Positions 1 to 64,000 of a stretch of DNA of 64,000 bases are shown in pieces. Each line of letters opens with the position of its first letter. The stretch's first letter is position 1. This DNA is from Actinomycetes bacterium (lineage in GTDB: Bacteria > Actinomycetota > Acidimicrobiia > Acidimicrobiales > RAAP-2), in NCBI GenBank assembly GCA_021848365.1, contig JAJZUS010000001.1:1-64000 (forward strand), given 5' to 3'. The notes under the pieces were generated by a model that was given only the letters and a program-made list of their open reading frames with translations, made no database searches and was not told the origin of the DNA. Both the position numbers and the translations under genes were made by a program.

Positions 1-746
1 GCAGCGTGCCCGCTGGAGGCTGTCGGCGTAGCCACTTCTTCAGGGTCCGGTGGTAGCGCTCGATGCTCCTATGTTTGTCAAGCCGCCTCTCGAACTCCCT
101 CAACGACGACGGACTTGGGCAGTGCGGTGAAGATCTGACCGTTGTCCGACAGCAGGGCCGTGGGAAAGCCCCAGGTCCGGCTGGTCGACAGGAACAGTGA
201 GAGGACGAGCTTCGCGGTGGCGACCGGCGCCGCGACCGAGCAGAGCACCGCGCGCGAGTAGTCGTCGATCAGGTTCACGATCTCGACCCCGGTGCCGTCC
301 TCGAGGCGCCAGTGGGTCATATCGGTCTGCCAGCACTCGTTGGGCCGCGTCGACTCGAAGCGCGTCCAGGTAGTGCGGGGGCGCTTCTCGGGCTGGGGCG
401 TGACGAAACCCCGGCGCACGAGGATCCGGTGGATCGTCGTGACCGACGGGGCGACGAGGCCCCGCTCCCTCAGGTGGTGGGCGATCGTGCGCGCCCCCGC
501 GTCGACCCCGAACTCGTCGAGCTCCTTGCGCAGCCCGACGACGAGGTCCTCCACCGCGGGGTCGGTGCGGTTGTCCGCGCTCTGGGGTCCGCGGCGCCTC
601 GTCGCGAGGGCGGCCTCGCCGCCCTCGCGGTAGAGGGCGACGTGACGCTGCACCCAGGACTTCGATCGGCCCACCGCTCGGGCGACCTCGCGCAGAGATC
701 GGCCCTCTCGCACCACGGCCTCGACGGCGTACACGGCCAGCTCCAT
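1..746 (-). pseudogene. IS481-type transposase, internally deleted and frameshifted
   Basis: Read from 746 downward, the frame encodes an N-terminal helix-turn-helix (GRSKSWVQRHV), a linker with a second HTH-like region, and the integrase core with the first two acidic residues (QTDMTHW and LSDNG). After about 115 the protein leaves the family pattern and stops at a TGA at 78-80. The family C-terminal motif IERYHRTLKKW, carrying the third acidic residue, reappears at about 22-70 in a different frame. About 30 codons expected between the two parts are missing, so the gene is dead. The remaining C-terminus lies outside the window. An upstream in-frame ATG at 788 is a possible alternative start. 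Confidence 0.85.
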
Positions 747-767
747 GGAACCACCCCACCACACGGT

Positions 768-802
768 GTCCCAGAAACCCTGAGACATGCCGTCCCAGAA
801 AC
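768..802. repeat. direct repeat near transposase 5-prime end, probable IS terminus
   Basis: The 11-mer GTCCCAGAAAC occurs at 768-778 and again at 792-802, 24 bp apart, just upstream of the transposase start. Repeated sequence at this place is expected for an insertion sequence end. The opposite end is outside the window, so the inverted partner cannot be checked. Confidence 0.5.
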
Positions 803-833
803 TATGGAACCGCAGACCTCCACCGGCTCCGGG

Positions 834-861
834 GCGCCGGCCCGGAGCCCCGGGCCGGCGC
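834..861 (-). terminator. perfect 12 bp GC-rich hairpin
   Basis: GCGCCGGCCCGG at 834-845 is followed by a 4 nt loop and its exact reverse complement at 850-861. It sits 13 bp past the stop of the repeat protein and between that gene and the insertion sequence. No T-tract follows on the minus strand, so it would be a non-canonical terminator or an mRNA 3-prime stabiliser. Confidence 0.55.
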
Positions 862-874
862 ACTCGACGTAGCC

Positions 875-3112
875 CTAGCGGACGACCACCTCGACGCGCG
901 ACGCAACCGTTCCCGAGCCGACTCCCTCCCCGGCCGACACCACCACCACCTTCCCGTGGTGCAGACGAGCGAGGTCGCGGCGCAATACCGCGGCGACGGC
1001 CGCCGCGCGGGCGGCACTCAACTGACGGACCCTTGACGCGGCCGAGGCCGGCGCGAAGCCGTAGAGGCTGACGCGCGTCACGCCCTGCGCCACGACCGAC
1101 GCGGCCAGCCGACTGACCTGCCGGGCGAGAGCGGTGCTCACCGCCGCCGACGAGGCGGCGAACGGCCCCACCGGCGCCACCATCCGCGCCGTCGGACTCC
1201 CGGTCCAGACGGCGTACAGCGTCTCGGCCACTCCGACAGTGAGCGTCGATCCCGCCGGGTAGACGGGACCCGAGCCCCGCGAGGAGGTACTCCAGCCGCG
1301 GAACGTGAAGCCCGGCCGCGATCGCACCGGCGCTCCCGGCAACGTGACCACACCACCGGGGTAGCTCGTGAGAGGCGCCATCGCCCCGCGACCACCGTTC
1401 AGGGAGAGGGCGATCCTGACCGGGGGCCGAGCGGTCCACTGCGCGAAGAGGGTGACCGGCGACGTGCTGAGCAGAACGGATCCCGCGGCGTAGGGAGTCC
1501 CGCTGCCGTCCGGCGCCGTGTTCCACCCGGCGAAGGTGAAGCCATCACGAGCCAGTGAGCCGGGACCCGGCAGAACGAGTGGCTGCCCGGCGGGGCCGCT
1601 GAGGGACGCCACCCCGCCGCGGGCCCCGTTGCCCGCGAACGTTACCGCGATCGACGGGATGACCGACCACTGCGCGTAGAGCACCCCCGAGGCGGCCGGC
1701 GCGTAGACGCTGCCACCCAGGCCGACGAGCGTCCCGCCATCGGGCGCCGTGAACCAACCGCTGAAGTCGAATCCGGGGCGAGTTGGCGACGGGAGGGTGA
1801 CCGGCGCACCCGAAGACGCCGTGACGCTCGACGGGTTGACGCTGCCGCCCACGGGGTCGAAAGTGAGGACGACCGTGCTCGTCGCCCACTGGGCGTAGAG
1901 CGTGACGTCGGCGGTCGGGGTGTACGAGGCGCCACCGACTCCCACCAGGGATCCTCCGGCTGGCGCCGTGTACCAGCCCTCGAATCGGAAGCCGGGATAG
2001 ATCGGCGTGGGCAGGGTGAGGGCGGTCGAGCCCGGCACGTACGTCAGGGTGGGACTGGTGGTCGTCCCCCCGTCACCCGCCAGGTTCACCGTGATCGCCG
2101 TGGCCGACCACTGGGCGTAGAGGGTCAGGCTGGACGATGGAGTGTAGGACGCTCCCCCGGCAGCGACCAACGTCCCGCCCGCGGCCGCCGAGTACCAGCC
2201 ATTGAAGGAGTATCCACCTCGCGATGGTGTGGGCAGCGACAGTGCGGGACCGCCCGCCGTGTAGACGAGCGAAGCCGTCGCCACGGTTCCGCCGTTCGCG
2301 TCGAGGGTCACCAGCGTGCTCGTGGCACTCCACTGCGCGTAGAGGGTGAGCGACTGCGTCGGCGTGTAGGCATCGCCGGCACCGCCCACGAGCACTCCCC
2401 CCGACGACGCCGTGTACCAGCCCGCGAAGCTGTAGCCGGTGCGTGTTGGAGTGGGCAGCGTGACGGGTGACGATCCCGTGGTGAACACCGACGCCGACGG
2501 CGACACCGCCCCGCCGCCAGCGTTGAACGTCACCGTGTACGACGCAGCCGACCACTGCGCGAAGAGATTCAGGGATCCCGACGTGAAGTCGTACGTCGCG
2601 CCGTTCGCATAGGAGCTGCCCGTGCCGGTGGCCGTCGTAGACCAACCCGCGAAGGTGTACCCAGGATTGGAGAACGCGGGACTCAGGTCTGCGAAGAGGG
2701 TAAGAGGAAGAGCAGTCGTCCCCGACTCAACGGCGTGGATCGTGTCGCTCCCATTGGCATTCTCATAGAAGGTGACGGAATTCGGCTGCCATTGTGCAAA
2801 GAGGAGAAGGTCGCCCAACGAGAAATCGTAGGTTTGGCCATCTGTGTATCTCGTTCCGGTTCCGTCAGCGACAGTATTCCATGAGACAAACTGATAGCCA
2901 GGATTCAGTAGCGGGGGTTGCAGATCCTTGAAAAGCGTCAAAGGCTGAGCCGTTAAACCTGACTGTGTGGCGAAATTATTGTCCTGGGGATTATCATTCT
3001 CGCCGAACGTGACAACTTGAACTGACGCTGAACTTGTTCCAGGTGTCACTACTATCAGCGCTAGCGGCAAGGTAATTACTGCAATTAGCGTGCGAAATAG
3101 CCTCTGCAACAC
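875..3112 (-). CDS. secreted protein with eight InlB-type B-repeats and an OmpA-like C-terminus
   Basis: The 745-residue product has a signal peptide (about residues 1-30, hydrophobic IAVITLPLALIVV, then SSAS). Eight repeats of 70 to 80 residues follow, each ending in a GY/GF-x-F-x-GW motif, a Gly/Thr-rich stretch and LYAQW or LFAQW; this is the Listeria-Bacteroides (InlB B-repeat, Flg_new) unit. The last about 95 residues resemble a truncated OmpA-like fold (RAAAVAAVLRRDL), which in other proteins contacts peptidoglycan. The GTG start at 3112 has AGGAG 5 nt upstream. The 5-prime third is visibly AT-richer than the rest and codon use is less biased, suggesting acquisition. Family members are surface or secreted adhesins; the exact role here is unknown. 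Confidence 0.85.
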   Translation of the reverse strand: MLQRLFRTLIAVITLPLALIVVTPGTSSASVQVVTFGENDNPQDNNFATQSGLTAQPLTLFKDLQPPLLNPGYQFVSWNTVADGTGTRYTDGQTYDFSLGDLLLFAQWQPNSVTFYENANGSDTIHAVESGTTALPLTLFADLSPAFSNPGYTFAGWSTTATGTGSSYANGATYDFTSGSLNLFAQWSAASYTVTFNAGGGAVSPSASVFTTGSSPVTLPTPTRTGYSFAGWYTASSGGVLVGGAGDAYTPTQSLTLYAQWSATSTLVTLDANGGTVATASLVYTAGGPALSLPTPSRGGYSFNGWYSAAAGGTLVAAGGASYTPSSSLTLYAQWSATAITVNLAGDGGTTTSPTLTYVPGSTALTLPTPIYPGFRFEGWYTAPAGGSLVGVGGASYTPTADVTLYAQWATSTVVLTFDPVGGSVNPSSVTASSGAPVTLPSPTRPGFDFSGWFTAPDGGTLVGLGGSVYAPAASGVLYAQWSVIPSIAVTFAGNGARGGVASLSGPAGQPLVLPGPGSLARDGFTFAGWNTAPDGSGTPYAAGSVLLSTSPVTLFAQWTARPPVRIALSLNGGRGAMAPLTSYPGGVVTLPGAPVRSRPGFTFRGWSTSSRGSGPVYPAGSTLTVGVAETLYAVWTGSPTARMVAPVGPFAASSAAVSTALARQVSRLAASVVAQGVTRVSLYGFAPASAASRVRQLSAARAAAVAAVLRRDLARLHHGKVVVVSAGEGVGSGTVASRVEVVVR

Positions 3113-3275
3113 TCACTCCTGTCATCTTGGTCGCCGCGTATCCGCGACTGGAAGTGAAGCGCAGATTCTCTTGGCCCCTTTCAGGGAACTCGAGCTTCAC
3201 TGTGAACCTAAGACTCAACGGTCGCGTATGACAGTGAATCGATTTAACTTCTCAGAACGATGAAGTTTCGTCAGT
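3113..3275 (-). promoter_or_regulatory. AT-rich intergenic region upstream of the repeat protein
   Basis: This 163 bp gap is the most AT-rich part of the window. A TAGGTT at 3205-3210 (minus strand) is a possible -10 box giving a leader of roughly 85 nt. No clear -35 element or operator was found. Confidence 0.35.
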
Positions 3276-4112
3276 TCAGCCCTGCGCGTCGCGCTGGCGA
3301 GCGATCTCGAAGGCGGCGATGGACACGGCGACCCCCGCGTTGAGGGACTCCACGCGTCCGCGCTGCGGAATCGAGGCGACGACGGAGCACCGCTTGCGAG
3401 TCAGCGGAGCCAGCCCCTTCTCCTCGCCACCGACCACGAGAGCCACCGGACCGGAGCCCAGGTCGAGGTCGTAGAGGGAGGTCGTCGACTCTCCCGCAAG
3501 TCCAACCGTCAACACTCCGGCGCGGTTCATGCTGTCGAGAGCCGCCGGGATTCCCCCGACGTCGCAGAAGTCGAGGTACTCGATCGCGCCCGCTGCCGTC
3601 TTGGTGACGGTCGGCACGACGCGCGCCGCCCGGTGACGCGGCAACACCACGCCGGTCACACCGGCACCATCGGCGCTTCGCAGCATGGCTCCCAGGTTTC
3701 GGGGATCGGTCACGCCATCGCTCACCAGTAAGAAGGCTCGGGGGTCATCGAGGAGCTCGTCGAGCCCCACCGTGGGGATCGGCTCGGCGAAGGCCACGAC
3801 GCCCTGGTGGCCCTCGGTGCGCGCCTCGCGATCGAGCCGGGCCATCGAGATGAGCTGCACTGCGGTTCGGCGCCGCTGCGCCTCGATCTCGATGGCGTCG
3901 AGGATGGGCGACGGATCCTGGCCGTCGGCGATGAGAACCCGGCGCACGGTCCGACGCTGCGCCCGCAACAGCTCGAGGACGGCGCGACGTCCTTCGACCT
4001 GCTCGCCGCCAACGCCGTCGGCGTCACGCCGGGGACGACCCGTGGGTGCGGGGGAACGACGGCGTGCGGGAGGACGGCCGGCGGGACTGCGGCGCGGGGG
4101 GCGGGGCGTCAC
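3276..4112 (-). CDS. rlmB: 23S rRNA (guanosine-2'-O-)-methyltransferase RlmB family (SpoU/TrmH)
   Basis: The product is 278 residues. After a basic, Arg/Pro-rich N-terminus (about 35 residues) comes the substrate-binding domain (VEGRRAVLELL) and then the SpoU methyltransferase domain with the knotted-fold motifs DPRNLGAMLRSADGAG, VALVVGGEEKGL and SIPQRGRVESLNAGVAVSI. The family methylates the ribose of G2251 in 23S rRNA using S-adenosylmethionine. The GTG start at 4112 overlaps the ispDF stop as GTGA, so translation is probably coupled. A longer open frame runs upstream but is only the antisense shadow of ispDF. Confidence 0.92.
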   Translation of the reverse strand: MTPRPPRRSPAGRPPARRRSPAPTGRPRRDADGVGGEQVEGRRAVLELLRAQRRTVRRVLIADGQDPSPILDAIEIEAQRRRTAVQLISMARLDREARTEGHQGVVAFAEPIPTVGLDELLDDPRAFLLVSDGVTDPRNLGAMLRSADGAGVTGVVLPRHRAARVVPTVTKTAAGAIEYLDFCDVGGIPAALDSMNRAGVLTVGLAGESTTSLYDLDLGSGPVALVVGGEEKGLAPLTRKRCSVVASIPQRGRVESLNAGVAVSIAAFEIARQRDAQG

Positions 4113-5203
4113 GCGACCACCACCAGGGCGACGGCGGTGGCGCCGATCCCCTCCGCTCGCCCGAGGGCTCCGAGGCCCTCGGTCGTCGTGGCCTTCACGG
4201 AGACCGGCGCCCCGAGGACGTCGGAGAGCGCGGCGGCCATCGAGGGCATGTAGGCGGCGAGTCGTGGGCGTTCGGCGACGATGGTCACGTCCGCCGAGAC
4301 GGGTTGGAATCCGGCTACCCTCACGCGATCGACGACCCGCACGAGCAGCTCGCGCGAGGAGATCCCCGCGGTGGCCGGGTCCGAGTCGGGGAAGTGTCGA
4401 CCGAGGTCCCCGAGACCGGCCGCCCCGAGGAGGGCGTCGCAGAGGGCGTGGGTCGCGGCGTCGGCGTCGGAGTGCCCGGCGAGTCCGGGGCCCTCGAGGG
4501 TCAGCAGGCCGAGGGCGAGGGGACGGGAGGGATCGTCGCTGAATCGGTGGACGTCGAGACCGTTGCCGATGCGCAGCGAGCCACCGGCACGGAGGCGCTC
4601 GAGGTCCGCGGGCGCGGTGATCTTCACGTTGCCCGGGTCGCCGCTCACGACCACGACCCGTCCACCCGTCGCCTCGACGAGTCCGGCGTCGTCCGTGGCG
4701 TCGGACGCCCCGGCGTGCGCGGCCTCCAGCACGACCCGGCGGAAGGCTTGGGGCGTCTGGACCGTGACGAGGTCGTCGCGGGGAATCGTGGCGAGGACGT
4801 CCGCTCGACTCGCGTCGATGCGCTTCACCGTGTCGGTGACGGGCAGTCCCGGAATCGCTCCGTCGACCCCGTCGACGAGGGCGTCGACGACCCGGCGGAA
4901 GAGGTCGGGGCGGGCCGCGGGACGGGCGGCGTCGTGGACCACGACGACGTCCGCGTCGCCGCACGCGGCGAGACCGGCGCGCACCGACGCCGAGCGCGAG
5001 TCGCCGCCGGTGACGACGGCGTCGGCCCCTTCGCCGTCGCCCGCGTAGTCGTCGGGCACGACGAGGACCACGCGCTGGGCCACGCTCCGGGCGGCCGCAA
5101 CGCTCGCCGCGGCGACCGTGCCGCCGGCGAGACGGGCGAACTGCTTGGGCCCGCCGAAGCGGACACCTCGGCCGCCGGCGACCACGACGGCGGCGACGGC
5201 CAT
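4109..5203 (-). CDS. ispDF: bifunctional IspD/IspF of the MEP isoprenoid pathway
   Basis: This 364-residue fusion makes two steps of isopentenyl diphosphate synthesis: MEP cytidylyltransferase (about residues 1-215, AAVVVAGGRGVRFGGPKQF, VVHDAARP) and 2-C-methylerythritol 2,4-cyclodiphosphate synthase (about 216-364, GNGLDVHRF, GHSDADAATHALCDALLG, HFPDSDP, VKATTTEGLG). Metal ligands Asp and His of IspF are present. The ATG at 5203 lies 2 bp after the carD stop. Fused IspDF is known in several bacterial groups. The open frame extends upstream through carD in another phase, which is not coding. Confidence 0.93.
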   Translation of the reverse strand: MAVAAVVVAGGRGVRFGGPKQFARLAGGTVAAASVAAARSVAQRVVLVVPDDYAGDGEGADAVVTGGDSRSASVRAGLAACGDADVVVVHDAARPAARPDLFRRVVDALVDGVDGAIPGLPVTDTVKRIDASRADVLATIPRDDLVTVQTPQAFRRVVLEAAHAGASDATDDAGLVEATGGRVVVVSGDPGNVKITAPADLERLRAGGSLRIGNGLDVHRFSDDPSRPLALGLLTLEGPGLAGHSDADAATHALCDALLGAAGLGDLGRHFPDSDPATAGISSRELLVRVVDRVRVAGFQPVSADVTIVAERPRLAAYMPSMAAALSDVLGAPVSVKATTTEGLGALGRAEGIGATAVALVVVA

Positions 5204-5205
5204 GG

Positions 5206-5700
5206 CTACGGCAGGACCGAGGCCAGCTTCTCCTCGGCGGCCTCCGTGTCGATGTTGAGGGCGAAGGTCAGCTCCGAGACGAGGATCTGGCGGGCGCGGG
5301 TGAGCATGCGCTTCTCCCCGGCCGAGAGGCCCTTGTCCTTGTCGCGGATCGAGAGGTTTCGAACGACCTCCGCCACCTGGTAGATGTCGCCGGAGCGGAG
5401 CTTCTCGGAGTGGTTCTTGAACCGGCGCGACCAGTTGGTCGGCATGCGCGCTTCCTTCTTGCGCAGCACCGCGAAGACCTCTTCGACCTCCTCGTCGTTG
5501 ATGACGTCGCGCAGCCCCACCGCCTCGGCGTTGGCGACCGGGACCATGAGGACGAGGTCCGAGTAGGCCACCTTCAGCTTCAGGTAGTCCTGCTTGACCT
5601 CGAAGGCCGTGATCTTCTCCACCTTCTCCACCACGCAGGCGCCGTGGTGGGGGTACACCAGACGGTCGCCCTTCTTGTACTTGCGGGTCGTGGTCGTCAT
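5206..5700 (-). CDS. carD: CarD family RNA polymerase-binding transcription regulator
   Basis: The 164-residue product starts with the RNA polymerase interaction domain (YKKGDRLVYPHHGACVVEKVE, Tudor-like) and continues with the helical DNA-binding domain (RRFKNHSEKLRSGDIYQVAEVVRNL, LSAGEKRMLTRARQIL), including the conserved Trp of NWSRRFKNH that wedges the upstream edge of the transcription bubble. CarD stabilises open complexes at rRNA and other promoters and is essential in mycobacteria. The ATG at 5700 has TAGGAG upstream. A gap of 57 bp separates it from radA, with a possible promoter; ispDF follows 2 bp downstream, an arrangement common in actinobacteria. Confidence 0.95.
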   Translation of the reverse strand: MTTTTRKYKKGDRLVYPHHGACVVEKVEKITAFEVKQDYLKLKVAYSDLVLMVPVANAEAVGLRDVINDEEVEEVFAVLRKKEARMPTNWSRRFKNHSEKLRSGDIYQVAEVVRNLSIRDKDKGLSAGEKRMLTRARQILVSELTFALNIDTEAAEEKLASVLP

Positions 5701-5743
5701 CGCACACTCCTACCCCGACCGAACCGCGGTCTGGGGATTGACC

Positions 5744-5749
5744 ATTCTA
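5744..5749 (-). promoter_or_regulatory. candidate -10 element for carD
   Basis: TAGAAT on the minus strand, preceded by TGG, resembles an extended -10 box. It would give a leader of about 37 nt before carD. No good -35 hexamer is visible at 17 bp. Confidence 0.4.
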
Positions 5750-5757
5750 CCAGACGG

Positions 5758-7095
5758 CTACGGGTTATCGACCAGCCCCAGTCCGTCGAGCACCTCGTCG
5801 AGGCGGTGGGCGACGGTCACCTCGAGGCCCGAGGCCCCGTCGGCCGTCCCCGAGGGGGCGATGACCCGCCGTACTCCCCGGCGCCGCAACGCGTCGAGGC
5901 GCCGGTCGAGGCCGGCGACCGGACGCAGCTCGCCCGCGAGCCCGACCTCGCCCACCACGGCGGTGTCGCGGGGGACGCGCACCCCCGAGCGGGCCGAGGC
6001 GACGGCCACGGCGAGCGCGACGTCGACCCCGGGCTCGCTGGCCGGGAGGGCCCCGGCGGTCGTGGCGAAGACGTCGCGACCGCCCAATCCCGTGGCGCAG
6101 CGGGCCTCGAGGACGGCGAGCATCAGCGCGAGCCGAGGTCCCGACACCTGGTGGGCGACCCGGCGGGGAGTCCCGTCGGCCGCCGTGACGAGGGCCTGGA
6201 CCTCGACGGGCCAGGCTCGCGTGCCGTCGAGCGTGGCCGTCCAGACGACGCCCGGGACGTCGAGGGCCGGTCCGGGCCCCGCTCCGAGCCCGTCGGGGTC
6301 CTCACGCATCCCGTCGTCACCGAGCACGAAGAGGCCCACCTCACCGGTCGGCCCGAAGCGGTGCTTGAGGGCCCGCACCACCCGGGATGGCCCGTAGCGG
6401 TCTCCCTCGACCCGCACCACGGTGTCGACCAGGTGCTCCAGGGCCCGCGGTCCGGCGAGGTCGCCGTCCTTCGTGACGTGTCCGACGAGGAGGAGGGCCG
6501 TCCCGGTATCCCGGGCGGCGGCGCAGAGCCGCTCGGCCACCTGGCGGACCTGGCCCACCGACCCCGTGGCCCCGGCGAGGGCGTCGTCCCGAGTCGCCGA
6601 GATCGAGTCGACGACGCAGAGCGTCGGGCGGTGCGAGCGCAGCACGCGCTCGGCGTCCTCGACCACGGAGCTCGCGACGACGGCGAGGTGCTCGGGCACG
6701 GGCCCCAGACGACGGGCCCGGCCGGCCACCTGGGCGGCCGACTCCTCCGCGGCGACGAGGATGACGGGGACCCCCGTGAGCGCCACCTGACGCAGGACGC
6801 CGAGGGCGAGGGTCGACTTGCCGACGCCGGGCTCCCCGAAGAGGAGCGTCGAGGAGCCCGCGACCAGTCCGCCACCGAGCACCCGATCGAGCTCGCCGAT
6901 CCCCGTCGAGCGCGGCGGCTCGATGCTGACCTCCGCCGCCCGCAGCGGCGTCGGCGACGACGACCCGACGTCGGCCTCGGAGGTCTCGACCAGCGTGTTC
7001 CAGGCCTGGCAGGACGGGCACCGCCCCGCCCACTTGAGCGACGGCGCGCCACACGCCCCGCACCGGTGAGTCGCTCGCGTTCGCACGGGCCGCAC
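5758..7095 (-). CDS. radA: DNA repair protein RadA/Sms
   Basis: The 445-residue protein has the N-terminal zinc finger (CGACGAPSLKWAGRCPSC), a RecA-like ATPase with Walker A GEPGVGKST and Walker B-like TLCVVDSIS, and the C-terminal Lon-protease-like domain. RadA drives branch migration and processing of recombination intermediates. The family KNRFG motif, which is needed for activity in characterised RadA proteins, reads KHRFG here (ALKHRFGPTGEVG). It starts at GTG 7095, 17 bp after clpC, and is probably transcribed with clpC, a common pairing in Gram-positive bacteria. Confidence 0.93.
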   Translation of the reverse strand: MRPVRTRATHRCGACGAPSLKWAGRCPSCQAWNTLVETSEADVGSSSPTPLRAAEVSIEPPRSTGIGELDRVLGGGLVAGSSTLLFGEPGVGKSTLALGVLRQVALTGVPVILVAAEESAAQVAGRARRLGPVPEHLAVVASSVVEDAERVLRSHRPTLCVVDSISATRDDALAGATGSVGQVRQVAERLCAAARDTGTALLLVGHVTKDGDLAGPRALEHLVDTVVRVEGDRYGPSRVVRALKHRFGPTGEVGLFVLGDDGMREDPDGLGAGPGPALDVPGVVWTATLDGTRAWPVEVQALVTAADGTPRRVAHQVSGPRLALMLAVLEARCATGLGGRDVFATTAGALPASEPGVDVALAVAVASARSGVRVPRDTAVVGEVGLAGELRPVAGLDRRLDALRRRGVRRVIAPSGTADGASGLEVTVAHRLDEVLDGLGLVDNP

Positions 7096-7112
7096 GCTAG
7101 GCGGCGGGTGTG

Positions 7113-9620
7113 TCAGGCGTTCGGCGTCAGGTCCTCGAAGTCGACCGACGGCGGCAGGCCCTCGACGCCCTCGAACGTGAGGTGAGCGCCGTCGGGCCCC
7201 TCCTCGACGTCGACGACGATGGTCTGTCCGGCGTGGAACTCCTTGTAGAGGATCTTCTCGCTGAGCACGTCCTCGATGTACTGCTGGACGGCGCGACGCA
7301 GCGGTCGCGCCCCCAACTCGGGGTCGTAGCCCTTCTCGGCGAGGAATCCCTGGGCCGCGGCCGAGAGCTCGAGTCCCAGTCCCTGGACCGCCAGCTGCTC
7401 GCGCAGCCGTCCGATGAACAGGTCGGCGATGGCGATGACTTCGGGCTTGGTGAGCTCGTGGAAGACGATCGTCTCGTCGATGCGGTTCAGGAACTCCGGA
7501 CGGAAGTGGGCCTTCAGCGCCTGGGAGACCTTCTCCTTCATCCGCTCGTGGGTCACCAGGTCGGACCCCTTGCTGAAGCCGATGGAGGCCCGGCGCAAGT
7601 CGGCCGTCCCCAGGTTCGACGTCATGATCAGGATCGTGTTCTTGAAGTCCACGACTCGACCCTGGGAGTCGGTCAGACGTCCGTCTTCGAGGATCTGGAG
7701 CAGCGTGTTGAAGACGTCCGGGTGGGCCTTCTCGACCTCGTCGAAGAGCACCACCGAGAAGGGCTTGCGTCGCACCGCCTCGGTCAGCTGGCCACCCTCG
7801 TCGTAGCCGACGTAGCCCGGGGGCGAGCCCACCAGTCGGCTGACGGAGTGCTTCTCCATGTACTCGGACATGTCGAGCTGGATGAGGGCGTCCTCGTCGT
7901 CGAAGAGGAACTCCGCGAGGGTCTTCGCCAGCTCGGTCTTGCCAACGCCGGTCGGGCCGAGGAAGATGAACGACCCCCCGGGACGCTTCGGGTCCTTGAG
8001 GCCGGCGCGGGTACGCCGGATCGCCCGGCTCAGCGCCGAGATGGCCTCGTCCTGGCCGATGATCCGCTTGTGGAGCTCGTCCTCCATGCGCAGCAGCTTG
8101 GAGGTCTCCTCCTCAGTGAGGCGGTAGACGGGGATGCCGGTCCAGTTGGCCAGGACCTCGGCGATCGTCTCCTCGTCCACGAGGTCGAAGGTCTTGCCTC
8201 CGGAGGCCGCGACGGTCGCGTCGAGCTCCTCCTTCTTCGCCACGAGCTCGCGCTCCTGCTCCTCGAGGGCCTTCGCCTGCTCGAGGGCGCCACGCTCCAT
8301 GGCCGTCTCCTTGTCGGCGCGGACGCGCACCAAGTCCTCGTCGATCTTGCGGGAAGCGGGCGGGGCGTCCATGCGCCGGATCCGCAGGCGGCTCCCCGCC
8401 TCGTCGATCAGGTCGATGGCCTTGTCGGGCAGGAACCGGTCGGCGATGTAGCGGTCGGCCAGGTTGGCCGCGGCCACCAGGGCCTGGTCGGTGATCTTGA
8501 CGGCGTGGAACTCCTCGTAGACCTCGCGCAGGCCCTTCAGGATCTCGATCGTCATCGCCACGGAGGGCTGGTCGACCTTGACCGGCTGGAACCGGCGCTC
8601 GAGGGCCGCGTCCTTCTCGATGTGCTTGCGGTACTCGTCGATGGTCGTCGCCCCGACGGTCTGCAGCTCGCCGCGGGCCAGCATCGGCTTGAGGATCGAG
8701 GCCGCGTCGATCGCGCCCTCGGCCGCGCCGGCGCCCACCAGCGTGTGGATCTCGTCGATGAAGAGGATGATGTCCCCGCGGGTGCGGATCTCCTTCAGCA
8801 CCTTCTTCAAGCGCTCCTCGAAGTCACCGCGGTAGCGACTGCCCGCCACCAGGGCCCCGAGGTCCAGCGTGTAGAGCTGCTTGTCGGCCAGGGTCACCGG
8901 AACCTGGTTCGCCACGATGCGCTGGGCCAGGCCCTCGACGATGGCCGTCTTGCCGACGCCGGGCTCGCCGATGAGGACCGGGTTGTTCTTCGTGCGCCGC
9001 GAGAGGACCTGCATGACCCTCTCGACTTCCTTCTCCCGTCCGACGAGCGGGTCGAGCTTGCCCTCGCGGGCGTACTGGGTGAGGTTACGCCCGAACTGGT
9101 CGAGCACGGCCGACCCGCCCTGGCCCTCGGCGTCGCCGGCCTTCTGACCGCTCGAGGAGACCGACGCGCCGGCCTCCTTGCCGCCCTGGCCCGACATCAT
9201 CTGGATGACCTGGTTCCGCACGCGCGCCATGTCGGCCCCCAGGTCGTTGAGGACCTGGGCGGCGACGCCGTCGCCCTCGCGAACGAGGCCCAGCAGCATG
9301 TGCTCGGTGCCGATGTAGGAGTGCCCCAACTGGAGCGCCTCGCGCAGGGAGAGCTCGAGCACCTTCTTCGCTCGGGGGGTGAAGGGGGGAGAGCCGGGCG
9401 ACGGGTTCGGGTTGGTCCCGATGGCCTCCTCGACCTTCTCCCGCACGACGTCGAATGTGATCCCCAGGGCGTCTAGGGCCTTCGCGGCCACACCCTCGCC
9501 CTCGCGGATCAGGCCGAGCAGGATGTGCTCGGTCCCGATGAAGGCGTGGTTGAGCTCACGAGCCTCCTCCTGGGCGAGTACGAGAACCCGCCGGGCCCGG
9601 TCAGTGAAGCGTTCGAACAA
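7113..9620 (-). CDS. clpC: ATP-dependent Clp protease ATP-binding subunit ClpC
   Basis: This 835-residue AAA+ unfoldase feeds substrates to ClpP. It contains two N-terminal Clp repeats ([19 protein letters not shown] and [19 protein letters not shown]), AAA module 1 ([17 protein letters not shown]), a UVR-containing middle domain, AAA module 2 ([22 protein letters not shown]) and the C-terminal ClpB-D2-like domain. The start is TTG at 9620 with AAAGGA seven bases upstream; no better start is near. It is divergent from the polyprenyl synthase gene, with 101 bp between starts. Confidence 0.96.
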
Positions 9621-9708
9621 CGGTCATCCTTTGTGCGGTGATGAGTAGGAGTGTACCGGTGGTCCCGCCCCACCGGGTCCTCCCCCTCGGCCCCCCGCGA
9701 CCCCCCTC

Positions 9709-9714
9709 TATTGT
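9709..9714 (+). promoter_or_regulatory. leaderless -10 box, polyprenyl synthase
   Basis: TATTGT lies 7 bp before the GTG at 9722, so transcription would begin at or next to the start codon. No ribosome binding site precedes the GTG. Confidence 0.55.
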
Positions 9715-9721
9715 GTTGGTT

Positions 9722-10699
9722 GTGAATCCGCACGAGCGCCTCCAGTTGCCCCTGGTCGAACGGGACCTGGTGCGGTTGGAGCGCCTGCTCGCCGAGTCCG
9801 TGGTCGTGGGCGACGAGTACCTCGACCAGGTGACGACGCACCTGATCTACGCGGGGGGCAAGCGGCTCCGCCCGCTCCTCGCCCTGGCGTCGGCGACCTT
9901 CGGTGAGCACGAGGCGACCGACGAGGACCTCCTCGGCGGTGTCTCGCTCGAGCTGATGCACCTGGCCTCCCTCTACCACGACGACGTCATGGACGAGGCC
10001 GAGGTGCGGCGCAACGTCGACAGCGTGAACGCTCGCTACGGGAACCTCGTGGCCATCGTGGCCGGCGACTACCTCATGGCGCGCTCCGCCGGCATCGCCG
10101 CCGACCTCGGCACCGACGTGGCCGGGCTCATGGCGCGCACCCTCGCCTGGCTGACCCGCGGACAGGTGTCCGAGGTCCGCACCGCCTTCTCGGTCGCGCG
10201 CAGCGAGGGCGACTACTTCGAGGCCATCGAGGGCAAGACCGGATCGCTCATGTCGGCCAGCTGCCGCATCGGCGGCCTGACCGGAGGCCACGACGCCGCG
10301 GTCACCGACGCCCTCACCGAGTTCGGCCGCTGCTTCGGCATGGTCTACCAGCTGCGCGACGACATCCTCGACGTGGTGGACGTCGACAACGAGCTGGGCA
10401 AGCCGGCCGGTCAGGACCTCGCCGAGGGGATCTACAACCTCCCCACCCTCTACGCCCTGGCCGACGCCCGCGTAGGCGACGAGCTGCGCTCGATGCTGGG
10501 ACGCGCCCTCGACGACGACGACCGCGAGCGGGCCCGCAAGCTGGTCGTGGCGACCGACGGGGTGGCCCGCACGATGGAGGCGGCCGATCACTACTTCTCG
10601 CTGGCCCGCGGCGCCCTCGACGTGGTGCCGAGCGAGGGACTGCGTCGCGGCTTCACCGCGCTGATCGAGTCGCTGCTCGCCGACCTGCCCCGTCCCTAG
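9722..10699 (+). CDS. polyprenyl diphosphate synthase
   Basis: The 325-residue trans-isoprenyl diphosphate synthase condenses isopentenyl diphosphate onto an allylic diphosphate, for quinone side chains or other long prenyl chains. Both aspartate-rich motifs are present (YHDDVMDEAEVRR and LRDDILDVVDVDNELGKPAGQDL), as is the GGKRLRP substrate motif. Small residues before the first DDxxD would fit a long chain product, but length cannot be set from sequence. The GTG at 9722 is chosen because it follows a leaderless-type -10 box and begins the conserved region; the frame is open 28 codons further upstream. Confidence 0.88.
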   Translation: MNPHERLQLPLVERDLVRLERLLAESVVVGDEYLDQVTTHLIYAGGKRLRPLLALASATFGEHEATDEDLLGGVSLELMHLASLYHDDVMDEAEVRRNVDSVNARYGNLVAIVAGDYLMARSAGIAADLGTDVAGLMARTLAWLTRGQVSEVRTAFSVARSEGDYFEAIEGKTGSLMSASCRIGGLTGGHDAAVTDALTEFGRCFGMVYQLRDDILDVVDVDNELGKPAGQDLAEGIYNLPTLYALADARVGDELRSMLGRALDDDDRERARKLVVATDGVARTMEAADHYFSLARGALDVVPSEGLRRGFTALIESLLADLPRP

Positions 10700-10704
10700 G
10701 GACG
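10691..10704. terminator. short perfect palindrome between convergent genes
   Basis: CGTCCCTAGGGACG is a 14 bp perfect palindrome containing the stop codon of the prenyl synthase and lying 5 bp before the lysS stop. It may act as a weak bidirectional terminator, but it lacks T-tracts and a proper loop. Confidence 0.25.
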
Positions 10705-10708
10705 ACCC

Positions 10709-12112
10709 CTAGCCGCGCAGCGGCTTGAGCGTCGGGAAAGCGATCACCTCGCGGATGTTGGACTCGTCCGCGAGCACCATCGCCAAGCGGTCGACGCCGA
10801 CGCCGAGCCCGGCCGTCGGCGGCAGCCCCCACTCGAGCGCCCGGATGTAGTCCTCGTCGATCCGCATGGCCTCCTCGTCGCCGGAGGCGGCGAGGCGGGC
10901 CTGCTCCTCGAAGCGCTCCCGCTGGTCCTCGGGGTCGTTCAACTCGCTGAAGCCGTTGGAGAGCTCGCGCCCGACGAGGTAGGACTCGAAGCGCTCGGTG
11001 AGCGCCGGGTCGTCGCGGTGGCGACGGGCGAGCGGCGAGACCTCGACGGGGAACTCGGTCACGAAGGTCGGCGACCAGAGGGACTCCTCGGCACTCGCCT
11101 CGAAGAGCTCGGCGAGGCAGCGCCCCGCTCCCCACGAGGGCTGGACCTCGACGTCGCGCTCGTCCAGCAGGGCCACGAGGCGCTCGCGGGGCGTGTGGGC
11201 CGAGACGTCCTCGCCGACCGCCTCGCTGGCGAGCTCGGCCATCGTCCGACGGGGCCACGGGGCGGCCAGCGAGACCGGACGCTCCTGGTAGACGAGGTCG
11301 GTGGTGCCGAGGACGTCGAGGGCGACCCCGGCGACGAGCTCCTCCGTGAAGGTCATCATGTCCTGGTAGTCCCAGTAGGCGGCGTAGAGCTCGAGCATCG
11401 TGAACTCGGGGTTGTGGCGGGGGCTGACGCCCTCGTTGCGAAAGACGCGCCCCAGCTCGAAGACCCGCTCGAAGCCCCCCACCACGAGACGCTTCAGCCA
11501 GAGCTCGGGAGCGATGCGCAGGAAGAACTCGCTGTCGAGGGCGTTGTGGTGGGTGACGAAGGGCCGAGCCGCCGCGCCGGTGGGGATGGGATTGAGGATG
11601 GGGGTCTCGACCTCGACGAAGCCCGCCGCCCAGCAGCGCTCGCGCAGGGCGCGCACCACCTCGCTGCGGCGAGCCAGCGAGGCGCGCGACTTCTCGTTGG
11701 CCCACAGGTCGGCCTCGCGGTGGCGGTAGCGCAGGTCGAAGTCGGCGATGCCGGCCCACTTGTCCCCGAAGTTGTGGCGGGCGCTCGCGAGCACCTCCCA
11801 CGTCGCCACCTTGACCGACAGCTCGCCGCGCTTGGTGCGCACGACCTCGCCCCGGACCCCGACCCAGTCGCCGAGGTGGAGATGGGCGAAGTCCTCGAAG
11901 CGCTCGGTCGCGTCGGCCAGCGCGAAGAGCTGGATCTCCCCGCTCGAGTCGCGCATGGTGGCGAAGGCCAGCCGTCCCTGGGTGCGCAGGAGCATGACCC
12001 GCCCGGCGACGGCCACGTTGGTGGCCGACTCCTCGCCGGGGGCCAGGTGCTCCCAGGCGCGCTGCAGGTCAGCCGCGTAGGCGCTGTGGGGAAAGTTGTA
12101 GGGCACGGTCAC
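10709..12112 (-). CDS. lysS: lysyl-tRNA synthetase, class II
   Basis: The 467-residue enzyme charges tRNA-Lys. An N-terminal OB anticodon-binding domain (about 35-140, VAVAGRVMLLRTQGRLAFATMRD) precedes the class II core with motif 1 (VETPILNPIPTGAAARPF), motif 2 (FRNEGVSPRHNPEFTMLE) and motif 3 (GLGVGVDRLAMVL). Its length is slightly below the usual 490 to 510. The GTG start at 12112 overlaps the coaX stop as GTGA, making it the last gene of the folate/pantothenate run. A lysS near panC and coaX is also seen in mycobacteria. Confidence 0.95.
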   Translation of the reverse strand: MTVPYNFPHSAYAADLQRAWEHLAPGEESATNVAVAGRVMLLRTQGRLAFATMRDSSGEIQLFALADATERFEDFAHLHLGDWVGVRGEVVRTKRGELSVKVATWEVLASARHNFGDKWAGIADFDLRYRHREADLWANEKSRASLARRSEVVRALRERCWAAGFVEVETPILNPIPTGAAARPFVTHHNALDSEFFLRIAPELWLKRLVVGGFERVFELGRVFRNEGVSPRHNPEFTMLELYAAYWDYQDMMTFTEELVAGVALDVLGTTDLVYQERPVSLAAPWPRRTMAELASEAVGEDVSAHTPRERLVALLDERDVEVQPSWGAGRCLAELFEASAEESLWSPTFVTEFPVEVSPLARRHRDDPALTERFESYLVGRELSNGFSELNDPEDQRERFEEQARLAASGDEEAMRIDEDYIRALEWGLPPTAGLGVGVDRLAMVLADESNIREVIAFPTLKPLRG

Positions 12113-12939
12113 GTCGCGTCTCCCGAGTGATTTCGCTCATGAACGATACGCAATCCGTGGAGCGTGAGCCACGGCTCGACGGCGTCGACGTAGGTGGTGT
12201 GGGGGGCGATGAGCCCGGCGAGGCCGCCGGTCGCGATCACCGTGGCCTCCCCCACCTCCTCGAGGATCCGGGCCGTGAGCCCGTCGACCTGGGCCGCGAA
12301 GCCGTAGAGGACCCCCGACTGGATCGACTCGATGGTGGAACGACCGATGACCGAGCGGGGCTCGACGAGCTCGACCGAGCGCAGCGCGGCGGCGTGGCGG
12401 TAGAGGGCCTCCAGCGAGATCGCGACCCCCGGGGCGATCGCGCCGCCCAGGTACTCGCCGCGCGCGCTGATGACGTCGAAGGTCGTGGCCGTGCCCATGT
12501 CGACCACCACGCAGGTCCCCGGGTAGAGGTCGTAGGCGCCGACGGCGTCGGCGATGCGGTCGGCCCCGACCTCGCGGGGGTTCTCGTAGAGGATCGACAT
12601 GCCCGTGCGCGTCCCGGGACCGAGGACGGTGAGGGGCAGGTCCGCGAACCATCGTCCGGCCATGCGGCGCAGCTGGGTGGTGGCCCCCGGGACCGAGGAG
12701 GACACGGCGATCGCGGTGACCGCGGCCCGCAGGTCGAGACCCTCGAGGTCGAGCAGCTGCGTGAGCATCATCGCGTGCTCGTCGGGGGTGCGCTCGGCCG
12801 CCGTCGAGAGTCGCCAGTGGTAGGCGAGGCCCCGCTCGTCGGAGGCCCGGGCGAAGCCCAGGCCGTCGCCACCCGGCTCCACGTCGCCGAAGAGCCCGAT
12901 CACCGTCTCGGTATTGCCCACGTCGATGGCCAGCAGCAC
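12109..12939 (-). CDS. coaX: type III pantothenate kinase
   Basis: The 276-residue ASKHA-fold kinase phosphorylates pantothenate, the first committed step of CoA synthesis. The phosphate-binding motif DVGNTETVIGLF opens the protein, followed by RTGMSILYENPREVGADRIADAVGA and VVDMGTATTFDVI, all typical of CoaX. The GTG start at 12939 is 2 bp after the panC stop; the only alternative in-frame upstream codons are shadow sequence of panC. The family needs a monovalent cation and is not inhibited by CoA. Confidence 0.93.
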   Translation of the reverse strand: MLLAIDVGNTETVIGLFGDVEPGGDGLGFARASDERGLAYHWRLSTAAERTPDEHAMMLTQLLDLEGLDLRAAVTAIAVSSSVPGATTQLRRMAGRWFADLPLTVLGPGTRTGMSILYENPREVGADRIADAVGAYDLYPGTCVVVDMGTATTFDVISARGEYLGGAIAPGVAISLEALYRHAAALRSVELVEPRSVIGRSTIESIQSGVLYGFAAQVDGLTARILEEVGEATVIATGGLAGLIAPHTTYVDAVEPWLTLHGLRIVHERNHSGDAT

Positions 12940-12941
12940 GC

Positions 12942-13787
12942 CTACTCCCCTATCTCGATCGGTGCGTTGTCGATCAGCCGGACGCCCTCGACGACGCCGG
13001 CGACGAGGGCCCGGGCCGGGCCCCGCTCGTCGTCGCGCCGGGGCCGCAGCGTCGTCGCCTCGACGACCTCGGCGTAGGCGACCTCCACGCCCGCCGACTC
13101 GAGCGTGGCGCGCAGCGTCGCGCGGGCGACCGCGGGGCTCGCGGCGCGGGCGACGGCGGTGAGGGCGCGGGGGAGGGCGAGCGCCCGTTCCCGGCCGGCG
13201 GGGCTGAGGCGGACGTTGCGACTCGAGAGCGCCAGCCCGTCCTCGTCGCGCACGATCCCCACCCCGATGATCTCGTTGTCGAGCGCGAGGTCGCGCACCA
13301 TCTGGCGCACGACGGCCAGCTGCTGGAAGTCCTTCTCCCCGAAGTAGGCGCGACCCGGCCCGTGGACGCTGAGGAGCTTCGCGACGACGCTCGCCACGCC
13401 GTCGAAGTGGCCCGGTCGATCGGCGCCCTCCAGCCCCTCGCTCACGCCGGCGACGTGAACGGTGGTCGGTGTCGGCGCGGGGTAGTCCGGCCACATCTCC
13501 GAGACCTCCGGCGCCACGAGGACGTCGACGCCCCACGCGGCGGCGAGCTCGGCGTCGCGCTCGAGATCGCGGGGGTAGCGGGCGAGGTCGTCCGCGTCGT
13601 TGAACTGGCGCGGGTTCACGAAGACGCTCATCACGACGACGTCGTCGCGACCGCGCGCCGCCTCGACGAGGGCCCGGTGTCCTCGGTGCAGCGCCCCCAT
13701 CGTCGGCACGAGTCCGACGCGGCTCCCCGTCGCCCGGGCCGACGCGCTCGTCGCCCGCCAGGCGGCGAGGGTCGTCAGGCGCTCCAC
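12942..13787 (-). CDS. panC: pantothenate synthetase
   Basis: The 281-residue enzyme ligates D-pantoate and beta-alanine with ATP. The HIGH-like signature appears as PTMGALHRGHRALV, with FVNPRQFNDADDLARYPRDLERD, the FGEKDFQQLAVVRQMVRDL segment and the KMSKS-like SSRNVRLSPAGR. Sequence is near canonical. Its start overlaps the end of the DUF2520 gene by 13 bp, and coaX follows directly, so the two CoA-route enzymes are co-expressed. Confidence 0.95.
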   Translation of the reverse strand: MERLTTLAAWRATSASARATGSRVGLVPTMGALHRGHRALVEAARGRDDVVVMSVFVNPRQFNDADDLARYPRDLERDAELAAAWGVDVLVAPEVSEMWPDYPAPTPTTVHVAGVSEGLEGADRPGHFDGVASVVAKLLSVHGPGRAYFGEKDFQQLAVVRQMVRDLALDNEIIGVGIVRDEDGLALSSRNVRLSPAGRERALALPRALTAVARAASPAVARATLRATLESAGVEVAYAEVVEATTLRPRRDDERGPARALVAGVVEGVRLIDNAPIEIGE

Positions 13788-14500
13788 GAGGCCGCGGTCC
13801 GGTCGCGCCGCTCGGCGAGATCGAGGGCCTCGCGCGCCAGCGCCACGTAGGTGGGCCGCTCTCCCGGCGGGATCGCCGCCAGGTGGGCGTCGATCGTGGC
13901 GACGTCCCCGCGCGAGGCCGGGCCGGTGAGGGCCGACGCCGGTCCCCGGCGCGCCACGTCCTCGACGGCCTGGTGCACGAGGGGCAGGACGTCCTCGAGG
14001 GCGAGGCCCGCGGCCTCGGCCAGGCGCTCCACGTGGCCCAGCAGGGCCACCACGTGGTTGGCGGCGACGGCAGCCGTCGCGTGGTAGACGGTGCGCACGG
14101 AATCGGGCACGTGACGGGCCCGACCGTCGAGGGAGGCGACGAGGTCCTCCACGAGGGGGTCGCCGGCGACCGCGTAGGTCGCGCCGATCAGCCGCTCCGC
14201 CCCGACCTCGGCCGAGGGCAGCGCCGCCAGGGGGTGCAGGGACGCCCGTCGGGGGTGCGGCGCGAGGACCTCGAGCGTGCGCGAACCCGCCACGTGGGCG
14301 ACGACGCGGGACCGACTGACCGGCAGGGCCGCCGCGACCGCCGCCAGGGCGTCGTCGGGCACGGTGAGGATCACCAGGTCGACGCCGACCAGGGAGGGCG
14401 TCGCGTCGTGGTGGACGAGGCTCACGCGGTGTCCCCGACTCGTGAGAGCCCGGGCGAAGGAGGTGCCGGCTCGGCCGGCCCCGATGAGGGTGACGCGCAT
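13775..14500 (-). CDS. Rossmann-like and DUF2520 domain protein
   Basis: The 241-residue protein begins with a dinucleotide-binding GxGxxG (LIGAGRAGTSFARAL) and has VILTVPDDALAAVAAALP and HVAGSRTLEVLAPHPRRASLHPLAALP, followed by the helical DUF2520 half (YHATAAVAANHVVALLGHVERLAEAAGL). This architecture resembles ketopantoate reductase and 6-phosphogluconate dehydrogenase-like enzymes. It is placed directly before panC, so an NADPH-dependent ketopantoate reductase role is attractive but unproven. The ATG at 14500 is preceded by ACGGAG. Upstream open frame is antisense to folK. Confidence 0.85.
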   Translation of the reverse strand: MRVTLIGAGRAGTSFARALTSRGHRVSLVHHDATPSLVGVDLVILTVPDDALAAVAAALPVSRSRVVAHVAGSRTLEVLAPHPRRASLHPLAALPSAEVGAERLIGATYAVAGDPLVEDLVASLDGRARHVPDSVRTVYHATAAVAANHVVALLGHVERLAEAAGLALEDVLPLVHQAVEDVARRGPASALTGPASRGDVATIDAHLAAIPPGERPTYVALAREALDLAERRDRTAASWSA

Positions 14501-14535
14501 GTCGACTCCGTTCCGGCCCCGAGGGTGCCGTTCGG

Positions 14536-15003
14536 TTAGATCACTTCGCTCAGTGTACCCAGCGCGCTCACCTCGCCACCGGCCGCGGCGACCCGCTCGG
14601 GCGTCGCGACGTCGGGCGCGATCTCGGCCAGGGGAACCATGACGAAGGCCCGCTCCCACATGCGCGGGTGGGGCACGGTGAGCTCGGGGTCGTCACTCTC
14701 GTAGCCGTCGATCCAGAGCACGTCGACGTCGAGGGTACGCGGGCCCCAGCGGACCGCGCGCACCCGTCGGGCCGCGGCCTCGGCGGCCCGGACGCGCTCG
14801 AGCAGATCCGCCGGCGTCGCGCTGGTCTCGAGGGCCAGGGCGAGGTTCCAGAAGTCGTCCTGGGCGACGCCGCCCACGGGCGCGGTGCGATAGACGCGCG
14901 AGAGCCGGTGGGGCTCCTCCCCCGCCACGACCGCGACACCGAGGCGCAGGTGCGCACCGCGGTCGCCGAGGTTGGAGCCGAGCGAGAGCAGGACGCGCGT
15001 CAC
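14536..15003 (-). CDS. folK: 6-hydroxymethyl-7,8-dihydropterin pyrophosphokinase
   Basis: The 155-residue HPPK transfers pyrophosphate from ATP to the pterin before dihydropteroate synthesis. It has the opening LLSLGSNLGDR, the pterin/ATP-loop region YRTAPVGGVAQDDFWNLALALET, RWGPRTLDVDVLWIDG with the catalytic Asp pair, and LTVPHPRMWERAFVMVPLAEIAP. The GTG start overlaps the folB stop as GTGA. Length is typical. Confidence 0.95.
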   Translation of the reverse strand: MTRVLLSLGSNLGDRGAHLRLGVAVVAGEEPHRLSRVYRTAPVGGVAQDDFWNLALALETSATPADLLERVRAAEAAARRVRAVRWGPRTLDVDVLWIDGYESDDPELTVPHPRMWERAFVMVPLAEIAPDVATPERVAAAGGEVSALGTLSEVI

Positions 15004-15365
15004 GGCCGGGCGACGGTGAGGCGAACGCCGGTCGTGGCGACGTCCTGGTCGACCGGCGGCCGAGTCTTGCGCACCGCGACGGTGACGGCGCTCACCTGGT
15101 CGTCGAGCTCGAGCAGGGCCCGCGCCACGCGCTCGGCCAGCGTCTCGAGCAGGACGAAGCGCCCGTCAACGACGACGGACTCGGCCCGGGCGAGGACCGC
15201 CGCGTAGTTGGTCGTGTCGGCGAGGTCGTCGCTGCGCGCCGCGGCGTCGAAGGGCCGCTCGAGGTCGAGGTCGATCTCGAGGGGCTGAGTCCGTCGCCGC
15301 TCCTCGGGCAGGGCGCCCACGATGGCCATCACGCGCAGCCCGCGCAGCTCGATGCGCCCGGTCAC
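15000..15365 (-). CDS. folB: dihydroneopterin aldolase
   Basis: The 121-residue enzyme cleaves dihydroneopterin to 6-hydroxymethyldihydropterin and glycolaldehyde. It has the family opening GRIELRGLRVMAIVGALPEERRRTQPLEIDLDLE, the DTTNYAAVLAR pterin-binding segment and the RFVLLETLAERVARALLE active-site helix. It starts at GTG 15365, overlapping the preceding phosphatase-like gene as GTGA, and is followed by folK with the same overlap. Confidence 0.94.
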   Translation of the reverse strand: MTGRIELRGLRVMAIVGALPEERRRTQPLEIDLDLERPFDAAARSDDLADTTNYAAVLARAESVVVDGRFVLLETLAERVARALLELDDQVSAVTVAVRKTRPPVDQDVATTGVRLTVARP

Positions 15366-15868
15366 GACGCGGCCTCGGCGCTCGGGAGGTCGAGGACGAT
15401 GGCCCGACCCTCCGGACCGATCGAGCGACGCAGGAGACGCTCGACGGCCGCCAGCGCGCTCGGGCGGCTCGTGACGCGGCCACTCCAGACGAGGTAGCCG
15501 GCGAGCACCCCGAGCACGCGGTCCGAGACCTCGTCGTCGTGCAACAGCACGACCTCCCCGGCCGCCGTCGCCGTGGCGATGTCGCGGAAGCAGGCCCCGA
15601 GCACCTGTCGCTGGGTGGGGCCCGGTCGCAGCGCGTAGCTCGCGACGCTGAGACCCTGGTCGGCGTAGCCCGCCGGGCCCTGGGGCAGGGGCATGATCGA
15701 CACCACGCGAGTGAAGCCCTGGTGGCGAAGCCAGAGCACCTCCTCGTCACGCCGGACCCGACGGTGCGCGGCCGTGGCGCCTCCGGGGCGCTCGGAGACG
15801 GCGAGCGAGCCACGAAAGACCCAGGCGAACTGGCGCGGCTCGATCCCGACGGCCCACTTGCCCTTCAC
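15362..15868 (-). CDS. phosphatase-like protein lacking the catalytic cysteine, in folate operon
   Basis: This 168-residue protein has the look of a dual-specificity phosphatase: WAVGIEPRQFAWVFRG, then VLWLRHQGFTRVVSIM and, at 106-130, a stretch aligning with the P-loop and following helix (LLHDDEVSDRVLGVLAGYL). The expected HC-x5-R signature is H110-D111-x5-R117, so Cys is replaced by Asp and normal phosphocysteine chemistry is impossible. It is locked between folP and folB by GTGA overlaps on both sides. It may be a non-enzymatic or phosphate-binding partner in folate synthesis; function unknown. Confidence 0.7.
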   Translation of the reverse strand: MKGKWAVGIEPRQFAWVFRGSLAVSERPGGATAAHRRVRRDEEVLWLRHQGFTRVVSIMPLPQGPAGYADQGLSVASYALRPGPTQRQVLGACFRDIATATAAGEVVLLHDDEVSDRVLGVLAGYLVWSGRVTSRPSALAAVERLLRRSIGPEGRAIVLDLPSAEAAS

Positions 15869-16665
15869 GAGCCCACCTCCTCGAGGGGACGCGCGAGGAG
15901 GTCGCGCAGCTGGAGGGTCGCCTCGACGTCGTGGACCCGCACCAGGTCGACCCCGGCGTTCATGGCCCAGGCGGCGGTGGCGAGCGATCCCTCGAGCCGC
16001 TCCTCGACGGGGAGCGGCTGGGCGGCGAGATCGCTGAGGAACCGTTTGCGACTGGTGCCGACGAGGACCCCGGCCCGGTGGTCCGCGGCGAGGGCGACGA
16101 GGCGGGGCAGCGCGACGAGGAGCGCCACGTTGTGGGCCGTCGTCTTCGCGAAGCCGATGCCCGGGTCGAGCCAGAGCCGGGTGATCCCGGCCCGTCGAGC
16201 CCGGCGCGCCGCGGCGTCGAGATGGTCGAGGACCTCGGCGACCACGTCGTCGTAGCGCGGGTCGTCCTGCATCGTCGCGGGAGTCCCCCGCGAGTGCATG
16301 GCGACGTACCCGACGCCGAGGTCGGCGGCCAGCTCGAGGAGGCCGCCCCCGACGTCGTTGATCACGTCGGCGCCGGCCGCGACGGCGGCCCGGGCGACCG
16401 CGGGCTTCGTGGTGTCGACCGAGACGGGCCCCTCGGGGGCGAGGGCTTCGACGACGGGGATCACGCGTTCCAGCTCCACGTCCTCGGCGACCGGCCGCGA
16501 TCCCGGACGCGTCGACTCCCCGCCCACGTCGACGATGTCGCAGCCCCGCTCGAACAGGTCCCGTCCGCGCTCGACGGCCGCGCCGACGTCGGCGGTGCGC
16601 GACAGCGGGAAGAAGGAGTCGGGCGTGACGTTGACGACGCCCATCACCCCCGGGGTCAGCGCCAC
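15865..16665 (-). CDS. folP: dihydropteroate synthase
   Basis: The 266-residue TIM-barrel enzyme condenses the activated pterin with p-aminobenzoate. Signatures are GVVNVTPDSF, DIVDVGGESTRPGS, VSVDTTKPAVARAA, VINDVGGG and WLDPGIGFAKTTAHN, plus KRFLSDL near the end. The GTG start at 16665 overlaps the folE end by 10 bp. It is the target class of sulfonamides. Confidence 0.96.
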   Translation of the reverse strand: MALTPGVMGVVNVTPDSFFPLSRTADVGAAVERGRDLFERGCDIVDVGGESTRPGSRPVAEDVELERVIPVVEALAPEGPVSVDTTKPAVARAAVAAGADVINDVGGGLLELAADLGVGYVAMHSRGTPATMQDDPRYDDVVAEVLDHLDAAARRARRAGITRLWLDPGIGFAKTTAHNVALLVALPRLVALAADHRAGVLVGTSRKRFLSDLAAQPLPVEERLEGSLATAAWAMNAGVDLVRVHDVEATLQLRDLLARPLEEVGS

Positions 16666-17237
16666 GACGACCTGCGCTGGTGGATGTACTGGAGCGCCTC
16701 GGCCCGGTAGGCGGGATCGTCGCGGAAGATGCCCCGCACCGCCGACGTGACCGTGGTGGCCCCCGCCTTCTTCACCCCCCGCATCGACATGCAGAAGTGC
16801 TCGGCCTCGAGGACCACGATCGAGCCTCGCGGGGCGAGCTCGCGCTCCATGGCCTCGACGATCTGGGTGGTCATGCGCTCCTGGACCTGGAGCCGACGGG
16901 CGAAGCCCTCGACCAGTCGGGCCATCTTGGAGAGGCCGGTGATCCGGCCGTCCGGGCCGGGAAGGTAGGCGACGTGCGCCTGGCCGACGAAGGGGATCAG
17001 GTGGTGCTCGCAGAGCGAGGTGAACGGGATGTCGCGCACCATCACCATCTCGTCGTGCCCCGCCTCGAAGGTCACGCGCAGGTGCTCTCCGGGATCGGCC
17101 TCGAGGCCCTCGAAGAGCTCGACGTACATCTCGGCGACGCGTCGGGGGGTCTCGACGAGTCCGTCGCGCGTCGGGTCCTCGCCGATCGCGGCGAGCAACT
17201 CGCGCACCAGCTCCTCGACCCGGGGACGATCGACCAT
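16656..17237 (-). CDS. folE: GTP cyclohydrolase I
   Basis: The 193-residue enzyme opens folate synthesis by converting GTP to dihydroneopterin triphosphate. Zinc ligands Cys and His occur in FTSLCEHHLIPF and in LEAEHFCMSMRGVKK; GLSKMARLVEGFARRLQVQERMT is typical. The ATG at 17237 overlaps the hpt TGA by one base (TGATG). Sequence upstream of this ATG in the same frame belongs to the antisense of hpt. Confidence 0.95.
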   Translation of the reverse strand: MVDRPRVEELVRELLAAIGEDPTRDGLVETPRRVAEMYVELFEGLEADPGEHLRVTFEAGHDEMVMVRDIPFTSLCEHHLIPFVGQAHVAYLPGPDGRITGLSKMARLVEGFARRLQVQERMTTQIVEAMERELAPRGSIVVLEAEHFCMSMRGVKKAGATTVTSAVRGIFRDDPAYRAEALQYIHQRRSSWR

Positions 17238-17800
17238 CAGGGCTCGCCCACGAAGGTGTAGATGGCGTCCAGATTGCGGTAGCGCTCGTTCACGTCGAGG
17301 CCGTACCCGACGACGAAGGCCGGTCCGATGGTGAAGCCCACGTACTTGAGCGGCTGGGCGACGCGCTGCTCGCCCTCCTTCAGTAGCAGGGCGCACACCT
17401 CGAGGCTGGCCGGATGACGGGCTCCCAGGTACTGGCGCAGGTAGTTGAGCGTCAGGCCCGAGTCCACGACGTCCTCGATGATGATCACGTCGCGGCCGGC
17501 GAGGTCGACGTCCAGGTCCTTCACGATCCGCACGACGCCACTCGTCTTGGTGGCCGCCCCGTAGGAGGAGACCGCCATGAAGTCGACCTCGACCGGCAGC
17601 TCGATGGAGCGCATGAGGTCGGCCATGAAGTTGAGCGCACCCTTCAGGACGCCCACGAGCAACGGCGGACGACCGGCGTAGTCACGGGTGATCGCGGCTC
17701 CGATCTCGCCCACCCGCGCGAGCAGCGCCCCGCGGCCGACGACCACGTCGCCGAGGTCCGGCGCAGCCCAGTGACCCGCGCTCTCCGTACCCTCACCCAT
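17237..17800 (-). CDS. hpt: hypoxanthine phosphoribosyltransferase
   Basis: The 187-residue enzyme salvages hypoxanthine and guanine with PRPP. It shows PPLLVGVLKGALNFMADL, the PRPP loop VIIIEDVVDSGLTLNYL and FTIGPAFVVGYGLDVNERYRNL. It follows tilS by 20 bp, a pairing conserved widely in bacteria (usually followed by ftsH; here folE follows instead). A TACGCT lies 8 nt before its ATG, so it may also have its own leaderless promoter inside the 20 bp gap. Confidence 0.95.
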   Translation of the reverse strand: MGEGTESAGHWAAPDLGDVVVGRGALLARVGEIGAAITRDYAGRPPLLVGVLKGALNFMADLMRSIELPVEVDFMAVSSYGAATKTSGVVRIVKDLDVDLAGRDVIIIEDVVDSGLTLNYLRQYLGARHPASLEVCALLLKEGEQRVAQPLKYVGFTIGPAFVVGYGLDVNERYRNLDAIYTFVGEP

Positions 17801-17808
17801 GCTCGGTC

Positions 17809-17814
17809 AGCGTA
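17809..17814 (-). promoter_or_regulatory. possible leaderless -10 box, hpt
   Basis: TACGCT on the minus strand is 8 bp before the hpt ATG at 17800, the pattern seen at other leaderless starts of this window. It would allow hpt and the folate run to be expressed apart from tilS. Confidence 0.4.
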
Positions 17815-17820
17815 GTGGCA

Positions 17821-18693
17821 TCACTCGAGGCGCAAGGTCCGGTGCCGCCGCGCCAGTCGGCGCCCCCCGGAGAGCTCCGCCGCGCGGACCTCGCCCCGCA
17901 CCACCGCGGCCGCCCGCTCGACCTCGGCGACGCTCGGCGGGTGACCCCGATCGTCGCGCAGGCGCTCGCGCAGCCACCGCGACAGCCGAGGCGACGACCA
18001 CGCGGCCAACTCCCGGCAGTCGACCTCGCCGAGTCCCCGGTCGTCACGCACGGTCTCGTCGAGCAGTCGTCGCTCCTCGGCGAGGACTCGCGCCGTACGC
18101 GCGAGGAGGGGGACGACGTCGCGCTCGGCGACCGCGTCGAGTAGGGGCAGGACCTCGGCGCGTACGCGGTTGCGCCGGAAGCGGACGTCGTCATTGGTCG
18201 CGTCGTGGCGGGCGACGAGGCCGTGGTGGGCGACGAGCGCGGCGACGTCGCGGCGTCGTAGCGCGAGGAGGGGCTTGGTGGGGTCGCCGACCATCGGCGA
18301 GAGCCCGTCGATCCCGGCGCCGCGCACGAGGTTGAGCAGCACCGTCTCGGCGAGGTCGTCCATCGTGTGGCCCGTGAGCGTCCCCGGCGGCAGCGCGCCG
18401 CGGCGCGCCGTGCGGGCCCGCTCCTCGAGGTTGGGGCCGGGAGGGACCTCGACGTCGTGCACCGTGACCGGGACGCCGAGGTCCCGCGCCGTCACCACGA
18501 CGAAGGTCGCGTCGCTCGCGCTCTCGGGTCGGAGGTGGTGGTCGACGTGGTGCACGCGAACCTCGAGGCCCGCGGCGAGGGCGAGGAGGAGCAGGCCCGT
18601 CGAGTCGGGGCCACCGGAGACCGCGAGGTCGACGGGCCCGGGCGGCGGAGGGAACCGGCACTGCGCGAGCAGCGCGGTCGCGAGGTCGTCCAC
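17821..18693 (-). CDS. tilS: tRNA(Ile)-lysidine synthase
   Basis: The 290-residue N-type ATP pyrophosphatase attaches lysine to C34 of tRNA-Ile(CAU). It has the PP-loop VDLAVSGGPDSTGLLLLALA, HHVDHHLRPES, LTGHTMDDLAETVLLNLVRGAGIDGL and RRDVAALV followed by NDDVRFRRNRVRAEVLP. The C-terminal part is short, giving the compact actinobacterial form. GTG start at 18693. Confidence 0.92.
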   Translation of the reverse strand: MDDLATALLAQCRFPPPPGPVDLAVSGGPDSTGLLLLALAAGLEVRVHHVDHHLRPESASDATFVVVTARDLGVPVTVHDVEVPPGPNLEERARTARRGALPPGTLTGHTMDDLAETVLLNLVRGAGIDGLSPMVGDPTKPLLALRRRDVAALVAHHGLVARHDATNDDVRFRRNRVRAEVLPLLDAVAERDVVPLLARTARVLAEERRLLDETVRDDRGLGEVDCRELAAWSSPRLSRWLRERLRDDRGHPPSVAEVERAAAVVRGEVRAAELSGGRRLARRHRTLRLE

Positions 18694-18702
18694 GCCCTCA
18701 GG

Positions 18703-19530
18703 TTAAGCAGCGACCCGCCGACCGCGCTCCCGCAGCGCCGCGGACACCCGCGCCACGAGGTACAGGGTCGAGGCGAGCCCGGTGATCCAGAAGCTCACGG
18801 GTCCCCCGATCCAGACCGCGAGGAAGAGGCCCAGCCAGGACGAGCCCAGCGCCGCCAGGGTCGCGACGACGACGGCCCGGCCCGGGTGGCGCGTCAGCAC
18901 CTCGGCCGACGCCGCCGGCGCCACGAGGAGGGAGAAGACGAGGAGCACCCCGACGATCTGGATCGCCACCACCGTCGTGAGCGCGAGCAGTGACATGAAG
19001 ACGATCGACATCGTCCGCACCGAGAGGCCCCGCGCCGCCGCCGACTGGCCGTCGACCGAGGCGAAGAGGAGCGGTCGGAAGACGCCCGAGCTCGCCAGCA
19101 CCACAACGGCCGACAGGGCGGCGACGAGCCACACGTCACTGACGCTCACCCCGAGGATCTGTCCGAACAGGATCGAGTAGGTCGCGTTGGCGTAGCCGCT
19201 GTAGAGGGAGATGAAGAGCACCCCGAGGCCGAGGGCCGCGGTGAGGGTGACCCCGACGACGGCGTCGCGGTCGTCGAGGTCGGTCCCGGCGACCCCGATC
19301 ACCAGGCCCGCCCCGAGACAGAAGGCGAGCAGTCCCCAGACCGGCGAGAGGCCGATGAGGACGGCACCGGCCGCTCCGGCGAAGCCGATGTGGCCGATGG
19401 CGTGGGCGGCGAAGGCCTGGCGCCGCAGGACGACGAAGTAGCCGACGACCCCGGCGGCCAGCGAGACGGCCGTCACCGCGTAGAAGGCGTTCTGGACGAA
19501 CGAGGTCTGCAGGAGCTGCCACACGCTCAT
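18703..19530 (-). CDS. znuB: zinc (manganese) ABC transporter permease, ZnuB-like
   Basis: The 275-residue protein has about eight hydrophobic segments and the ABC-3 family pattern (RRQAFAAHAIGHIGFAGAAGAVLIGL, VQIVGVLLVFSLLVAPAASA in the related form VAIQIVGVLLVFSLLVAPAA). It forms the membrane channel of the importer encoded with the two genes upstream. The ATG at 19530 overlaps the ATPase stop as ATGA. Metal identity is inferred from the adjacent Zur-type regulator and operator. Confidence 0.88.
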   Translation of the reverse strand: MSVWQLLQTSFVQNAFYAVTAVSLAAGVVGYFVVLRRQAFAAHAIGHIGFAGAAGAVLIGLSPVWGLLAFCLGAGLVIGVAGTDLDDRDAVVGVTLTAALGLGVLFISLYSGYANATYSILFGQILGVSVSDVWLVAALSAVVVLASSGVFRPLLFASVDGQSAAARGLSVRTMSIVFMSLLALTTVVAIQIVGVLLVFSLLVAPAASAEVLTRHPGRAVVVATLAALGSSWLGLFLAVWIGGPVSFWITGLASTLYLVARVSAALRERGRRVAA

Positions 19531-20378
19531 CGGGTCACCTCGTCGTAGACCTCGGCGAAGTGCTCGTGGACGTCCTCGTGGCGGTGGTCGGTGCCGTGGG
19601 GGTGGGGGTGAGCGAACTCCTCCTCGAGCCCGACGATCACGCGCCGACCCCGGGGAGTCACGATGATCTCGATCGGGTGGCCGTAGAGGGCGCTGAGCGT
19701 CGTCTCGTTGACGACCTCGTCGAGCGGGCCGCTGCGCACCTGGCGCCGGGCGACCCAGATCACCTGGTCGACCACGTGGGCGAGGGGGTTGAGGTCGTGG
19801 GCCACCACCATCACCGCGGCGCCCGTCGTGTCCCGGATCAGGTTGATGAGGTCGACGATCTCGGCCTGGGCCGCGATGTCGAGCCCGGCGAGGGGCTCGT
19901 CGAGCAGCAGCAGCTCGGGCCGGAAGACCGTCGCGTGGGCCAGCGCCAGGCGCTGGCGCTGGCCGCCCGAGAGGGTGCGCAGCGGCTGGTCGGCGAAGGG
20001 TCGCGACCCGGTGAGCTCGAGCGCCCGCTCGACGACCTCGACCTTGTCCCGCGATCGGCGCCAGCCGAAGCGCCGGCCGTCGTAGCCGAGCCCCACGTAG
20101 TCGCGTCCCGTGAGCGAGGTCAGCGAGTCGGCCTCCCGCGACTGGGCCATGTACCCGACGCGCGCGTCGCCGCGGCGGGGGGCGTCGCCGAGGACCTCGA
20201 GGGTGCCGGCGCTCAGGCCCACCAGGCCGACCACCGACTTGAGCAACGTCGACTTGCCGGCCCCGTTCGGGCCCAGGATCACCGCGATGGTCCCGCTCTC
20301 CACGTCGAAGGAGGCGTCCTGCCAGATGGGGCGTCCGGAGAGGTCGACCCGCCCGTCGCGCATGGTGACGGCGCTCAC
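19527..20378 (-). CDS. znuC: zinc ABC transporter ATP-binding protein with His-rich tail, ZnuC-like
   Basis: The 283-residue ATPase has Walker A GPNGAGKST, signature LSGGQRQRLALAHA, Walker B LLLLDEPLAGLD and the H-loop VVAHDLN. The C-terminus ends with HPHPHGTDHRHEDVHEHF, a cluster of eight histidines that could bind or sense zinc, as seen in some Zn transporters. The GTG at 20378 overlaps the substrate-binding gene as GTGA; an ATG five codons later is an alternative start. Energises the importer with the flanking permease and binding protein. Confidence 0.9.
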   Translation of the reverse strand: MSAVTMRDGRVDLSGRPIWQDASFDVESGTIAVILGPNGAGKSTLLKSVVGLVGLSAGTLEVLGDAPRRGDARVGYMAQSREADSLTSLTGRDYVGLGYDGRRFGWRRSRDKVEVVERALELTGSRPFADQPLRTLSGGQRQRLALAHATVFRPELLLLDEPLAGLDIAAQAEIVDLINLIRDTTGAAVMVVAHDLNPLAHVVDQVIWVARRQVRSGPLDEVVNETTLSALYGHPIEIIVTPRGRRVIVGLEEEFAHPHPHGTDHRHEDVHEHFAEVYDEVTR

Positions 20379-21277
20379 TTGAGGCAGCCCTTCACCACCA
20401 GTGCCGCGCGGATCTGCGAGATGACGCCCCGCATCCACGTGACGTAGCTGGTCCCGGTCATCGTCTCGGTGACCTTGATGACGGGCACGTGCGAGCTGCG
20501 CGCCTGGGCGACCATCTGGTTGGTGAGCGGGGTCGCGGTCTGGACGTTGTCGATGAGGAAGGCGGGGTGGGCCTTCAGCTGGCTGAGGGCGGTCGCCAGG
20601 TCCTGGATCGACGGGTCGACGCCGTTGCCGACCGCGAGGCGCAGGGACTCGGGCGTCACCACGTTGAGCTTCATCGCACCGAGCAGGTAGCCCGCCACGT
20701 CCTCGGTCGCCGCGACCTTGACGTTGTGACAGCCGGTGGCCACCTGGGTCACGCTCGCCTGCAGTCCGCGCAGCTGGGCGAGGAGCGTGGTCGCCCGCGT
20801 CACGACCCCGGGGAAGTGACCGGCCTTCGTGAGCGCCGACTCGAGCGCCGTGACGAAGGTGATCGCGTTCGCGACGCTGTAGAAGAGGTGGGGGTTCTTG
20901 CCCGTGGTGACGTGCACCAGCTTCGCCACGTCGATGGTCGTCACCTTCCCGGAGCGCGCCGCCACGAGCTTGGAGAGCCAGGTGTCGTAGCCGGCGCCGT
21001 TCACGATGACGATCCGGGCGCGGGCGACGTTCGCCGCGTCCGAGGTGGTCGCCTCGTGGTTGTGCGGGTCGGCGTTCGGGTCGGTGAGCAGCGACACGAC
21101 GGTCGCGTCGGGACCGGCGACGACCCGGGCGAGGGCGCCCCACTGGGAGACGCCCGCCACGATGACGGGCTTGGTCGCGGCGCCGGCCGGCGACGACAAC
21201 GGTGCGGTGACCAGGGACCCTCCGAGGGCCAGGCCCGCCACCGCGGCGGTGAGGGAGCGAAGTGAACGTGGAATCAT
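20375..21277 (-). CDS. znuA: zinc ABC transporter substrate-binding protein, ZnuA-like
   Basis: The 300-residue product has a signal peptide (MIPRSLRSLTAAVAGLALGG, cleavage near PAGAA) and the cluster A-I binding protein fold: VSQWGALARVVAG, DPNADPHNHEAT with a metal-binding His, NGAGYDTWLSKL, NPHLFYS, a helix-rich C-half with TEDVAGYLLGAMKL and NVQTATPLTNQM. The ATG at 21277 lies inside one of two Zur-type palindromes and 7 bp after a TATAGT box, implying a leaderless mRNA that repressor binding would block directly. Confidence 0.88.
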   Translation of the reverse strand: MIPRSLRSLTAAVAGLALGGSLVTAPLSSPAGAATKPVIVAGVSQWGALARVVAGPDATVVSLLTDPNADPHNHEATTSDAANVARARIVIVNGAGYDTWLSKLVAARSGKVTTIDVAKLVHVTTGKNPHLFYSVANAITFVTALESALTKAGHFPGVVTRATTLLAQLRGLQASVTQVATGCHNVKVAATEDVAGYLLGAMKLNVVTPESLRLAVGNGVDPSIQDLATALSQLKAHPAFLIDNVQTATPLTNQMVAQARSSHVPVIKVTETMTGTSYVTWMRGVISQIRAALVVKGCLK

Positions 21278-21281
21278 TCCA
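21269..21281. promoter_or_regulatory. Zur/Fur-type operator palindrome 1
   Basis: TGGAATCATTCCA is a perfect 6-1-6 palindrome covering the start codon of the binding-protein gene. Together with operator 2 it forms a symmetric pair between the importer genes and the regulator. Confidence 0.85.
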
Positions 21282-21284
21282 ATT

Positions 21285-21290
21285 ACTATA
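21285..21290 (-). promoter_or_regulatory. leaderless -10 box, zinc importer operon
   Basis: TATAGT on the minus strand ends 7 bp before the ATG at 21277. It lies exactly between the two operator palindromes, so a bound repressor would occlude RNA polymerase. Confidence 0.6.
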
Positions 21291-21292
21291 TC

Positions 21293-21305
21293 TGGAATGA
21301 TTCCA
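21293..21305. promoter_or_regulatory. Zur/Fur-type operator palindrome 2
   Basis: TGGAATGATTCCA, again a perfect 6-1-6 palindrome and the reverse complement of operator 1, sits 24 bp away centre to centre. It covers the region just upstream of the importer -10 box and about 20 bp upstream of the regulator -10 box. Confidence 0.85.
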
Positions 21306-21325
21306 GTTTGCAACGCCCCCCGGGG

Positions 21326-21331
21326 TAGGAT
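21326..21331 (+). promoter_or_regulatory. leaderless -10 box, zur
   Basis: TAGGAT ends 6 bp before the GTG at 21338; no ribosome binding site is present. Confidence 0.6.
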
Positions 21332-21337
21332 GCTCTC

Positions 21338-21727
21338 GTGACCGTGCGCAACACCGCCCAGCGCCGCGAGGTGATCACCACGCTCGGCGCCGTGCAGGGC
21401 TTCATCAGCGCCCAGGAGCTCCACGGCCTCATCTGCCGCAATGGCGGGCACATCGCGCTGGCGACCGTGTACGCCCAACTGCGCCGTCTCGCGGAGTCCG
21501 GCGACGTCGACGTCGTGATGACCGATCGGGGCGAGAGCCTCTACCGGCGCTGCGACGTCGACGTCCACCACCACCACCTGGCCTGCCGCCGCTGCGGAGC
21601 GACCGTCGAGGTCGAGATCCCCGCCCTCGAGGCGTGGGCGGCCGAGGTCGGCGCCCGCCACGGGTACCGCGACGTCCGCCACGTCCTCGAGCTGAACGGC
21701 GTCTGCCCCGCGTGCCTGTCGACCTGA
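21338..21727 (+). CDS. zur: Fur family repressor, Zur-type
   Basis: The 129-residue protein has the winged helix of Fur proteins (FISAQELHGLICRNGGHIALATVYAQLRRLAESG), the regulatory metal region (HHHHLACRRCGATVEVE) and a C-terminal CPAC; the two CxxC pairs form the structural zinc site. Divergent transcription from a zinc importer with two shared palindromes indicates a zinc-responsive repressor that also controls itself. It starts at GTG 21338, apparently leaderless. Iron-responsive Fur is less likely given the transporter type. Confidence 0.9.
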   Translation: MTVRNTAQRREVITTLGAVQGFISAQELHGLICRNGGHIALATVYAQLRRLAESGDVDVVMTDRGESLYRRCDVDVHHHHLACRRCGATVEVEIPALEAWAAEVGARHGYRDVRHVLELNGVCPACLST

Positions 21728-22488
21728 GCCCGCGTCCCACGCCGCGCGACGAGATCGTCGTCTACCCCCTCGGACTCGACGACGTCGGCGTCGACGCCTT
21801 CGTCACGACGCGCGCGGGCGGGGTGAGCGAGGGACCCTACGCGTCCCTCAACCTCGGCGAGCACGTGGGCGACGACCCCGCGCGAGTGGCGGAGAACCGG
21901 CGGCGGGTGGCCCGCGCCGCGGGAGTCGACCCCGGCGACCTCGTGACCGTGCGACAGGTCCACGGGACCGACCTCGCCGAGGTCCGCGCCGGCGGCCCGC
22001 GTCCCCTCGAGGCCGACGGTCTCGTGACCGAGGACCCCGAGGTCGCCGTCGCCGTGCTCAGCGCCGACTGCGTCCCCCTCGTCCTCGTCGATCCCGACCG
22101 CGGACGGATCGCCGTCGTCCACGCCGGCTGGCGGGGCCTCGCCGCCGGGATGATCGAGCGAGCGGTCGCGTCCCTCGCGCCCGCGACGCGCCTCGAGGTC
22201 GCCGTCGGCCCCGCCATCGCGGGCGCGGCCTACCAGGTCGGCCCCGAGGTCGCCGCCCACTTCGCCGACGTGCCCGGCGCCGTGCGACCCGACGTCGGGG
22301 ACCGGTCCCGACTCGACCTCGTCACGGTCGTCCACCACCGCCTGCTCGCGTGCGGGGTGGCCGACGGGTCGCTGCGGATCCTGCGCGCGTCGACGGACGC
22401 CGATCCCACCCTCTTCAGCGACCGTGCCGAGCGACCCTGCGGCCGCCAGGCCCTCGTCGCGCGCCGTCGTACGATGGGACCCTCATGA
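21712..22488 (+). CDS. pgeF: peptidoglycan editing factor PgeF (YfiH/LACC1, laccase-domain family)
   Basis: The 258-residue protein carries the family motifs FVTTRAGGVSEGPYASLNLGEHVGDDP, TVRQVHGTDLAEV, LSADCVPLVLVDP and AVVHAGWRGLAAGMIERAV, containing the His-Cys-His metal site. The family has purine nucleoside and polyphenol oxidase activities in vitro; in E. coli PgeF prevents L-serine replacing L-alanine in UDP-MurNAc peptides. Its place directly before murL and murD2 fits that editing role. The GTG at 21712 overlaps zur by 16 bp. Confidence 0.88.
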   Translation: MPVDLSPRPTPRDEIVVYPLGLDDVGVDAFVTTRAGGVSEGPYASLNLGEHVGDDPARVAENRRRVARAAGVDPGDLVTVRQVHGTDLAEVRAGGPRPLEADGLVTEDPEVAVAVLSADCVPLVLVDPDRGRIAVVHAGWRGLAAGMIERAVASLAPATRLEVAVGPAIAGAAYQVGPEVAAHFADVPGAVRPDVGDRSRLDLVTVVHHRLLACGVADGSLRILRASTDADPTLFSDRAERPCGRQALVARRRTMGPS

Positions 22489-23783
22489 GCGACGCGCCCG
22501 CCCCCCGCCGGGCCGAGGTCTTCCGCTACCGGGGGCTCTCGGTCGGGACGTCCCGACTCAGCGCCGCCTACGAGCTCGACGGCCGCTCCTTCGTCGAGGA
22601 CGTCACCCTCGAGGGCGTCGGCGACCTCACGGCACCCGCCGCGCGCGCCGTCGCCACGCTCTGGTACCTCGTCGCGGGGCTCTCCTACTTCAAGGCCGGC
22701 GCCGCGCGCCGGGTCGACCTGGGCGACACCCCGGTGGGCCCCGCCGGTCGGCGCCTCCTCGCCGCCGCCCTCCACGACGGGCTCGCGGAGTTCGCGCTGC
22801 GCAACGCCCTCGACCTCGACGACGTCGTGATCGAGGGCGGCGCCGCGCTGGAGCCCGTCACCGCCACCCTCGATCCCGAGCGCGTCCTCGTCCCCTTCGG
22901 TGGAGGCATCGACTCGGTCGTCACGGTGAGCGCCCTGCCCCGGCACCTCGACCGCGCGCTCTTCGTCGTCAGCCCCGCGAGCGGTCGCTTCGCCGCGCTC
23001 GAGGCGGCGGCCGCGGTGACCGGCCTCGACGTCGTCCGGGCGACGCGCGTGCTCGACCCCGCCGTCGCGACGGGTGACCCGGCGCTCTGGCGCGGCCACG
23101 TCCCGGTGACGGCCATGGTCACCCTGCTCGCGGCCCTCGCCGCCGTCGCCGACGGCCGCGGGGGGGTCGTCATGAGCAACGAGCGGTCGGCCTCGGTGCC
23201 CAACCTGGTGATCGGGGGGCGCGAGGTCAACCACCAGTGGAGCAAGTCGTGGGCCGCCGAGCGCGCGCTCGCCGAGGCCCTCGCCGAGTCGGTGGGTCCC
23301 ACCCTCACCGTCGCGTCCCTGCTGCGCGACCGCTCCGAGATCTGGGTGGGGCGCGCCTTCGCCGATCTCCCCCCGTACCACCACGCCTTTCGCAGCTGCA
23401 ACCGGGCCTTCGCCCAGGACCCCTCGCGCCGGCTCGACCACTGGTGCAACGAGTGCGACAAGTGCCTCTTCGTCAACCTCGTCCTCGCCCCCTTCCTCGA
23501 CCGCGCCACGCTGCGCGGCATCTTCGGCGGCGAGCCCCTGGCCGACCCCGCCCGGCTCGCCCAGCTGCGCACGCTGGTCGGCCGCGGCGTCACCCACAAG
23601 CCCTTCGAGTGCGTCGGCGACCCCGACGAGAGCGCCGTCGCGCTGCGCGCCGTCGCCGTCGACCCGGCGTGGTCCGACGTCGCCCACGTCGCCGACCTGG
23701 CGGCCGAGCTCGACGCCCCCTCACTGGAGGAACTGCTCGACCCGTACGGACCGACCGGTGTCCCGGCCCACTGGCTTCGCTGA
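22485..23783 (+). CDS. murL: UDP-MurNAc-L-Ala-L-Glu epimerase MurL
   Basis: The 432-residue protein shows a PP-loop-like ATP site (VLVPFGGGIDSVVTVSAL), FVVSPASGRFAALEAAA, VVMSNERSASVPN, HQWSKSWAAERALAEAL and the cysteine motif HWCNECDKCLFVNLVLAPFL, all typical of MurL. MurL uses ATP to epimerise the terminal L-Glu of UDP-MurNAc-L-Ala-L-Glu, made by MurD2, into the D-Glu form. The ATG overlaps the pgeF stop as ATGA and murD2 overlaps the end by 26 bp. This replaces the glutamate racemase plus MurD route. Confidence 0.87.
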   Translation: MSDAPAPRRAEVFRYRGLSVGTSRLSAAYELDGRSFVEDVTLEGVGDLTAPAARAVATLWYLVAGLSYFKAGAARRVDLGDTPVGPAGRRLLAAALHDGLAEFALRNALDLDDVVIEGGAALEPVTATLDPERVLVPFGGGIDSVVTVSALPRHLDRALFVVSPASGRFAALEAAAAVTGLDVVRATRVLDPAVATGDPALWRGHVPVTAMVTLLAALAAVADGRGGVVMSNERSASVPNLVIGGREVNHQWSKSWAAERALAEALAESVGPTLTVASLLRDRSEIWVGRAFADLPPYHHAFRSCNRAFAQDPSRRLDHWCNECDKCLFVNLVLAPFLDRATLRGIFGGEPLADPARLAQLRTLVGRGVTHKPFECVGDPDESAVALRAVAVDPAWSDVAHVADLAAELDAPSLEELLDPYGPTGVPAHWLR

Positions 23784-25092
23784 CCTCGCCGGGCGTCGGG
23801 TCGGCGTCTTCGGTCTGGGGATCGAGGGACGGGCGACCGTCGCCCGTCTGCGCGGCCTCGCGGCCGACGTCGTCACCGTCGACGACGACTCGTCAGTCGG
23901 CGCCGACCTCGCCACTCGGGCGGGGGGCCTCGAGGCGCTCGAGCGATGCGACGTCGTGATCAAGGGCCCGGGCATCCCCCGCCGGCGGGCCGACGTGCGG
24001 GGCCTCGAGGACGCCGGGGTGCCGGTGGTGAGCGCCCTCGACCTCTGGCTCCACGGGGTGGACCGTCGCCGCGTGATCGCCGTCACCGGGACCAAGGGGA
24101 AGTCGACGACCACGGCCCTCATCGACTTCGCGCTGCGCTGCCTGGGCGAGCGCTCCCAGCGTCTCGGGAACATCGGGCTCCCCCCCTACGACCCGGCCCT
24201 CGACACGTCGAGCGGGTGGCTGGTCGTCGAGGTGTCGAGCTTCCAGAGCCTCGACCTCACGGTGGCACCCGGCATCGTCGTCGTCACCTCCCTGGGCTCC
24301 GATCACCTCGACTGGCACGGCTCGCTCGCCCAGTACCACGCCGACAAGCTCCACGTGACCCGGGCCCCGGGGGAGCACGTGACCCTGATCGCCGACCCCC
24401 GTCTACGCGAGACCCACGGTGACCTGCTCGGCGGGATCGTCGAGGTCGCCGCGGCCGACCACACCGGGCTGGCCGACGCCCTCCACCTGCTCGGGCACCA
24501 CAACGACGCCAACGTCGGGCTGGCCCTGGCCGCGGCGTCCCGGGTCACCGGACGCGAGCTCGCCGCCGTGCGCGCCGCCGTGCGCGCCCGGGCGTCGGAG
24601 TTCGTTCCCCTGCCCGGCCGGCTCACCCTGGTCGCCGAGCTCGAACGACACGACCACCGGTGGCGCTTCGTCGACGACGGGCTGGCCACGGCACCCCTAC
24701 CGGTCGTCGCCGCCCTCGAAGTGGTGGCGCACGAGCCGGTGGCCCTCATCGTCGGCGGCCAGGACCGCGGCGTGGACTACGCGCCCCTCGCCCGGGCTGT
24801 TGCCGCGCGACGCCCCCCGACGACCCTGCTCGTCACCGGGCAGGCGGGTGGGCGCATCGGCGAGGCGGTGAGGGCGCTCGCCCCCCACATCCCCGTCGTC
24901 GCCGCGCGCGACCTCGCCGGGGCGGTGCGGGCGGGACGGGACGCGCTGCCCACGGGTGGCGTCGTGCTGCTCTCCCCGGGGGCGCCGAGCTTCGACCAGT
25001 ACGAGAATTGGGAGCACCGCAGTGCCGTCTTCGCGATGGCGGTGACGGTGCTCGTGGACGAGTGGAGCCTGGGAAGGGATTCGAACCCTTGA
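23758..25092 (+). CDS. murD2: Mur ligase, MurD2-type (UDP-MurNAc-L-Ala:L-Glu ligase)
   Basis: The 444-residue Mur ligase has a Rossmann N-domain (VGVFGLGIEGRATVARL), the ATPase P-loop VIAVTGTKGKSTTTALI, EVSSFQSLDL, TSLGSDHLDWHGS and the C-domain IVGGQDRGVDY and LLSPGAPSFDQYENWEHRS. These are MurD features. Pairing with murL indicates the MurD2 branch that adds L-Glu rather than D-Glu; this is inferred from context. The last eight codons lie inside an oppositely oriented tRNA-Thr gene, and the stop is in its T-arm. Confidence 0.87.
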   Translation: MSRPTGFADLAGRRVGVFGLGIEGRATVARLRGLAADVVTVDDDSSVGADLATRAGGLEALERCDVVIKGPGIPRRRADVRGLEDAGVPVVSALDLWLHGVDRRRVIAVTGTKGKSTTTALIDFALRCLGERSQRLGNIGLPPYDPALDTSSGWLVVEVSSFQSLDLTVAPGIVVVTSLGSDHLDWHGSLAQYHADKLHVTRAPGEHVTLIADPRLRETHGDLLGGIVEVAAADHTGLADALHLLGHHNDANVGLALAAASRVTGRELAAVRAAVRARASEFVPLPGRLTLVAELERHDHRWRFVDDGLATAPLPVVAALEVVAHEPVALIVGGQDRGVDYAPLARAVAARRPPTTLLVTGQAGGRIGEAVRALAPHIPVVAARDLAGAVRAGRDALPTGGVVLLSPGAPSFDQYENWEHRSAVFAMAVTVLVDEWSLGRDSNP

Positions 25093-25138
25093 CCTGCGCA
25101 TTACGAATGCGCTGCTCTACCGACTGAGCTACCCAGGC
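25066..25138 (-). tRNA. tRNA-Thr (CGT anticodon)
   Basis: The minus strand folds as a cloverleaf: acceptor GCCTGGG/CCCAGGC, D-arm GCTC/GAGC, anticodon stem GCGCA/TGCGC with loop TTCGTAA (anticodon CGT, reading ACG) and T-arm AAGGG TTCGAAT CCCTT. The discriminator is T and CCA is not encoded. The 3-prime 27 bp are overlapped by the convergent murD2 gene. Confidence 0.95.
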
Positions 25139-25165
25139 GCGAGTGGACAGGTTAGCCCATCGGCC

Positions 25166-26236
25166 CTAGGGACTGCGCAGCGCGAGGGCGAGGTCGTAGA
25201 GGAGGAGCGACTCGTTCATCGAGGTGGTGATCCGCTCGCCCGCCTCGGAGATGGCGTCGAGGGCCGCCAGGGCGGCGCGGGCACGGTCGGCCCCCCGCTC
25301 GTCGTCGAGGGCCTCGCGCAGGCGGTCGCGGTAGACCCGCGCCAGGGTCTGCAGTCCCGCCCGGATCTCCTCGACCCGGTAGCGGCGCTGTTCGCGTCGG
25401 TGGGCCTCCTCGATCTCGCGCCGACCCGTCAGGCGGCCCCCCACCTCGCGCGCCGCCGCCTCGCGACGGGCCAGTTCCTCGGCCTGGAGGGCCACGAGAG
25501 GCGCGAGGGCCTCGTCGAGCGAGGCGTGCCAGCGCTCGGCGACGCGTGCGGCGGCGGCCGGGGTGCCGTTCAACTCGCGTGGCGCCTCGCGCCAGATCTC
25601 GAGCCGGGCCCCGACGTCGGGGTCGCGCCGCAGCACCCGGGCCCGGCGCAGGTCGCCCCCGGCGGCCTCGGCCGCGGCTCGCGCCTCCTCCCGCGAGGCC
25701 CCGTCGGCGACCAGGGCGGCCGCGACCTCGTCGGGGCGTAGCGCCCGCAGGCGCACCTCGACGCAGCGCGAGACGATCGTCTCGAGCTCCGGTGGGAGGT
25801 CGTGGGCGGTGAGGATGAAGACGGTGCGGCTCGGCGGCTCCTCGAGGGTCTTCAGCAGGGCGGGCGTCGCCGGCGTGGCCGCGTCGAGGGCGCGCTCGAT
25901 GTCCTCGAGCACCACCACCTGACGACCCGCTCCCAGGGGCCGACGCCGTCCGACGCGCTCGGCCTCGCGGAGCTCCTCGATCCGCCAGGCGATCCCCGAA
26001 CGGGCGACCAGGGTCACGTCGGGATCGCGCCCGTCGAGGACGCGTCGGCACCGATCACAGCGTCCGCACCCGTGCTCCTCACACTGCATCGCGGCGGCGA
26101 GGGCCAGCGCGGCGCTGGCGAGGTCGGCGCCGGCGGGTCCGCTCAGCAGGTACGCGTGCACGGGACGGCGCGCGTGGTGGCGGAGGGCCGCCGCGGCGTC
26201 CGGCTGGCCGACCAGGGTGTCGAAGACGTCGCTCAC
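25166..26236 (-). CDS. holB: DNA polymerase III subunit delta-prime
   Basis: The 356-residue clamp-loader subunit has a degenerate P-loop (SGPAGADLASAALALA, lacking the GKT of a true ATPase as usual for delta-prime), the zinc module CEEHGCGRCDRCRRVL, VVVLEDIERALDAATPATPALLKTLEEPPSRTVFIL and SRCVEVRLRALRPDEV containing the SRC arginine finger. The C-terminal collar domain is helical. The GTG at 26236 overlaps the tmk stop as GTGA. tmk-holB pairing is widely conserved. Confidence 0.9.
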   Translation of the reverse strand: MSDVFDTLVGQPDAAAALRHHARRPVHAYLLSGPAGADLASAALALAAAMQCEEHGCGRCDRCRRVLDGRDPDVTLVARSGIAWRIEELREAERVGRRRPLGAGRQVVVLEDIERALDAATPATPALLKTLEEPPSRTVFILTAHDLPPELETIVSRCVEVRLRALRPDEVAAALVADGASREEARAAAEAAGGDLRRARVLRRDPDVGARLEIWREAPRELNGTPAAAARVAERWHASLDEALAPLVALQAEELARREAAAREVGGRLTGRREIEEAHRREQRRYRVEEIRAGLQTLARVYRDRLREALDDERGADRARAALAALDAISEAGERITTSMNESLLLYDLALALRSP

Positions 26237-26838
26237 GGCCAGACGAGCCGGTCGAGGAGGCGGTCGACGGCGGCGTCCACCTCCGTCGTCTCCCCGGTCG
26301 CGTCGACCACGGCCCAGGTCGTGGGATCGGCCGCCGCCATCTCGAGGTAGCCCGCGCGCACGCGCTCGTGGAAGGCGAGGTCCGCCGACTCGAAGCGGTC
26401 CCGGTGGTCCCGCGCTCGACGGTCGTTGGCGACCTCCAGGGGGACGTCCAGGAGCACCGTGAGATCGGGCCGGCAGTCGCCGATCGCCAGCTCCGTCGCC
26501 GCGCGCAGGAGGCTGAGGTCGGCTCCGCGACCGTAGCCCTGGTAGGCGAGCGTGGAGTGGCTGAACCGGTCGGCCACCACGCTGCGCCCGGCGGCGAGGG
26601 TGGGCTCGATCACCGTCGCCACGTGGTGCGAGCGGTCGGAGAGCATCAGCAGGGCCTCCGTCGGCGCCGACATCGGAACGTGGGCGTCGAGGAGCACCGT
26701 ACGCAGGTGGGCGCCGAGCTCGGTGTCACCGGGCTCGAAGACGAACCGCGCACCACGCGCCGCCGCGACCCGGCGGGCCTGCGTCGACTTTCCGCACGCG
26801 TCGACGCCCTCGAAGACGACGAAGAGCCCCCGCGCCAT
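26233..26838 (-). CDS. tmk: thymidylate kinase
   Basis: The 201-residue kinase makes dTDP from dTMP. P-loop FEGVDACGKSTQARRVA, the DR(Y/F) motif VVADRFSHSTLAYQGYGRG, and VLLDVPLEVANDRRARDHRDRFE are seen. The usual REPGGT reads FEPGDT. The ATG at 26838 overlaps the topA stop by one base (TGATG). A longer open frame upstream is topA shadow. Confidence 0.92.
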   Translation of the reverse strand: MARGLFVVFEGVDACGKSTQARRVAAARGARFVFEPGDTELGAHLRTVLLDAHVPMSAPTEALLMLSDRSHHVATVIEPTLAAGRSVVADRFSHSTLAYQGYGRGADLSLLRAATELAIGDCRPDLTVLLDVPLEVANDRRARDHRDRFESADLAFHERVRAGYLEMAAADPTTWAVVDATGETTEVDAAVDRLLDRLVWP

Positions 26839-29630
26839 CAGTCGCCGTGGAGACGGTTCGTCAGCTCGGCGTTGCGCGCCCGACCCGCGGCGCCCGCGAC
26901 GCGACGCTCGCTCGCCACCGACGCGGTCGCGCTCTTCTTCGCGGCACTCTTCTTCGCGGTGCTCTTCTTCGCGGTGCTCTTCTTCGCCGGGGCCTTCTTC
27001 GCCGGGGCCTTCTTCGCGGCGGACGTCGCGCCGCCGGCCCGTCGAGCCCGGGGCTCGGCGTTGCGGCGCTCGGCCAGCAGCTCGCAGGCCCGGTCGAGGG
27101 TGATGGACTCGGGGGTGTCCCCGAGACGCAGGGTGGCGTTCGACTCTCCGTCGGTCACGTAGGGACCGAAGCGGCCGGTCCGCACCACGACGGGACGGCC
27201 CGTGACCGGGTCGGCCCCCAGCTCGCGCAGGGGGCCCGCCGCCGCACGGCGTCCGCGGGTCTTGGGTTGGGCCAGCAGGGTGAGGGCGCCGGCGAGATCG
27301 ATGGTGAATATCTCGTCCTCGCTCGTCAGCGAGCGCGACTCGCTGCCCCACGACACGTACGGGCCGTAGCGGCCGTTGGTCGCGAGGACGGGCTCGCCGT
27401 CGGACGGGTGACGCCCCACCTCGCGCGGCAGTGACAGCAGCCGCTCGGCGTCCTCGAAGGTGAGCGTGTCGGGGGACATCGAGGAGAAGAGCGACGCGGT
27501 GCGGGGCTTCTCCGTCCCCTCACCCCCCTCGCCGAGTTGCACGTACGGCCCGAACCGGCCCGACTTCACGAGCACGGGAAGTCCCGTCGCCGCGTCGGTC
27601 CCGAGGGTTCGGTCGCCGCTCGGAGCGGCCAGTAGCTCGAGCGCGCGCTCGACGCTGAGCGAGTCGGGCTCGGTCGCCTCGGGGATCGAGACCCGGTCCT
27701 CGCCGTGCACGAGGTAGGGGCCGTAGCGGCCCGAGCGCACGAGGACCGGCACCCCGTCGGGCGCCGTGCCCAGGGTGATCGAGTTGATGGCCGCGAAGTC
27801 GAAGTCGTGGGGCTCGTGGGTCAGTCGCTGCAGCCCGACGCGGAACAGCTCGGTGTCGGCCGACGCGTCCCCGTAGTAGAAGCGCTGGAGCCAGGGCTCG
27901 AGGTCTTGACGACCGTTCGCGATGGCGTCGAGGTCGTCCTCCATCGCCGCGGTGAACTGGTAGTCGACCAGGTCGGCGAAGTAGGCCTGGAGCAGGTTGA
28001 CCACGGCGAAGGCCCGGAAGGCCGGCACCAGGGCCTTGCCCTTCTTCCACACGTAGCCGCGTCGATCGATCGTCTTCATGACCGACGCGTAGGTGGAGGG
28101 CCGACCGATGCCGAGGTCCTCGAGCTTCTTGATGAGCGTCGCCTCGGAGTAGCGGTCGGGCGGCTGGGTCTCGTGGCGGCGGGCCTCCGCGGCGGCGACC
28201 GGGATCCGGTCGCCCTCGTGCAGCGGGGGCAGGATGCGCTCCTGGTCCGCGAGCTCGGCCTCGGGGTCGTCGGCGCCCTCGACGTAGGCGCGGCGGAAGC
28301 CGGCGAACTCGATGCGCTGCCCGCTCGCCGCGAGGATCGCCTCGCGCGGGCCGTCGGACGTGGCGACCGTGGCGCGCAGACGTACCCGGTCCTGGGTCAG
28401 CCGCGCGTCGACCATCTGGGAGGCGATGGTGCGCTTCCAGATGAGCTCGTAGACGGCCCGTTCGTCGCCCGGGAGGCCCTGGGCCTCGTCGAGGGTGCGG
28501 AAGGACTCGCCGGCGGGACGGATGGCCTCGTGCGCCTCCTGCGCGTTCTTCACCGTGCGGTCGTAGCGCCGCGGAGCGGCCGCCACGAACTCGGGACCGA
28601 ACATCTCCGAGGCCATGGCGCGCGCGGCGGTGATGGCCTCGTCGGAGAGGGTCGTCGAGTCGGTGCGCATGTAGGTGATCCAGCCCTCCTCGTAGAGGCG
28701 CTGAGCCGCGCGCATCGTGCGCTCGGGGTCGAAGCGGAGCTTGCGGCTGGCCTCGATCTGCAGGGACGAGGTCATGAAGGGCGGCTGGGGGCGCTGCGTG
28801 CGCGGACTCGAGGTGACCGCGACGACCTCGACGTCGTGCCCGGCGAGCCCGACGGCCAGCTGCTCCGCCTCGGACTCCCCGAGGGCGACCACGCCGTCGG
28901 CGTCGTTCAGCCGGCCCCGCGCGTCGAAGTTCTTGCCCCCGGCGAGGGCCGCGCCGTCGAGGGACTCGACGACGGCCTCGACCGCCGACCCGCTCGCGTC
29001 GAGGCGCGCCAGCACGTCGAACCACGCGGCCGATCGGAAGGCCATGCGCTCGCGCTCGCGCTCGCACACCAGGCGGATGGCGACCGACTGGACTCGACCC
29101 GCCGAACGGGCCTTGTCGACGGCTCGCCACAGGACCGGCGAGACCTCGTAGCCCACGAGCCGGTCGAGGATCCGCCGCCCCTCCTGGGCGTCGACCAGGC
29201 GCACGTCGAGGTCGCGCGTCTCGCTCACCGCGCGGGCGATGGCCGCGGGGGTGATCTCGTGGAAGACCATGCGCTTGACGGGCACGCGCGGGCTGAGCAC
29301 CTCCTTCAGGTGCCAGGCGATCGCCTCTCCCTCGCGGTCCTCGTCGGTCGCGAGGTAGAGCTCCTCGGCGTCCTTCAGGGCGCTCCTCAGCTCGGCCACC
29401 ACCTTCTTGCGGTCCGCGGACACGACGTAGACGGGCTTGAAGTGGTCGTTGACGTTGATCCCGAGGCGGGCCCAGGGCTCACCCTTCACGCTGGCCGGGA
29501 TCTCGGCGGCGCTCTCGGGCAGGTCGCGGATGTGGCCCACCGACGGCTTGACCACGTAGTCGGGTCCGAGCATGCCCTGGATACGGGTGGCCTTGGCCAC
29601 CGACTCCACGATCACCAGGGCTCGGGCCAC
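26838..29630 (-). CDS. topA: DNA topoisomerase I with C-terminal repeats and Lys/Ala tail
   Basis: The 930-residue type IA enzyme relaxes negative supercoils. It has the TOPRIM domain (ALVIVESVAKATRIQ, LYLATDEDREGEAIAWHLKE), the active-site tyrosine in GWITYMRTDS, and four actinobacterial C-terminal repeats of the form GxPVLVKSGRFGPYV. There are no zinc fingers. The end carries a basic AKKS/AKKA repeat tail (about residues 870-900), which binds DNA and supports processivity in actinobacterial TopA proteins. tmk and holB follow without gaps. Confidence 0.96.
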   Translation of the reverse strand: MARALVIVESVAKATRIQGMLGPDYVVKPSVGHIRDLPESAAEIPASVKGEPWARLGINVNDHFKPVYVVSADRKKVVAELRSALKDAEELYLATDEDREGEAIAWHLKEVLSPRVPVKRMVFHEITPAAIARAVSETRDLDVRLVDAQEGRRILDRLVGYEVSPVLWRAVDKARSAGRVQSVAIRLVCERERERMAFRSAAWFDVLARLDASGSAVEAVVESLDGAALAGGKNFDARGRLNDADGVVALGESEAEQLAVGLAGHDVEVVAVTSSPRTQRPQPPFMTSSLQIEASRKLRFDPERTMRAAQRLYEEGWITYMRTDSTTLSDEAITAARAMASEMFGPEFVAAAPRRYDRTVKNAQEAHEAIRPAGESFRTLDEAQGLPGDERAVYELIWKRTIASQMVDARLTQDRVRLRATVATSDGPREAILAASGQRIEFAGFRRAYVEGADDPEAELADQERILPPLHEGDRIPVAAAEARRHETQPPDRYSEATLIKKLEDLGIGRPSTYASVMKTIDRRGYVWKKGKALVPAFRAFAVVNLLQAYFADLVDYQFTAAMEDDLDAIANGRQDLEPWLQRFYYGDASADTELFRVGLQRLTHEPHDFDFAAINSITLGTAPDGVPVLVRSGRYGPYLVHGEDRVSIPEATEPDSLSVERALELLAAPSGDRTLGTDAATGLPVLVKSGRFGPYVQLGEGGEGTEKPRTASLFSSMSPDTLTFEDAERLLSLPREVGRHPSDGEPVLATNGRYGPYVSWGSESRSLTSEDEIFTIDLAGALTLLAQPKTRGRRAAAGPLRELGADPVTGRPVVVRTGRFGPYVTDGESNATLRLGDTPESITLDRACELLAERRNAEPRARRAGGATSAAKKAPAKKAPAKKSTAKKSTAKKSAAKKSATASVASERRVAGAAGRARNAELTNRLHGD
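26931..27020 (-). repeat. six 15 bp tandem repeats encoding the TopA basic tail
   Basis: Six units close to GCTCTTCTTCGCGGT (plus strand) encode (S/T/P)AKKx repeats at the TopA C-terminus. Such short in-frame repeats can change copy number between strains by slippage. Confidence 0.8.
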
Positions 29631-29721
29631 GACACCTCCATTTCGCCCACCGACCTCGTCGGCCCCAAACTAGACACGGCGACCGGCACCGTCGGGTGAC
29701 CGGCCGCAGGGCCGCCCCAGG

Positions 29722-32121
29722 CTAGCCCCGGTGCCCCTCCGGCGCGTCGTCCGACTGCGGGGCGGCCACGATCTCGTACTGGGGGTTGAGGATCACGGCC
29801 TCGCGCCGTAGTGAGGTGATCGTCCCGCGTACCAGGAGTCGGGTGCCCCGCTCGATCCCCGGTACCTGGCTGCGGCCCTGGAAGACGAGCGTCACGGAAC
29901 CGGTGTTGTCGGCGATGACGCACCGGAGCTCGTGGCTCGCCCCCTCGTGGGTCATGGACATCGCGCGGACCCGCCCGGCGATCTCCGCGAACTGCCGCTC
30001 CCGCAGCTGGCCGATGGGGAAGGCGCCACCCGATCGCTCGGCGAGCTTCACGTCGGCCTCGAGCCGGGTCTCCTCGCCGCGCACGCCCCCGCGCACCACC
30101 TCGTCGCTCGCGGTGGTGGGTGGCTCGGTCCGGCGCTCGGCGCGGTTGTGGCGAGGAGCCATGCGGTAGGGGATGATCGTGGCGGCCGTGCGCGGCACGT
30201 GCATGACGGCACCGGCGATGGCGTCGGCCGTGCGGTCGTGCAGCAGGCGCTGCAGTCGCGACGAGAAGCCCCGGCGCGGCAGGATCACCATGCAGAAGAC
30301 GTCCGGGTCGCGCACGACGTCGGCCACCAGCTCGAGGGCCGCCCGGTCGACCCGGCGGTCCTCGCACTCGACGACCTCGAGCGAGATGCCGGCGGAGGCC
30401 GAGTTGGGGGCGCCCCACGTTCGCTCCAGGTTGCGCGAGATCATCGGGTCGATGTCGAAGTGCACGGCCCGAATCGAGTAGGCGTTGAGTGTCGCGCAGT
30501 ACTGCAGGGCGCGCTCGGTCACCAGGTCGTAGCTGTCGACGAAGACGATGACCCGGTTCATCTTGATGCTCGGCAACCCGCGGGCCTGACGCGCGGCGAA
30601 GGCCCGCTCCTCGCGCTCGTACTGACGATTGAAGCGGATCAGGCCGTAGTACATCATCGGGCCGACGACGACCACGACCCAGGCACCCTCGGTGAACTTG
30701 GCAATGGCGAAGACGAGGACCACGATCGCCGTCACGGTCGCCGAGGTGGAGTTGACGACGACCCCGAAACGCCACTTCCCGGAACGCTCGCGCAGGTGGC
30801 GAGCGACCATGCCGGCTCCGGCCATCGTGAAGCCCGTGAACACGCCGATCGCGTAGAGGGAGACCAGTCCGTTCACCTGGGCGCGGAAGACGACGATCAG
30901 GGTCAGGGAGACGATCCCCAGGACGATGATCCCGTTGGAGAAGGCCAGTCGGTGGCCGCGCTTGGTGAGCTGGCGAGGCAGGTACTTGTCCGTCGCCACG
31001 TAGTTGGCGAGGAAGGGGAACCCGTTGAAGGAGGTGTTGCCGCCGGTGTAGAGGATGAGCAGCGTCGCGAACTGCACGGCGTAGAAGATCGCGCTCCCGA
31101 CGCCGTGCGAGCCGAAGACCGCGCGCACCTCCTGGCTGACGACGGTCGGGCTGCCGATCGCGTAGGGCATCGCGTGGGTCCAGGCCGCGAGCAGCGTCAC
31201 CCCGAGCAGCAAGAAGCCCAGCACGCTCGACATGACGACGAGGGTCTGGCGGGCGTGGACCGACTCGGGGCGCCGGAAGGAGGCGACCCCGTTGGAGATG
31301 GCCTCGAGGCCGGTGAGCGACGACCCGCCGTTCGCGTAGGCGCGCAGCAGGGTGAGGAAGGCGAGCCCGTAGATGATCCCCGATCCCGGGTGCCCCAAGC
31401 GGTGCTCGACGAGCTGCGACGTCGCCGGCATGGCCACCGTGTGCAGTGTCCCCATGGCCTTCTTCACGTAGCCGACGATGATCGTCGTCGACATGGCGGT
31501 GACGAAGAGGTACGTGGGGAGGGCGAAGTAGCTGCCGGCCTCGCGCAGCCCGCGAAGGTTGCCGTAGATGAGCACCAGCACGACTCCCACGGTGATCTCG
31601 ACCGTGTACGGCGTGAGCGACGGGAAGGCGCTGGTGAGCGCGGCCGTCCCCGCGGAGCACTGGACGGCCACCGTGACGATGTAGTCGATGAGGAGGGCGA
31701 CGGCCGCGATCTGGGCGATCCGCGGACCGAAGTTGTCGCGGGCCACGACGTAGGAGCCGCCGGCGGTCGTGTAGTACTTGATGACGTCCCAGTAGGACGT
31801 CGTGACGAAGAACAGCACGCCCAGGATCACGAACATGATCGGCACGACGAGACTGAACGCGGCGAGCCCGATGTAGGGCGTCAGTTGGATCAGGATCTCC
31901 TCGGTGCCGTACGCCGAGGACGAGATGCAGTCCGGCGCGAGCACCCCGAGGGCGATCCCTCGGCCGAGACGCTCGCCGCTCAGCTGCTCGGTCACGTAGG
32001 GCCGGCCGAGGAAGATGCGCTTCAGGCGATATCCGAAGCTCTCCGGGTAGACGGTCGAGACGTTGGCGTGCGAGGTGAGGACGGGGGCATTGCTCTTGAT
32101 CTGCTTGTCGGCCTCGGACAC
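29722..32121 (-). CDS. KimA-like APC-family potassium permease with C-terminal OB-fold
   Basis: The 799-residue protein has a cytoplasmic N-terminus with DCISSSAYGTEEIL, about twelve membrane segments (residues about 60-480), a soluble domain beginning NRVIVFVDSYDLVTERALQYC (as in KimA) and, near 690-785, an OB-fold segment (FAEIAGRVRAMSMTHEGASHELRCVIADNTGSVTLVF). Membrane motifs resemble KimA/YdaO, a proton-coupled potassium importer. It is divergent from two trkA genes, like Rv2690c beside ceoB/ceoC in M. tuberculosis. GTG 32121 is chosen because TAGTGT lies 8 bp before it; GTG 32145 is also possible. The OB-fold fusion is unusual. Confidence 0.8.
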   Translation of the reverse strand: MSEADKQIKSNAPVLTSHANVSTVYPESFGYRLKRIFLGRPYVTEQLSGERLGRGIALGVLAPDCISSSAYGTEEILIQLTPYIGLAAFSLVVPIMFVILGVLFFVTTSYWDVIKYYTTAGGSYVVARDNFGPRIAQIAAVALLIDYIVTVAVQCSAGTAALTSAFPSLTPYTVEITVGVVLVLIYGNLRGLREAGSYFALPTYLFVTAMSTTIIVGYVKKAMGTLHTVAMPATSQLVEHRLGHPGSGIIYGLAFLTLLRAYANGGSSLTGLEAISNGVASFRRPESVHARQTLVVMSSVLGFLLLGVTLLAAWTHAMPYAIGSPTVVSQEVRAVFGSHGVGSAIFYAVQFATLLILYTGGNTSFNGFPFLANYVATDKYLPRQLTKRGHRLAFSNGIIVLGIVSLTLIVVFRAQVNGLVSLYAIGVFTGFTMAGAGMVARHLRERSGKWRFGVVVNSTSATVTAIVVLVFAIAKFTEGAWVVVVVGPMMYYGLIRFNRQYEREERAFAARQARGLPSIKMNRVIVFVDSYDLVTERALQYCATLNAYSIRAVHFDIDPMISRNLERTWGAPNSASAGISLEVVECEDRRVDRAALELVADVVRDPDVFCMVILPRRGFSSRLQRLLHDRTADAIAGAVMHVPRTAATIIPYRMAPRHNRAERRTEPPTTASDEVVRGGVRGEETRLEADVKLAERSGGAFPIGQLRERQFAEIAGRVRAMSMTHEGASHELRCVIADNTGSVTLVFQGRSQVPGIERGTRLLVRGTITSLRREAVILNPQYEIVAAPQSDDAPEGHRG

Positions 32122-32129
32122 CGGCGACC

Positions 32130-32135
32130 ACACTA
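32130..32135 (-). promoter_or_regulatory. leaderless -10 box, KimA-like permease
   Basis: TAGTGT on the minus strand is 8 bp before the GTG at 32121 and decides the start of the permease. Confidence 0.5.
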
Positions 32136-32179
32136 GGCGAGCCACCCCCCGCGAGGTGAGTTGCGGCCCACTTCACCGT

Positions 32180-32185
32180 TATGGT
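32180..32185 (+). promoter_or_regulatory. candidate -10 box, trkA pair
   Basis: TATGGT lies 11 bp before the GTG at 32197, leaving at most a few leader bases. The divergent starts of permease and trkA genes are only 75 bp apart, so they share the control region. Confidence 0.45.
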
Positions 32186-32196
32186 CGAATGGCGCC

Positions 32197-32850
32197 GTGC
32201 ACATCGTCGTGGTCGGCTGCGGCCGAGTGGGCTCGGAGTTGGCCATGCAGCTGTCCGAAGAGGGCCACTCGGTCGTCATCATCGACAAGAACCGCGACAG
32301 CTTCCGGCGCCTGACCCGCTACTCGGGCACCAGCCTGGTCGGATCGGGCTTCGACCGCGACGTCCTGCGACAGGCCGACGCCCCGCGCGCCGACGCCCTG
32401 GCCGCCGTCACCAGCGGCGACAACACGAACATCCTCTGCGCCCGCATCGCCCGGGACCTGTTCCACATCCCCAACGTCGTGGCCCGCATCTACGACCCCC
32501 AGCGGGCCGAGATCTACATGAAGCTCGGCATCCCGACCGTGGCGACCTCCCTGTGGACGACCCAGCAGGTGCGCCGTTGGCTCCTGCCCTCGGACGAGTC
32601 GATCGAGTGGACCGACGGGGCCGGCACGCTCCATCTCGTCGAGCGCATCGTGCCCGACGCGCTCGCCGGCCAGCCTCTCGCCAACTTCAACCGTGGCGAC
32701 TCGGTCCGGGTGGTGGGACTCATCCGCGGCGGCACGGGACGGGTGAACATCGAGGGCCTCTTCGCCCAGGAGGACGACGTCCTCGAGTTCCTAGTCACCC
32801 CCGGGGGCCTCGAGGACCTCAACGAGCTGCTCACGGGGGCGGCGTCGTGA
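32197..32850 (+). CDS. trkA: TrkA family potassium uptake regulatory protein (first)
   Basis: The 217-residue protein has an RCK_N Rossmann domain (HIVVVGCGRVGSELAMQLSEEGHSVVIIDKN, GSGFDRDVLRQA, TSGDNTNILCARIA) and an RCK_C domain (SVRVVGLIRGGTGRVN, VLEFLVTPGG). The acidic residue after the third strand (IIDKN) indicates NAD binding. It forms the gating ring of Trk/Ktr transporters. GTG start at 32197; the second trkA overlaps it as GTGA. The paired arrangement matches mycobacterial ceoB/ceoC. Confidence 0.9.
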   Translation: MHIVVVGCGRVGSELAMQLSEEGHSVVIIDKNRDSFRRLTRYSGTSLVGSGFDRDVLRQADAPRADALAAVTSGDNTNILCARIARDLFHIPNVVARIYDPQRAEIYMKLGIPTVATSLWTTQQVRRWLLPSDESIEWTDGAGTLHLVERIVPDALAGQPLANFNRGDSVRVVGLIRGGTGRVNIEGLFAQEDDVLEFLVTPGGLEDLNELLTGAAS

Positions 32851-33515
32851 GGGTCATGATCGCCGGGGGCGGGTCGGTCGGCACCGCGATCGCGCTCGAC
32901 CTCGCCGACCGCCACCACGACGTCACTCTGCTCGAGCAGATGAGCTCGCACGCCGAGCGACTGCGATCGCTCCTGCCCGGCGTCAACGTGGTGGCGGCCG
33001 ACGCCTGCGAGTACGTGTCGCTGGTCGCCGTCGACCTGCGCAGTGCCGACGTCGTGATCGCCGCGACCGGGGACGACGAGGACAACCTGGTGGTGAGTTG
33101 GCTCGCCAAGCAGGAGTTCGGCGTGCCGCGCGTGATCGCGCGCATCAACAACTCGCGCAACGAGTGGCTATTCAACGAGTCTTGGGGCGTCGACGTCGCC
33201 GTATCGACGCCCGCCCTCATCACCTCCCTGGTCGACGAGGCCGTCGAGGTCGGGTCGATCATCAAGCTGCTGGACCTGGCGAACGGACGCATGAAGCTCA
33301 TCGAGGTGACCCTCGCCGCTTCGGCGCCGGCGGTCGCCAACGAGTTGACCCTGGACGAGCTCCACCTCAGCGACGGCGTGCGCGTCGTCACCGTGGTCCG
33401 GCGCGAGCAGCCCCTCTCCCCGACGCCGACGATGCGCTTCTACGAGCACGACCACGTGGTGCTGATCACGCGCGAGGGCGCCCAGCAGGACTGCGCCGAC
33501 GCCTTCATCGGCTGA
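32847..33515 (+). CDS. TrkA family potassium uptake regulatory protein (second)
   Basis: The 222-residue protein again has RCK_N (MIAGGGSVGTAIALDLADRHHDVTLLEQ, ADACEYVSLVAVDLRSADVVIAATGDDEDNLV) and RCK_C (NELTLDELHLSDGVRVVTVVRRE, FYEHDHVVLIT) domains. Translation is coupled to the first trkA by a GTGA overlap, suggesting a heteromeric ring. The membrane subunit TrkH/TrkG is not in the window; the neighbouring KimA-like permease could be the partner, which is inference. Confidence 0.88.
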   Translation: MRVMIAGGGSVGTAIALDLADRHHDVTLLEQMSSHAERLRSLLPGVNVVAADACEYVSLVAVDLRSADVVIAATGDDEDNLVVSWLAKQEFGVPRVIARINNSRNEWLFNESWGVDVAVSTPALITSLVDEAVEVGSIIKLLDLANGRMKLIEVTLAASAPAVANELTLDELHLSDGVRVVTVVRREQPLSPTPTMRFYEHDHVVLITREGAQQDCADAFIG

Positions 33516-33545
33516 CCCCGGGCGCCGCGGACCCCGGGGCGTACC

Positions 33546-34319
33546 ATGACGAGAGTGCGGGCGGCCTTCTTCGACCTCGACAAGACGGTGATCGCCAAGT
33601 CCTCTCTGGTGGCCTTCGGCCCGGAGTTCCACGCCCGGGGCCTGCTGCACCGGCGGACCCTGGTACGCGCCGTGGTGACTCAGATACTCTTCCTGCGCTT
33701 CGGCGCCGACGAGGACCGCCTCGACAAGATGCGCCAGGCCGTCCTCAAGGTGACGCGGGGCTGGGACCGGGACGAGGTGCGCGAGCTGGTCGCGAGCACC
33801 CTCGACGAGGTCATCGAGCCCCTCATCTACGCCGAGGCCCTCGCCCTCATCGACCACCACCGCGAGCGCGGCGACGAGGTCTGGCTGATCTCGTCGGCTC
33901 CCACCGAGATCGTCGAGCCCTTCGCGGAGCTGCTCGGCCTCACCGGGGCCGTCGCCTCGCGGGCCCGTGTCGACGAGGAGGGCAAGTTCACCGGCGAGAT
34001 GGAGTTCTTCAACCAGGGTGAGAACAAGGCCCGGGCGATCGCCGAGCTGGCGCAGGAGCGGGGGATCGCCCTCGGCGAGTGCTACGCGTACTCGGACTCC
34101 GAGACCGACGTGCCGATGCTCGAGGTCGTCGGCCACCCCTACGCGGTGAATCCCGATCGGGCGCTCGCGCGCGTCGCGCGCGACCGTTCTTGGCCCATCC
34201 TCAGCTTCACCCACCCGGTGCGCGTGCACGACCACGAGCGCTCGCGCACGCCCTACTTCGTGAGCGCCCTGGTGATCGGGGCGGCCGCCCTCCTCGGGCG
34301 GGTCGGCGGGCGACGCTGA
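33546..34319 (+). CDS. HAD superfamily subfamily IB phosphatase with C-terminal membrane segment
   Basis: The 257-residue protein has the HAD nucleophile motif AAFFDLDKTVIAKSS, motif II WLISSAP, and motif III/IV YAYSDSETDVPMLEVVG with the second acidic pair. This places it with SerB/CicA-like subfamily IB enzymes. A hydrophobic segment (FVSALVIGAAALLG) at the C-terminus may anchor it to the membrane, as in lysophospholipid-type HAD-IB proteins. Substrate cannot be told. It converges on the sigma factor gene with one base between stops. Confidence 0.85.
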   Translation: MTRVRAAFFDLDKTVIAKSSLVAFGPEFHARGLLHRRTLVRAVVTQILFLRFGADEDRLDKMRQAVLKVTRGWDRDEVRELVASTLDEVIEPLIYAEALALIDHHRERGDEVWLISSAPTEIVEPFAELLGLTGAVASRARVDEEGKFTGEMEFFNQGENKARAIAELAQERGIALGECYAYSDSETDVPMLEVVGHPYAVNPDRALARVARDRSWPILSFTHPVRVHDHERSRTPYFVSALVIGAAALLGRVGGRR

Positions 34320-34320
34320 C

Positions 34321-35274
34321 CTAGAGGGTCAACAGGTCGCGCGCGCCCGTGTCCGACGACGGGTGACGTAGCTTGCTCATGGCCCGCGCCTCGATCTGAC
34401 GGATGCGCTCGCGGGTGAGGTTCATCTCGGCGCCGACGTCCTCCAGGGTGCGGATCTCGCCCGCCCCGTCGAGGCCGAAACGCATGCGCAGGATCCTCTG
34501 CTCGCGCTCGTCGAGGGGCTGCAGGAGCTTCTCGATCGCCTCGGGCATCATCTTCACCGCGGCGACGTCGAAGGGCGACTCCGCCGAGCGGTCCTCGACG
34601 ACGTCCCCGAGCTCGGCGTCGCCGTCCTCGCGCAGGGGCTCGGAGAGCGAGATCGGCTCGGAGCGGAAGCGCAGGGCCTCGATGAGCTTGTCCTCGGGCA
34701 TCTCGCACTCCTCGCAGAGCTCCTTGATGGTCGGCGGGCGACCGAACTTGAGCTCGAGGCGAGACTGGGCCTTCTGGACTCGCGCCAGCGTGTCGCCGGC
34801 GTGCACCGGCAGGCGGATGGTGCGCCCCGTGTTGGCGATGCCGCGAGTGATCGCCTGACGGATCCACCACGTGGCGTAGGTCGAGAACTTGAAGCCCTTG
34901 CGCCAGTCGAACTTCTCGACGGCGTGCATGAGGCCGAGGTTGCCCTCCTGGATGAGGTCGAGCAGCGGCAGGCCCGACGCCTGGTACTTCTTCGCGATCG
35001 AGACGACCAGTCGCAGGTTCGACTGGACGAAGTCGCGCTCCGCCGTGTCGCCGCGGTGGATCGCCCGCTTGAGCGCCTGCTTGCGCGCCGGGGTCAGCTT
35101 GACCTTCTTGTCCGCCTCGGCGGCCTCGAGCTCGGCGCGCGCCTCGCGCCCCTCCTCGATGGCCTGGGCCAGCTGGACCTCGTCGTCCTTGGTCAGCAGG
35201 CTGTACTGTCCGATGTCGGACAGGTACAGGCGGACCAAATCCTCGTCGTCGCGGTCCACGCGGTCCTTCGCCAT
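34321..35274 (-). CDS. RNA polymerase sigma-70 factor, primary-type
   Basis: The 317-residue factor has region 1.2 (DLVRLYLSDIGQYSLLT), region 2 (LVVSIAKKYQASGLPLLDLIQEGNLGLMHAVEKFDWRKGFKFSTYATWWIRQAI), region 3 (IKELCEECEMPEDKLIEALR) and region 4 (LEDVGAEMNLTRERIRQIEARAMSKLRHP). There is no long acidic N-terminal extension, so it is either a compact primary sigma or a group 2 factor. ATG 35274 is preferred because AAGGGA lies 6 bp upstream; the GTG two codons earlier would touch the ribosome site. Confidence 0.93.
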   Translation of the reverse strand: MAKDRVDRDDEDLVRLYLSDIGQYSLLTKDDEVQLAQAIEEGREARAELEAAEADKKVKLTPARKQALKRAIHRGDTAERDFVQSNLRLVVSIAKKYQASGLPLLDLIQEGNLGLMHAVEKFDWRKGFKFSTYATWWIRQAITRGIANTGRTIRLPVHAGDTLARVQKAQSRLELKFGRPPTIKELCEECEMPEDKLIEALRFRSEPISLSEPLREDGDAELGDVVEDRSAESPFDVAAVKMMPEAIEKLLQPLDEREQRILRMRFGLDGAGEIRTLEDVGAEMNLTRERIRQIEARAMSKLRHPSSDTGARDLLTL

Positions 35275-35309
35275 GCGCACTCCCTTGCCTCGGCTACCCG
35301 GTACTTCTA

Positions 35310-35315
35310 GTTATA
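35310..35315 (-). promoter_or_regulatory. candidate -10 box, sigma factor gene
   Basis: TATAAC on the minus strand is 35 bp before the ATG and close to the consensus; no clear -35 is seen at the right spacing. Confidence 0.4.
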
Positions 35316-35330
35316 CGGGGGGCCGCAACC

Positions 35331-35786
35331 CTACCGGCCGGGCGGGAAGCTCTCGGCCGCGCCGGCCTCATCGAGCCGTGTGATCAGGGATCTCGCACGA
35401 TCAGCCCACTCGGGGTCGTCGGGGTCCCCCGCGGGGGCCACGGCCGCCAGCCCGTAGAGGGCGCGGACCAGCCCCTCGGCGCAGATCCCGAGTCGGGGGT
35501 CGTCGGAGTCGGCCCGGGCGTCCACGATGCTCACGAGCAGCCGGGGGACGACCAGCATCGTCAGGGCGTAGCGCAGCAGGAGCCCGCCGGGGTCGCCCTC
35601 GCGGGCCTCGGCGAGGACCGCGAGGGCGAGGGGGTCCGGCTCGGGCGTCGCCGGTCCCGCGACGAGCGTCGTCAGCTCGGCGCAGTGGGCGGCGAAGGCC
35701 GTGATCCCCTCCGGCGCACCGTCCGCCACCGCCGGGCGCGACCCCGTGGCGAGGGCCGCGAGCACCGCCGCGACGCGCGAGTTCAC
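35331..35786 (-). CDS. hypothetical protein coupled to NAD synthase
   Basis: The 151-residue product is Ala/Leu-rich and mostly helical by appearance, with no signal peptide, membrane segment or recognisable motif (ITAFAAHCAELTTLVAG, ALTMLVVPRLLVSIVDAR). The GTG start at 35786 overlaps the nadE stop as GTGA, so it is probably translated with nadE. Codon use matches the neighbours, which supports it being a real gene. Function unknown. Confidence 0.7.
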   Translation of the reverse strand: MNSRVAAVLAALATGSRPAVADGAPEGITAFAAHCAELTTLVAGPATPEPDPLALAVLAEAREGDPGGLLLRYALTMLVVPRLLVSIVDARADSDDPRLGICAEGLVRALYGLAAVAPAGDPDDPEWADRARSLITRLDEAGAAESFPPGR

Positions 35787-37534
35787 CGCCGTCGGCCGAA
35801 GCCGTTGGTGATCGGCATGCGACGGTCGCGACCGAAGGCCTTGCTCGAGATCCGCACGCCGGGCGGCATCTGCCGCCGCTTGTACTCGCTGCCGTCGACC
35901 AGGCGCACGATGCGCTGGACGAGATCGGGGTCGTGCCCGAGCTCGATCATCTCCATCGCCGTCGCGTCGCGCTCGACGTAGAGCTCGAGCAGGGGGTCGA
36001 GCTCGTCGTAGGGCGGGAGCGACTGATCGTCGCGCTGCCCGGGACGCAGTTCGGCCGACGGCGGCTTCTCGAGCACGCTCACCGGGATCGGCGGCTCGTC
36101 GCCGACGAGGATCGCCGCGGCGTTGCGGTAGTGGCAGAGCTCGTAGACGAGGGTCTTCGGGACGTCCTTGATGACGGCGAAGCCGCCGGCCGAGTCGCCG
36201 TACAGGGTCGAGTAGCCGGTCGCCATCTCGGACTTGTTGCCCGTGGTGAGCACGATCGCACCGGTCGCGTTGGAGAGCGCCATGAGCAGGACCCCGCGGA
36301 TGCGCGACTGGAGGTTCTCGTCGGTGAGCCCGACCGGCTCGTCGCCGAGCACCGGCTCGAGCATCGCGCGCAACGTGGCGTGAGCGGCCTCGATGGGGAT
36401 CTCGGAGAGCTCGATGTCCAGCCGTCGCGCGAGTTCCGCCGCGTCGTCGAGCGAGTGCGAGGACGAGTAGCGACTCGGCATGGCGACACCGCGCACCGCG
36501 CGCGCCCCGACGGCGTCGACGGCGATCGTCGCCACGAGCGAGGAGTCCACCCCACCCGACAGCCCGAGGATGGCGCGGCGGAAGCCGTTCTTGATCAGGT
36601 AGTCGCGCGTGCCCGTGACCAGGGCCCGGTAGATCTCCTCGACCTCGTCGGGTGGGGTGGTCACCACGTTGTGGGTGACGCCACTCGGGTGCGTCACCGG
36701 CCGGCCGACCGGGACGCCGCCGGACGCCTCGGGGATCTCGAGGTCGACGACCACCAGGGCCTCGTCGAAGGCCGCCGCCCGGGCGACGATCTCGCCGGTC
36801 GCGTCGACGACCATCGACTGGCCGTCGAAGACGAGCTCGTCCTGGCCCCCGACGAGGTTGACGTAGGCGATGGCGCACCCGGTCTCGCGGGCGCGCGCCT
36901 CGAGCATCGCTCGGCGCTCCTCGCGCCGGCCCCGCGCGAAGGGCGAGGCGTTGGCCACGACGAGCAGTCGCGCTCCCTGGTCGGCGAGGGCCCGCGCCGG
37001 TCCGGCCGGCAGCCAGACGTCCTCGCAGATGAGCAGGCCCACCGGGACGCCGGCCACGTTGATGAGGGTGTGGGGCCCGACGCCCGGGTGGAAGTAGCGG
37101 CGCTCGTCGAAGACGTCGTAGTTGGGCAGGTGCCGCTTGATCGCGGTGGCGACGACCTCCCCCGCGTCGACGACCGCGAGGGCGTTCGCCACGTGGGCCC
37201 GACGTCCGTCGTCGCCGGCCTGGTCGCGGCCGTCGCCCGAGGCCGCCAGCCGCACTCCGCGCGAGCCCTCGGCGAGCACCGTCCCCACGAGGATCGGCGG
37301 CCCGGCGGACTCGGCGACCAGGACGTCGAGGGCGGCGTCGGCCGCCTCGACGAACCCCTCCTTCAGCAGCAGGTCCTCCGGGGGGTAGCCCGTCAGGGCC
37401 AGTTCGGGGGTGACGACGAGGTCGGCCCCCACTCCCTGGGCCTGCGTCCGCAGTCGCGCGATCGTCGCCAGGTTGGCCGTGAGGTCGCCGACCACCGCGT
37501 TCATCTGGGCGAGGGCGAGGCGCACGACCGGCAC
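35783..37534 (-). CDS. nadE: glutamine-dependent NAD+ synthase
   Basis: The 583-residue enzyme has an N-terminal nitrilase-type glutaminase (about 1-280; Glu in VVTPELALTGYPPEDLL, Lys in AIKRHLPNYDVFDERRYF, Cys in GLLICEDVWLP) and a C-terminal NAD synthetase with the PP-loop ILGLSGGVDSSLVATIA and TTGNKSEMATGYSTLYGD. Ammonia passes between domains to amidate deamido-NAD. It lies beside the glutamine synthetase block but is transcribed away from it. A 151 bp gap separates the start from glnII. Confidence 0.95.
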   Translation of the reverse strand: MPVVRLALAQMNAVVGDLTANLATIARLRTQAQGVGADLVVTPELALTGYPPEDLLLKEGFVEAADAALDVLVAESAGPPILVGTVLAEGSRGVRLAASGDGRDQAGDDGRRAHVANALAVVDAGEVVATAIKRHLPNYDVFDERRYFHPGVGPHTLINVAGVPVGLLICEDVWLPAGPARALADQGARLLVVANASPFARGRREERRAMLEARARETGCAIAYVNLVGGQDELVFDGQSMVVDATGEIVARAAAFDEALVVVDLEIPEASGGVPVGRPVTHPSGVTHNVVTTPPDEVEEIYRALVTGTRDYLIKNGFRRAILGLSGGVDSSLVATIAVDAVGARAVRGVAMPSRYSSSHSLDDAAELARRLDIELSEIPIEAAHATLRAMLEPVLGDEPVGLTDENLQSRIRGVLLMALSNATGAIVLTTGNKSEMATGYSTLYGDSAGGFAVIKDVPKTLVYELCHYRNAAAILVGDEPPIPVSVLEKPPSAELRPGQRDDQSLPPYDELDPLLELYVERDATAMEMIELGHDPDLVQRIVRLVDGSEYKRRQMPPGVRISSKAFGRDRRMPITNGFGRRR

Positions 37535-37585
37535 GCAGGAAGCCTACCGGTGCCCCCGACGACGCTCCCGGCCCGGCGACGGCAC

Positions 37586-37603
37586 GTTTCACACGCGGTT
37601 AAC
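37586..37603. promoter_or_regulatory. candidate nitrogen-regulator (GlnR-like) site upstream of glnII
   Basis: GTTTCACACGCGGTTAAC is an AT-richer island about 85 bp before glnII. GTTTC is the exact complement of the GAAAC half of actinobacterial GlnR boxes, and GTTAA resembles the GTnAC half, but spacing is 7 rather than 6 and the second half is imperfect. Confidence 0.35.
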
Positions 37604-37685
37604 ACAACCCGGGTGTTCGGCGCGCGCGGCCCACCAGACTGGTCTCGGTCGCGGGAAGTCCGCGCGCACCTTCGAAGGAGTGACG

Positions 37686-38810
37686 GTGGCGTATCAGGCT
37701 GAGTACATCTGGATCGACGGCACGGAGCCGACGCGCAAGCTGCGCAGCAAGACCCGCATCGTCCACGACGGCGCGAAGCCGCCGATCTGGGGGTTCGACG
37801 GCTCGAGCACGAACCAGGCGACCGGCCACTTCTCGGACTGCGTGCTGCGGCCCGTCTTCACGTGCCCCGACCCGCTCCGCGGGCCGAACGACGTCCTGGT
37901 CATGTGCGAGGTCCTCAACCCCGACATGACGCCCCACCCCACGAACACCCGCGCCGCCTGCGTCACGGTGGCCGAGAAGTTCAAGTCATTCGAGCCGATG
38001 TTCGGCATCGAGCAGGAGTACACCTTCTTCCAGGACGGCCGGCCCTACGGCTGGCCCGAGGTCGGCTTCCCCGCCCCCCAGGGCCCCTACTACTGCGGCG
38101 TCGGCGGGACGAAGCTGCCCGGCCGCGACATCGTGGAGGCCCACACCCTGGCGTGCCTGCGCGCCGGGCTCGCCATCGAGGGCACCAACGCCGAGGTGAT
38201 GATGGGCCAGTGGGAGTTCCAGGTCGGCGTCCTCGGCACCGTCGAGATCGGTGACCAGCTCTGGACCATGCGCTGGCTGCTCGAGCGCATCGCCGAGGAC
38301 TTCGGCGTCGACGTCAGCTTCGACGCGAAGCCCATCAAGGGTGACTGGAACGGAGCGGGCGCCCACACCAACTTCTCGACCAAGCAGATGCGCGAGCCCG
38401 GTGGCTGGGACGCTATCATCGCCGGCTGCGAGGCGCTCGGGACGCGCGTGCCCGAGCACATCGAGAGCTACGGGGACGGCATCACGGACCGTCTGACCGG
38501 CGCCCACGAGACGGCCCACTGGTCCACGTACTCCTACGGCGTCTCGGACCGCGGCTCGTCGGTGCGCATCCCCGGCGGAGTGGCGCGCGACCGGCGTGGC
38601 TACCTCGAGGACCGTCGCCCCAACGCGAACGTCGACCCCTACGTCGTCAGCCGCCTGATGGTCGAGACGATCTGTGGCGCCGCCGCCGCCGCGGCCCCCG
38701 CGAAGAAGGCCGTCGCCGCGGCGCCCGCGACCAAGACGGCGGTGAAGAAGGCCCCGGTGAAGAAGGCGACGACCAAGGCGCCCGCGAAGAAGGCGTCGGC
38801 CCGGCGCTAG
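37686..38810 (+). CDS. glnII: glutamine synthetase type II with Lys/Ala-rich tail
   Basis: The 374-residue product is the eukaryote-type GSII, making glutamine from glutamate and ammonia. Motifs include YIWIDGTEPTRKLRSKTR, WGFDGSSTNQATG, FGIEQEYTFF, EVMMGQWEFQVG, WNGAGAHTNFSTKQMRE and SSVRIPGGVARDRRGYLEDRRPNANVDPY. The catalytic core ends near residue 328. A further about 45 residues (AAAAAPAKKAVAAAPATK and onward to KKASARR) form a histone H1-like tail absent from characterised GSII. GTG 37686 has AAGGAG about 7 bp upstream. GSII is not regulated by adenylylation. Confidence 0.93.
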   Translation: MAYQAEYIWIDGTEPTRKLRSKTRIVHDGAKPPIWGFDGSSTNQATGHFSDCVLRPVFTCPDPLRGPNDVLVMCEVLNPDMTPHPTNTRAACVTVAEKFKSFEPMFGIEQEYTFFQDGRPYGWPEVGFPAPQGPYYCGVGGTKLPGRDIVEAHTLACLRAGLAIEGTNAEVMMGQWEFQVGVLGTVEIGDQLWTMRWLLERIAEDFGVDVSFDAKPIKGDWNGAGAHTNFSTKQMREPGGWDAIIAGCEALGTRVPEHIESYGDGITDRLTGAHETAHWSTYSYGVSDRGSSVRIPGGVARDRRGYLEDRRPNANVDPYVVSRLMVETICGAAAAAAPAKKAVAAAPATKTAVKKAPVKKATTKAPAKKASARR

Positions 38811-38845
38811 CCGGGCCCGGCGGCTGCGGCCCGCCAGGTGCGAGA

Positions 38846-40141
38846 ATGAACGGCGTGCAGAGCCAGGCGCAGTACGTACTGCGAACCGTGGAGGAGCGCG
38901 GCGTGCGCTTCGTCCAGCTGTGGTTCACGGACGTGCTCGGGCGCCACAAGGCGTTCCACGTCACGCCGGCCGAGCTGGAGGATGCGCTCGACCAGGGGAT
39001 GACCTTCGACGGCTCGGCGATCGACGGCTTCTCGCGCACCAACGAGGCCGACGTCCTGGCGCGCCCCGATCTCACCACCTTCCAGCTCCTCCCCTGGTTC
39101 GAGGAGGGCGCCGGGGTGGCGCGCGTCTTCTGCGACATCGCGAACATCGACGGGACGCCCTTCGCCGGATGCCCCCGCCAGCAGCTGCGCCGCGTCCTCA
39201 GTGAGGCGCGCGCCGCCGGCTACACGTTCTACGTCGCCCCCGAGGTGGAGTACTTCTACTTCGCCGACCTCGACGGGGGTGCCCCGCGGCCCCTCGACAC
39301 CGGGAGCTACTTCGACCTGCTGCCCGACGACCCGGGCAGCCAGCTGCGCCGGCGCACCGTGCTCATCCTCGAGGAGATGGGCATCGGCGTCGAGCACGCC
39401 CAGCACGAGGACGCCCCCGGCCAGCACGAGATCGACCTGCGCTACACCGACGCCCTCACGATGGCCGACACCGTGATGTCGGTCCGCTACGTCGTCAAGG
39501 AGCTCGCCCGCCAGGCCGGGGTCTGGGCGAGCTTCATGCCCAAGCCCCTCGCCAACGTCCAGGGCTCGGGCATGCACACCCACCTGTCGCTGTGGCGCGA
39601 CGACGCCAACGCCTTCATCGGTGACGGCCCCTACGGCCTCTCCGACGTGGCGACGCGCTTCGTCGCGGGCCTCGTCCACCACGCCCCCGAGATCACGGCG
39701 ATCACCAACCAGTGGGTCAACTCCTACAAGCGACTCGTGCCCGGCCTCGAGGCGCCCATCGGCGCCGGCTGGGCCCGCTACGACCGCAACGCCCTGATCC
39801 GGGTGCCCTCCGTGAAGCCCGACCGCGTCGACTCGACCCGCGTCGAGTTCCGCTCGCCCGACCCCGCCGCCAACCCCTACCTCGCCTTCGCCGTGATCCT
39901 GGCGGCCGGCCTGCGGGGGGTGACGGGTGACTACGAGCTGCCGCCCGAGGGGGCGACCGCGGCCCGACTCCCCCAGTCGCTCGCCGAGGCCGTCGACCTC
40001 ATGGAGCGCTCGACGCTCCTCCACGAGACCCTCGGCGAGCACCAGGTGGAGTGGTTCCTGCGCAACAAGCGCGCCGAGTGGGACGCCTATCGCGGGCAGG
40101 TGACCCCCTTCGAGCTCGACCGGTACCTGCCACTGCTGTGA
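38846..40141 (+). CDS. glnA: glutamine synthetase type I (GSI-alpha-like)
   Basis: The 431-residue protein has the beta-grasp N-domain (RFVQLWFTDVLGRHKAFHVTPAELEDALDQGMTFDGSAIDGFSR) and catalytic domain (APEVEYFYF, GQHEIDLRY, KPLANVQGSGMHTHLSLW, NSYKRLVPGLEAP, STRVEFRSPDPAANPYLAFA). The adenylylation loop with its Tyr (NLYDLP type) is absent, so GlnE control is not expected. It follows glnII by 35 bp. ATG 38846 is used; GTG 38855 is a possible leaderless start. Confidence 0.92.
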   Translation: MNGVQSQAQYVLRTVEERGVRFVQLWFTDVLGRHKAFHVTPAELEDALDQGMTFDGSAIDGFSRTNEADVLARPDLTTFQLLPWFEEGAGVARVFCDIANIDGTPFAGCPRQQLRRVLSEARAAGYTFYVAPEVEYFYFADLDGGAPRPLDTGSYFDLLPDDPGSQLRRRTVLILEEMGIGVEHAQHEDAPGQHEIDLRYTDALTMADTVMSVRYVVKELARQAGVWASFMPKPLANVQGSGMHTHLSLWRDDANAFIGDGPYGLSDVATRFVAGLVHHAPEITAITNQWVNSYKRLVPGLEAPIGAGWARYDRNALIRVPSVKPDRVDSTRVEFRSPDPAANPYLAFAVILAAGLRGVTGDYELPPEGATAARLPQSLAEAVDLMERSTLLHETLGEHQVEWFLRNKRAEWDAYRGQVTPFELDRYLPLL

Positions 40142-40839
40142 TCGACGTCGTCCTCTGCGTCCCCTCGTGCGACGGGCCCATTCGCAAGGCCTTCGAGGTG
40201 ACCGGGGTGACGCCGGCCGTCGCGTCGACCGGTCGACTGAACGAGGTGATCGCCCTCGAGCCGGCCGACGGCTTCGCCGGCGCCGTCATCAACGCGGCCG
40301 GCTTCCCCTTCACGGAGGCGATGAACCTCTGCCGCCAACTGCGACACCGGGACCGGCCGGTCTCGCCCATCATCCTGCTGCTCGACCACTACCAGCTCGA
40401 CGACCTGACGTTCCGCGAGGACCTCTTCGACGACTTCGTCGTCGGGCCCTTCGACGTGAGCGAGGTGGCCACCCGCCTGCGCCACCGCCTGCGCCGCGCG
40501 GGCAACGAGACGGTGGCCGCGCGCGTCGAGCACGGTGGGCTCGCCATGAACCTCGAGACCTACCAGGCGACCATCGCCGGGCGGGTCATGGACCTCACGT
40601 ACATGGAGTACGAACTGCTGCGCTTCCTCGCGACGAACCCCTACCGCGTCTTCACCCGCGAGACCCTGCTCAGTCGGGTCTGGGGCTACGAGTACTACGG
40701 CGGAGCCCGCACCGTGGACGTCCACGTCCGACGACTACGGGCGAAACTCGGCGAGGAGTACGCGCACCTGATCCAGACGGTGCGCTCGGTCGGCTACCGG
40801 TTCGGGGCGCCGTCGGAGGGCGAGTCCGACGAGGACTAG
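40138..40839 (+). CDS. atypical OmpR-type regulator, GlnR-like, coupled to glnA
   Basis: The 233-residue protein has a receiver-like domain (1-120) and an OmpR winged helix (about 130-225; DLTYMEYELLRFLATNPYRVFTRETLLSRVWGYEYYGGARTVDVHVRRLRAKLG). At the end of strand 3 the phospho-accepting Asp is replaced (AVINAAGFP, Asn52) and the conserved Lys is Gly (FVVGPFD), so it cannot work as a classic phosphorylated regulator. The GTG overlaps the glnA stop as GTGA. No sensor kinase is near. Position and atypical receiver suggest a GlnR-like nitrogen regulator. Confidence 0.83.
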   Translation: MIDVVLCVPSCDGPIRKAFEVTGVTPAVASTGRLNEVIALEPADGFAGAVINAAGFPFTEAMNLCRQLRHRDRPVSPIILLLDHYQLDDLTFREDLFDDFVVGPFDVSEVATRLRHRLRRAGNETVAARVEHGGLAMNLETYQATIAGRVMDLTYMEYELLRFLATNPYRVFTRETLLSRVWGYEYYGGARTVDVHVRRLRAKLGEEYAHLIQTVRSVGYRFGAPSEGESDED

Positions 40840-41204
40840 TGGTGCGCCGGGGCGTGGGCCCAGAGCTCGACCTCGGCCCGAGCACCGAGGGGCAGCTGGG
40901 CGACCGCCACGGCCGAACGAGTCGGCCGGGGATCGGTGAAGAACTCCATCCACACCTCGTTGCACGACGCGAAGTCGCCCATGTCGACGAGGAAGAGCGT
41001 GCCCTTGATGACCTGCTCCAACGTGGCTCCCGCCTCGGCCAGGACGGCGCGGGCGTTGGTGAGGGCCTGGCGCAACTGGCCGGCGGCGGTGGCGTCCGCG
41101 AAGCCGGGCGCCGGGGCGCCGGCGACGACGCCCAACTGGCCCGAGATCACGACGAGGTCGCCGGCGCGGCGCCAGGGCGAGTAGGGACCAACGGTGGCGG
41201 CCAC
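40836..41204 (-). CDS. RidA family protein
   Basis: The 122-residue product has GPYSPWRRAGDLVVISGQLG, QLRQALTNARAVLAEAGATLEQVIKGTLFLVDM and the end RSAVAVAQLPLGARAEVELWA, with the conserved Arg of RSAVAV-type RidA that binds the carboxylate of enamine/imine substrates. RidA deaminates reactive enamines released by PLP enzymes. GTG 41204 starts one base after the iron-sulfur gene stop and aligns with family N-termini; the frame is open 28 codons upstream. Its stop overlaps that of the convergent regulator (CTAG). Confidence 0.85.
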   Translation of the reverse strand: MAATVGPYSPWRRAGDLVVISGQLGVVAGAPAPGFADATAAGQLRQALTNARAVLAEAGATLEQVIKGTLFLVDMGDFASCNEVWMEFFTDPRPTRSAVAVAQLPLGARAEVELWAHAPAHH

Positions 41205-41205
41205 G

Positions 41206-41574
41206 TCAGCAGAAGGAGTTGCCGCAGCCGCAGGTGCGCGTGGCGTTGGGGTTCGTGATGTGGAAGCCGGCGCCCTGGAGTCCGTCACTGAAGTCGAGGG
41301 TCGCCCCGGTCAGCAGCTCGGCACTCTCGGCGTCGACGACCACGGTCACCTCGCCGAAGGTCCGCACGACGTCGTCGGCGGCTCGCTCCGTGTCGAAGTA
41401 CATGTCGTACTGGAAGCCCGAGCAGCCCCCGGACTTGACGGCGACGCGCAGCGCGAGCTCCTCCTCGGCGGCCTCGGCCGCGATGAGCTCGGCCACCTTG
41501 GCGGCGGCGGTAGCCGTGAGCGTGATGGGCTCGACGGGGACGATCTCGAGATGGGCGGTGGCGAGGTCGGTCAT
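41206..41574 (-). CDS. erpA: iron-sulfur cluster insertion protein ErpA/IscA type
   Basis: The 122-residue A-type carrier has three conserved cysteines in VKSGGCSGFQYDMYFD and TCGCGNSFC, which hold an iron-sulfur cluster for transfer to apo-proteins. The ATG at 41574 matches family N-termini (ITLTATAAAKVAELI follows). It is divergent from mrp, another iron-sulfur maturation factor, with 98 bp between them. Confidence 0.92.
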   Translation of the reverse strand: MTDLATAHLEIVPVEPITLTATAAAKVAELIAAEAAEEELALRVAVKSGGCSGFQYDMYFDTERAADDVVRTFGEVTVVVDAESAELLTGATLDFSDGLQGAGFHITNPNATRTCGCGNSFC

Positions 41575-41659
41575 GGAGGCTCCTTCGCGTGGACTGGAGC
41601 CCATGGTAGTGGCCGAGTCGGCCTCTGTCGACGGCGCCGGGAGGGCGGGGCGGGCCCGG

Positions 41660-41665
41660 TAGCCT
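41660..41665 (+). promoter_or_regulatory. leaderless -10 box, mrp
   Basis: TAGCCT ends 7 bp before the GTG at 41673; no ribosome binding site is present. Confidence 0.55.
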
Positions 41666-41672
41666 GCCGAGC

Positions 41673-42809
41673 GTGAGCCTGGTCGAGCGTGTGCGTGAGC
41701 GCCTGGCCGCCGTGCGGGACCCCGAGCTCGACGCCTCCATCGTCGATCTCGGCATGGTCCGCGACCTCCTGGTCGAGGGCGACGGGGACCTGGTGGTGAC
41801 GGTCGCCCTGACGACGATGGGCTGCCCGCTGCGGAGCCGTATCGAGCGCGACGTGCGCGACGCCGGCTTCGCCGTCGACGGCGTGCGGTCCGTGGAGGTC
41901 CGCGTGGTCGCGATGGACGCCGAGGAGCGCGGGGCGGCCCTGCGCGCGGCGCGCGCCCACGCCCAGGCCCAGGCCCCCACCACGACGCTGCGACCCGGCG
42001 TCCCGGCCGTGGCCGTCGCCTCGGGCAAGGGTGGCGTGGGCAAGTCCTCGGTGACGGCGAACGTCGCCACCGCGCTCGCTCGTCGGGGCCGACGGGTCGG
42101 CGTCCTCGACGCCGACGTCTGGGGCTTCTCGCTGAGCCGCCTGCTCGGGGTGCGCGGTCCGGTCGAGGCCGTGGGAGGTCGCATGGTGCCCCTCGTGCGC
42201 GAGGTGGGCACCGGATCGCTGCACGTCCTCTCCATGGGACTGCTCGCCGACGAGGGGGCGGCCCTCCTGTGGCGCGGACTCGTGGTCCAGAAGGCCGTCG
42301 CCCAGTTCCTAGAGGACGCCGACTGGTCCGGCGTCGACATCCTGCTCATCGACACCCCCCCGGGCACCGGGGACATCCCGATGACCCTCTCGCGGCTGCT
42401 CCCCTCGCTCGGCGTCGTCGTCGTCACGACGCCGCACCCCGCGGCCCAGGGGGTCGCGGCGCGCACCGGGGACTTCGCGCGCAAGTCGAACCTGCGACTC
42501 CTGGGGGTGGTCGAGAACATGGCTCCGGTCGTCTGCGAGGGGGGCGTCCGCCACGCCTACTTCGGCGAGGGCGGCGGCGCCCTCCTCGCCGAGAGCCTTC
42601 ACACGGAGCTGCTCGCGTCCATCCCCCTGCGCGAGGACGTCGCCGCGGCGGGCGACGCGGGTCAGCCCGTCGCCAGCGCCCCCGACGCCGACTTCGACCC
42701 CCTCGTCGACCGCCTCGTCGAGCTGGCCCCGCCGGGCGGTGCGCCCGGCTGTAGCGCGCGGATGCTCGACGCGATCGCGCGGGCCGTCGAGGGGGCCCCG
42801 CTCGGATGA
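41673..42809 (+). CDS. mrp: Mrp/NBP35 family iron-sulfur carrier ATPase
   Basis: The 378-residue protein has an N-terminal MIP18-like domain (about 1-90, VRDPELDASIVDLGMVRDLLVEG) and a P-loop ATPase with the deviant Walker A ASGKGGVGKSSVTANVA, LDADVWGFSLSRLL and IDTPPGTGDIPMTLS. The CPxC pair that bridges the cluster in many homologues is reduced to one Cys (VVCEGGVRHAYFGEGGG), so cluster binding may differ. GTG start at 41673, apparently leaderless. The next gene overlaps as ATGA. Confidence 0.9.
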   Translation: MSLVERVRERLAAVRDPELDASIVDLGMVRDLLVEGDGDLVVTVALTTMGCPLRSRIERDVRDAGFAVDGVRSVEVRVVAMDAEERGAALRAARAHAQAQAPTTTLRPGVPAVAVASGKGGVGKSSVTANVATALARRGRRVGVLDADVWGFSLSRLLGVRGPVEAVGGRMVPLVREVGTGSLHVLSMGLLADEGAALLWRGLVVQKAVAQFLEDADWSGVDILLIDTPPGTGDIPMTLSRLLPSLGVVVVTTPHPAAQGVAARTGDFARKSNLRLLGVVENMAPVVCEGGVRHAYFGEGGGALLAESLHTELLASIPLREDVAAAGDAGQPVASAPDADFDPLVDRLVELAPPGGAPGCSARMLDAIARAVEGAPLG

Positions 42810-43597
42810 GCCCCCTCGGGCTGATCGTCACGATCGCCGCCGTGGCCGGCGCGTTCGCCTGGATCGCCTCGCTCCTCACGCGGGACACGTCCTGGATCGA
42901 CCGGCTCTGGTCGATCCTGCCCGAGACCTACGTGTGGGTCGTGGCGACGAGCGACCACCTGCGCGACGCCCGCCTCGACGTGCTCGCGGTCCTCACCACC
43001 CTGTGGGGGCTGCGGCTCACCTTCAACTTCGCCCGCAAGGGCGGGTACCGCGGCGTCGAGGACTATCGATGGGCCGAACTGCGAACGACCATGTCCCCGG
43101 CCCTCTTCCAGGTGGTCAACCTCGTCTTCATCGTGACGACCCAGAGCGCCCTCCTCGTCGCGATCGCCCTCCCGGCCCTCGTCGCCCGCGACCACCCGCA
43201 CCCCTGGCGTCCGCTCGACACGGTGCTCGCCGCCCTCTTCCTCGCCGCCCTGGTCGGCGAGACCGTCGCCGACGAGCAGCAGTGGCGCTTCCACCAGCGA
43301 AAGCACCGGGGAGAGACCGAGCGCCCCTTCCTCACGGAGGGGCTCTTTCGCTACGCGCGCCACCCGAACTACTTCTTCGAGCTCGCCCAGTGGTGGCTCG
43401 TCTACGTGATGGGGGCGGCGGGTGCGGGAGTCGCCGGGTGGTGGGCACTCGTGGGACCGGTGGCCCTCACGGCGCTCTTCGTCGGCTCGACCCGTTTCAC
43501 CGAGTCGATCAGCGCGTCGAAGTACCCCGACTACGCGACGTACCAGCGCACGACGTCGCCGATCGTCCCCTGGCGGCCGCGCCGTCAGTCGTCGTAG
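42806..43597 (+). CDS. DUF1295 membrane protein (steroid 5-alpha-reductase-like)
   Basis: The 263-residue protein has about six hydrophobic segments and DUF1295 features: DTSWIDRLWSILPETYVW, LRLTFNFARKGGYRGVEDYRW, and the C-terminal FLTEGLFRYARHPNYFFELAQWW with ESISASKYPDYATYQRTTSPIVPW. The last part resembles the NADPH-binding end of steroid reductases and isoprenylcysteine methyltransferases. The ATG overlaps mrp as ATGA. The stop region overlaps that of the NUDIX gene by 13 bp. Substrate unknown. Confidence 0.87.
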   Translation: MSPLGLIVTIAAVAGAFAWIASLLTRDTSWIDRLWSILPETYVWVVATSDHLRDARLDVLAVLTTLWGLRLTFNFARKGGYRGVEDYRWAELRTTMSPALFQVVNLVFIVTTQSALLVAIALPALVARDHPHPWRPLDTVLAALFLAALVGETVADEQQWRFHQRKHRGETERPFLTEGLFRYARHPNYFFELAQWWLVYVMGAAGAGVAGWWALVGPVALTALFVGSTRFTESISASKYPDYATYQRTTSPIVPWRPRRQSS

Positions 43598-44361
43598 CCG
43601 GGCTCCCCGGGCAGCACGATGCGCACGGACCCGTCTCGCTCGACCATCCGCGGCTCGATGCACGGCACCGACCGCTGAGAGTCGGCGAAGGCGACCGCGT
43701 CGGCCGCGCGAGCGAAGTCGGCGATCGCGGCGAGGTTGCGCAGGGTCGGCAGGATGACGGTCATCTCGCCGCGCTCGGCCGCGAGGAGCGCGTCGCCCGG
43801 GCGGATCCAACGGTGGGCCACGGTCTCGCCCTCGTCGTGGCCGGCCACCTGGTCGATGGGCGCGGCCACCACGAAGAACCGCGTGTCGTAGCGGCGGGGC
43901 TGTCCGAGGGGCGTGACCCAGTGCGAGAGGTACCCGAGTCCGCGCAGGTCGGCGACGAGGCCGGCCCGGGCGAGCACCGCGTCGAAGTCGTCCTCGTGGG
44001 CGTTGAGGCGCGTGCGCGCCGCGTTCAGCTGGTCGCGCTGGCGCACGACGGCCTCGGTCGTCCCGTCCGGGGTCGCGGCGAGGAGGAGGCCCGCCTCCTC
44101 GAAGAGCTCGCGAACCGCCGCGTGGAAGTAGGCGAGACCCCCCGACGCGAGGCCGAGACGACTCGAGGCCGTCGCGTCGTCCGGCCCGAGGGCCGCGCGG
44201 ACCGCGTCGGCCGCGTCGAGCGCCCCGCCGGGGAAGACGTAGGCGCCACCCACGAAGTCACTCTTGAGATTGCGCCGGACCATCAGGACCTCGAGACCCG
44301 ACCCCCCATCACGCAGGGGGAGGATGGTCGCAGCCGGTCGCGGGGCCGGTTCGTCGGGCAT
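43585..44361 (-). CDS. NUDIX hydrolase
   Basis: The 258-residue protein resembles the NUDT19/CoA diphosphatase-like branch: [40 protein letters not shown] and an interrupted Nudix box in which the Gly of FPGGALD is separated by a long insert from [14 protein letters not shown]. REx2EExGL-type catalytic glutamates are present (RELFEEAG). The ATG at 44361 is upstream of all conserved sequence. A CoA or nucleotide-sugar substrate is possible; not assignable. Confidence 0.85.
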
Positions 44362-44449
44362 ACCCGCCAACCTACCGACCGGCGGGGGACGAGAACCGGC
44401 CGGGGGGCGCACTCCACTAGATTTGGTCGGACCATCGCGAAGGAGCACC

Positions 44450-45403
44450 GTGGCGAAGAACCCCCCCTCCCAGCGCCCGAAGAGCTCGGGTCCGAGCCGC
44501 ACGGCGGCCCGTCCCGGCACCAAGCCCCCCACCGGCCGGCCGGCCGGCCTGTTCACTTGGGTCGCGATCGGGCTCGTCGTCGTCGTCGTGGCGGCCCTCG
44601 TCATCATCAAGGTCACGACCACGTCGAACGGCGCCACCTCGAACGCCTTCCAGCCAACGAGCGCCACCGTCGCCCAGGAGGTGACGAGCGTGCCCGCCTC
44701 GGTTTTCAACGCGGTGGGCGTGACCTCGACGGCCGTCCCCGTCTCGCCCCCGATCCCCCTCTCGAAGCAGCCCGCCCTGGTCGACTCGGCGACCGGCAAG
44801 CCAGAGCTCTTCTACCTGGGCGCCGAGTACTGCCCCTTCTGCGCCGCCGAGCGTTGGCCGCTCATCCTGGCCCTCAGCCGCTTCGGCACGTTCAAGAACC
44901 TCGGGGACATGGAGAGCTCCACCAAGACCGGTGAGGTCTACCCCGGCACCCCGACGTTCACGTTCGTGAAGTCGACCTACACCTCGCCGTATCTCTCCTT
45001 CAAGTCGATCGAGCAGTTCACGAACGTCTGGGACAACGCGACGAACTACTACACGCCGCTCCAGACCCCCTCGAAGCCCGAGGAGGCCGTCTTCCAGAAG
45101 TACGACACGTCCAAGTACATCCCCGGCATCACGTCGGCCCAGGACGGCTCGATCCCCTTCATCACCATCGGTAACCAGTACCTCGTCGCCGGGGCCAGCT
45201 ACACGCCCCAGCTCCTCGCGGGCATCTCGCGCGAGACCATCGCCGGGGGACTCAGCAACGCGACGAATCCGGTGACGGTGGCGATCGTGGCGACGGCCAA
45301 CTACCTCACGGCCTCGATCTGCTCCATCACCAAGGACCACCCGGGCTCGGTCTGCTCCAGCAAGGGTGTCGCCGCCGCCAAGAAGGTCCTCGGCATCAAG
45401 TGA
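44450..45403 (+). CDS. DUF929 thioredoxin-like membrane-anchored protein
   Basis: The 317-residue protein has a basic Pro-rich cytoplasmic N-terminus, one membrane anchor (residues about 35-55, [20 protein letters not shown]) and an extracytoplasmic domain with a thioredoxin-like active site ([20 protein letters not shown]). Pfam DUF929 proteins share this CPxC. The next gene is a VKOR membrane oxidase translated with a GTGA overlap, so the pair probably makes disulfide bonds in exported proteins. GTG 44450 has AAGGAG upstream. Confidence 0.87.
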
Positions 45404-45870
45404 GTCGACCGCTCGAGCCGGTCTCGCGGGGCGTCGTCGTCTCGACGTTCCTCCTGAGCCTCGTGGGGCTGGGCATCTCGGGCTACCTGACCTTCACCCA
45501 CTTCGAGGGCACCCGCTACCTGGCGTGCTCGACGTCGGGCATCCTCAACTGCTCGACGGTCACGACCTCCCCGGAGTCCTACTTCCTCGGGGTGCCGGTC
45601 GCCGTCCTGGGGTTGGTCGGCTACGTGGTCATGGTGGCCCTCAACTCCCCGTGGGGGTGGCGCTCGGCGCAGCGGATCGTCCACGTCGCCCGCGTCGTCC
45701 TGGTGACGGGCTCCATGGCCTTCGTGCTGTGGCTCATCACGGCCGAGCTGCTCTACATCAACCACATCTGCGAGTGGTGCAGCGGCGTGCACCTCGTCAC
45801 GTTCATCCTCTTCGTGATCATGGCTCGGGTGGCCCCGCGCCAGTTCGGGTGGGGCTCAGGCGCGCAGTAG
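45400..45870 (+). CDS. vitamin K epoxide reductase family protein
   Basis: The 156-residue integral membrane protein has four hydrophobic segments, the loop cysteines ([18 protein letters not shown]), the invariant Ser/Thr region and the CxxC redox site ([12 protein letters not shown]). Bacterial VKOR reoxidises a DsbA-like partner and passes electrons to quinone; the partner is most likely the DUF929 protein upstream. Its end overlaps the convergent whiB stop by 15 bp. Confidence 0.92.
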
Positions 45871-46104
45871 GACGCGGCGCTCGACCTCGTTGAGGCCGCC
45901 CCAGATCCCGTGACTCTCGTGACGCTCGAGGGCGGCGGCCAGACAGTCCTCGCGTACCGCGCACGACTGGCAGATCCCCTTCGCGGCCTGCTCGCGCAAC
46001 TGGCGCTGCTCCTTGCGCTCCCCCGACTCGGGCGGGAAGAAGAGCCCCTGCTCGTGGCTGCGACAGGCCCCGAGCTCGACCCACGTGGCCGGTGTGATGG
46101 CCAT
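45856..46104 (-). CDS. WhiB family iron-sulfur transcription regulator
   Basis: The 82-residue protein has the four cysteines of a 4Fe-4S cluster (ACRS, then CQSCAVREDC), the turn motif GIWGGLNEVERR and a short basic end (RRVLLRA). These actinobacteria-specific regulators bind sigma factor region 4. Its compact length matches WhiB1/WhmD-like members (subclass uncertain). GGGGGAGAG precedes the ATG at 46104. It is divergent from the receiver gene. Confidence 0.94.
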   Translation of the reverse strand: MAITPATWVELGACRSHEQGLFFPPESGERKEQRQLREQAAKGICQSCAVREDCLAAALERHESHGIWGGLNEVERRVLLRA

Positions 46105-46198
46105 CTCTCCCCCCCCGGTTCGACCGCGGAGCGAAGACTACTCACCCGTGTGCGCCTCGGCAAGGGGCGTCGGACCAGGAGCCCGGACCGGGCTCCGC

Positions 46199-46204
46199 TA
46201 CGCT
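46199..46204 (+). promoter_or_regulatory. leaderless -10 box, receiver gene
   Basis: TACGCT ends 6 bp before the GTG at 46211; no ribosome binding site is seen. Confidence 0.55.
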
Positions 46205-46210
46205 ACGGAC

Positions 46211-46633
46211 GTGGCCACCGTCCTCCTCGCCAGCGACCAGCCCGCCCTGCGCGCCGACCTGCGCGCCACCATCGAGGGCCCCGACATCGAGATCGAGGAG
46301 GTCGAGTCGGGACCGGCCGTCCTTCGGCGCGTCAAGGAGGGGGGCGTCGACCTCGTCGTCCTGGACCTCCAGATCGGGTCGATGGGGGGCATGGCCATCA
46401 CGCTCGACCTGCGCAACGAGGAGTCCTACGGCGCCGCCGAGCCCGTCACCGTCCTGATGCTGCTCGACCGACGCCCCGACGTCTTCCTGGCGCGCCGTTC
46501 GACCGCCGAGGGCTTCCTCGTCAAGCCCCTCGACCCCCAGCGCGTGCGCGCCGCGGTCCGGGCCCTGCTCGCCGGCGAGTCCTACGAGGACGAGTCCTGG
46601 CGGCCGGCGACGGTCCGCGTCGGCGGCGAATGA
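46211..46633 (+). CDS. single-domain response regulator
   Basis: The 140-residue product is a receiver domain only: VLLASDQPALRADLRATIEG, phospho-acceptor Asp in DLVVLDLQIGSMGG and Lys in EGFLVKPLD. There is no output domain. No histidine kinase is encoded nearby. The next gene, a CBS/CorC protein, overlaps as ATGA, so the two probably act together. GTG start chosen from the leaderless -10 box and domain boundary. Confidence 0.87.
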   Translation: MATVLLASDQPALRADLRATIEGPDIEIEEVESGPAVLRRVKEGGVDLVVLDLQIGSMGGMAITLDLRNEESYGAAEPVTVLMLLDRRPDVFLARRSTAEGFLVKPLDPQRVRAAVRALLAGESYEDESWRPATVRVGGE

Positions 46634-47463
46634 GCGAACCTCCGCCATCGCGACCCCCGCGGGGCCGCTGGCGTGACCGCTTCGGCGGACGACCCACCCC
46701 CGCGCCGCGCAGCCCCGAGGCCGAGGAGATCCACGCCCGGGTCGACCAGCTGAACGACCTCGAGCTGCGCGACGTGATGACCCCGCGCGTCGACGTCGCC
46801 TACCTCCGGATCCCGGTGACGCCGGAGGCCATCGCCGAGGCCGTGCGCGACACCGGCCACTCGTGCTTCCCGGTCGTGAGCGGCGACCTCGACGACGTCG
46901 AGGGCGTCCTGCTCGTGAACGACCTCTTCCGGTCGACGACGGTTCGGCGGGCCATCGGGGTGAGCCTGCCCGACTCCACCGAGATCGCCCGCAAGATCCG
47001 CCGGCCGCTCCTGCTCCCCGAGACGCTCGACCTGCTCGAGAGCCTCACCGAGATGCGCCGCCAGCGGCGCACCTTCGCCGTGGTCCTCGACGAACACGGC
47101 GGGGTCGCGGGAGTCGTCTCGGTGCGCGACATCCTCGAGCAACTCGTCGGCGACCTCGCCGACGAGTTCGACGAGGACGAGGAGCCCACCATCGTGCGCA
47201 TCCGCGAGGAGCGTTGGCTGGTGGACGGCCAGACCCACGTCGACGAGGTCGCCGAACGTCTCGCCCTCGAGATCCCCGAGGGCGAGTACGTGACGATCGC
47301 GGGCTTCATCCTCGACCTCGCGGGCGAGATCCCGAGTCCCGGCGCCACCTACTCCTTCGGTGAGTGGACCTTCCGGGTCCAGTCCGTCGAGCGGCGCCGG
47401 ATCAGTGAGATCGTCGTGGAGCACCACGCTCCCGAGCCTCCTGACGACGAGGCGAGCACCTAG
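46630..47463 (+). CDS. CBS-pair and CorC/HlyC domain protein without membrane domain
   Basis: The 277-residue protein has a short basic N-terminus, a CBS pair (LRDVMTPRVDVAYLRIPVTPEAIAEAVRDTGHSCFPVVSG through FAVVLDEHGGVAGVVSVRDILEQLVGDL) and a C-terminal CorC_HlyC domain (ERWLVDGQTHVDEVAERL, TIAGFILDLAGEIPSPGATYSFGEWTFRV). The DUF21 membrane domain of full-length magnesium/cobalt exporters is absent, as in E. coli CorC. Adenosine ligands commonly bind CBS pairs. Coupled to the receiver gene upstream. Confidence 0.88.
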   Translation: MSEPPPSRPPRGRWRDRFGGRPTPAPRSPEAEEIHARVDQLNDLELRDVMTPRVDVAYLRIPVTPEAIAEAVRDTGHSCFPVVSGDLDDVEGVLLVNDLFRSTTVRRAIGVSLPDSTEIARKIRRPLLLPETLDLLESLTEMRRQRRTFAVVLDEHGGVAGVVSVRDILEQLVGDLADEFDEDEEPTIVRIREERWLVDGQTHVDEVAERLALEIPEGEYVTIAGFILDLAGEIPSPGATYSFGEWTFRVQSVERRRISEIVVEHHAPEPPDDEAST

Positions 47464-47469
47464 GCTCCA

Positions 47470-47949
47470 CTACGGCGCGGTGTCGTCCGAGACGACCTTC
47501 CAGCCCGTGGGCAGCTGAACGACCGTGGCCCAGGTCGTCGCCGACCCGACGACCGGGTAGGGCTTATGGCGGACCTGGACGAGCACGGCCGCCTTGGCGG
47601 TCTTCGGCACCACGCCCACGTAGCCGGCGCGGCCGCCCCCCTCGTTGAGGCACCAGTGGACCCCGGTGCGTTCGAGGACGACGTTGAGGATCCGCATCCG
47701 GTTGCCGACGACCGTCATCGGGGTGAGGTGGCGCGCCGCGTAGTACTTCGTGAGCGTCGCCTTCACGATCGGGCTCACCGGCTTCACCGGCCAGGACGCG
47801 AGCGTCGGGCAGCGTGGCAGGGTGGATGCCGCCGCCGGGACGCCTCCCGAGGGCAGGACGAGCGGTAGGGCGAGTACGGCTCCGGCGAGGGCGACGGCGG
47901 GGGTGACCCGACGGCGGGGGGACCGGGTGAGGGAACGTGCACCGGACAT
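47470..47949 (-). CDS. secreted hypothetical protein
   Basis: The 159-residue protein has a signal peptide (RRRVTPAVALAGAVLALPLVL, cleavage near AAAST) and two cysteines (LPRCPTL and VHWCLNEGG) that could form one disulfide. No family is recognised. It begins at ATG 47949 and ends 6 bp from the CBS gene stop. Function unknown. Confidence 0.7.
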   Translation of the reverse strand: MSGARSLTRSPRRRVTPAVALAGAVLALPLVLPSGGVPAAASTLPRCPTLASWPVKPVSPIVKATLTKYYAARHLTPMTVVGNRMRILNVVLERTGVHWCLNEGGGRAGYVGVVPKTAKAAVLVQVRHKPYPVVGSATTWATVVQLPTGWKVVSDDTAP

Positions 47950-48073
47950 GGCGCCTCCTCAGTGACGAGGCCCCGGGCGGACTTTCCGTCTCGACCTCAC
48001 CCTACGTCCCGAGGGGACCCGGGCCAAATCGGCCGCGAACGCCCACCCCGGAGCCGCGATAGGCTTTCCGGGC

Positions 48074-48091
48074 TGCGGGGTTCGCCCCGCA
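48074..48091. terminator. UUCG hairpin directly upstream of tRNA-Pro
   Basis: TGCGGGG and CCCCGCA form a perfect 7 bp stem closing a TTCG tetraloop, ending 1 bp before the tRNA. It may be a transcription signal or an RNA processing guide for the tRNA 5-prime end; there is no T-tract. Confidence 0.45.
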
Positions 48092-48092
48092 A

Positions 48093-48170
48093 CGGGCTGT
48101 AGCGCAGTTTGGTTAGCGCGCTGCGTTCGGGACGCAGAGGTCCCCGGTTCAAATCCGGGCAGCCCGACCA
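48093..48170 (+). tRNA. tRNA-Pro (CGG anticodon), CCA encoded
   Basis: Acceptor CGGGCTG/CAGCCCG, D-arm GCGC/GCGC, anticodon stem CTGCG/CGCAG with loop TTCGGGA (anticodon CGG) and T-arm CCCGG TTCAAAT CCGGG. Discriminator A at 48167 is followed by genomic CCA. Confidence 0.96.
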
Positions 48171-48195
48171 ACCACGGTCGTCCGTGGCACCCCAG

Positions 48196-48268
48196 GCCCC
48201 CATCGTCTAGCGGCCTAGGACACCACCCTTTCAAGGTGGCGGCACGGGTTCGAATCCCGTTGGGGGTG
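48196..48268 (+). tRNA. tRNA-Glu (TTC anticodon)
   Basis: Acceptor GCCCCCA/TGGGGGT with a terminal G-T pair usual for actinobacterial tRNA-Glu, anticodon stem CCACC/GGTGG with loop CTTTCAA (anticodon TTC), T-arm ACGGG TTCGAAT CCCGT. CCA is not encoded. It follows tRNA-Pro by 25 bp and is probably cotranscribed. Confidence 0.96.
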
Positions 48269-48353
48269 CTCCTCGGGCCCCGACGTCGCTGGACGGCGAG
48301 GGTCCACACCCGCGCGCGAACCGGTTCGCTCGACGACTCCGAACCGAGCCGCG

Positions 48354-49298
48354 CTACAGGCCGACGAGGAAGTCGACGACCGCAGCGAAGTAGTCGTCCT
48401 GATCGTCGTACATCGCCATGTGGCTGCCCTCGGGACAGGTGTGGCTCCGCCCGGCGGGCAGGCGACTGGCCATCATCTCGAGGAAGGCCGGGTCCATCGT
48501 GTCGTGACGGGCTCCGATGACGAGGGTCGGCACCGTGATCGACGCGAGATCCTCGGTCCGGTCCCACTCGACCAGTCGTCCCGACGCCCCGAGTTCACTG
48601 GGCCCCTGCATCAGGGAGTAGACGTGCTGGTTGGCGTTCGCGAAGGCGCGCTGGACGGGGTCGGGCCACTCGGCGACCGGACGACGCAGGACGTGGTGCA
48701 CGTAGTGGATCTCGTGCAGGAGCGCCTCGTAGTCGGGATGCGCCACGTCGCCAGCGGCCTCGAGTGCTTGCACGCGCGCGAGCTTCCCCTGGTCCATCGC
48801 GGGCATCAGGACTCGTCGCGCGTAGTCGTTGTAGGCGGGGATCGACGACATCATGTTCGAGATCACCAGGCCCTTGAGGTTCTGCTGGTGAGCCAGGGCG
48901 TACTCGATCGCGAGCACGCCGCCCCAGGAGTGTCCCATCAGGACGAAGTTCGAGGCGTCCAGTCCCAGGGCCCGTCGCACCTGTTCCACCTCGTCGACGT
49001 AGCGCTCGGCCGTCCAGAGCCGGTCGTCGTCGGGCTGGTCCGATCGGTAGGTGCCCAACTGGTCGTAGTAGTAGTACTCGATGCCCGCGCCCGGGAAGAA
49101 GGAGTCGACGCACTCCCAGTAGGTGGACGGGACGGCCGGTCCACCGTGCAGGAGGAGGACCTTCAGGTCGGGGTTGTTGCCGACCCGCTTGGTCCACACC
49201 GTGAACTCCCCGATGGGCGTCGTCACGGGGATGCGTCGGACGCCGCCGCTCCAGCGATCGTCACGCGCCGCGCTGTCGAGATAGGGGTGGATGGCCAC
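48354..49298 (-). CDS. proline iminopeptidase-like alpha/beta hydrolase (family S33)
   Basis: The 314-residue hydrolase has the oxyanion motif LLLHGGPAVPSTYW, nucleophile elbow VLMGHSWGGVLAIEY, Asp in VIGARHDTMDP and His in EGSHMAMYDDQDDYF. It matches proline iminopeptidase/tricorn-factor-like enzymes, including the HGGP motif typical of S33 peptidases. No signal peptide. Divergent from the S51 gene across 131 bp in which I see no clear operator. Confidence 0.87.
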   Translation of the reverse strand: MAIHPYLDSAARDDRWSGGVRRIPVTTPIGEFTVWTKRVGNNPDLKVLLLHGGPAVPSTYWECVDSFFPGAGIEYYYYDQLGTYRSDQPDDDRLWTAERYVDEVEQVRRALGLDASNFVLMGHSWGGVLAIEYALAHQQNLKGLVISNMMSSIPAYNDYARRVLMPAMDQGKLARVQALEAAGDVAHPDYEALLHEIHYVHHVLRRPVAEWPDPVQRAFANANQHVYSLMQGPSELGASGRLVEWDRTEDLASITVPTLVIGARHDTMDPAFLEMMASRLPAGRSHTCPEGSHMAMYDDQDDYFAAVVDFLVGL

Positions 49299-49417
49299 GG
49301 ATCCTCCTTCGGACGTGTCGGAAGGCTACCCACCGGCCGCGGCACGTCTCCCCCGATGCTCCGAGCGCCCGCCCGCAAACGGATCCGACCGACGGTTCGC
49401 CCCGGGATTGGTCGCGA

Positions 49418-49423
49418 TAGCGT
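49418..49423 (+). promoter_or_regulatory. leaderless -10 box, S51 peptidase
   Basis: TAGCGT ends 6 bp before the GTG at 49430. Confidence 0.55.
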
Positions 49424-49429
49424 TCGCGA

Positions 49430-50125
49430 GTGGCCGGACTGCTCGCGCTCGTCGGATCGGGAGAGTACCTGGAGTCCATGCGCGACGTCGAGGCCCACCT
49501 CCTCGAGGACCGCCCGCCCCGCTACGTCCAGCTGGCGACGGCCGCCCACCCCGACGGACCCGAGCGCGTCGCCTACTGGCACGACCTCGGCCGTCAGCAG
49601 GCCGAACGCCTCGGCGTCGAGCAGGTCGTCGTCCCCGTCGGGACGCGCGAGGAGGCGACCGACCCCGCCAACGTCGCGCTGGTGCGGGGCGCGGGGCTCA
49701 TCTACCTCTCGGGGGGAGACCCGCACTACCTCTCCTCCACGCTGCGCGGAACCCCGCTCGCCGCCGCCATCTACGACGAGTGGCAGGCGGGCGCCTCGCT
49801 CGCCGGCTGCAGCGCCGGCGCCATGGCGATGACCTCGTGGATCCCCTCGTTGCGCCACCCCCGTCAGGGCGCGACCGAGGGTCTGGGCTGGCTGCCCCAC
49901 CTGCGGGTCATTCCCCACTTCGACTACTTCGAGCGCTTCGTCCCGGACGCCGTGACCCGGTTCCTGTCGGGACCCCCGGGTACGACGCTCGTCGGCATCG
50001 ACGAGGAGACCGCCCTCGTCGGCGACGGACGGGCGTGGACGGTCTGGGGCCGCCAGCGGGCGTGGATCATCACCGCGGCGGACCGAACCGCGGCCACCGC
50101 CGGCACCACGCTCTCGACCCCCTGA
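49430..50125 (+). CDS. peptidase S51 family (cyanophycinase/dipeptidase E-like)
   Basis: The 231-residue protein has GLLALVGSGEYLESM, IYLSGGDPHYLSSTL and the serine nucleophile elbow ASLAGCSAGAMAM typical of S51 enzymes, followed by HFDYFERF. Family members cleave aspartyl dipeptides or cyanophycin. The catalytic Ser is present. It starts at GTG 49430, apparently leaderless. The exact substrate cannot be told. Confidence 0.85.
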   Translation: MAGLLALVGSGEYLESMRDVEAHLLEDRPPRYVQLATAAHPDGPERVAYWHDLGRQQAERLGVEQVVVPVGTREEATDPANVALVRGAGLIYLSGGDPHYLSSTLRGTPLAAAIYDEWQAGASLAGCSAGAMAMTSWIPSLRHPRQGATEGLGWLPHLRVIPHFDYFERFVPDAVTRFLSGPPGTTLVGIDEETALVGDGRAWTVWGRQRAWIITAADRTAATAGTTLSTP

Positions 50126-50133
50126 GCCGTCGC

Positions 50134-51564
50134 CTACGGTCGCGACGCGCGGCCGATCGCGGCACTCACCGCGGACTCGAGGATCGAGTGCGCGAGAGCG
50201 TCCGGCAGAGTCCGGTGCACTTCGGCCCACGCCTCGTCGAGCGAGAATCCGTGGTGTCGAGCGAGCCACGTGGCGGCCACCGCCGGCGTGCGCGTCTCGG
50301 CCCGCACGCAGTGGACGAAGACGCGCCGGCCACTCGCCCGCAGTCGCGCGATCGCGTCGGCCGTGTCCGCGAGCACCCCAGCCGCGTCCTGATTGCCCGG
50401 ACCATCGAGAAGCCACACGAGCTCGTGGTCCGGCGACCGGCGATCCTCGCGCCCGACGCGGCAGAGTGAGACGACGGCGTCCGCGTCGGCGTGCGCCAGA
50501 GCGCCGACGTCGCCGAAGATGACCCCATCGTCGACGCGAGTGGCGGAACTCCATCCCCGCGGCGCGGCCGTCGCCCGGTAGTGGTCGTCGAGACTCGCGA
50601 CGTCGGGCCACCCCGCCGCGTCGACCCCGCCCCGAGCCGCCCGAGCGGCTCGCGTCACCAGATCGAACGAGTGGTAGCCGGGCCAGCCCCCGAGACCGTG
50701 TCGCCAGGCGAAGGGCACCGCCGACACGCCGTACGCGGCGCCGAGAAGGGCGCCGGCGATCGCCGCCACCGTGTCGGTGTCGTCGCCGATCGCCACCGCG
50801 GTCCGAAGTCCCGCGACGAGGTGGTCCGCGGCATCCCTCGTCGCCACGATCGCCGACCACGCCGCCTGGAGAGCGCTCACCACGTAACCGTTGGGGTTGA
50901 AGGAGCCCGGGTCGCGACGCTCGGCGTCCTCGATCCACGTCCGCCATCGCTCGCGACGGGCGGGATCGATGAACGGCAGGCCCACCGCCGGCCCCTCGAT
51001 CCGACCGGTGGTGATGGCGCGGTCGATCGCGAGGGTCCACAGGACGCTGGCGTCCTGGGCGAGGGGGTGTGGATGGGTGAGGGCCGAGACCCGACGAGCG
51101 GCCGTCGCCAGGCGGTCCGGGTCGCCGAGGTGCGCGAGGGCGACGGGTCCCGTTCGCATGAGCGAGCCGTTGCCCGCGCGCTCCGGGTCGCTCACGTGGA
51201 CGGCGTACGCCGCTCGTGCGAGATCACGTGGCCCTCGGGCCGCGCTCAAGACGGACGCCGTCTGGTGCCCCACGTCGCTCGGCCCGTCTCGCCACCAGCG
51301 CCAGAAGCCGGCCGCCACGGCGTCCCGACTCTCGTCGCTCGCCAGGGTCCCGTGGTCGGCGATCGCGTCGAGGATGGCGAGGGCCATCGCCGTGTCATCG
51401 GTCCAGTGTCCCGCGACGTCGCCGGTGAGCCGCCCCGGCCGCATCACGACCTCGTCGGCCCGCACGGGGGGACCGAACTCGTAGCCGGCGCCGAGGGCGT
51501 CGCCCACGGCGCTCGCGACCACGGTGCCGATCGCGCGATCGATGGTGACAAACGATGGCGGCAT
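50134..51564 (-). CDS. ADP-ribosylglycohydrolase fused to dual-specificity phosphatase
   Basis: The 476-residue protein has an N-terminal DraG-type ADP-ribosylglycohydrolase (1-315) with metal-binding motifs GDALGAGYEF (21-30), WTDDTAMALAILD (54-66), GNGSLMRTGPVAL (131-143) and GDDTDTVAAIAGALLGA (260-276). Residues 335-476 are a phosphatase domain with the intact signature HCVRAETR (H418, C419, R425). Thus both ADP-ribose removal and phosphoester removal are possible. The DraG metal ligands look complete. The ATG at 51564 precedes the conserved region; longer open sequence upstream is antisense to the SDR gene. Confidence 0.88.
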   Translation of the reverse strand: MPPSFVTIDRAIGTVVASAVGDALGAGYEFGPPVRADEVVMRPGRLTGDVAGHWTDDTAMALAILDAIADHGTLASDESRDAVAAGFWRWWRDGPSDVGHQTASVLSAARGPRDLARAAYAVHVSDPERAGNGSLMRTGPVALAHLGDPDRLATAARRVSALTHPHPLAQDASVLWTLAIDRAITTGRIEGPAVGLPFIDPARRERWRTWIEDAERRDPGSFNPNGYVVSALQAAWSAIVATRDAADHLVAGLRTAVAIGDDTDTVAAIAGALLGAAYGVSAVPFAWRHGLGGWPGYHSFDLVTRAARAARGGVDAAGWPDVASLDDHYRATAAPRGWSSATRVDDGVIFGDVGALAHADADAVVSLCRVGREDRRSPDHELVWLLDGPGNQDAAGVLADTADAIARLRASGRRVFVHCVRAETRTPAVAATWLARHHGFSLDEAWAEVHRTLPDALAHSILESAVSAAIGRASRP

Positions 51565-51625
51565 CCTCACGCTCCGTGATCTTGGCACGACTCGGTGGCG
51601 GCCCGGCAGCCTCGGCGTCGCGTCC

Positions 51626-51642
51626 CTCACCCGTAGGGTGAG
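51626..51642. promoter_or_regulatory. 7-3-7 palindrome over the SDR promoter
   Basis: CTCACCC-GTA-GGGTGAG is a perfect inverted repeat overlapping the TAGGGT -10 box (51634-51639) and ending 3 bp before the GTG at 51646. It lies between the divergent ADP-ribosylhydrolase and SDR genes and could be an operator. Confidence 0.55.
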
Positions 51643-51645
51643 ACC

Positions 51646-53127
51646 GTGACGCCCGACCTTCCCCCGACGCCGCGAGTCCTCGTCACCGGCGCGACCGGCT
51701 ACATCGGGGGTCGGCTCGTCCCCGCCCTGCTTCAGCGCGGCGCGCGCGTCCGCGTGCTCGCGCGAACGCCCGCGAAGTTGGCCCGAGCGCCGTGGGCCGA
51801 CCGCGTCGAGGTGGTCGCGGGGTCTCTCGAGGGCGACCTCACCGCGGCCTTCGACGGGGTCGACATCGCCGTCTACCTCGTTCACTCAATCGGCGAGGGA
51901 CCCGAGTGGGCTCGGCTCGAGGCGACCCACGCCGAGAACTTCGCCCGGGCCGCCCGGGCCGCGGGCACGCGCCGCATCGTCTACCTCGGCGGGCTCGGTC
52001 GCGACGACGACGCGCTGAGCGCTCACCTCTCGAGCCGCCACCGGGTCGGTCAGATCCTCGCCGCGGGCGACGTTCCCACCATCGAGCTGCGCGCGGGCGT
52101 CGTCATCGGATCGGGCTCGGCGAGCTTCGAGATGCTCCGCTACCTCGTCGAGGTCCTCCCCGTGATGGTGACCCCCCGCTGGGTCACGACGCGCTGTCAG
52201 CCCATCGCCGTCTCGGACGTGCTCGACCTACTCGCCGGGGCCGCCCTCGATCCCGCCGCCGCGCCGGGCATCCTCGAAGTCGGGGGGCCGGACGTCGTGA
52301 CCTACGCCGAGATGATGCAGCGCTACGCCGCGGTCGCGGGCCTCGCACCGCGGCGGCTGATCCCGGTCCCCCTACTCACGCCACGCCTCTCCAGCCACTG
52401 GGTCGGACTAGTGACCCCGGTGCCCGCTCCCCTCGCCAGCGAGCTCGTCGAGTCACTCATCAACGAGGTCGTGGTCGCCCCGGGCGAGGACCACGCGGCC
52501 GAGATCCTCGGGCGCCCCCTCGTCACCTTCGACGAGGCCGTGACGCGCGCCCTCGCGACGACCCGCGCGGGCGAGGCACCGACGAGCTTCACCGACGCCG
52601 ATTACTCCGTCTACTCCGCGCAGGCGACCGACCCCGACTGGGCCGGCGGGACGGTGCGACGGGACGTGCGCTCGCGGCGCGTCGCGGCGAGCGCCGAGCA
52701 CGCCTTCGCGGCGGTGACGAGCCTCGGAGGGGCGACCGGTTGGTACGCGGGGACGTGGCTGTGGCGGTTGCGGGGGCTCCTCGACACCCTGGCCGGGGGC
52801 CCGGGACTGCGGCGGGGGCGGCCCGCCACGCTGCGGGTCGGCGACCCCCTCGACTTCTGGCGCGTCGAGGCCCTCGAGCCCGACCGACGGCTGGTGCTGC
52901 GCGCCGAGATGCGCCTGCCCGGCGCCGCCTACCTGACCTTCGACGTGACCCCGATCGACGAGAGTTCGTGCGTCCTCACCCAGACGGCCCTCTTCTACCC
53001 GCGGGGACTCTGGGGACGGCTCTACTGGTACGGCGTCGCCCCGTTTCACGTCTTCGTCTTCCCCGGCCTGCTCGCGGGACTCGCCCGCTCGGCCGAGGGG
53101 CCACCCCGTCGCCCGTCGCGCCGCTGA
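51646..53127 (+). CDS. NAD-dependent epimerase/SDR with DUF2867 C-terminal domain
   Basis: The 493-residue protein has an atypical SDR half (VLVTGATGYIGGRLVPALLQRGARVRVLAR, AVYLVHSIGEGPEW, RIVYLGGLG, ELRAGVVIGSGSASFEMLRYLVE) and a DUF2867 half (about 330-480, RDVRSRRVAASAEHAFAAV, FWRVEALEPDRRLVLRAEMRLPGAAYLTFDV), a START-like lipid-binding fold by family description. The usual SDR Tyr-x3-Lys is not evident, as in NmrA-like members. GTG start at 51646, apparently leaderless. Confidence 0.86.
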   Translation: MTPDLPPTPRVLVTGATGYIGGRLVPALLQRGARVRVLARTPAKLARAPWADRVEVVAGSLEGDLTAAFDGVDIAVYLVHSIGEGPEWARLEATHAENFARAARAAGTRRIVYLGGLGRDDDALSAHLSSRHRVGQILAAGDVPTIELRAGVVIGSGSASFEMLRYLVEVLPVMVTPRWVTTRCQPIAVSDVLDLLAGAALDPAAAPGILEVGGPDVVTYAEMMQRYAAVAGLAPRRLIPVPLLTPRLSSHWVGLVTPVPAPLASELVESLINEVVVAPGEDHAAEILGRPLVTFDEAVTRALATTRAGEAPTSFTDADYSVYSAQATDPDWAGGTVRRDVRSRRVAASAEHAFAAVTSLGGATGWYAGTWLWRLRGLLDTLAGGPGLRRGRPATLRVGDPLDFWRVEALEPDRRLVLRAEMRLPGAAYLTFDVTPIDESSCVLTQTALFYPRGLWGRLYWYGVAPFHVFVFPGLLAGLARSAEGPPRRPSRR

Positions 53128-53138
53128 CGCGACGCTCG

Positions 53139-53813
53139 TCAGCTCGCGGGACCTCGACCGGCGGCGGCGGCGCGCCGGGCGGTCGTGGCGTCCACCATGC
53201 GCGTCAACTGGCGCGCGTTCGGCGCCCGTCCCGGTAGCGGTGACCCGGCCCCCGGACGCAGGCTGTCGAGGAGGAGCGCGAGGTAGCGGCGCCACAGGGT
53301 GGCGTCGACCGTCGACGTGATGGTGATGACCTCGGCCAGCATGGCCACGATCATCGAGAGGTCCGACCCCTCGACGTCCTCGCGCACGGCACCCGCGGTC
53401 TTCGCGCGTCCGAGCAGGGTCGCGATGACCGGCTTGAGGGCGCGACGCGCCGCGAGGGCCTCCTCGCGCAGTCCGGGCACGCCGACGAGCAGGTCGCGCA
53501 GTCCCCGGTCCTCCGCCATTCGCTGGCCGAGGCCCGCGAGCAGGTGCGCGAGCCCGGCCACCGGGTCGGGGTCGGCCGACGCCGTCGCCACGAGCTCGGC
53601 CATCTCGGCCTTGATGGCCCGGAACTGGTGCTCGAGGAGAGCCTGCTTGTTCGGGAACCGGCGGTAGACGGTGCCCACGCCGCACCCGGCGACGCGCGCG
53701 ATGTCCTCCATGCCGAACTCCAACCCCTGATCACAGAGGACCTGGTGGGTGGCGTCGAGGATTCGCTGGAGGTTGGCCTCGGCGTCACGACGCAGGGGGC
53801 GGGGCGACGTCAC
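53139..53813 (-). CDS. TetR family transcriptional repressor
   Basis: The 224-residue regulator has a TetR HTH at the N-terminus (ATHQVLCDQGLEFGMEDIARVAGCGVGTVYRRFPNKQALLEHQF) and a variable helical ligand domain. It is divergent from an MFS drug exporter and most likely represses it. The GTG at 53813 is 6 bp after a TACCCT box (53820-53825, minus strand), a leaderless arrangement. Confidence 0.92.
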   Translation of the reverse strand: MTSPRPLRRDAEANLQRILDATHQVLCDQGLEFGMEDIARVAGCGVGTVYRRFPNKQALLEHQFRAIKAEMAELVATASADPDPVAGLAHLLAGLGQRMAEDRGLRDLLVGVPGLREEALAARRALKPVIATLLGRAKTAGAVREDVEGSDLSMIVAMLAEVITITSTVDATLWRRYLALLLDSLRPGAGSPLPGRAPNARQLTRMVDATTARRAAAAGRGPAS

Positions 53814-53819
53814 GCGTCC

Positions 53820-53825
53820 AGGGTA
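53820..53825 (-). promoter_or_regulatory. leaderless -10 box, tetR
   Basis: TACCCT on the minus strand ends 6 bp before the GTG at 53813. Confidence 0.5.
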
Positions 53826-53831
53826 GCGGTA

Positions 53832-53852
53832 AGTGGAATGAACTGTTCCGCT
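53832..53852. promoter_or_regulatory. candidate TetR operator
   Basis: AGTGGAA, a 7 bp spacer, and TTCCGCT form an inverted repeat with one mismatch. It lies between the tetR -10 box and the TAGGGT -10 box of the MFS gene (53859-53864), well placed to repress both. Confidence 0.55.
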
Positions 53853-53858
53853 TCCCGC

Positions 53859-53864
53859 TAGGGT
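53859..53864 (+). promoter_or_regulatory. -10 box, MFS transporter gene
   Basis: TAGGGT is 31 bp before the GTG at 53896; the leader contains GAAAGGA about 7 bp before the start, so this gene has a normal ribosome binding site. Confidence 0.5.
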
Positions 53865-53895
53865 GTCCGGGTCACTCGATGCGAAAGGACCGACC

Positions 53896-55425
53896 GTGAC
53901 CCCTCACCAGGCCCACGAACACCACCACGCACGCCGGTGGGCGATCCTCGGATTCCTGGGACTCGCCCAGCTGATGGTCGTCCTCGACGCCACGGTCGTC
54001 AACATCGCCATGCCGACCATCCAGCACGCGCTGCACTTCTCGGACGCCCAGCGCCAGTGGATCGTCACGGCCTACTCCCTCGCCTTCGGCTCCCTCCTCT
54101 TCCTCGGTGGTCGTCTCGGTGACGTCCTCGGACGCAAGGCGACGCTGATCGTCGGCCTGGTCGGCTTCGCCGTCGCCTCGGCCATCGGCGGAGCGTCGAC
54201 GAGCTTCACGATGCTCGCCATCTCCCGCGCCGTCCAGGGCGCCTTCGGCGCGGTCCTCGCCCCGGCCGCCCTCGCCATGCTCACGACGATCTTCACCGAC
54301 GCGAAGGAGCGGGCGACCGCGTTCTCCGTCTACGGAGCGATCGCGAGCTCGGGTGCCGCCCTCGGGCTGCTGCTCGGCGGCGTGCTGACCCAGTACTTCT
54401 CGTGGCGCTGGACCCTCTACGTCAACCTGGTGTTCGCCGCGATCGCGCTCGCCGGCACGCTCAGCCTCATGGTGCACATGCGTTCCGAGCACCACGGCGC
54501 CCTCGACGTGACGAGCACCGTCCTCATCTCGACGGGACTCTTCGGTGTCGTCTACGGACTCTCCAACGCGGCTAACTCGGCGACCACCGCCTTCTCGAGT
54601 CACACCTCGGTTCCCTCGCTCATCTCGAGCTTCTCCAGCGCCTCGACCCTGATACCACTCTTCGTCGGCCTCGCGCTGGTCGGAGCGTTCGTCGTGCGCC
54701 AGCGACGGATGTCCCACCCGATGCTCCCGCTCAGCGTGGTGACCGATCGGACCCGTGGCGGCGCCTACCTCTCGATCTTCGTCTCGGCGATCGGGATGTT
54801 CGCGGTCTTCCTCTTCCTCACCTACTACCTGCAGGGCATCCTCGGCTTCTCGCCGGTGAAGGCCGGGGTCGCCTTCTTGCCGATGCCGGCGACCATCGCG
54901 GTCGTGGCGATCGTCACGTCGACCCGCCTGCTGCCGAAGTTCGGCCCGCGAGTGCTGATGGCGCCGGGCATGGTCGTCGCCGCGGTGGGGATGTTCTACT
55001 TCACGCACCTGTCCGTGCACGGCTCGTACTTGACCCACGTGCTGCCGGGCCTCATCATCACCGCCGTGGGCATGGGCCTCATCTTCGCGCCGGCGATGAA
55101 CGTGGCCACCTACCGCGTGAACCACAATGACGCCGGAGCCGCGTCGGCCACGGTCAACGTCGCCCAGCAGATCGGCGGCTCGATCGGCACGGCGCTGCTC
55201 AACACCATCGCGGTCTCCACGACGGCGACGGCCATCGCCGGCGCCGGGGCGGCGGCGGCCACCAACCCGGCCATCACCGCGGCGGCCCTCGTGAAGGGCT
55301 ACACCACCACCTTCTGGTGGGCCCTGGTGATCTTCGCGGTCGGCGCGGTCGTCGCGGCGACGGTGATCCCCGCGGGACGGCTCGACGCCCCCCAGGGCGA
55401 CGCCGCCCCGGCACTGGCCCACTGA
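53896..55425 (+). CDS. MFS drug exporter, DHA2 (14-TMS) family
   Basis: The 509-residue transporter has 14 hydrophobic segments, motif A FLGGRLGDVLGRK between TM2 and TM3, LDATVVNIAMPTIQ in TM1 (DHA2 motif D1) and GAALGLLLGGVLTQYFSWRW (motif C region). The N-terminus is His-rich (HQAHEHHHARR), a possible metal-binding stretch. Exporters of this family remove drugs with protons. Its expression is presumably controlled by the divergent TetR protein. Confidence 0.92.
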   Translation: MTPHQAHEHHHARRWAILGFLGLAQLMVVLDATVVNIAMPTIQHALHFSDAQRQWIVTAYSLAFGSLLFLGGRLGDVLGRKATLIVGLVGFAVASAIGGASTSFTMLAISRAVQGAFGAVLAPAALAMLTTIFTDAKERATAFSVYGAIASSGAALGLLLGGVLTQYFSWRWTLYVNLVFAAIALAGTLSLMVHMRSEHHGALDVTSTVLISTGLFGVVYGLSNAANSATTAFSSHTSVPSLISSFSSASTLIPLFVGLALVGAFVVRQRRMSHPMLPLSVVTDRTRGGAYLSIFVSAIGMFAVFLFLTYYLQGILGFSPVKAGVAFLPMPATIAVVAIVTSTRLLPKFGPRVLMAPGMVVAAVGMFYFTHLSVHGSYLTHVLPGLIITAVGMGLIFAPAMNVATYRVNHNDAGAASATVNVAQQIGGSIGTALLNTIAVSTTATAIAGAGAAAATNPAITAAALVKGYTTTFWWALVIFAVGAVVAATVIPAGRLDAPQGDAAPALAH

Positions 55426-55501
55426 TGGCGAGCCGACCCGGTGCGACGCGCCCGTGCGTGGGGCGTAGGGTGGGCCGGTACCACGAGGAGGCGATAGTTC
55501 G

Positions 55502-57178
55502 GTGACCACGGAGAGGCTGCGACCTGACGTGGACACCGCGGGACCCGTCGAGATCGCCCCCCGCGTCTGGTGGGTGGGTCACCTGATCCCGGGCGATCGC
55601 TTCCAGGCCCACGCCTACCTCATCGAGGCCGGCGACCGGTCGGTCCTCATCGACCCGGGCTCCGCGCTCACGATCGAGCACGTGCTCGAGAAGGTGCGCC
55701 AGGTCCTCGACCCGCGCGACATCCGCTGGGTCGTCGCGCACCACACCGATCCCGACGTCTGCTCGGCGCTCCCGGTCCTCGACGACCTCGTCCATCCCGA
55801 CGCCCACATCGTCACCGAGTGGCGGGGCCAGGCCCTCCTGCGCCACTACGGATCGAGCCTGCCCTTCTATCTCGTCGAGGACCACGACTGGCGCATCGAC
55901 CTCGACGGCGAGCGGCGCCTCGACTTCACGCTGATCCCCTACCTCCACTTCCCCGGCGCGCTCGCCTCCTACGAGACCGCGTCGCGCGTCCTGTTCACCT
56001 GCGACCTCTTCGGCGGCTTCACCGTGGGCGACGAGCTCTTCGCTCACGACCTGGGGTACTTCGACGAGATCCGTGCCTTCCACGAGCACTACATGCCGAG
56101 CGGGGACATCCTGCGGGCGGGGCTCGACAACCTGCGCCACCGATTCCCCGACACCCGGGTCGTCGCGCCCCAGCACGGCCGCATCTTCGCCGACGACCTC
56201 GTCTGGCCGATGTTCGATCGCCTGAGCGACGTCGAGTGCGGCATCTTCCTCATGGCCCAGGACGACCTCCACCTCGCCAACCTGCTCGCGGCCTCGGCCC
56301 TCGAGCGCCGCCTGGCCCAGACCCTCCTCGGCTCGGCGGAGTTGCCCGACCTCGCCGACCGCTCGACGATCCTCCTGCGCGAGTTCCTGCCCGTCGAGCG
56401 GCTCGAGGCCTACGTCGAGACCACGGACGAGGGGACGCTCCTCTTCTCCCCGGAGGAGGGCTACGGCGGTACGCCCGTCCCGGCCATCCCCTACGGGCCG
56501 ACGGTGCCGTACCTCGCGCTGCCCCAGCCCGAGGGGGCGCCGTCGATTCGCGTCTACGCCGTCCTCCCGGACGGGGTGGAGATCCCCCGGTCGCTGGCCC
56601 GCGCCATGATCCAGCTGGCCCAGCCCATCCAGATCGCGATGTCCGAGCACCTCGCGCGCCGGGCGGCCGCGCGCGAGCGCCAGCGCATCATCGCCGAGAC
56701 GCTCCGCGACCCCCTGACCGGACTGCACAACCGGCGCGTCCTCTCCGACGCTCACGTCGCCGAGGACCCCAGCGCGATCCTCATGATCGACCTCGACAAC
56801 CTGAAGGACGTGAACGACGCCGCCGGGCACGACGCCGGCGACCAGATCCTCCAGGGGGTGGCCCGGGTCATCCTCGGTAACATCCGCCAGCGCTCCGACC
56901 TCGGCGTGCGCTACGGCGGCGACGAGTTCCTCGTCGTGCTGCGCGAAGCCGGTCAGAGCCACGCGATCGAGGTCGCCGAGCGGATCCGTCAGCAGGTCGA
57001 GCACCTGCGCGTCACGACGATCCAGGACGGGGCCTCGCCGCTGCGTACCTCGGTGAGCATCGGGGTGGCGATGCACCCCTCGCGCGAGGACCTCGGCATG
57101 ACGATCCTGCGTGCCGACCGTCGTCTCTACGAGGCGAAGTCCACCGGGCGCAATCGCGTGATCACCCCGAGCGACTGA
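55502..57178 (+). CDS. diiron-type metallo-beta-lactamase domain fused to GGDEF (candidate oxygen-sensing diguanylate cyclase)
   Basis: Residues 1-250 form an MBL domain of the flavodiiron/ODP type with ligands H81-x-D83-x-D85, H149 (YLHFPGALASY), D168 (FTCDLFGGF) and H225 (APQHGRIF); the usual His after D85 is Val86. A helical linker (about 360-400, ending ARRAAARERQRIIAETLRD) leads to a GGDEF domain (402-555, DPLTGLHNRR, MIDLDNLKDVND, YGGDEF at 471-476, SIGVAMHP). The inhibitory RxxD site is lost (Gln at the Arg position). ODP-type domains bind oxygen at a diiron centre; the output is c-di-GMP. GAGGAGG precedes the GTG by about 12 bp. Confidence 0.85.
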   Translation: MTTERLRPDVDTAGPVEIAPRVWWVGHLIPGDRFQAHAYLIEAGDRSVLIDPGSALTIEHVLEKVRQVLDPRDIRWVVAHHTDPDVCSALPVLDDLVHPDAHIVTEWRGQALLRHYGSSLPFYLVEDHDWRIDLDGERRLDFTLIPYLHFPGALASYETASRVLFTCDLFGGFTVGDELFAHDLGYFDEIRAFHEHYMPSGDILRAGLDNLRHRFPDTRVVAPQHGRIFADDLVWPMFDRLSDVECGIFLMAQDDLHLANLLAASALERRLAQTLLGSAELPDLADRSTILLREFLPVERLEAYVETTDEGTLLFSPEEGYGGTPVPAIPYGPTVPYLALPQPEGAPSIRVYAVLPDGVEIPRSLARAMIQLAQPIQIAMSEHLARRAAARERQRIIAETLRDPLTGLHNRRVLSDAHVAEDPSAILMIDLDNLKDVNDAAGHDAGDQILQGVARVILGNIRQRSDLGVRYGGDEFLVVLREAGQSHAIEVAERIRQQVEHLRVTTIQDGASPLRTSVSIGVAMHPSREDLGMTILRADRRLYEAKSTGRNRVITPSD

Positions 57179-57216
57179 CGCCGCCTGACTAGAGTGGCTC
57201 CGACCGGGGAGGACCC

Positions 57217-57639
57217 ATGGGATTCGTCGCCGCGGTGCGGTCGGCCTTCGCCAACTACGCCAACTTCCGAGGACGGACGACCCGTCCGCAGTACTGGTGG
57301 TTCGTCCTCTTCTACCTCATCGTCACGATCCTCCTGACGGTGATCGGCTCGCGAGCCCTCACCACGCTCGTTGGGCTCGCCCTGCTCGTGCCCAACATCT
57401 CCCTGCAGGTCCGACGCCACCACGACGCCGGACGCTCGGGCTGGTGGACTCTGACCAGCCTGGTGCCCCTGTGGGGGATCATCCTGCTCCTCTACCCCTC
57501 GAAGGGGGTCGGCAACCGCTACGGCGACGGGGCCCTCATCGACGCGCCGGCGCCGACCACGAAGTCCTGCGCCAGCTGCGGGAAGATGGCCCTGCCGGGC
57601 CAGCACTTCTGCACCGGCTGCGGAGCTCCGCTGGACTAG
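57217..57639 (+). CDS. DUF805 membrane protein with C-terminal zinc ribbon
   Basis: The 140-residue protein has the DUF805 pattern (YANFRGRTTRPQYWWFVLFYLIV, RRHHDAGRSGWW, YPSKGVGNRYGDG) with three or four hydrophobic segments and a cytosolic-type zinc ribbon (SCASCGKMALPGQHFCTGCGAPLD). The ATG at 57217 is preceded by GGGGAGGA. Its stop overlaps the amidase stop as CTAG. Function unknown. Confidence 0.87.
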   Translation: MGFVAAVRSAFANYANFRGRTTRPQYWWFVLFYLIVTILLTVIGSRALTTLVGLALLVPNISLQVRRHHDAGRSGWWTLTSLVPLWGIILLLYPSKGVGNRYGDGALIDAPAPTTKSCASCGKMALPGQHFCTGCGAPLD

Positions 57640-59111
57640 AGGCCCCGCGAGGGCCCGGCGAAGGTCGGGTGCGGGTCGACCCAGGCGCCCGAGGCCGCCA
57701 CCGCGGCCTCGAGTCGGGCCGCGGCGGCGAGGACCATCGCCTCCGCCCCGGGACGCCCGATGAGGGCCGCCCCCACCGGTAGCCCGTGGATCAGTCCGAC
57801 CGGCACGCTCGCGATCGGCCACCCGGCGATCGCCGCGGGCGTCGTCGCCACGCTGGCGATGGCCGGGTGCCCCCCGACGACCAGGTCACTCTTCCACGCC
57901 GGGCCGTAGGCCGGGGCCACGAGGACGTCCGCGTCCGCGAGGGCCGGCTCGAGGCAGACCTCGACGGCCCAGGCCAGGTTGCGGGCCCGGGCGTCGCGAT
58001 AGGCCGGGCCGCCGCGACCGCCGGTCGCGACCGCCTGGAGGAAGAGGTCGTGGCCGAAGTAGGGCTGTTCGATCGCGGCCTCGGCGTCCTCGTGCATGAT
58101 CACCTCGAGCAGTGACCGCACCCCCTCGCCCGGTCGATCGGCGAGGTAGGCGCCGAGGTCGTCGACCAGCTCGGCGAGTAGGACCGTCAGCTCGTCGGCC
58201 CCCTCGGGCGCGCCCGGAACCGCGACGTCGCGGCGACGGACCGGTACCCCGGACTCGGCGAGCGCGGCCACCGCCGCGTCCAGGAGGGCGTCGGTCGCCG
58301 CGTGCTCGGTCGTCCACGTCGCCGCGACGACCACGCGGGGGTCGCCCGTGACGGCGGGGAGCCGCACGCCGGCGAGGACCTCGTAGAGCGTGGCGACGTC
58401 GGCCACCGTGCGAGCCATCGGTCCGGGGCTGTCCTGGCTCGCGCTGATCGGCACCACGTGAGCGGTGGGAACGGCCCCGACGGTCGGCTTGAGGCCGACG
58501 ACGCCGTTGAGGGAGGACGGGCAGACGATCGACCCGTCCGTCTCCGTTCCCACCGCGAGTGGGGCGTAACGAGCCGCGAGGGCCGCGCCCGAGCCCGACG
58601 AGGACCCTCCCGCCGAGCGGTCGAGAGCCCAGGGATTGGCGACCAGCCCGCCCGTCGCCGACCACCCACTCGTCGAGCGGGCCGAGCGGATGTTGGCCCA
58701 CTGGCTGAGGTTGGTGCTCCCGAGCACGATCGCCCCGGCCTCGCGCAGCCGCGCCACGAGCGGGGCGTCCCGCGTCGGCCGACCGACGAGGGCCGTCGAG
58801 CCCGCGAGGCCCGGCAGCCCCCGCGCCTCGATGTTGTCCTTCACGAGGACCGGGACCCCGTGGAGGGGGCCCCGCACGTTCCCGGCACGACGCTCGGCGT
58901 CGCGTCGCGCGGCGAGCTCCAGCGCGTCGGGGGCGAGGGCCGCCACGGCGCGCAGGGCCACCGGGGTCGACGGCCCGTCGAGGGCCCCGATGCGGCCGAT
59001 CAGTTCCCCGACGACTCCCTCGCTCGAGAGGGATCCGTCGTCCAGGTGGGCGGCGAGGGTTCGCGCGTCCATCTCGTGGACGGACTGGTCGGACAGCGGG
59101 TGGTCGCTCAT
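57636..59111 (-). CDS. amidase signature family enzyme
   Basis: The 491-residue hydrolase has the Ser-cisSer-Lys triad: Lys in HGVPVLVKDNIEA, the Gly/Ser motif LDRSAGGSSSGSGAALAARYAPLAVGTETDGSIVCPSS, and GVVGLKPTVG. SDDW-like DSPGPMARTVADVA follows. Closest in style to stand-alone amidases rather than GatA, which normally sits with gatB/gatC. The ATG at 59111 has GGAGGAG upstream. It lies 8 bp after the alkylsulfatase stop, probably in one operon. Confidence 0.9.
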   Translation of the reverse strand: MSDHPLSDQSVHEMDARTLAAHLDDGSLSSEGVVGELIGRIGALDGPSTPVALRAVAALAPDALELAARRDAERRAGNVRGPLHGVPVLVKDNIEARGLPGLAGSTALVGRPTRDAPLVARLREAGAIVLGSTNLSQWANIRSARSTSGWSATGGLVANPWALDRSAGGSSSGSGAALAARYAPLAVGTETDGSIVCPSSLNGVVGLKPTVGAVPTAHVVPISASQDSPGPMARTVADVATLYEVLAGVRLPAVTGDPRVVVAATWTTEHAATDALLDAAVAALAESGVPVRRRDVAVPGAPEGADELTVLLAELVDDLGAYLADRPGEGVRSLLEVIMHEDAEAAIEQPYFGHDLFLQAVATGGRGGPAYRDARARNLAWAVEVCLEPALADADVLVAPAYGPAWKSDLVVGGHPAIASVATTPAAIAGWPIASVPVGLIHGLPVGAALIGRPGAEAMVLAAAARLEAAVAASGAWVDPHPTFAGPSRGL

Positions 59112-59119
59112 CTCTCCTC

Positions 59120-61021
59120 CTAGGGCAGGACGATCTCGAAGCCGAGGGGAAACGTGTCGAGGTGGCCGCACAGCGCGTCGAGAGCCGTCGGGTCGCCCTC
59201 GCAGCTCGCGCCGCCCGCGGCGACGATCTCCGACAACGTCGCGGTGCCGGCGGCCAGGGGGACGAAGCCGGCGACCGTCGTCGTCACCCGGAGCGCCGGG
59301 TCGGCGTCGCGGGTGCGACGAGCGTGCACCACCCCGTGGCGGACCCCGACGAGCCAGGTCTCGTCGCGGTCGCCGAAGTGGACGCTCGCGTCGAGGGTCA
59401 ACCGCTCCGCGGCCGGACCGTCGAGGCGCACCCCGATGAGGTCGAAGAGGTCCTCGGGCCGTAGGTGCCGCACCATCGCCGGATCGACGCTCCGCCCGGC
59501 GTGCGGCAGGGGTGTACCCCCCCGGCGCAGCTCCATCGCCCCCGTGAGGTAGACGTCGCGCCAGGGACCGGACTCGGCCTGGTAGCCGAGCTGCTCGTAG
59601 GCGTCTGCGAGGAGCGCGCGCCCCCCCGCGTGGTGGGGCTCGGCGAAGACGACGTGCTGGAGCACCTCGGCGACCCAGCGGTAGTCCCCCTCGGCGAAGG
59701 AGTCGGCGGCCCGCTCGACGACGACGTCCGACCCCCCCATGTAGGCGAGGTAGCGACGGGCCGCCTCGACGGGAGGGTGGGGGTCGAGGTGAGCCGGCAC
59801 CGCGTCGTAGAAGCCCAGGTAGCGCTGGTAGACGGCGCGCACGTTGTGCGAGACGGTGCCGTAGTAGTCGCGGTTGAAGAACTCGTCGCCGAGCGCGTCG
59901 GGCAGGCGCACCGCCGCGGCGATCTCGAGCGGGGTGAGGCCGTGGTTCGCGAGCCGCAGGGCCTGATCGTGGAGGTAGCGGTAGGCGTCGCGCTGACTCG
60001 CGAGGTAGTGGGCGACCTCGGCCGACCCGAAGCGGGGCCAGTGGTGCGAGGCGAAGGCCACGTCGCTGCGCGACCCGAAGAGGTCCAGCGCCTCGTCGAT
60101 GTACTTCGACCAGCCGAGCGCGTCGCGGACCTGGGCCCCGCGCAGGGTGTAGAGGTTGTGCTGGGTGGCCGTGCAGTTCTCGGCGAGGCAGAGGGCGCGA
60201 TGGTCCGGCAGGTAGAGGTTCATCTCGGCCGGCGCCTCGGTGCCGGGGGTCATTTGCACGACGAGGCGCACGCCGTCGAGGACGATCTCCTCACCGGTCG
60301 TGTGCGCGAGGCGGGTCGGGGCGACGAGCGACGCGCTCGGCAGGGCCGGGAGGCCCTTGCCGAGGCCGGTGTCGACGTGACCCCGCGCGTCGTGGCCGAG
60401 CAGGACGCCGTACATGTAGGTCGCCCGACGCAGCATCGCCGGGCCGGCGAGGATCTGCTCGCTGACCGCGGCCTCGAGGAATCCCGCGGGGGCGATCACC
60501 TCGACCTCGCCCCGCTCGACGGCCGCCTCGTCGACCACCCCGAGGATCCCCCCGTAGTGGTCGGCGTGACTGTGGGTGTAGAGGACCGCGCGCACCGGAC
60601 GCTCGCCCAGGTGCTCCGTGACGAGGGCCCGTGCGGCCCGGGCCGTCTCGGTCGAGGTGAGCGGGTCGATCACGATCCAGCCCGTTCGACCGGCGATGAA
60701 GGTGACGTTCGAGATGTCGAGGCCGCGCACCTGGTAGACGCCGGGCACGACCTCGAAGAGTCCGGCCACGTTGTTGAGCCGGGCCTGCCGCCACAGGCTC
60801 GGGTTGACGGTGGGCGGGCACTCCGCGTCGAGGAAGGCGTAGCTGTCGAGGTCCCACAGAGCGTGGCCGAAGGCGCCCTCGACCCGGCCCGCACCCGGCG
60901 GGGCGATCCGCCCCCGGGTCGCGCGCGCTCGGTCGTCGTCGCTCTGGCGGGCGAGCCACGTCGCGACCGCCGCCTGGCGGGCGGCCGTCGCGGGCGTCGC
61001 GTCTCGGCGCTCGTCGTCCAC
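59120..61021 (-). CDS. alkyl sulfatase, linear primary alkylsulfatase (SdsA1/BDS1) family
   Basis: The 633-residue protein has an MBL core with THSHADHYGG, AENCTATQHNLYTLRGAQVRDALGWSKYI, FASHHWPRFG, an alkyl-sulfatase dimerisation domain (RRYLAYMGGSDVVVERAADSFAEGDYRWVAEVLQHVVFAEPHH) and an SCP2-like lipid-binding C-terminus (about 510-630). The N-terminus has DLDSYAFLD and PPTVNPSLWRQARLNNVAGLFEV. The family hydrolyses SDS and related alkyl sulfates. No signal peptide is seen, unlike Pseudomonas SdsA1. GTG start at 61021, RBS GAAGGGGG. Confidence 0.92.
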   Translation of the reverse strand: MDDERRDATPATAARQAAVATWLARQSDDDRARATRGRIAPPGAGRVEGAFGHALWDLDSYAFLDAECPPTVNPSLWRQARLNNVAGLFEVVPGVYQVRGLDISNVTFIAGRTGWIVIDPLTSTETARAARALVTEHLGERPVRAVLYTHSHADHYGGILGVVDEAAVERGEVEVIAPAGFLEAAVSEQILAGPAMLRRATYMYGVLLGHDARGHVDTGLGKGLPALPSASLVAPTRLAHTTGEEIVLDGVRLVVQMTPGTEAPAEMNLYLPDHRALCLAENCTATQHNLYTLRGAQVRDALGWSKYIDEALDLFGSRSDVAFASHHWPRFGSAEVAHYLASQRDAYRYLHDQALRLANHGLTPLEIAAAVRLPDALGDEFFNRDYYGTVSHNVRAVYQRYLGFYDAVPAHLDPHPPVEAARRYLAYMGGSDVVVERAADSFAEGDYRWVAEVLQHVVFAEPHHAGGRALLADAYEQLGYQAESGPWRDVYLTGAMELRRGGTPLPHAGRSVDPAMVRHLRPEDLFDLIGVRLDGPAAERLTLDASVHFGDRDETWLVGVRHGVVHARRTRDADPALRVTTTVAGFVPLAAGTATLSEIVAAGGASCEGDPTALDALCGHLDTFPLGFEIVLP

Positions 61022-61164
61022 GTCACCCCCTTCGCCGGGGAACGCTAACCCACTCGGACGCGACGTCGCGACGAGGCTACGGTGGCAGCACGACCACTTC
61101 GCACGACCACGACCACACGGGCCGCGGGCTCCTCGCCCCGGAGACGGGAGGGGCGCCCCGGGGG

Positions 61165-62277
61165 CTGCTCGCCGAGGACGACCCCCGACGCGGGGAGATC
61201 CGCGACTGGCTCACCGCCCACCCCGATCCCGACGGCGCCACCCTGGCCGCGGCCGGGCTCGTCGCCCCCCACTGGCCCGCGCCGTGGGGCCGGGGCGCCG
61301 ACCCGATCCACCGACTGGTGATCGAGGACGAGTTGCGCCGGGCCGGCGTGCGTCGGCCGATCAACCCGATCGGTATCGGGTGGGCCGGACCGACCCTCCT
61401 CGCCGGCGGCACGGAGGAGCAGCAGCGTCGCTGGCTCCCCGGCATCCTGAGCGGCGAGGACATCTGGTGCCAGCTCTTCAGCGAGCCCGACGCCGGGAGC
61501 GACCTCGCGTCGCTCGCCACGCGCGCCACCCGCGACGGCGACGAGTGGGTGATCACGGGCCGCAAGGTCTGGACGAGCTACGCGCACCTGGCGCGCTGGG
61601 GCATCCTGCTCGCGCGCACCTCGCGCGACGGACGTCCCCAGGACGGCATCAGCTACTTCGTCTGTCCGATGGACGTCCCGGGCATCGAGATCCGACCCCT
61701 GGTCGACATGACCGGCGAGCACGCCTTCAACGAGGTGACCCTCGACGACGTGCGGCTCCCGGCCGACCACCTGATCGGTGCCGCCGGCGACGGGTGGCGG
61801 CTCGCCAAGGTCACCCTCGCCAACGAGCGCATCGCCCTCTCGGGTGAGGGATCGCTGTGGGGTCGTGGGCCGACGGCCGACGACCTCGTCACGCGAGCGC
61901 GCGAGCTCGGGCTCGACCTCGCCCCCACCCAGCGCGACGCCCTGACGCGCGTGTGGATGGAGGGCGAGATCCTGCGCTACCTCCGCCTGCGACTGCTCAA
62001 CGCCGCGGCGGCCGGTCGGGGCCCCGGGCCCGAGGCGAGCGTGCGCAAGGCCCTCGCCGACGAGCACGGGCAGCACGTCATGGGCCTCGCCCAGGACCTC
62101 GCCGGCCCGGCCGCGATGCTGGCGGGCCGCGGACCCGGCGGGATCGACGGCGCCGAGGGCGAGGAGTGGTCCTTCGGCTTCCTCTACAGCCAGGCGCTCA
62201 CCATCGGTGGCGGGACCTCGGTGGTGCAGCGCAACATCATCGCCGAGCGCGTGCTCGGGCTGCCGCGCGATCTCTAG
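61165..62277 (+). CDS. acyl-CoA dehydrogenase, N-terminal start abnormal
   Basis: The protein has LRRAGVRRPINPIGIGWAGPTLL, the FAD/substrate motifs WCQLFSEPDAGSDLASLATRA and WVITGRKVWTSYAHLARWGILLA, DDVRLPADHLIG and the C-terminal helical domain with RNIIAERVLGLPRDL. Homology-like sequence in the same frame extends back to about 61171 (AEDDPRRGEIRDWL, LVAPHWPAPWGRG), yet no ATG, GTG or TTG exists in frame before GTG 61318. CTG 61165 would fit. A GTG at 61082 with weak RBS is in another frame, so an indel or sequencing error is also possible. The GTG at 61318 would remove about 50 residues of the N-domain. Confidence 0.8.
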   Translation: MLAEDDPRRGEIRDWLTAHPDPDGATLAAAGLVAPHWPAPWGRGADPIHRLVIEDELRRAGVRRPINPIGIGWAGPTLLAGGTEEQQRRWLPGILSGEDIWCQLFSEPDAGSDLASLATRATRDGDEWVITGRKVWTSYAHLARWGILLARTSRDGRPQDGISYFVCPMDVPGIEIRPLVDMTGEHAFNEVTLDDVRLPADHLIGAAGDGWRLAKVTLANERIALSGEGSLWGRGPTADDLVTRARELGLDLAPTQRDALTRVWMEGEILRYLRLRLLNAAAAGRGPGPEASVRKALADEHGQHVMGLAQDLAGPAAMLAGRGPGGIDGAEGEEWSFGFLYSQALTIGGGTSVVQRNIIAERVLGLPRDL

Positions 62278-62532
62278 GGCCGGTCGGTCCAGGCCGTCGC
62301 GGGCGACGGTGACGGCGATCGTGCCCGGCACGCTGACGGCGAGGACGAGGAGCATGACGCTCACGGCGACGAGCACGGCGGCCACGACGGGGAGCCCCCG
62401 GACCGGCACGATCTGGGTCCTCGGTCGCGTCGGCGCGATCGCCACGCCCCCCTTCGGCACCCGCTGATCGGGGAAACGACTCCGCCGCCACCCCCGACGC
62501 CACGATCGCGGGGGCCGTGGGAGACTGGGCGC
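62278..62532. other. 255 bp without a confident gene
   Basis: The minus strand of about 62290-62460 encodes a hydrophobic stretch (LPVVAAVLVAVSVMLLVLAVSV) in a frame that runs on without a stop through the antisense of the acyl-CoA dehydrogenase. It could be the remnant of a small membrane protein whose stop was lost, but no firm gene can be called. Confidence 0.4.
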
Positions 62533-63615
62533 ATGACCGCACCCCAGCCCACCATCGTCGTCTGCGACGGCGACGAGACCGGACAGGAGCTCCTCGAGGA
62601 GTCCCTGCGCGTGATGACGCCCGAGCTGCTGGGGGTCGATCTCGCCCTCGTGCACTACGACCTCTCACTCGCGAACCGTCGCGCCACGCGCAACGACGTG
62701 GTCCGCGAGGCGGCGGCGGCCATGGTCGAGCACGGACTCGGCCTGAAGGCCGCCACGATCACGCCTCCGGAGATCGGGGGCGTCGGCTCTCCCAACCGAC
62801 TCCTCCGCGAGGGGATCGGGGGATCGGTCATCGTCCGCACCGGTCGGCGCATCCCGGGCGTCTCGCCGGTCGTCGCGACCTCGCGACCGATCGTCGTCAT
62901 CCGCATGGCCGTGGGCGACGCCTACGGCGCCGAGGAGGGGCGCGACGGCGAGGACGGGGGCTTCGGCGAGGTCGCCTGGCGGACCGAGCGCATCGACCGC
63001 TCGGTCTGCCGCTACGTGGCCGAGTACGCCTTCCAGGCGGCCGAGCAGATGGACGGCGTCGTCTACGGCGGCCCGAAGTGGACGGTCTCACCCGTCTACG
63101 AGGGGATGCTCAAGGAGGAGATGGACGCCGCCGCCGCCCGTCACCCCCACGTCGCCTACCGACCACTGCTGATCGACGCCCTCTACGCGCAGCTCCTGAC
63201 CGAGGCCCACGAGCGGGCCCTGGTCATCCCCGCCCTCAACCGCGACGGGGACTGCCTCTCCGACATGGTGCTCGCGCTCTTCGGGTCGATCGCCGGTGCC
63301 GAATCGATCCTGCTGAGCCTCAACGAGTCGCTCCACCCCGTGGTGGCCATGGCCGAGGCCCCGCACGGCACCGCGCCCACCCTGCAGGGTAAGAACGTCG
63401 CGAACCCCATGGCCATGCTGCTGGCCCAGGCGGCCCTGCTCGACCAGGCCGCCCTGCGCCTGGAGGACCCCACCTTCCACCGGGCGGCCGAGCGCCTGCG
63501 CACGGCGACCCTCGAGGGGGCGTCGGAGGGCGTGCGCACCTTCGACCTGGGCGGGGACGCCTCGACCAGCGGCGTCGTCGACGACGTCGTCGCCCGGCTG
63601 CGCGCGTCCCGCTAG
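62533..63615 (+). CDS. isocitrate/isopropylmalate dehydrogenase family protein
   Basis: The 360-residue protein has the family fold: opening IVVCDGDETGQELLEESLRVM, metal-binding Asp residues in ALNRDGDCLSDMVLALFGSIAGAESILLS, and the NAD(P)-binding EAPHGTAPTLQGKNVANPMAMLLAQAALL. The substrate arginines of standard IDH are partly recognisable (RTGRRIPGV, RYVAEYAFQAA). It diverges from true IDH and LeuB and has a charged insert near 140 (GAEEGRDGEDGGFG). Substrate not assignable. A weak hairpin (63620-63639) follows the stop. Confidence 0.85.
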   Translation: MTAPQPTIVVCDGDETGQELLEESLRVMTPELLGVDLALVHYDLSLANRRATRNDVVREAAAAMVEHGLGLKAATITPPEIGGVGSPNRLLREGIGGSVIVRTGRRIPGVSPVVATSRPIVVIRMAVGDAYGAEEGRDGEDGGFGEVAWRTERIDRSVCRYVAEYAFQAAEQMDGVVYGGPKWTVSPVYEGMLKEEMDAAAARHPHVAYRPLLIDALYAQLLTEAHERALVIPALNRDGDCLSDMVLALFGSIAGAESILLSLNESLHPVVAMAEAPHGTAPTLQGKNVANPMAMLLAQAALLDQAALRLEDPTFHRAAERLRTATLEGASEGVRTFDLGGDASTSGVVDDVVARLRASR

Positions 63616-63619
63616 GCGG

Positions 63620-63639
63620 ACCGGGACCTTCGACCCGGT
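63620..63639 (+). terminator. weak hairpin after the dehydrogenase
   Basis: ACCGGG and CCCGGT form a 6 bp stem around an 8 nt loop, 5 bp after the stop codon. No T-tract follows. Confidence 0.3.
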
Positions 63640-63644
63640 GTGGC

Positions 63645-63666
63645 ATGATACCCCCGGGGGTATCAT
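63645..63666. promoter_or_regulatory. perfect 22 bp palindrome, CsoR/CstR-type operator
   Basis: ATGATACCCCC is followed immediately by its exact reverse complement. The core ATACCCCC/GGGGGTAT is the hallmark of CsoR-family (copper, nickel or persulfide) repressor sites. The right half contains TATCAT, a good -10 box for the DUF2892 gene, so a bound repressor would block initiation. Confidence 0.75.
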
Positions 63667-63686
63667 GGACGACGAAGGAGGCTCAC

Positions 63687-63890
63687 ATGACGAAGAACGA
63701 AGGAACGGTCGACCGGGTCATCCGCCTGATCATCGCGGTCGTCGCGGCCATCGCGGCCATCGCGGTGGGGAGCGGGTCGGTCGGCGGCATCATCCTCTGG
63801 GTCGTCGCGGCGCTCATGGCGGTCACCAGCGCCACGGGGTTCTGCGTGCTCTACAAGCTGATCGGCGTCAACACCTGCCCTCGCCAGTAG
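63687..63890 (+). CDS. DUF2892 small membrane protein (YgaP C-terminal-like)
   Basis: The 67-residue protein has two membrane segments (VIRLIIAVVAAIAAIAVG and GGIILWVVAALMAVTSATGFC) and the family ending CVLYKLIGVNTCP. Such domains accompany rhodaneses in sulfide and persulfide handling. GAAGGAGG lies about 7 bp before ATG 63687; an ATG inside the palindrome at 63645 would be upstream of the promoter -10 box and is rejected. The operator points to control by a CsoR/CstR-like repressor. Confidence 0.88.
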   Translation: MTKNEGTVDRVIRLIIAVVAAIAAIAVGSGSVGGIILWVVAALMAVTSATGFCVLYKLIGVNTCPRQ

Positions 63891-63917
63891 CCTGCGCCGG
63901 GGAGACCCGGAGGTGAC

Positions 63918-64000
63918 ATGGACCAGATGAGCGTGACCCTGGACGCGCCCCTCGCCGAGACCGAGGCGAAGGTGCGCGACGCCCTCGCCGCTCAGGGGTT
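63918..64000 (+). CDS. DUF302 protein, 5-prime part only
   Basis: An ATG at 63918 with GGAGG about 7 bp upstream opens MSVTLDAPLAETEAKVRDAL followed by AAQGF, matching the first strand and helix of DUF302 domains (VTLDxPxxEAxxRVREALxxQGF). The window ends after 27 codons. DUF302 proteins often sit with sulfur or metal stress genes, in line with the DUF2892 gene 27 bp upstream. Confidence 0.7.
   Translation, partial: MDQMSVTLDAPLAETEAKVRDALAAQG

Follow-up and report, generated by a model that had tools for sequence, protein, structure and literature searches.

An ODP-type diiron domain fused to a diguanylate cyclase in Acidimicrobiia and other bacteria: a candidate oxygen and iron sensor in c-di-GMP signaling

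The stretch of DNA analyzed here (the window, 64,000 nucleotides from a member of the Acidimicrobiales) encodes, at 55502–57178 on the forward strand, a 558-residue protein for which the ORF, Pfam, and structure prediction together give the order ODP (oxygen-binding diiron protein) domain, probable GAF-like domain, coiled coil, and GGDEF diguanylate cyclase. The question raised by this locus is what an ODP domain, a diiron domain of the metallo-beta-lactamase (MBL) fold, might sense when its output is a cyclase, and whether iron is part of the answer.

The ODP-GGDEF gene and its predicted iron site

The ORF begins with GTG and is preceded by GAGGAGG at 55485–55491; an ORF check and alignment to the solved ODPs confirmed the coordinates and residues given in the initial annotation. 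Comparison with a 96%-identical relative (L082) gave a dN/dS of ~0.1 (NG86), and Pfam detected both the ODP and the GGDEF domain in all 70 aligned relatives, which places the ODP-GGDEF observation far beyond chance. Among the matches listed, an Acidimicrobiaceae MAG (DAIDKS010000014.1, 95% identity) comes closest of the named records. An antisense ORF of 600 residues at 55274–57076 overlaps the gene; it has no support of its own and was dismissed, since at 72% GC such extended shadow ORFs are to be anticipated.

The ODP domain spans residues ~15–250 (55544–56251, forward strand, as are all features of this gene). Pfam family PF19583 covers residues 34–226 with E=4.6e-49 and 167.4 bits, against a curated cut-off of 27.2. 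The PDB sequences closest to the protein are the ODPs of T. maritima (6qrq/6qwo) and T. denticola (6qnm/6r9n), followed by flavodiiron proteins. As the initial annotation had proposed, a diiron-type ligand set is kept: H81, D83, and D85 (motif H81-x-D83-x-D85-V86, 55742–55759), H149 (55946–55948; aligned with 6qrq and 6qnm), the predicted bridging ligand D168 (56003–56005), and H225 line up with identical residues in both solved ODPs, whose ligand-column string is HDDVHDQH.

Val86 had been taken for the replacement of a ligand His. The valine is indeed there, and it stands where His is found in the flavodiiron alignment, with the Ala of a T. maritima flavodiiron mutant (4dik, H90A) aligned to the same position; however, it is not a lost ligand. 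Both solved ODPs also carry Val at this position, in the motif H-Q-D-P-D-V, and Val, Ile, or Leu at 86 is an ODP signature for which Gln224 compensates. According to a superfamily survey (PMC7785958), a Gln at motif 5 of T. maritima ODP replaces the third His of motif 2. The corresponding residue in the window protein is Q224, within APQHG, which together with H225 (56171–56176) forms the last predicted ligand pair and stands in for the flavodiiron His. Across the 53 members with the six other ligands intact, window included, position 86 is Ile in 47, Val in five, and Leu in one, and position 224 is Gln in all 53. Because the solved ODPs carry Val at 86 and the compensating Gln is present here and in every intact member, the site is, judged by sequence, a complete ODP site rather than a damaged flavodiiron site.

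These features also bear on two other readings of the domain. The protein was rejected as a flavodiiron protein, given that it lacks the last motif-2 His, has an ODP-like ligand set and, as noted initially, is without a flavodoxin domain after the MBL domain by Pfam. After the ODPs, the solved proteins most similar to it are flavodiiron NO reductases, and descent from such enzymes could imply an NO sensor, as the initial annotation had suggested; this is very improbable and the claim is left unsupported, as no NO-specific feature was found, the flavodoxin domain is missing, and the ligand set follows the ODPs and not the flavodiiron proteins. A general Lactamase_B match in Pfam (E=2.4e-8) might point to a hydrolase of the metallo-beta-lactamase fold joined to the GGDEF domain, but such an enzyme would need the HxHxDH motif, which here reads H-T-D-P-D-V and which occurs in no ligand-intact relative; a hydrolase is thus highly improbable as well.

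Linker, cyclase output, and a proposed mechanism

An AlphaFold2 model built from the 70-row alignment has a mean pLDDT of 89.8 and a pTM of 0.59, so that the placement of the domains relative to one another is uncertain. Its ODP part resembles two solved structures, 6qwo with Z 29.1 (2.4 A over 242 residues) and 6r9n, a peroxy-diiron ODP, with Z 28.0 (2.3 A over 227 residues). Its C-terminal part matches GGDEF structures, and Foldseek places IsPadC (5llw/5llx) first when the complete model is searched.

Pfam makes no assignment between the ODP and GGDEF domains of the window protein. When residues 254–400 were modeled alone (pLDDT 85), the best matches were GAF domains with Z up to 9.7, although the Foldseek E was only 0.01 at best; the Pfam GAF family is not called in the window protein and is called weakly in two of 70 relatives. 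Residues ~256–372 (56267–56617) are therefore likely, but not firmly, a GAF-like domain in this model. A predicted signaling helix follows at residues 373–402 (56618–56707). Of 70 members, 69 have a helix of equal length before the GGDEF domain, and in the remaining one it is shorter by exactly one heptad, a pattern that fits signal transmission along a coiled coil; register control of this kind has been described in other diguanylate cyclases (PMC12805367).

The GGDEF domain (56708–57157; PF00990 at residues 402–552, E=1.3e-37) retains its catalytic, metal, and substrate residues D403, D430, D432, K435, N438, and D439, together with GGDEF at 472–476. Apart from D/E variation at 474 and at the last position of the GGDEF motif, the catalytic columns are invariant in 70 sequences. 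By its motifs, the domain is catalytically intact and predicted to synthesize c-di-GMP. Pfam, ligand alignment, fold, and catalytic motifs agree with the original description of an ODP-like diiron domain of the MBL fold that is followed by an intact GGDEF domain.

The canonical I-site is missing, as had been recognized: RQRSD (R462-Q-R-S-D466, 56885–56899) precedes GGDEF in place of RxxD and has one extra residue. The RxxD motif is kept in 61 of the 70 sequences; each of the window clade's eight rows has R[QS]RSD with its extra residue, and L125 has SSTD. On this alignment, the loss is a derived trait specific to the window clade. The conclusion that signaling would be unrestrained was overstated, however, considering that I-site variants of a LOV diguanylate cyclase also acted at the inhibitory interface between sensor and effector (PMC12805367) and that the genome has six EAL matches.

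The best explanation of these features, and one regarded as reasonably probable, is a cytoplasmic diiron sensor of O2 and Fe(II) that gates the cyclase through the fixed-length coiled coil. It is supported by the ODP ligand set, the co-conservation of Q224 and position 86, the fold match to 6r9n, the invariant GGDEF columns, a helix length that varies only by one heptad, the use of the same sensor domain in front of histidine kinases, and the presence of an MshEN protein in the window's own genome. In the proposed mechanism, two irons would be held by H81, D83, D85, H149, D168, H225, and Q224, and loading with Fe(II) followed by reaction with O2, which in T. denticola ODP yields a peroxo species that is stable, would change the conformation of the ODP domain. 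The change would be passed via the GAF-like domain and the coiled coil to paired GGDEF domains, whose active-site register the coiled coil may set, such that c-di-GMP synthesis would follow O2 and iron status. Sensing of O2 by the window protein is suggested by analogy with the ODP family, and iron binding, O2 binding, dimerization, the change of register, and the target are all inferred for the ODP-GGDEF protein; whether O2 or iron would turn the cyclase up or down is an evenly balanced matter. The T. denticola protein, an oxygen sensor (PMC7666581), binds both iron and oxygen and exerts its effect via a cytoplasmic receptor (PMC6978683).

A related reading is that the diferrous or diferric state, or the occupancy of the site by iron, is the signal rather than an O2 adduct, as in the Bhr-HD-GYP of acid-mine Ferrovum. 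Non-heme diiron control of c-di-GMP enzymes has precedents in that protein and in V. cholerae Bhr-DGC (PMC8846402, PMC9388753), and a title cited in PMC7785958 names T. denticola ODP an Fe[II] and oxygen sensor. Nevertheless, the title of 6r9n describes a peroxy-diiron species for the closest relatives of known structure, and a pure redox or Fe(II) sensor is accordingly rather improbable.

Distribution of the fusion and loss of iron ligands

A scan of 84,980 genomes, based on a single peptide pattern and a profile built from the window's genus, returned at least 80 loci, a lower bound. The 76 full-length proteins that were compared, the window protein among them, comprise 70 ODP-GGDEF fusions and six ODP-histidine kinases (L105, L149–L153), namely, one hybrid kinase from Magnetococcales and five campylobacterotal PAS or GAF kinases. 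Since the same ODP domain also precedes histidine kinases, it is a general, portable plug-in sensor.

By record title, the other 69 fusions come from Actinomycetota, Pseudomonadota, Thermodesulfobacteriota, Acidobacteriota, Chloroflexota, Planctomycetota, Myxococcota, Nitrospirota, Nitrospinota, Spirochaetota, Campylobacterota, and Aquificota, a count of 12 phyla that includes many MAGs, some of whose titles may be wrong. One record titled Acidobacteria (L159, JABBNY010000001.1) encodes a protein that falls inside the actinobacterial clade, and its title is probably wrong. Cultured carriers include Thiocystis violacea DSM 207, Photobacterium lipolyticum DSM 16190, and Mariprofundus erugo P3. 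The architecture is not confined to Acidimicrobiia, the class in which a survey was proposed at the outset. Within the window's genus, it is patchy, with strong ODP matches in nine of the 37 genomes searched first. Apart from the fusion and shadow ORFs due to high GC, clustering of neighboring ORFs revealed no neighbor gene conserved across phyla. In a genome from a different family of the window's order (G059), an intact stand-alone ODP gene (L081:108–962) lies upstream of a separate GGDEF gene (L081:1553–3166), with ~0.6 kb between them, possibly an unfused version of the same pathway.

To follow the iron site through the family, a tree of the 70 rows was built by a quick method (LG+G4) without the ligand columns. 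Of the 24 rows in the window's actinobacterial clade, 13 have lost at least one iron ligand, versus four of 46 elsewhere, corresponding to at least six to seven changes of ligand state on the tree. The changes seen include H81 to Q/N/D, D168 to A/V/S/N/K, and H225 to R/S/I/L. Three of the eight rows in the window's own subclade are broken, while the window, L082, L083, L084, and L085 are intact, and one genome (G300) carries two such genes, both ligand-broken. Judged from aligned residues, the iron-binding positions have therefore been lost repeatedly in this clade. For pairs of broken members, dN/dS of the ODP region was 0.08–0.53 (NG86), values that are rough at this high GC and saturation; being below 1, they indicate that the broken ODP domains are still constrained. 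That more than half of the clade's genes are broken yet constrained means that the ODP domain can serve some purpose without iron.

This pattern weakens the O2/Fe(II) sensor explanation, as do the pTM of the model and the fact that known ODPs stand alone and act on a chemoreceptor. A tentative, and on balance doubtful, reading is that the ODP domain of this clade repeatedly became a metal-free regulatory domain that is under selection and controls a working cyclase, for example by forming heterodimers with an iron-loaded paralogue, by antagonizing it, or by sensing another ligand, with the window protein keeping the ancestral iron site. Another proposal is that the domain is mainly a scaffold, or a sensor of an input other than O2 (a ligand, or a partner such as the product of the adjoining DUF805 gene), with iron optional or vestigial in the genus and the cyclase set by other inputs. 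Besides the ligand losses under constraint, including those in the window's subclade, this proposal draws on the presence of the DUF805 gene next to the fusion in all seven other window-clade loci. It is unlikely, however: the window protein, L082–L085, and the paralogue in the window's own genome keep all seven ligand residues, which would not be expected of a neutral site, and 42 of 46 rows outside the clade are intact.

Genome context and comparison with known systems

The window's own genome (1.96 Mb, three contigs, 96.7% complete) has eight GGDEF matches in addition to its EAL matches. Its two PF19583 matches are both fusions, with no flavodiiron protein seen among them. The second ODP-GGDEF protein, a paralogue, has all seven ligand residues and an RPAD I-site intact. 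No CheW match was found in this 96.7%-complete genome and the GGDEF domain is fused to the ODP domain, in line with the early view that the output is c-di-GMP rather than chemotaxis. PilZ receptors were likewise not found in the genome, and a protein with the single MshEN match (type IV pilus ATPase type) is the only candidate c-di-GMP receptor found there. Three clustered GGDEF genes, at least two with EAL (G000:C3:376462–382015), lie ~15–20 kb from the MshEN gene (G000:C3:396417–396668) and may form a c-di-GMP and type IV pilus module with it.

Downstream of the ODP-GGDEF gene by 38 bp, at 57217–57639 on the forward strand, lies a gene for a membrane-type DUF805 protein with a C-terminal zinc ribbon (Pfam), a possible partner of the ODP-GGDEF protein; an amidase gene follows on the opposite strand. 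A second MBL-fold protein, encoded at 59120–61021 on the reverse strand, is, by its motif THSHADHYGG, a putative alkylsulfatase-like hydrolase and is unrelated to the ODP finding.

A literature search, beyond whose reach the primary ODP paper lay, found no experimental study of an ODP-GGDEF fusion, nor a characterized case of a flavodiiron domain combined with GGDEF. The 2022 census of c-di-GMP network sensors lists heme PAS, globin, and hemerythrin as oxygen or redox sensors and does not contain the words ODP, diiron, or lactamase; a 2026 aerotaxis review gave no match for ODP. The architecture itself is visible in databases, as both domains are in Pfam. Three features go beyond the initial annotation: the probable GAF-like domain, a paralogue in the window's own genome whose I-site is intact, and the repeated loss of iron ligands among sister genes. 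If the O2/Fe(II) sensor explanation is true, c-di-GMP signaling would gain another structural class of oxygen or iron sensor beside heme and hemerythrin domains. With the fusion present in about a dozen phyla, cultured strains included, the proposal is testable at once, and because nature supplies members with intact as well as broken ligand sets, the role of the iron site in signaling can be addressed directly.

Among known systems, the closest are the ODPs of T. denticola (TDE2498) and T. maritima, which share the fold, the ligands including V86 and Q224, and the lack of a flavodoxin domain with the window protein. In contrast to those stand-alone proteins acting on chemoreceptors, the window ODP is fused via the GAF-like domain and helix to GGDEF in a genome without a CheW match, so the T. 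denticola type of chemotaxis system (stand-alone ODP plus CheA/CheW) is not matched. Flavodiiron proteins share the MBL-type diiron fold but differ in their flavodoxin domain, last motif-2 His, and reductase role. V. cholerae Bhr-DGC and Ferrovum Bhr-HD-GYP likewise place a c-di-GMP enzyme under a non-heme diiron domain, although theirs is a helical hemerythrin, unrelated in fold and ligands to the MBL fold. The phytochrome-activated diguanylate cyclase IsPadC shares the coiled coil and GGDEF domain and has a GAF/PHY-type domain where the window protein has its probable GAF-like domain, but it is a light sensor without a metal site. Finally, the globin-coupled oxygen-sensing cyclases (DgcO/DosC and BpeGReg) have the same layout of sensor, middle domain, and GGDEF, with a heme globin in the position taken here by the ODP domain.
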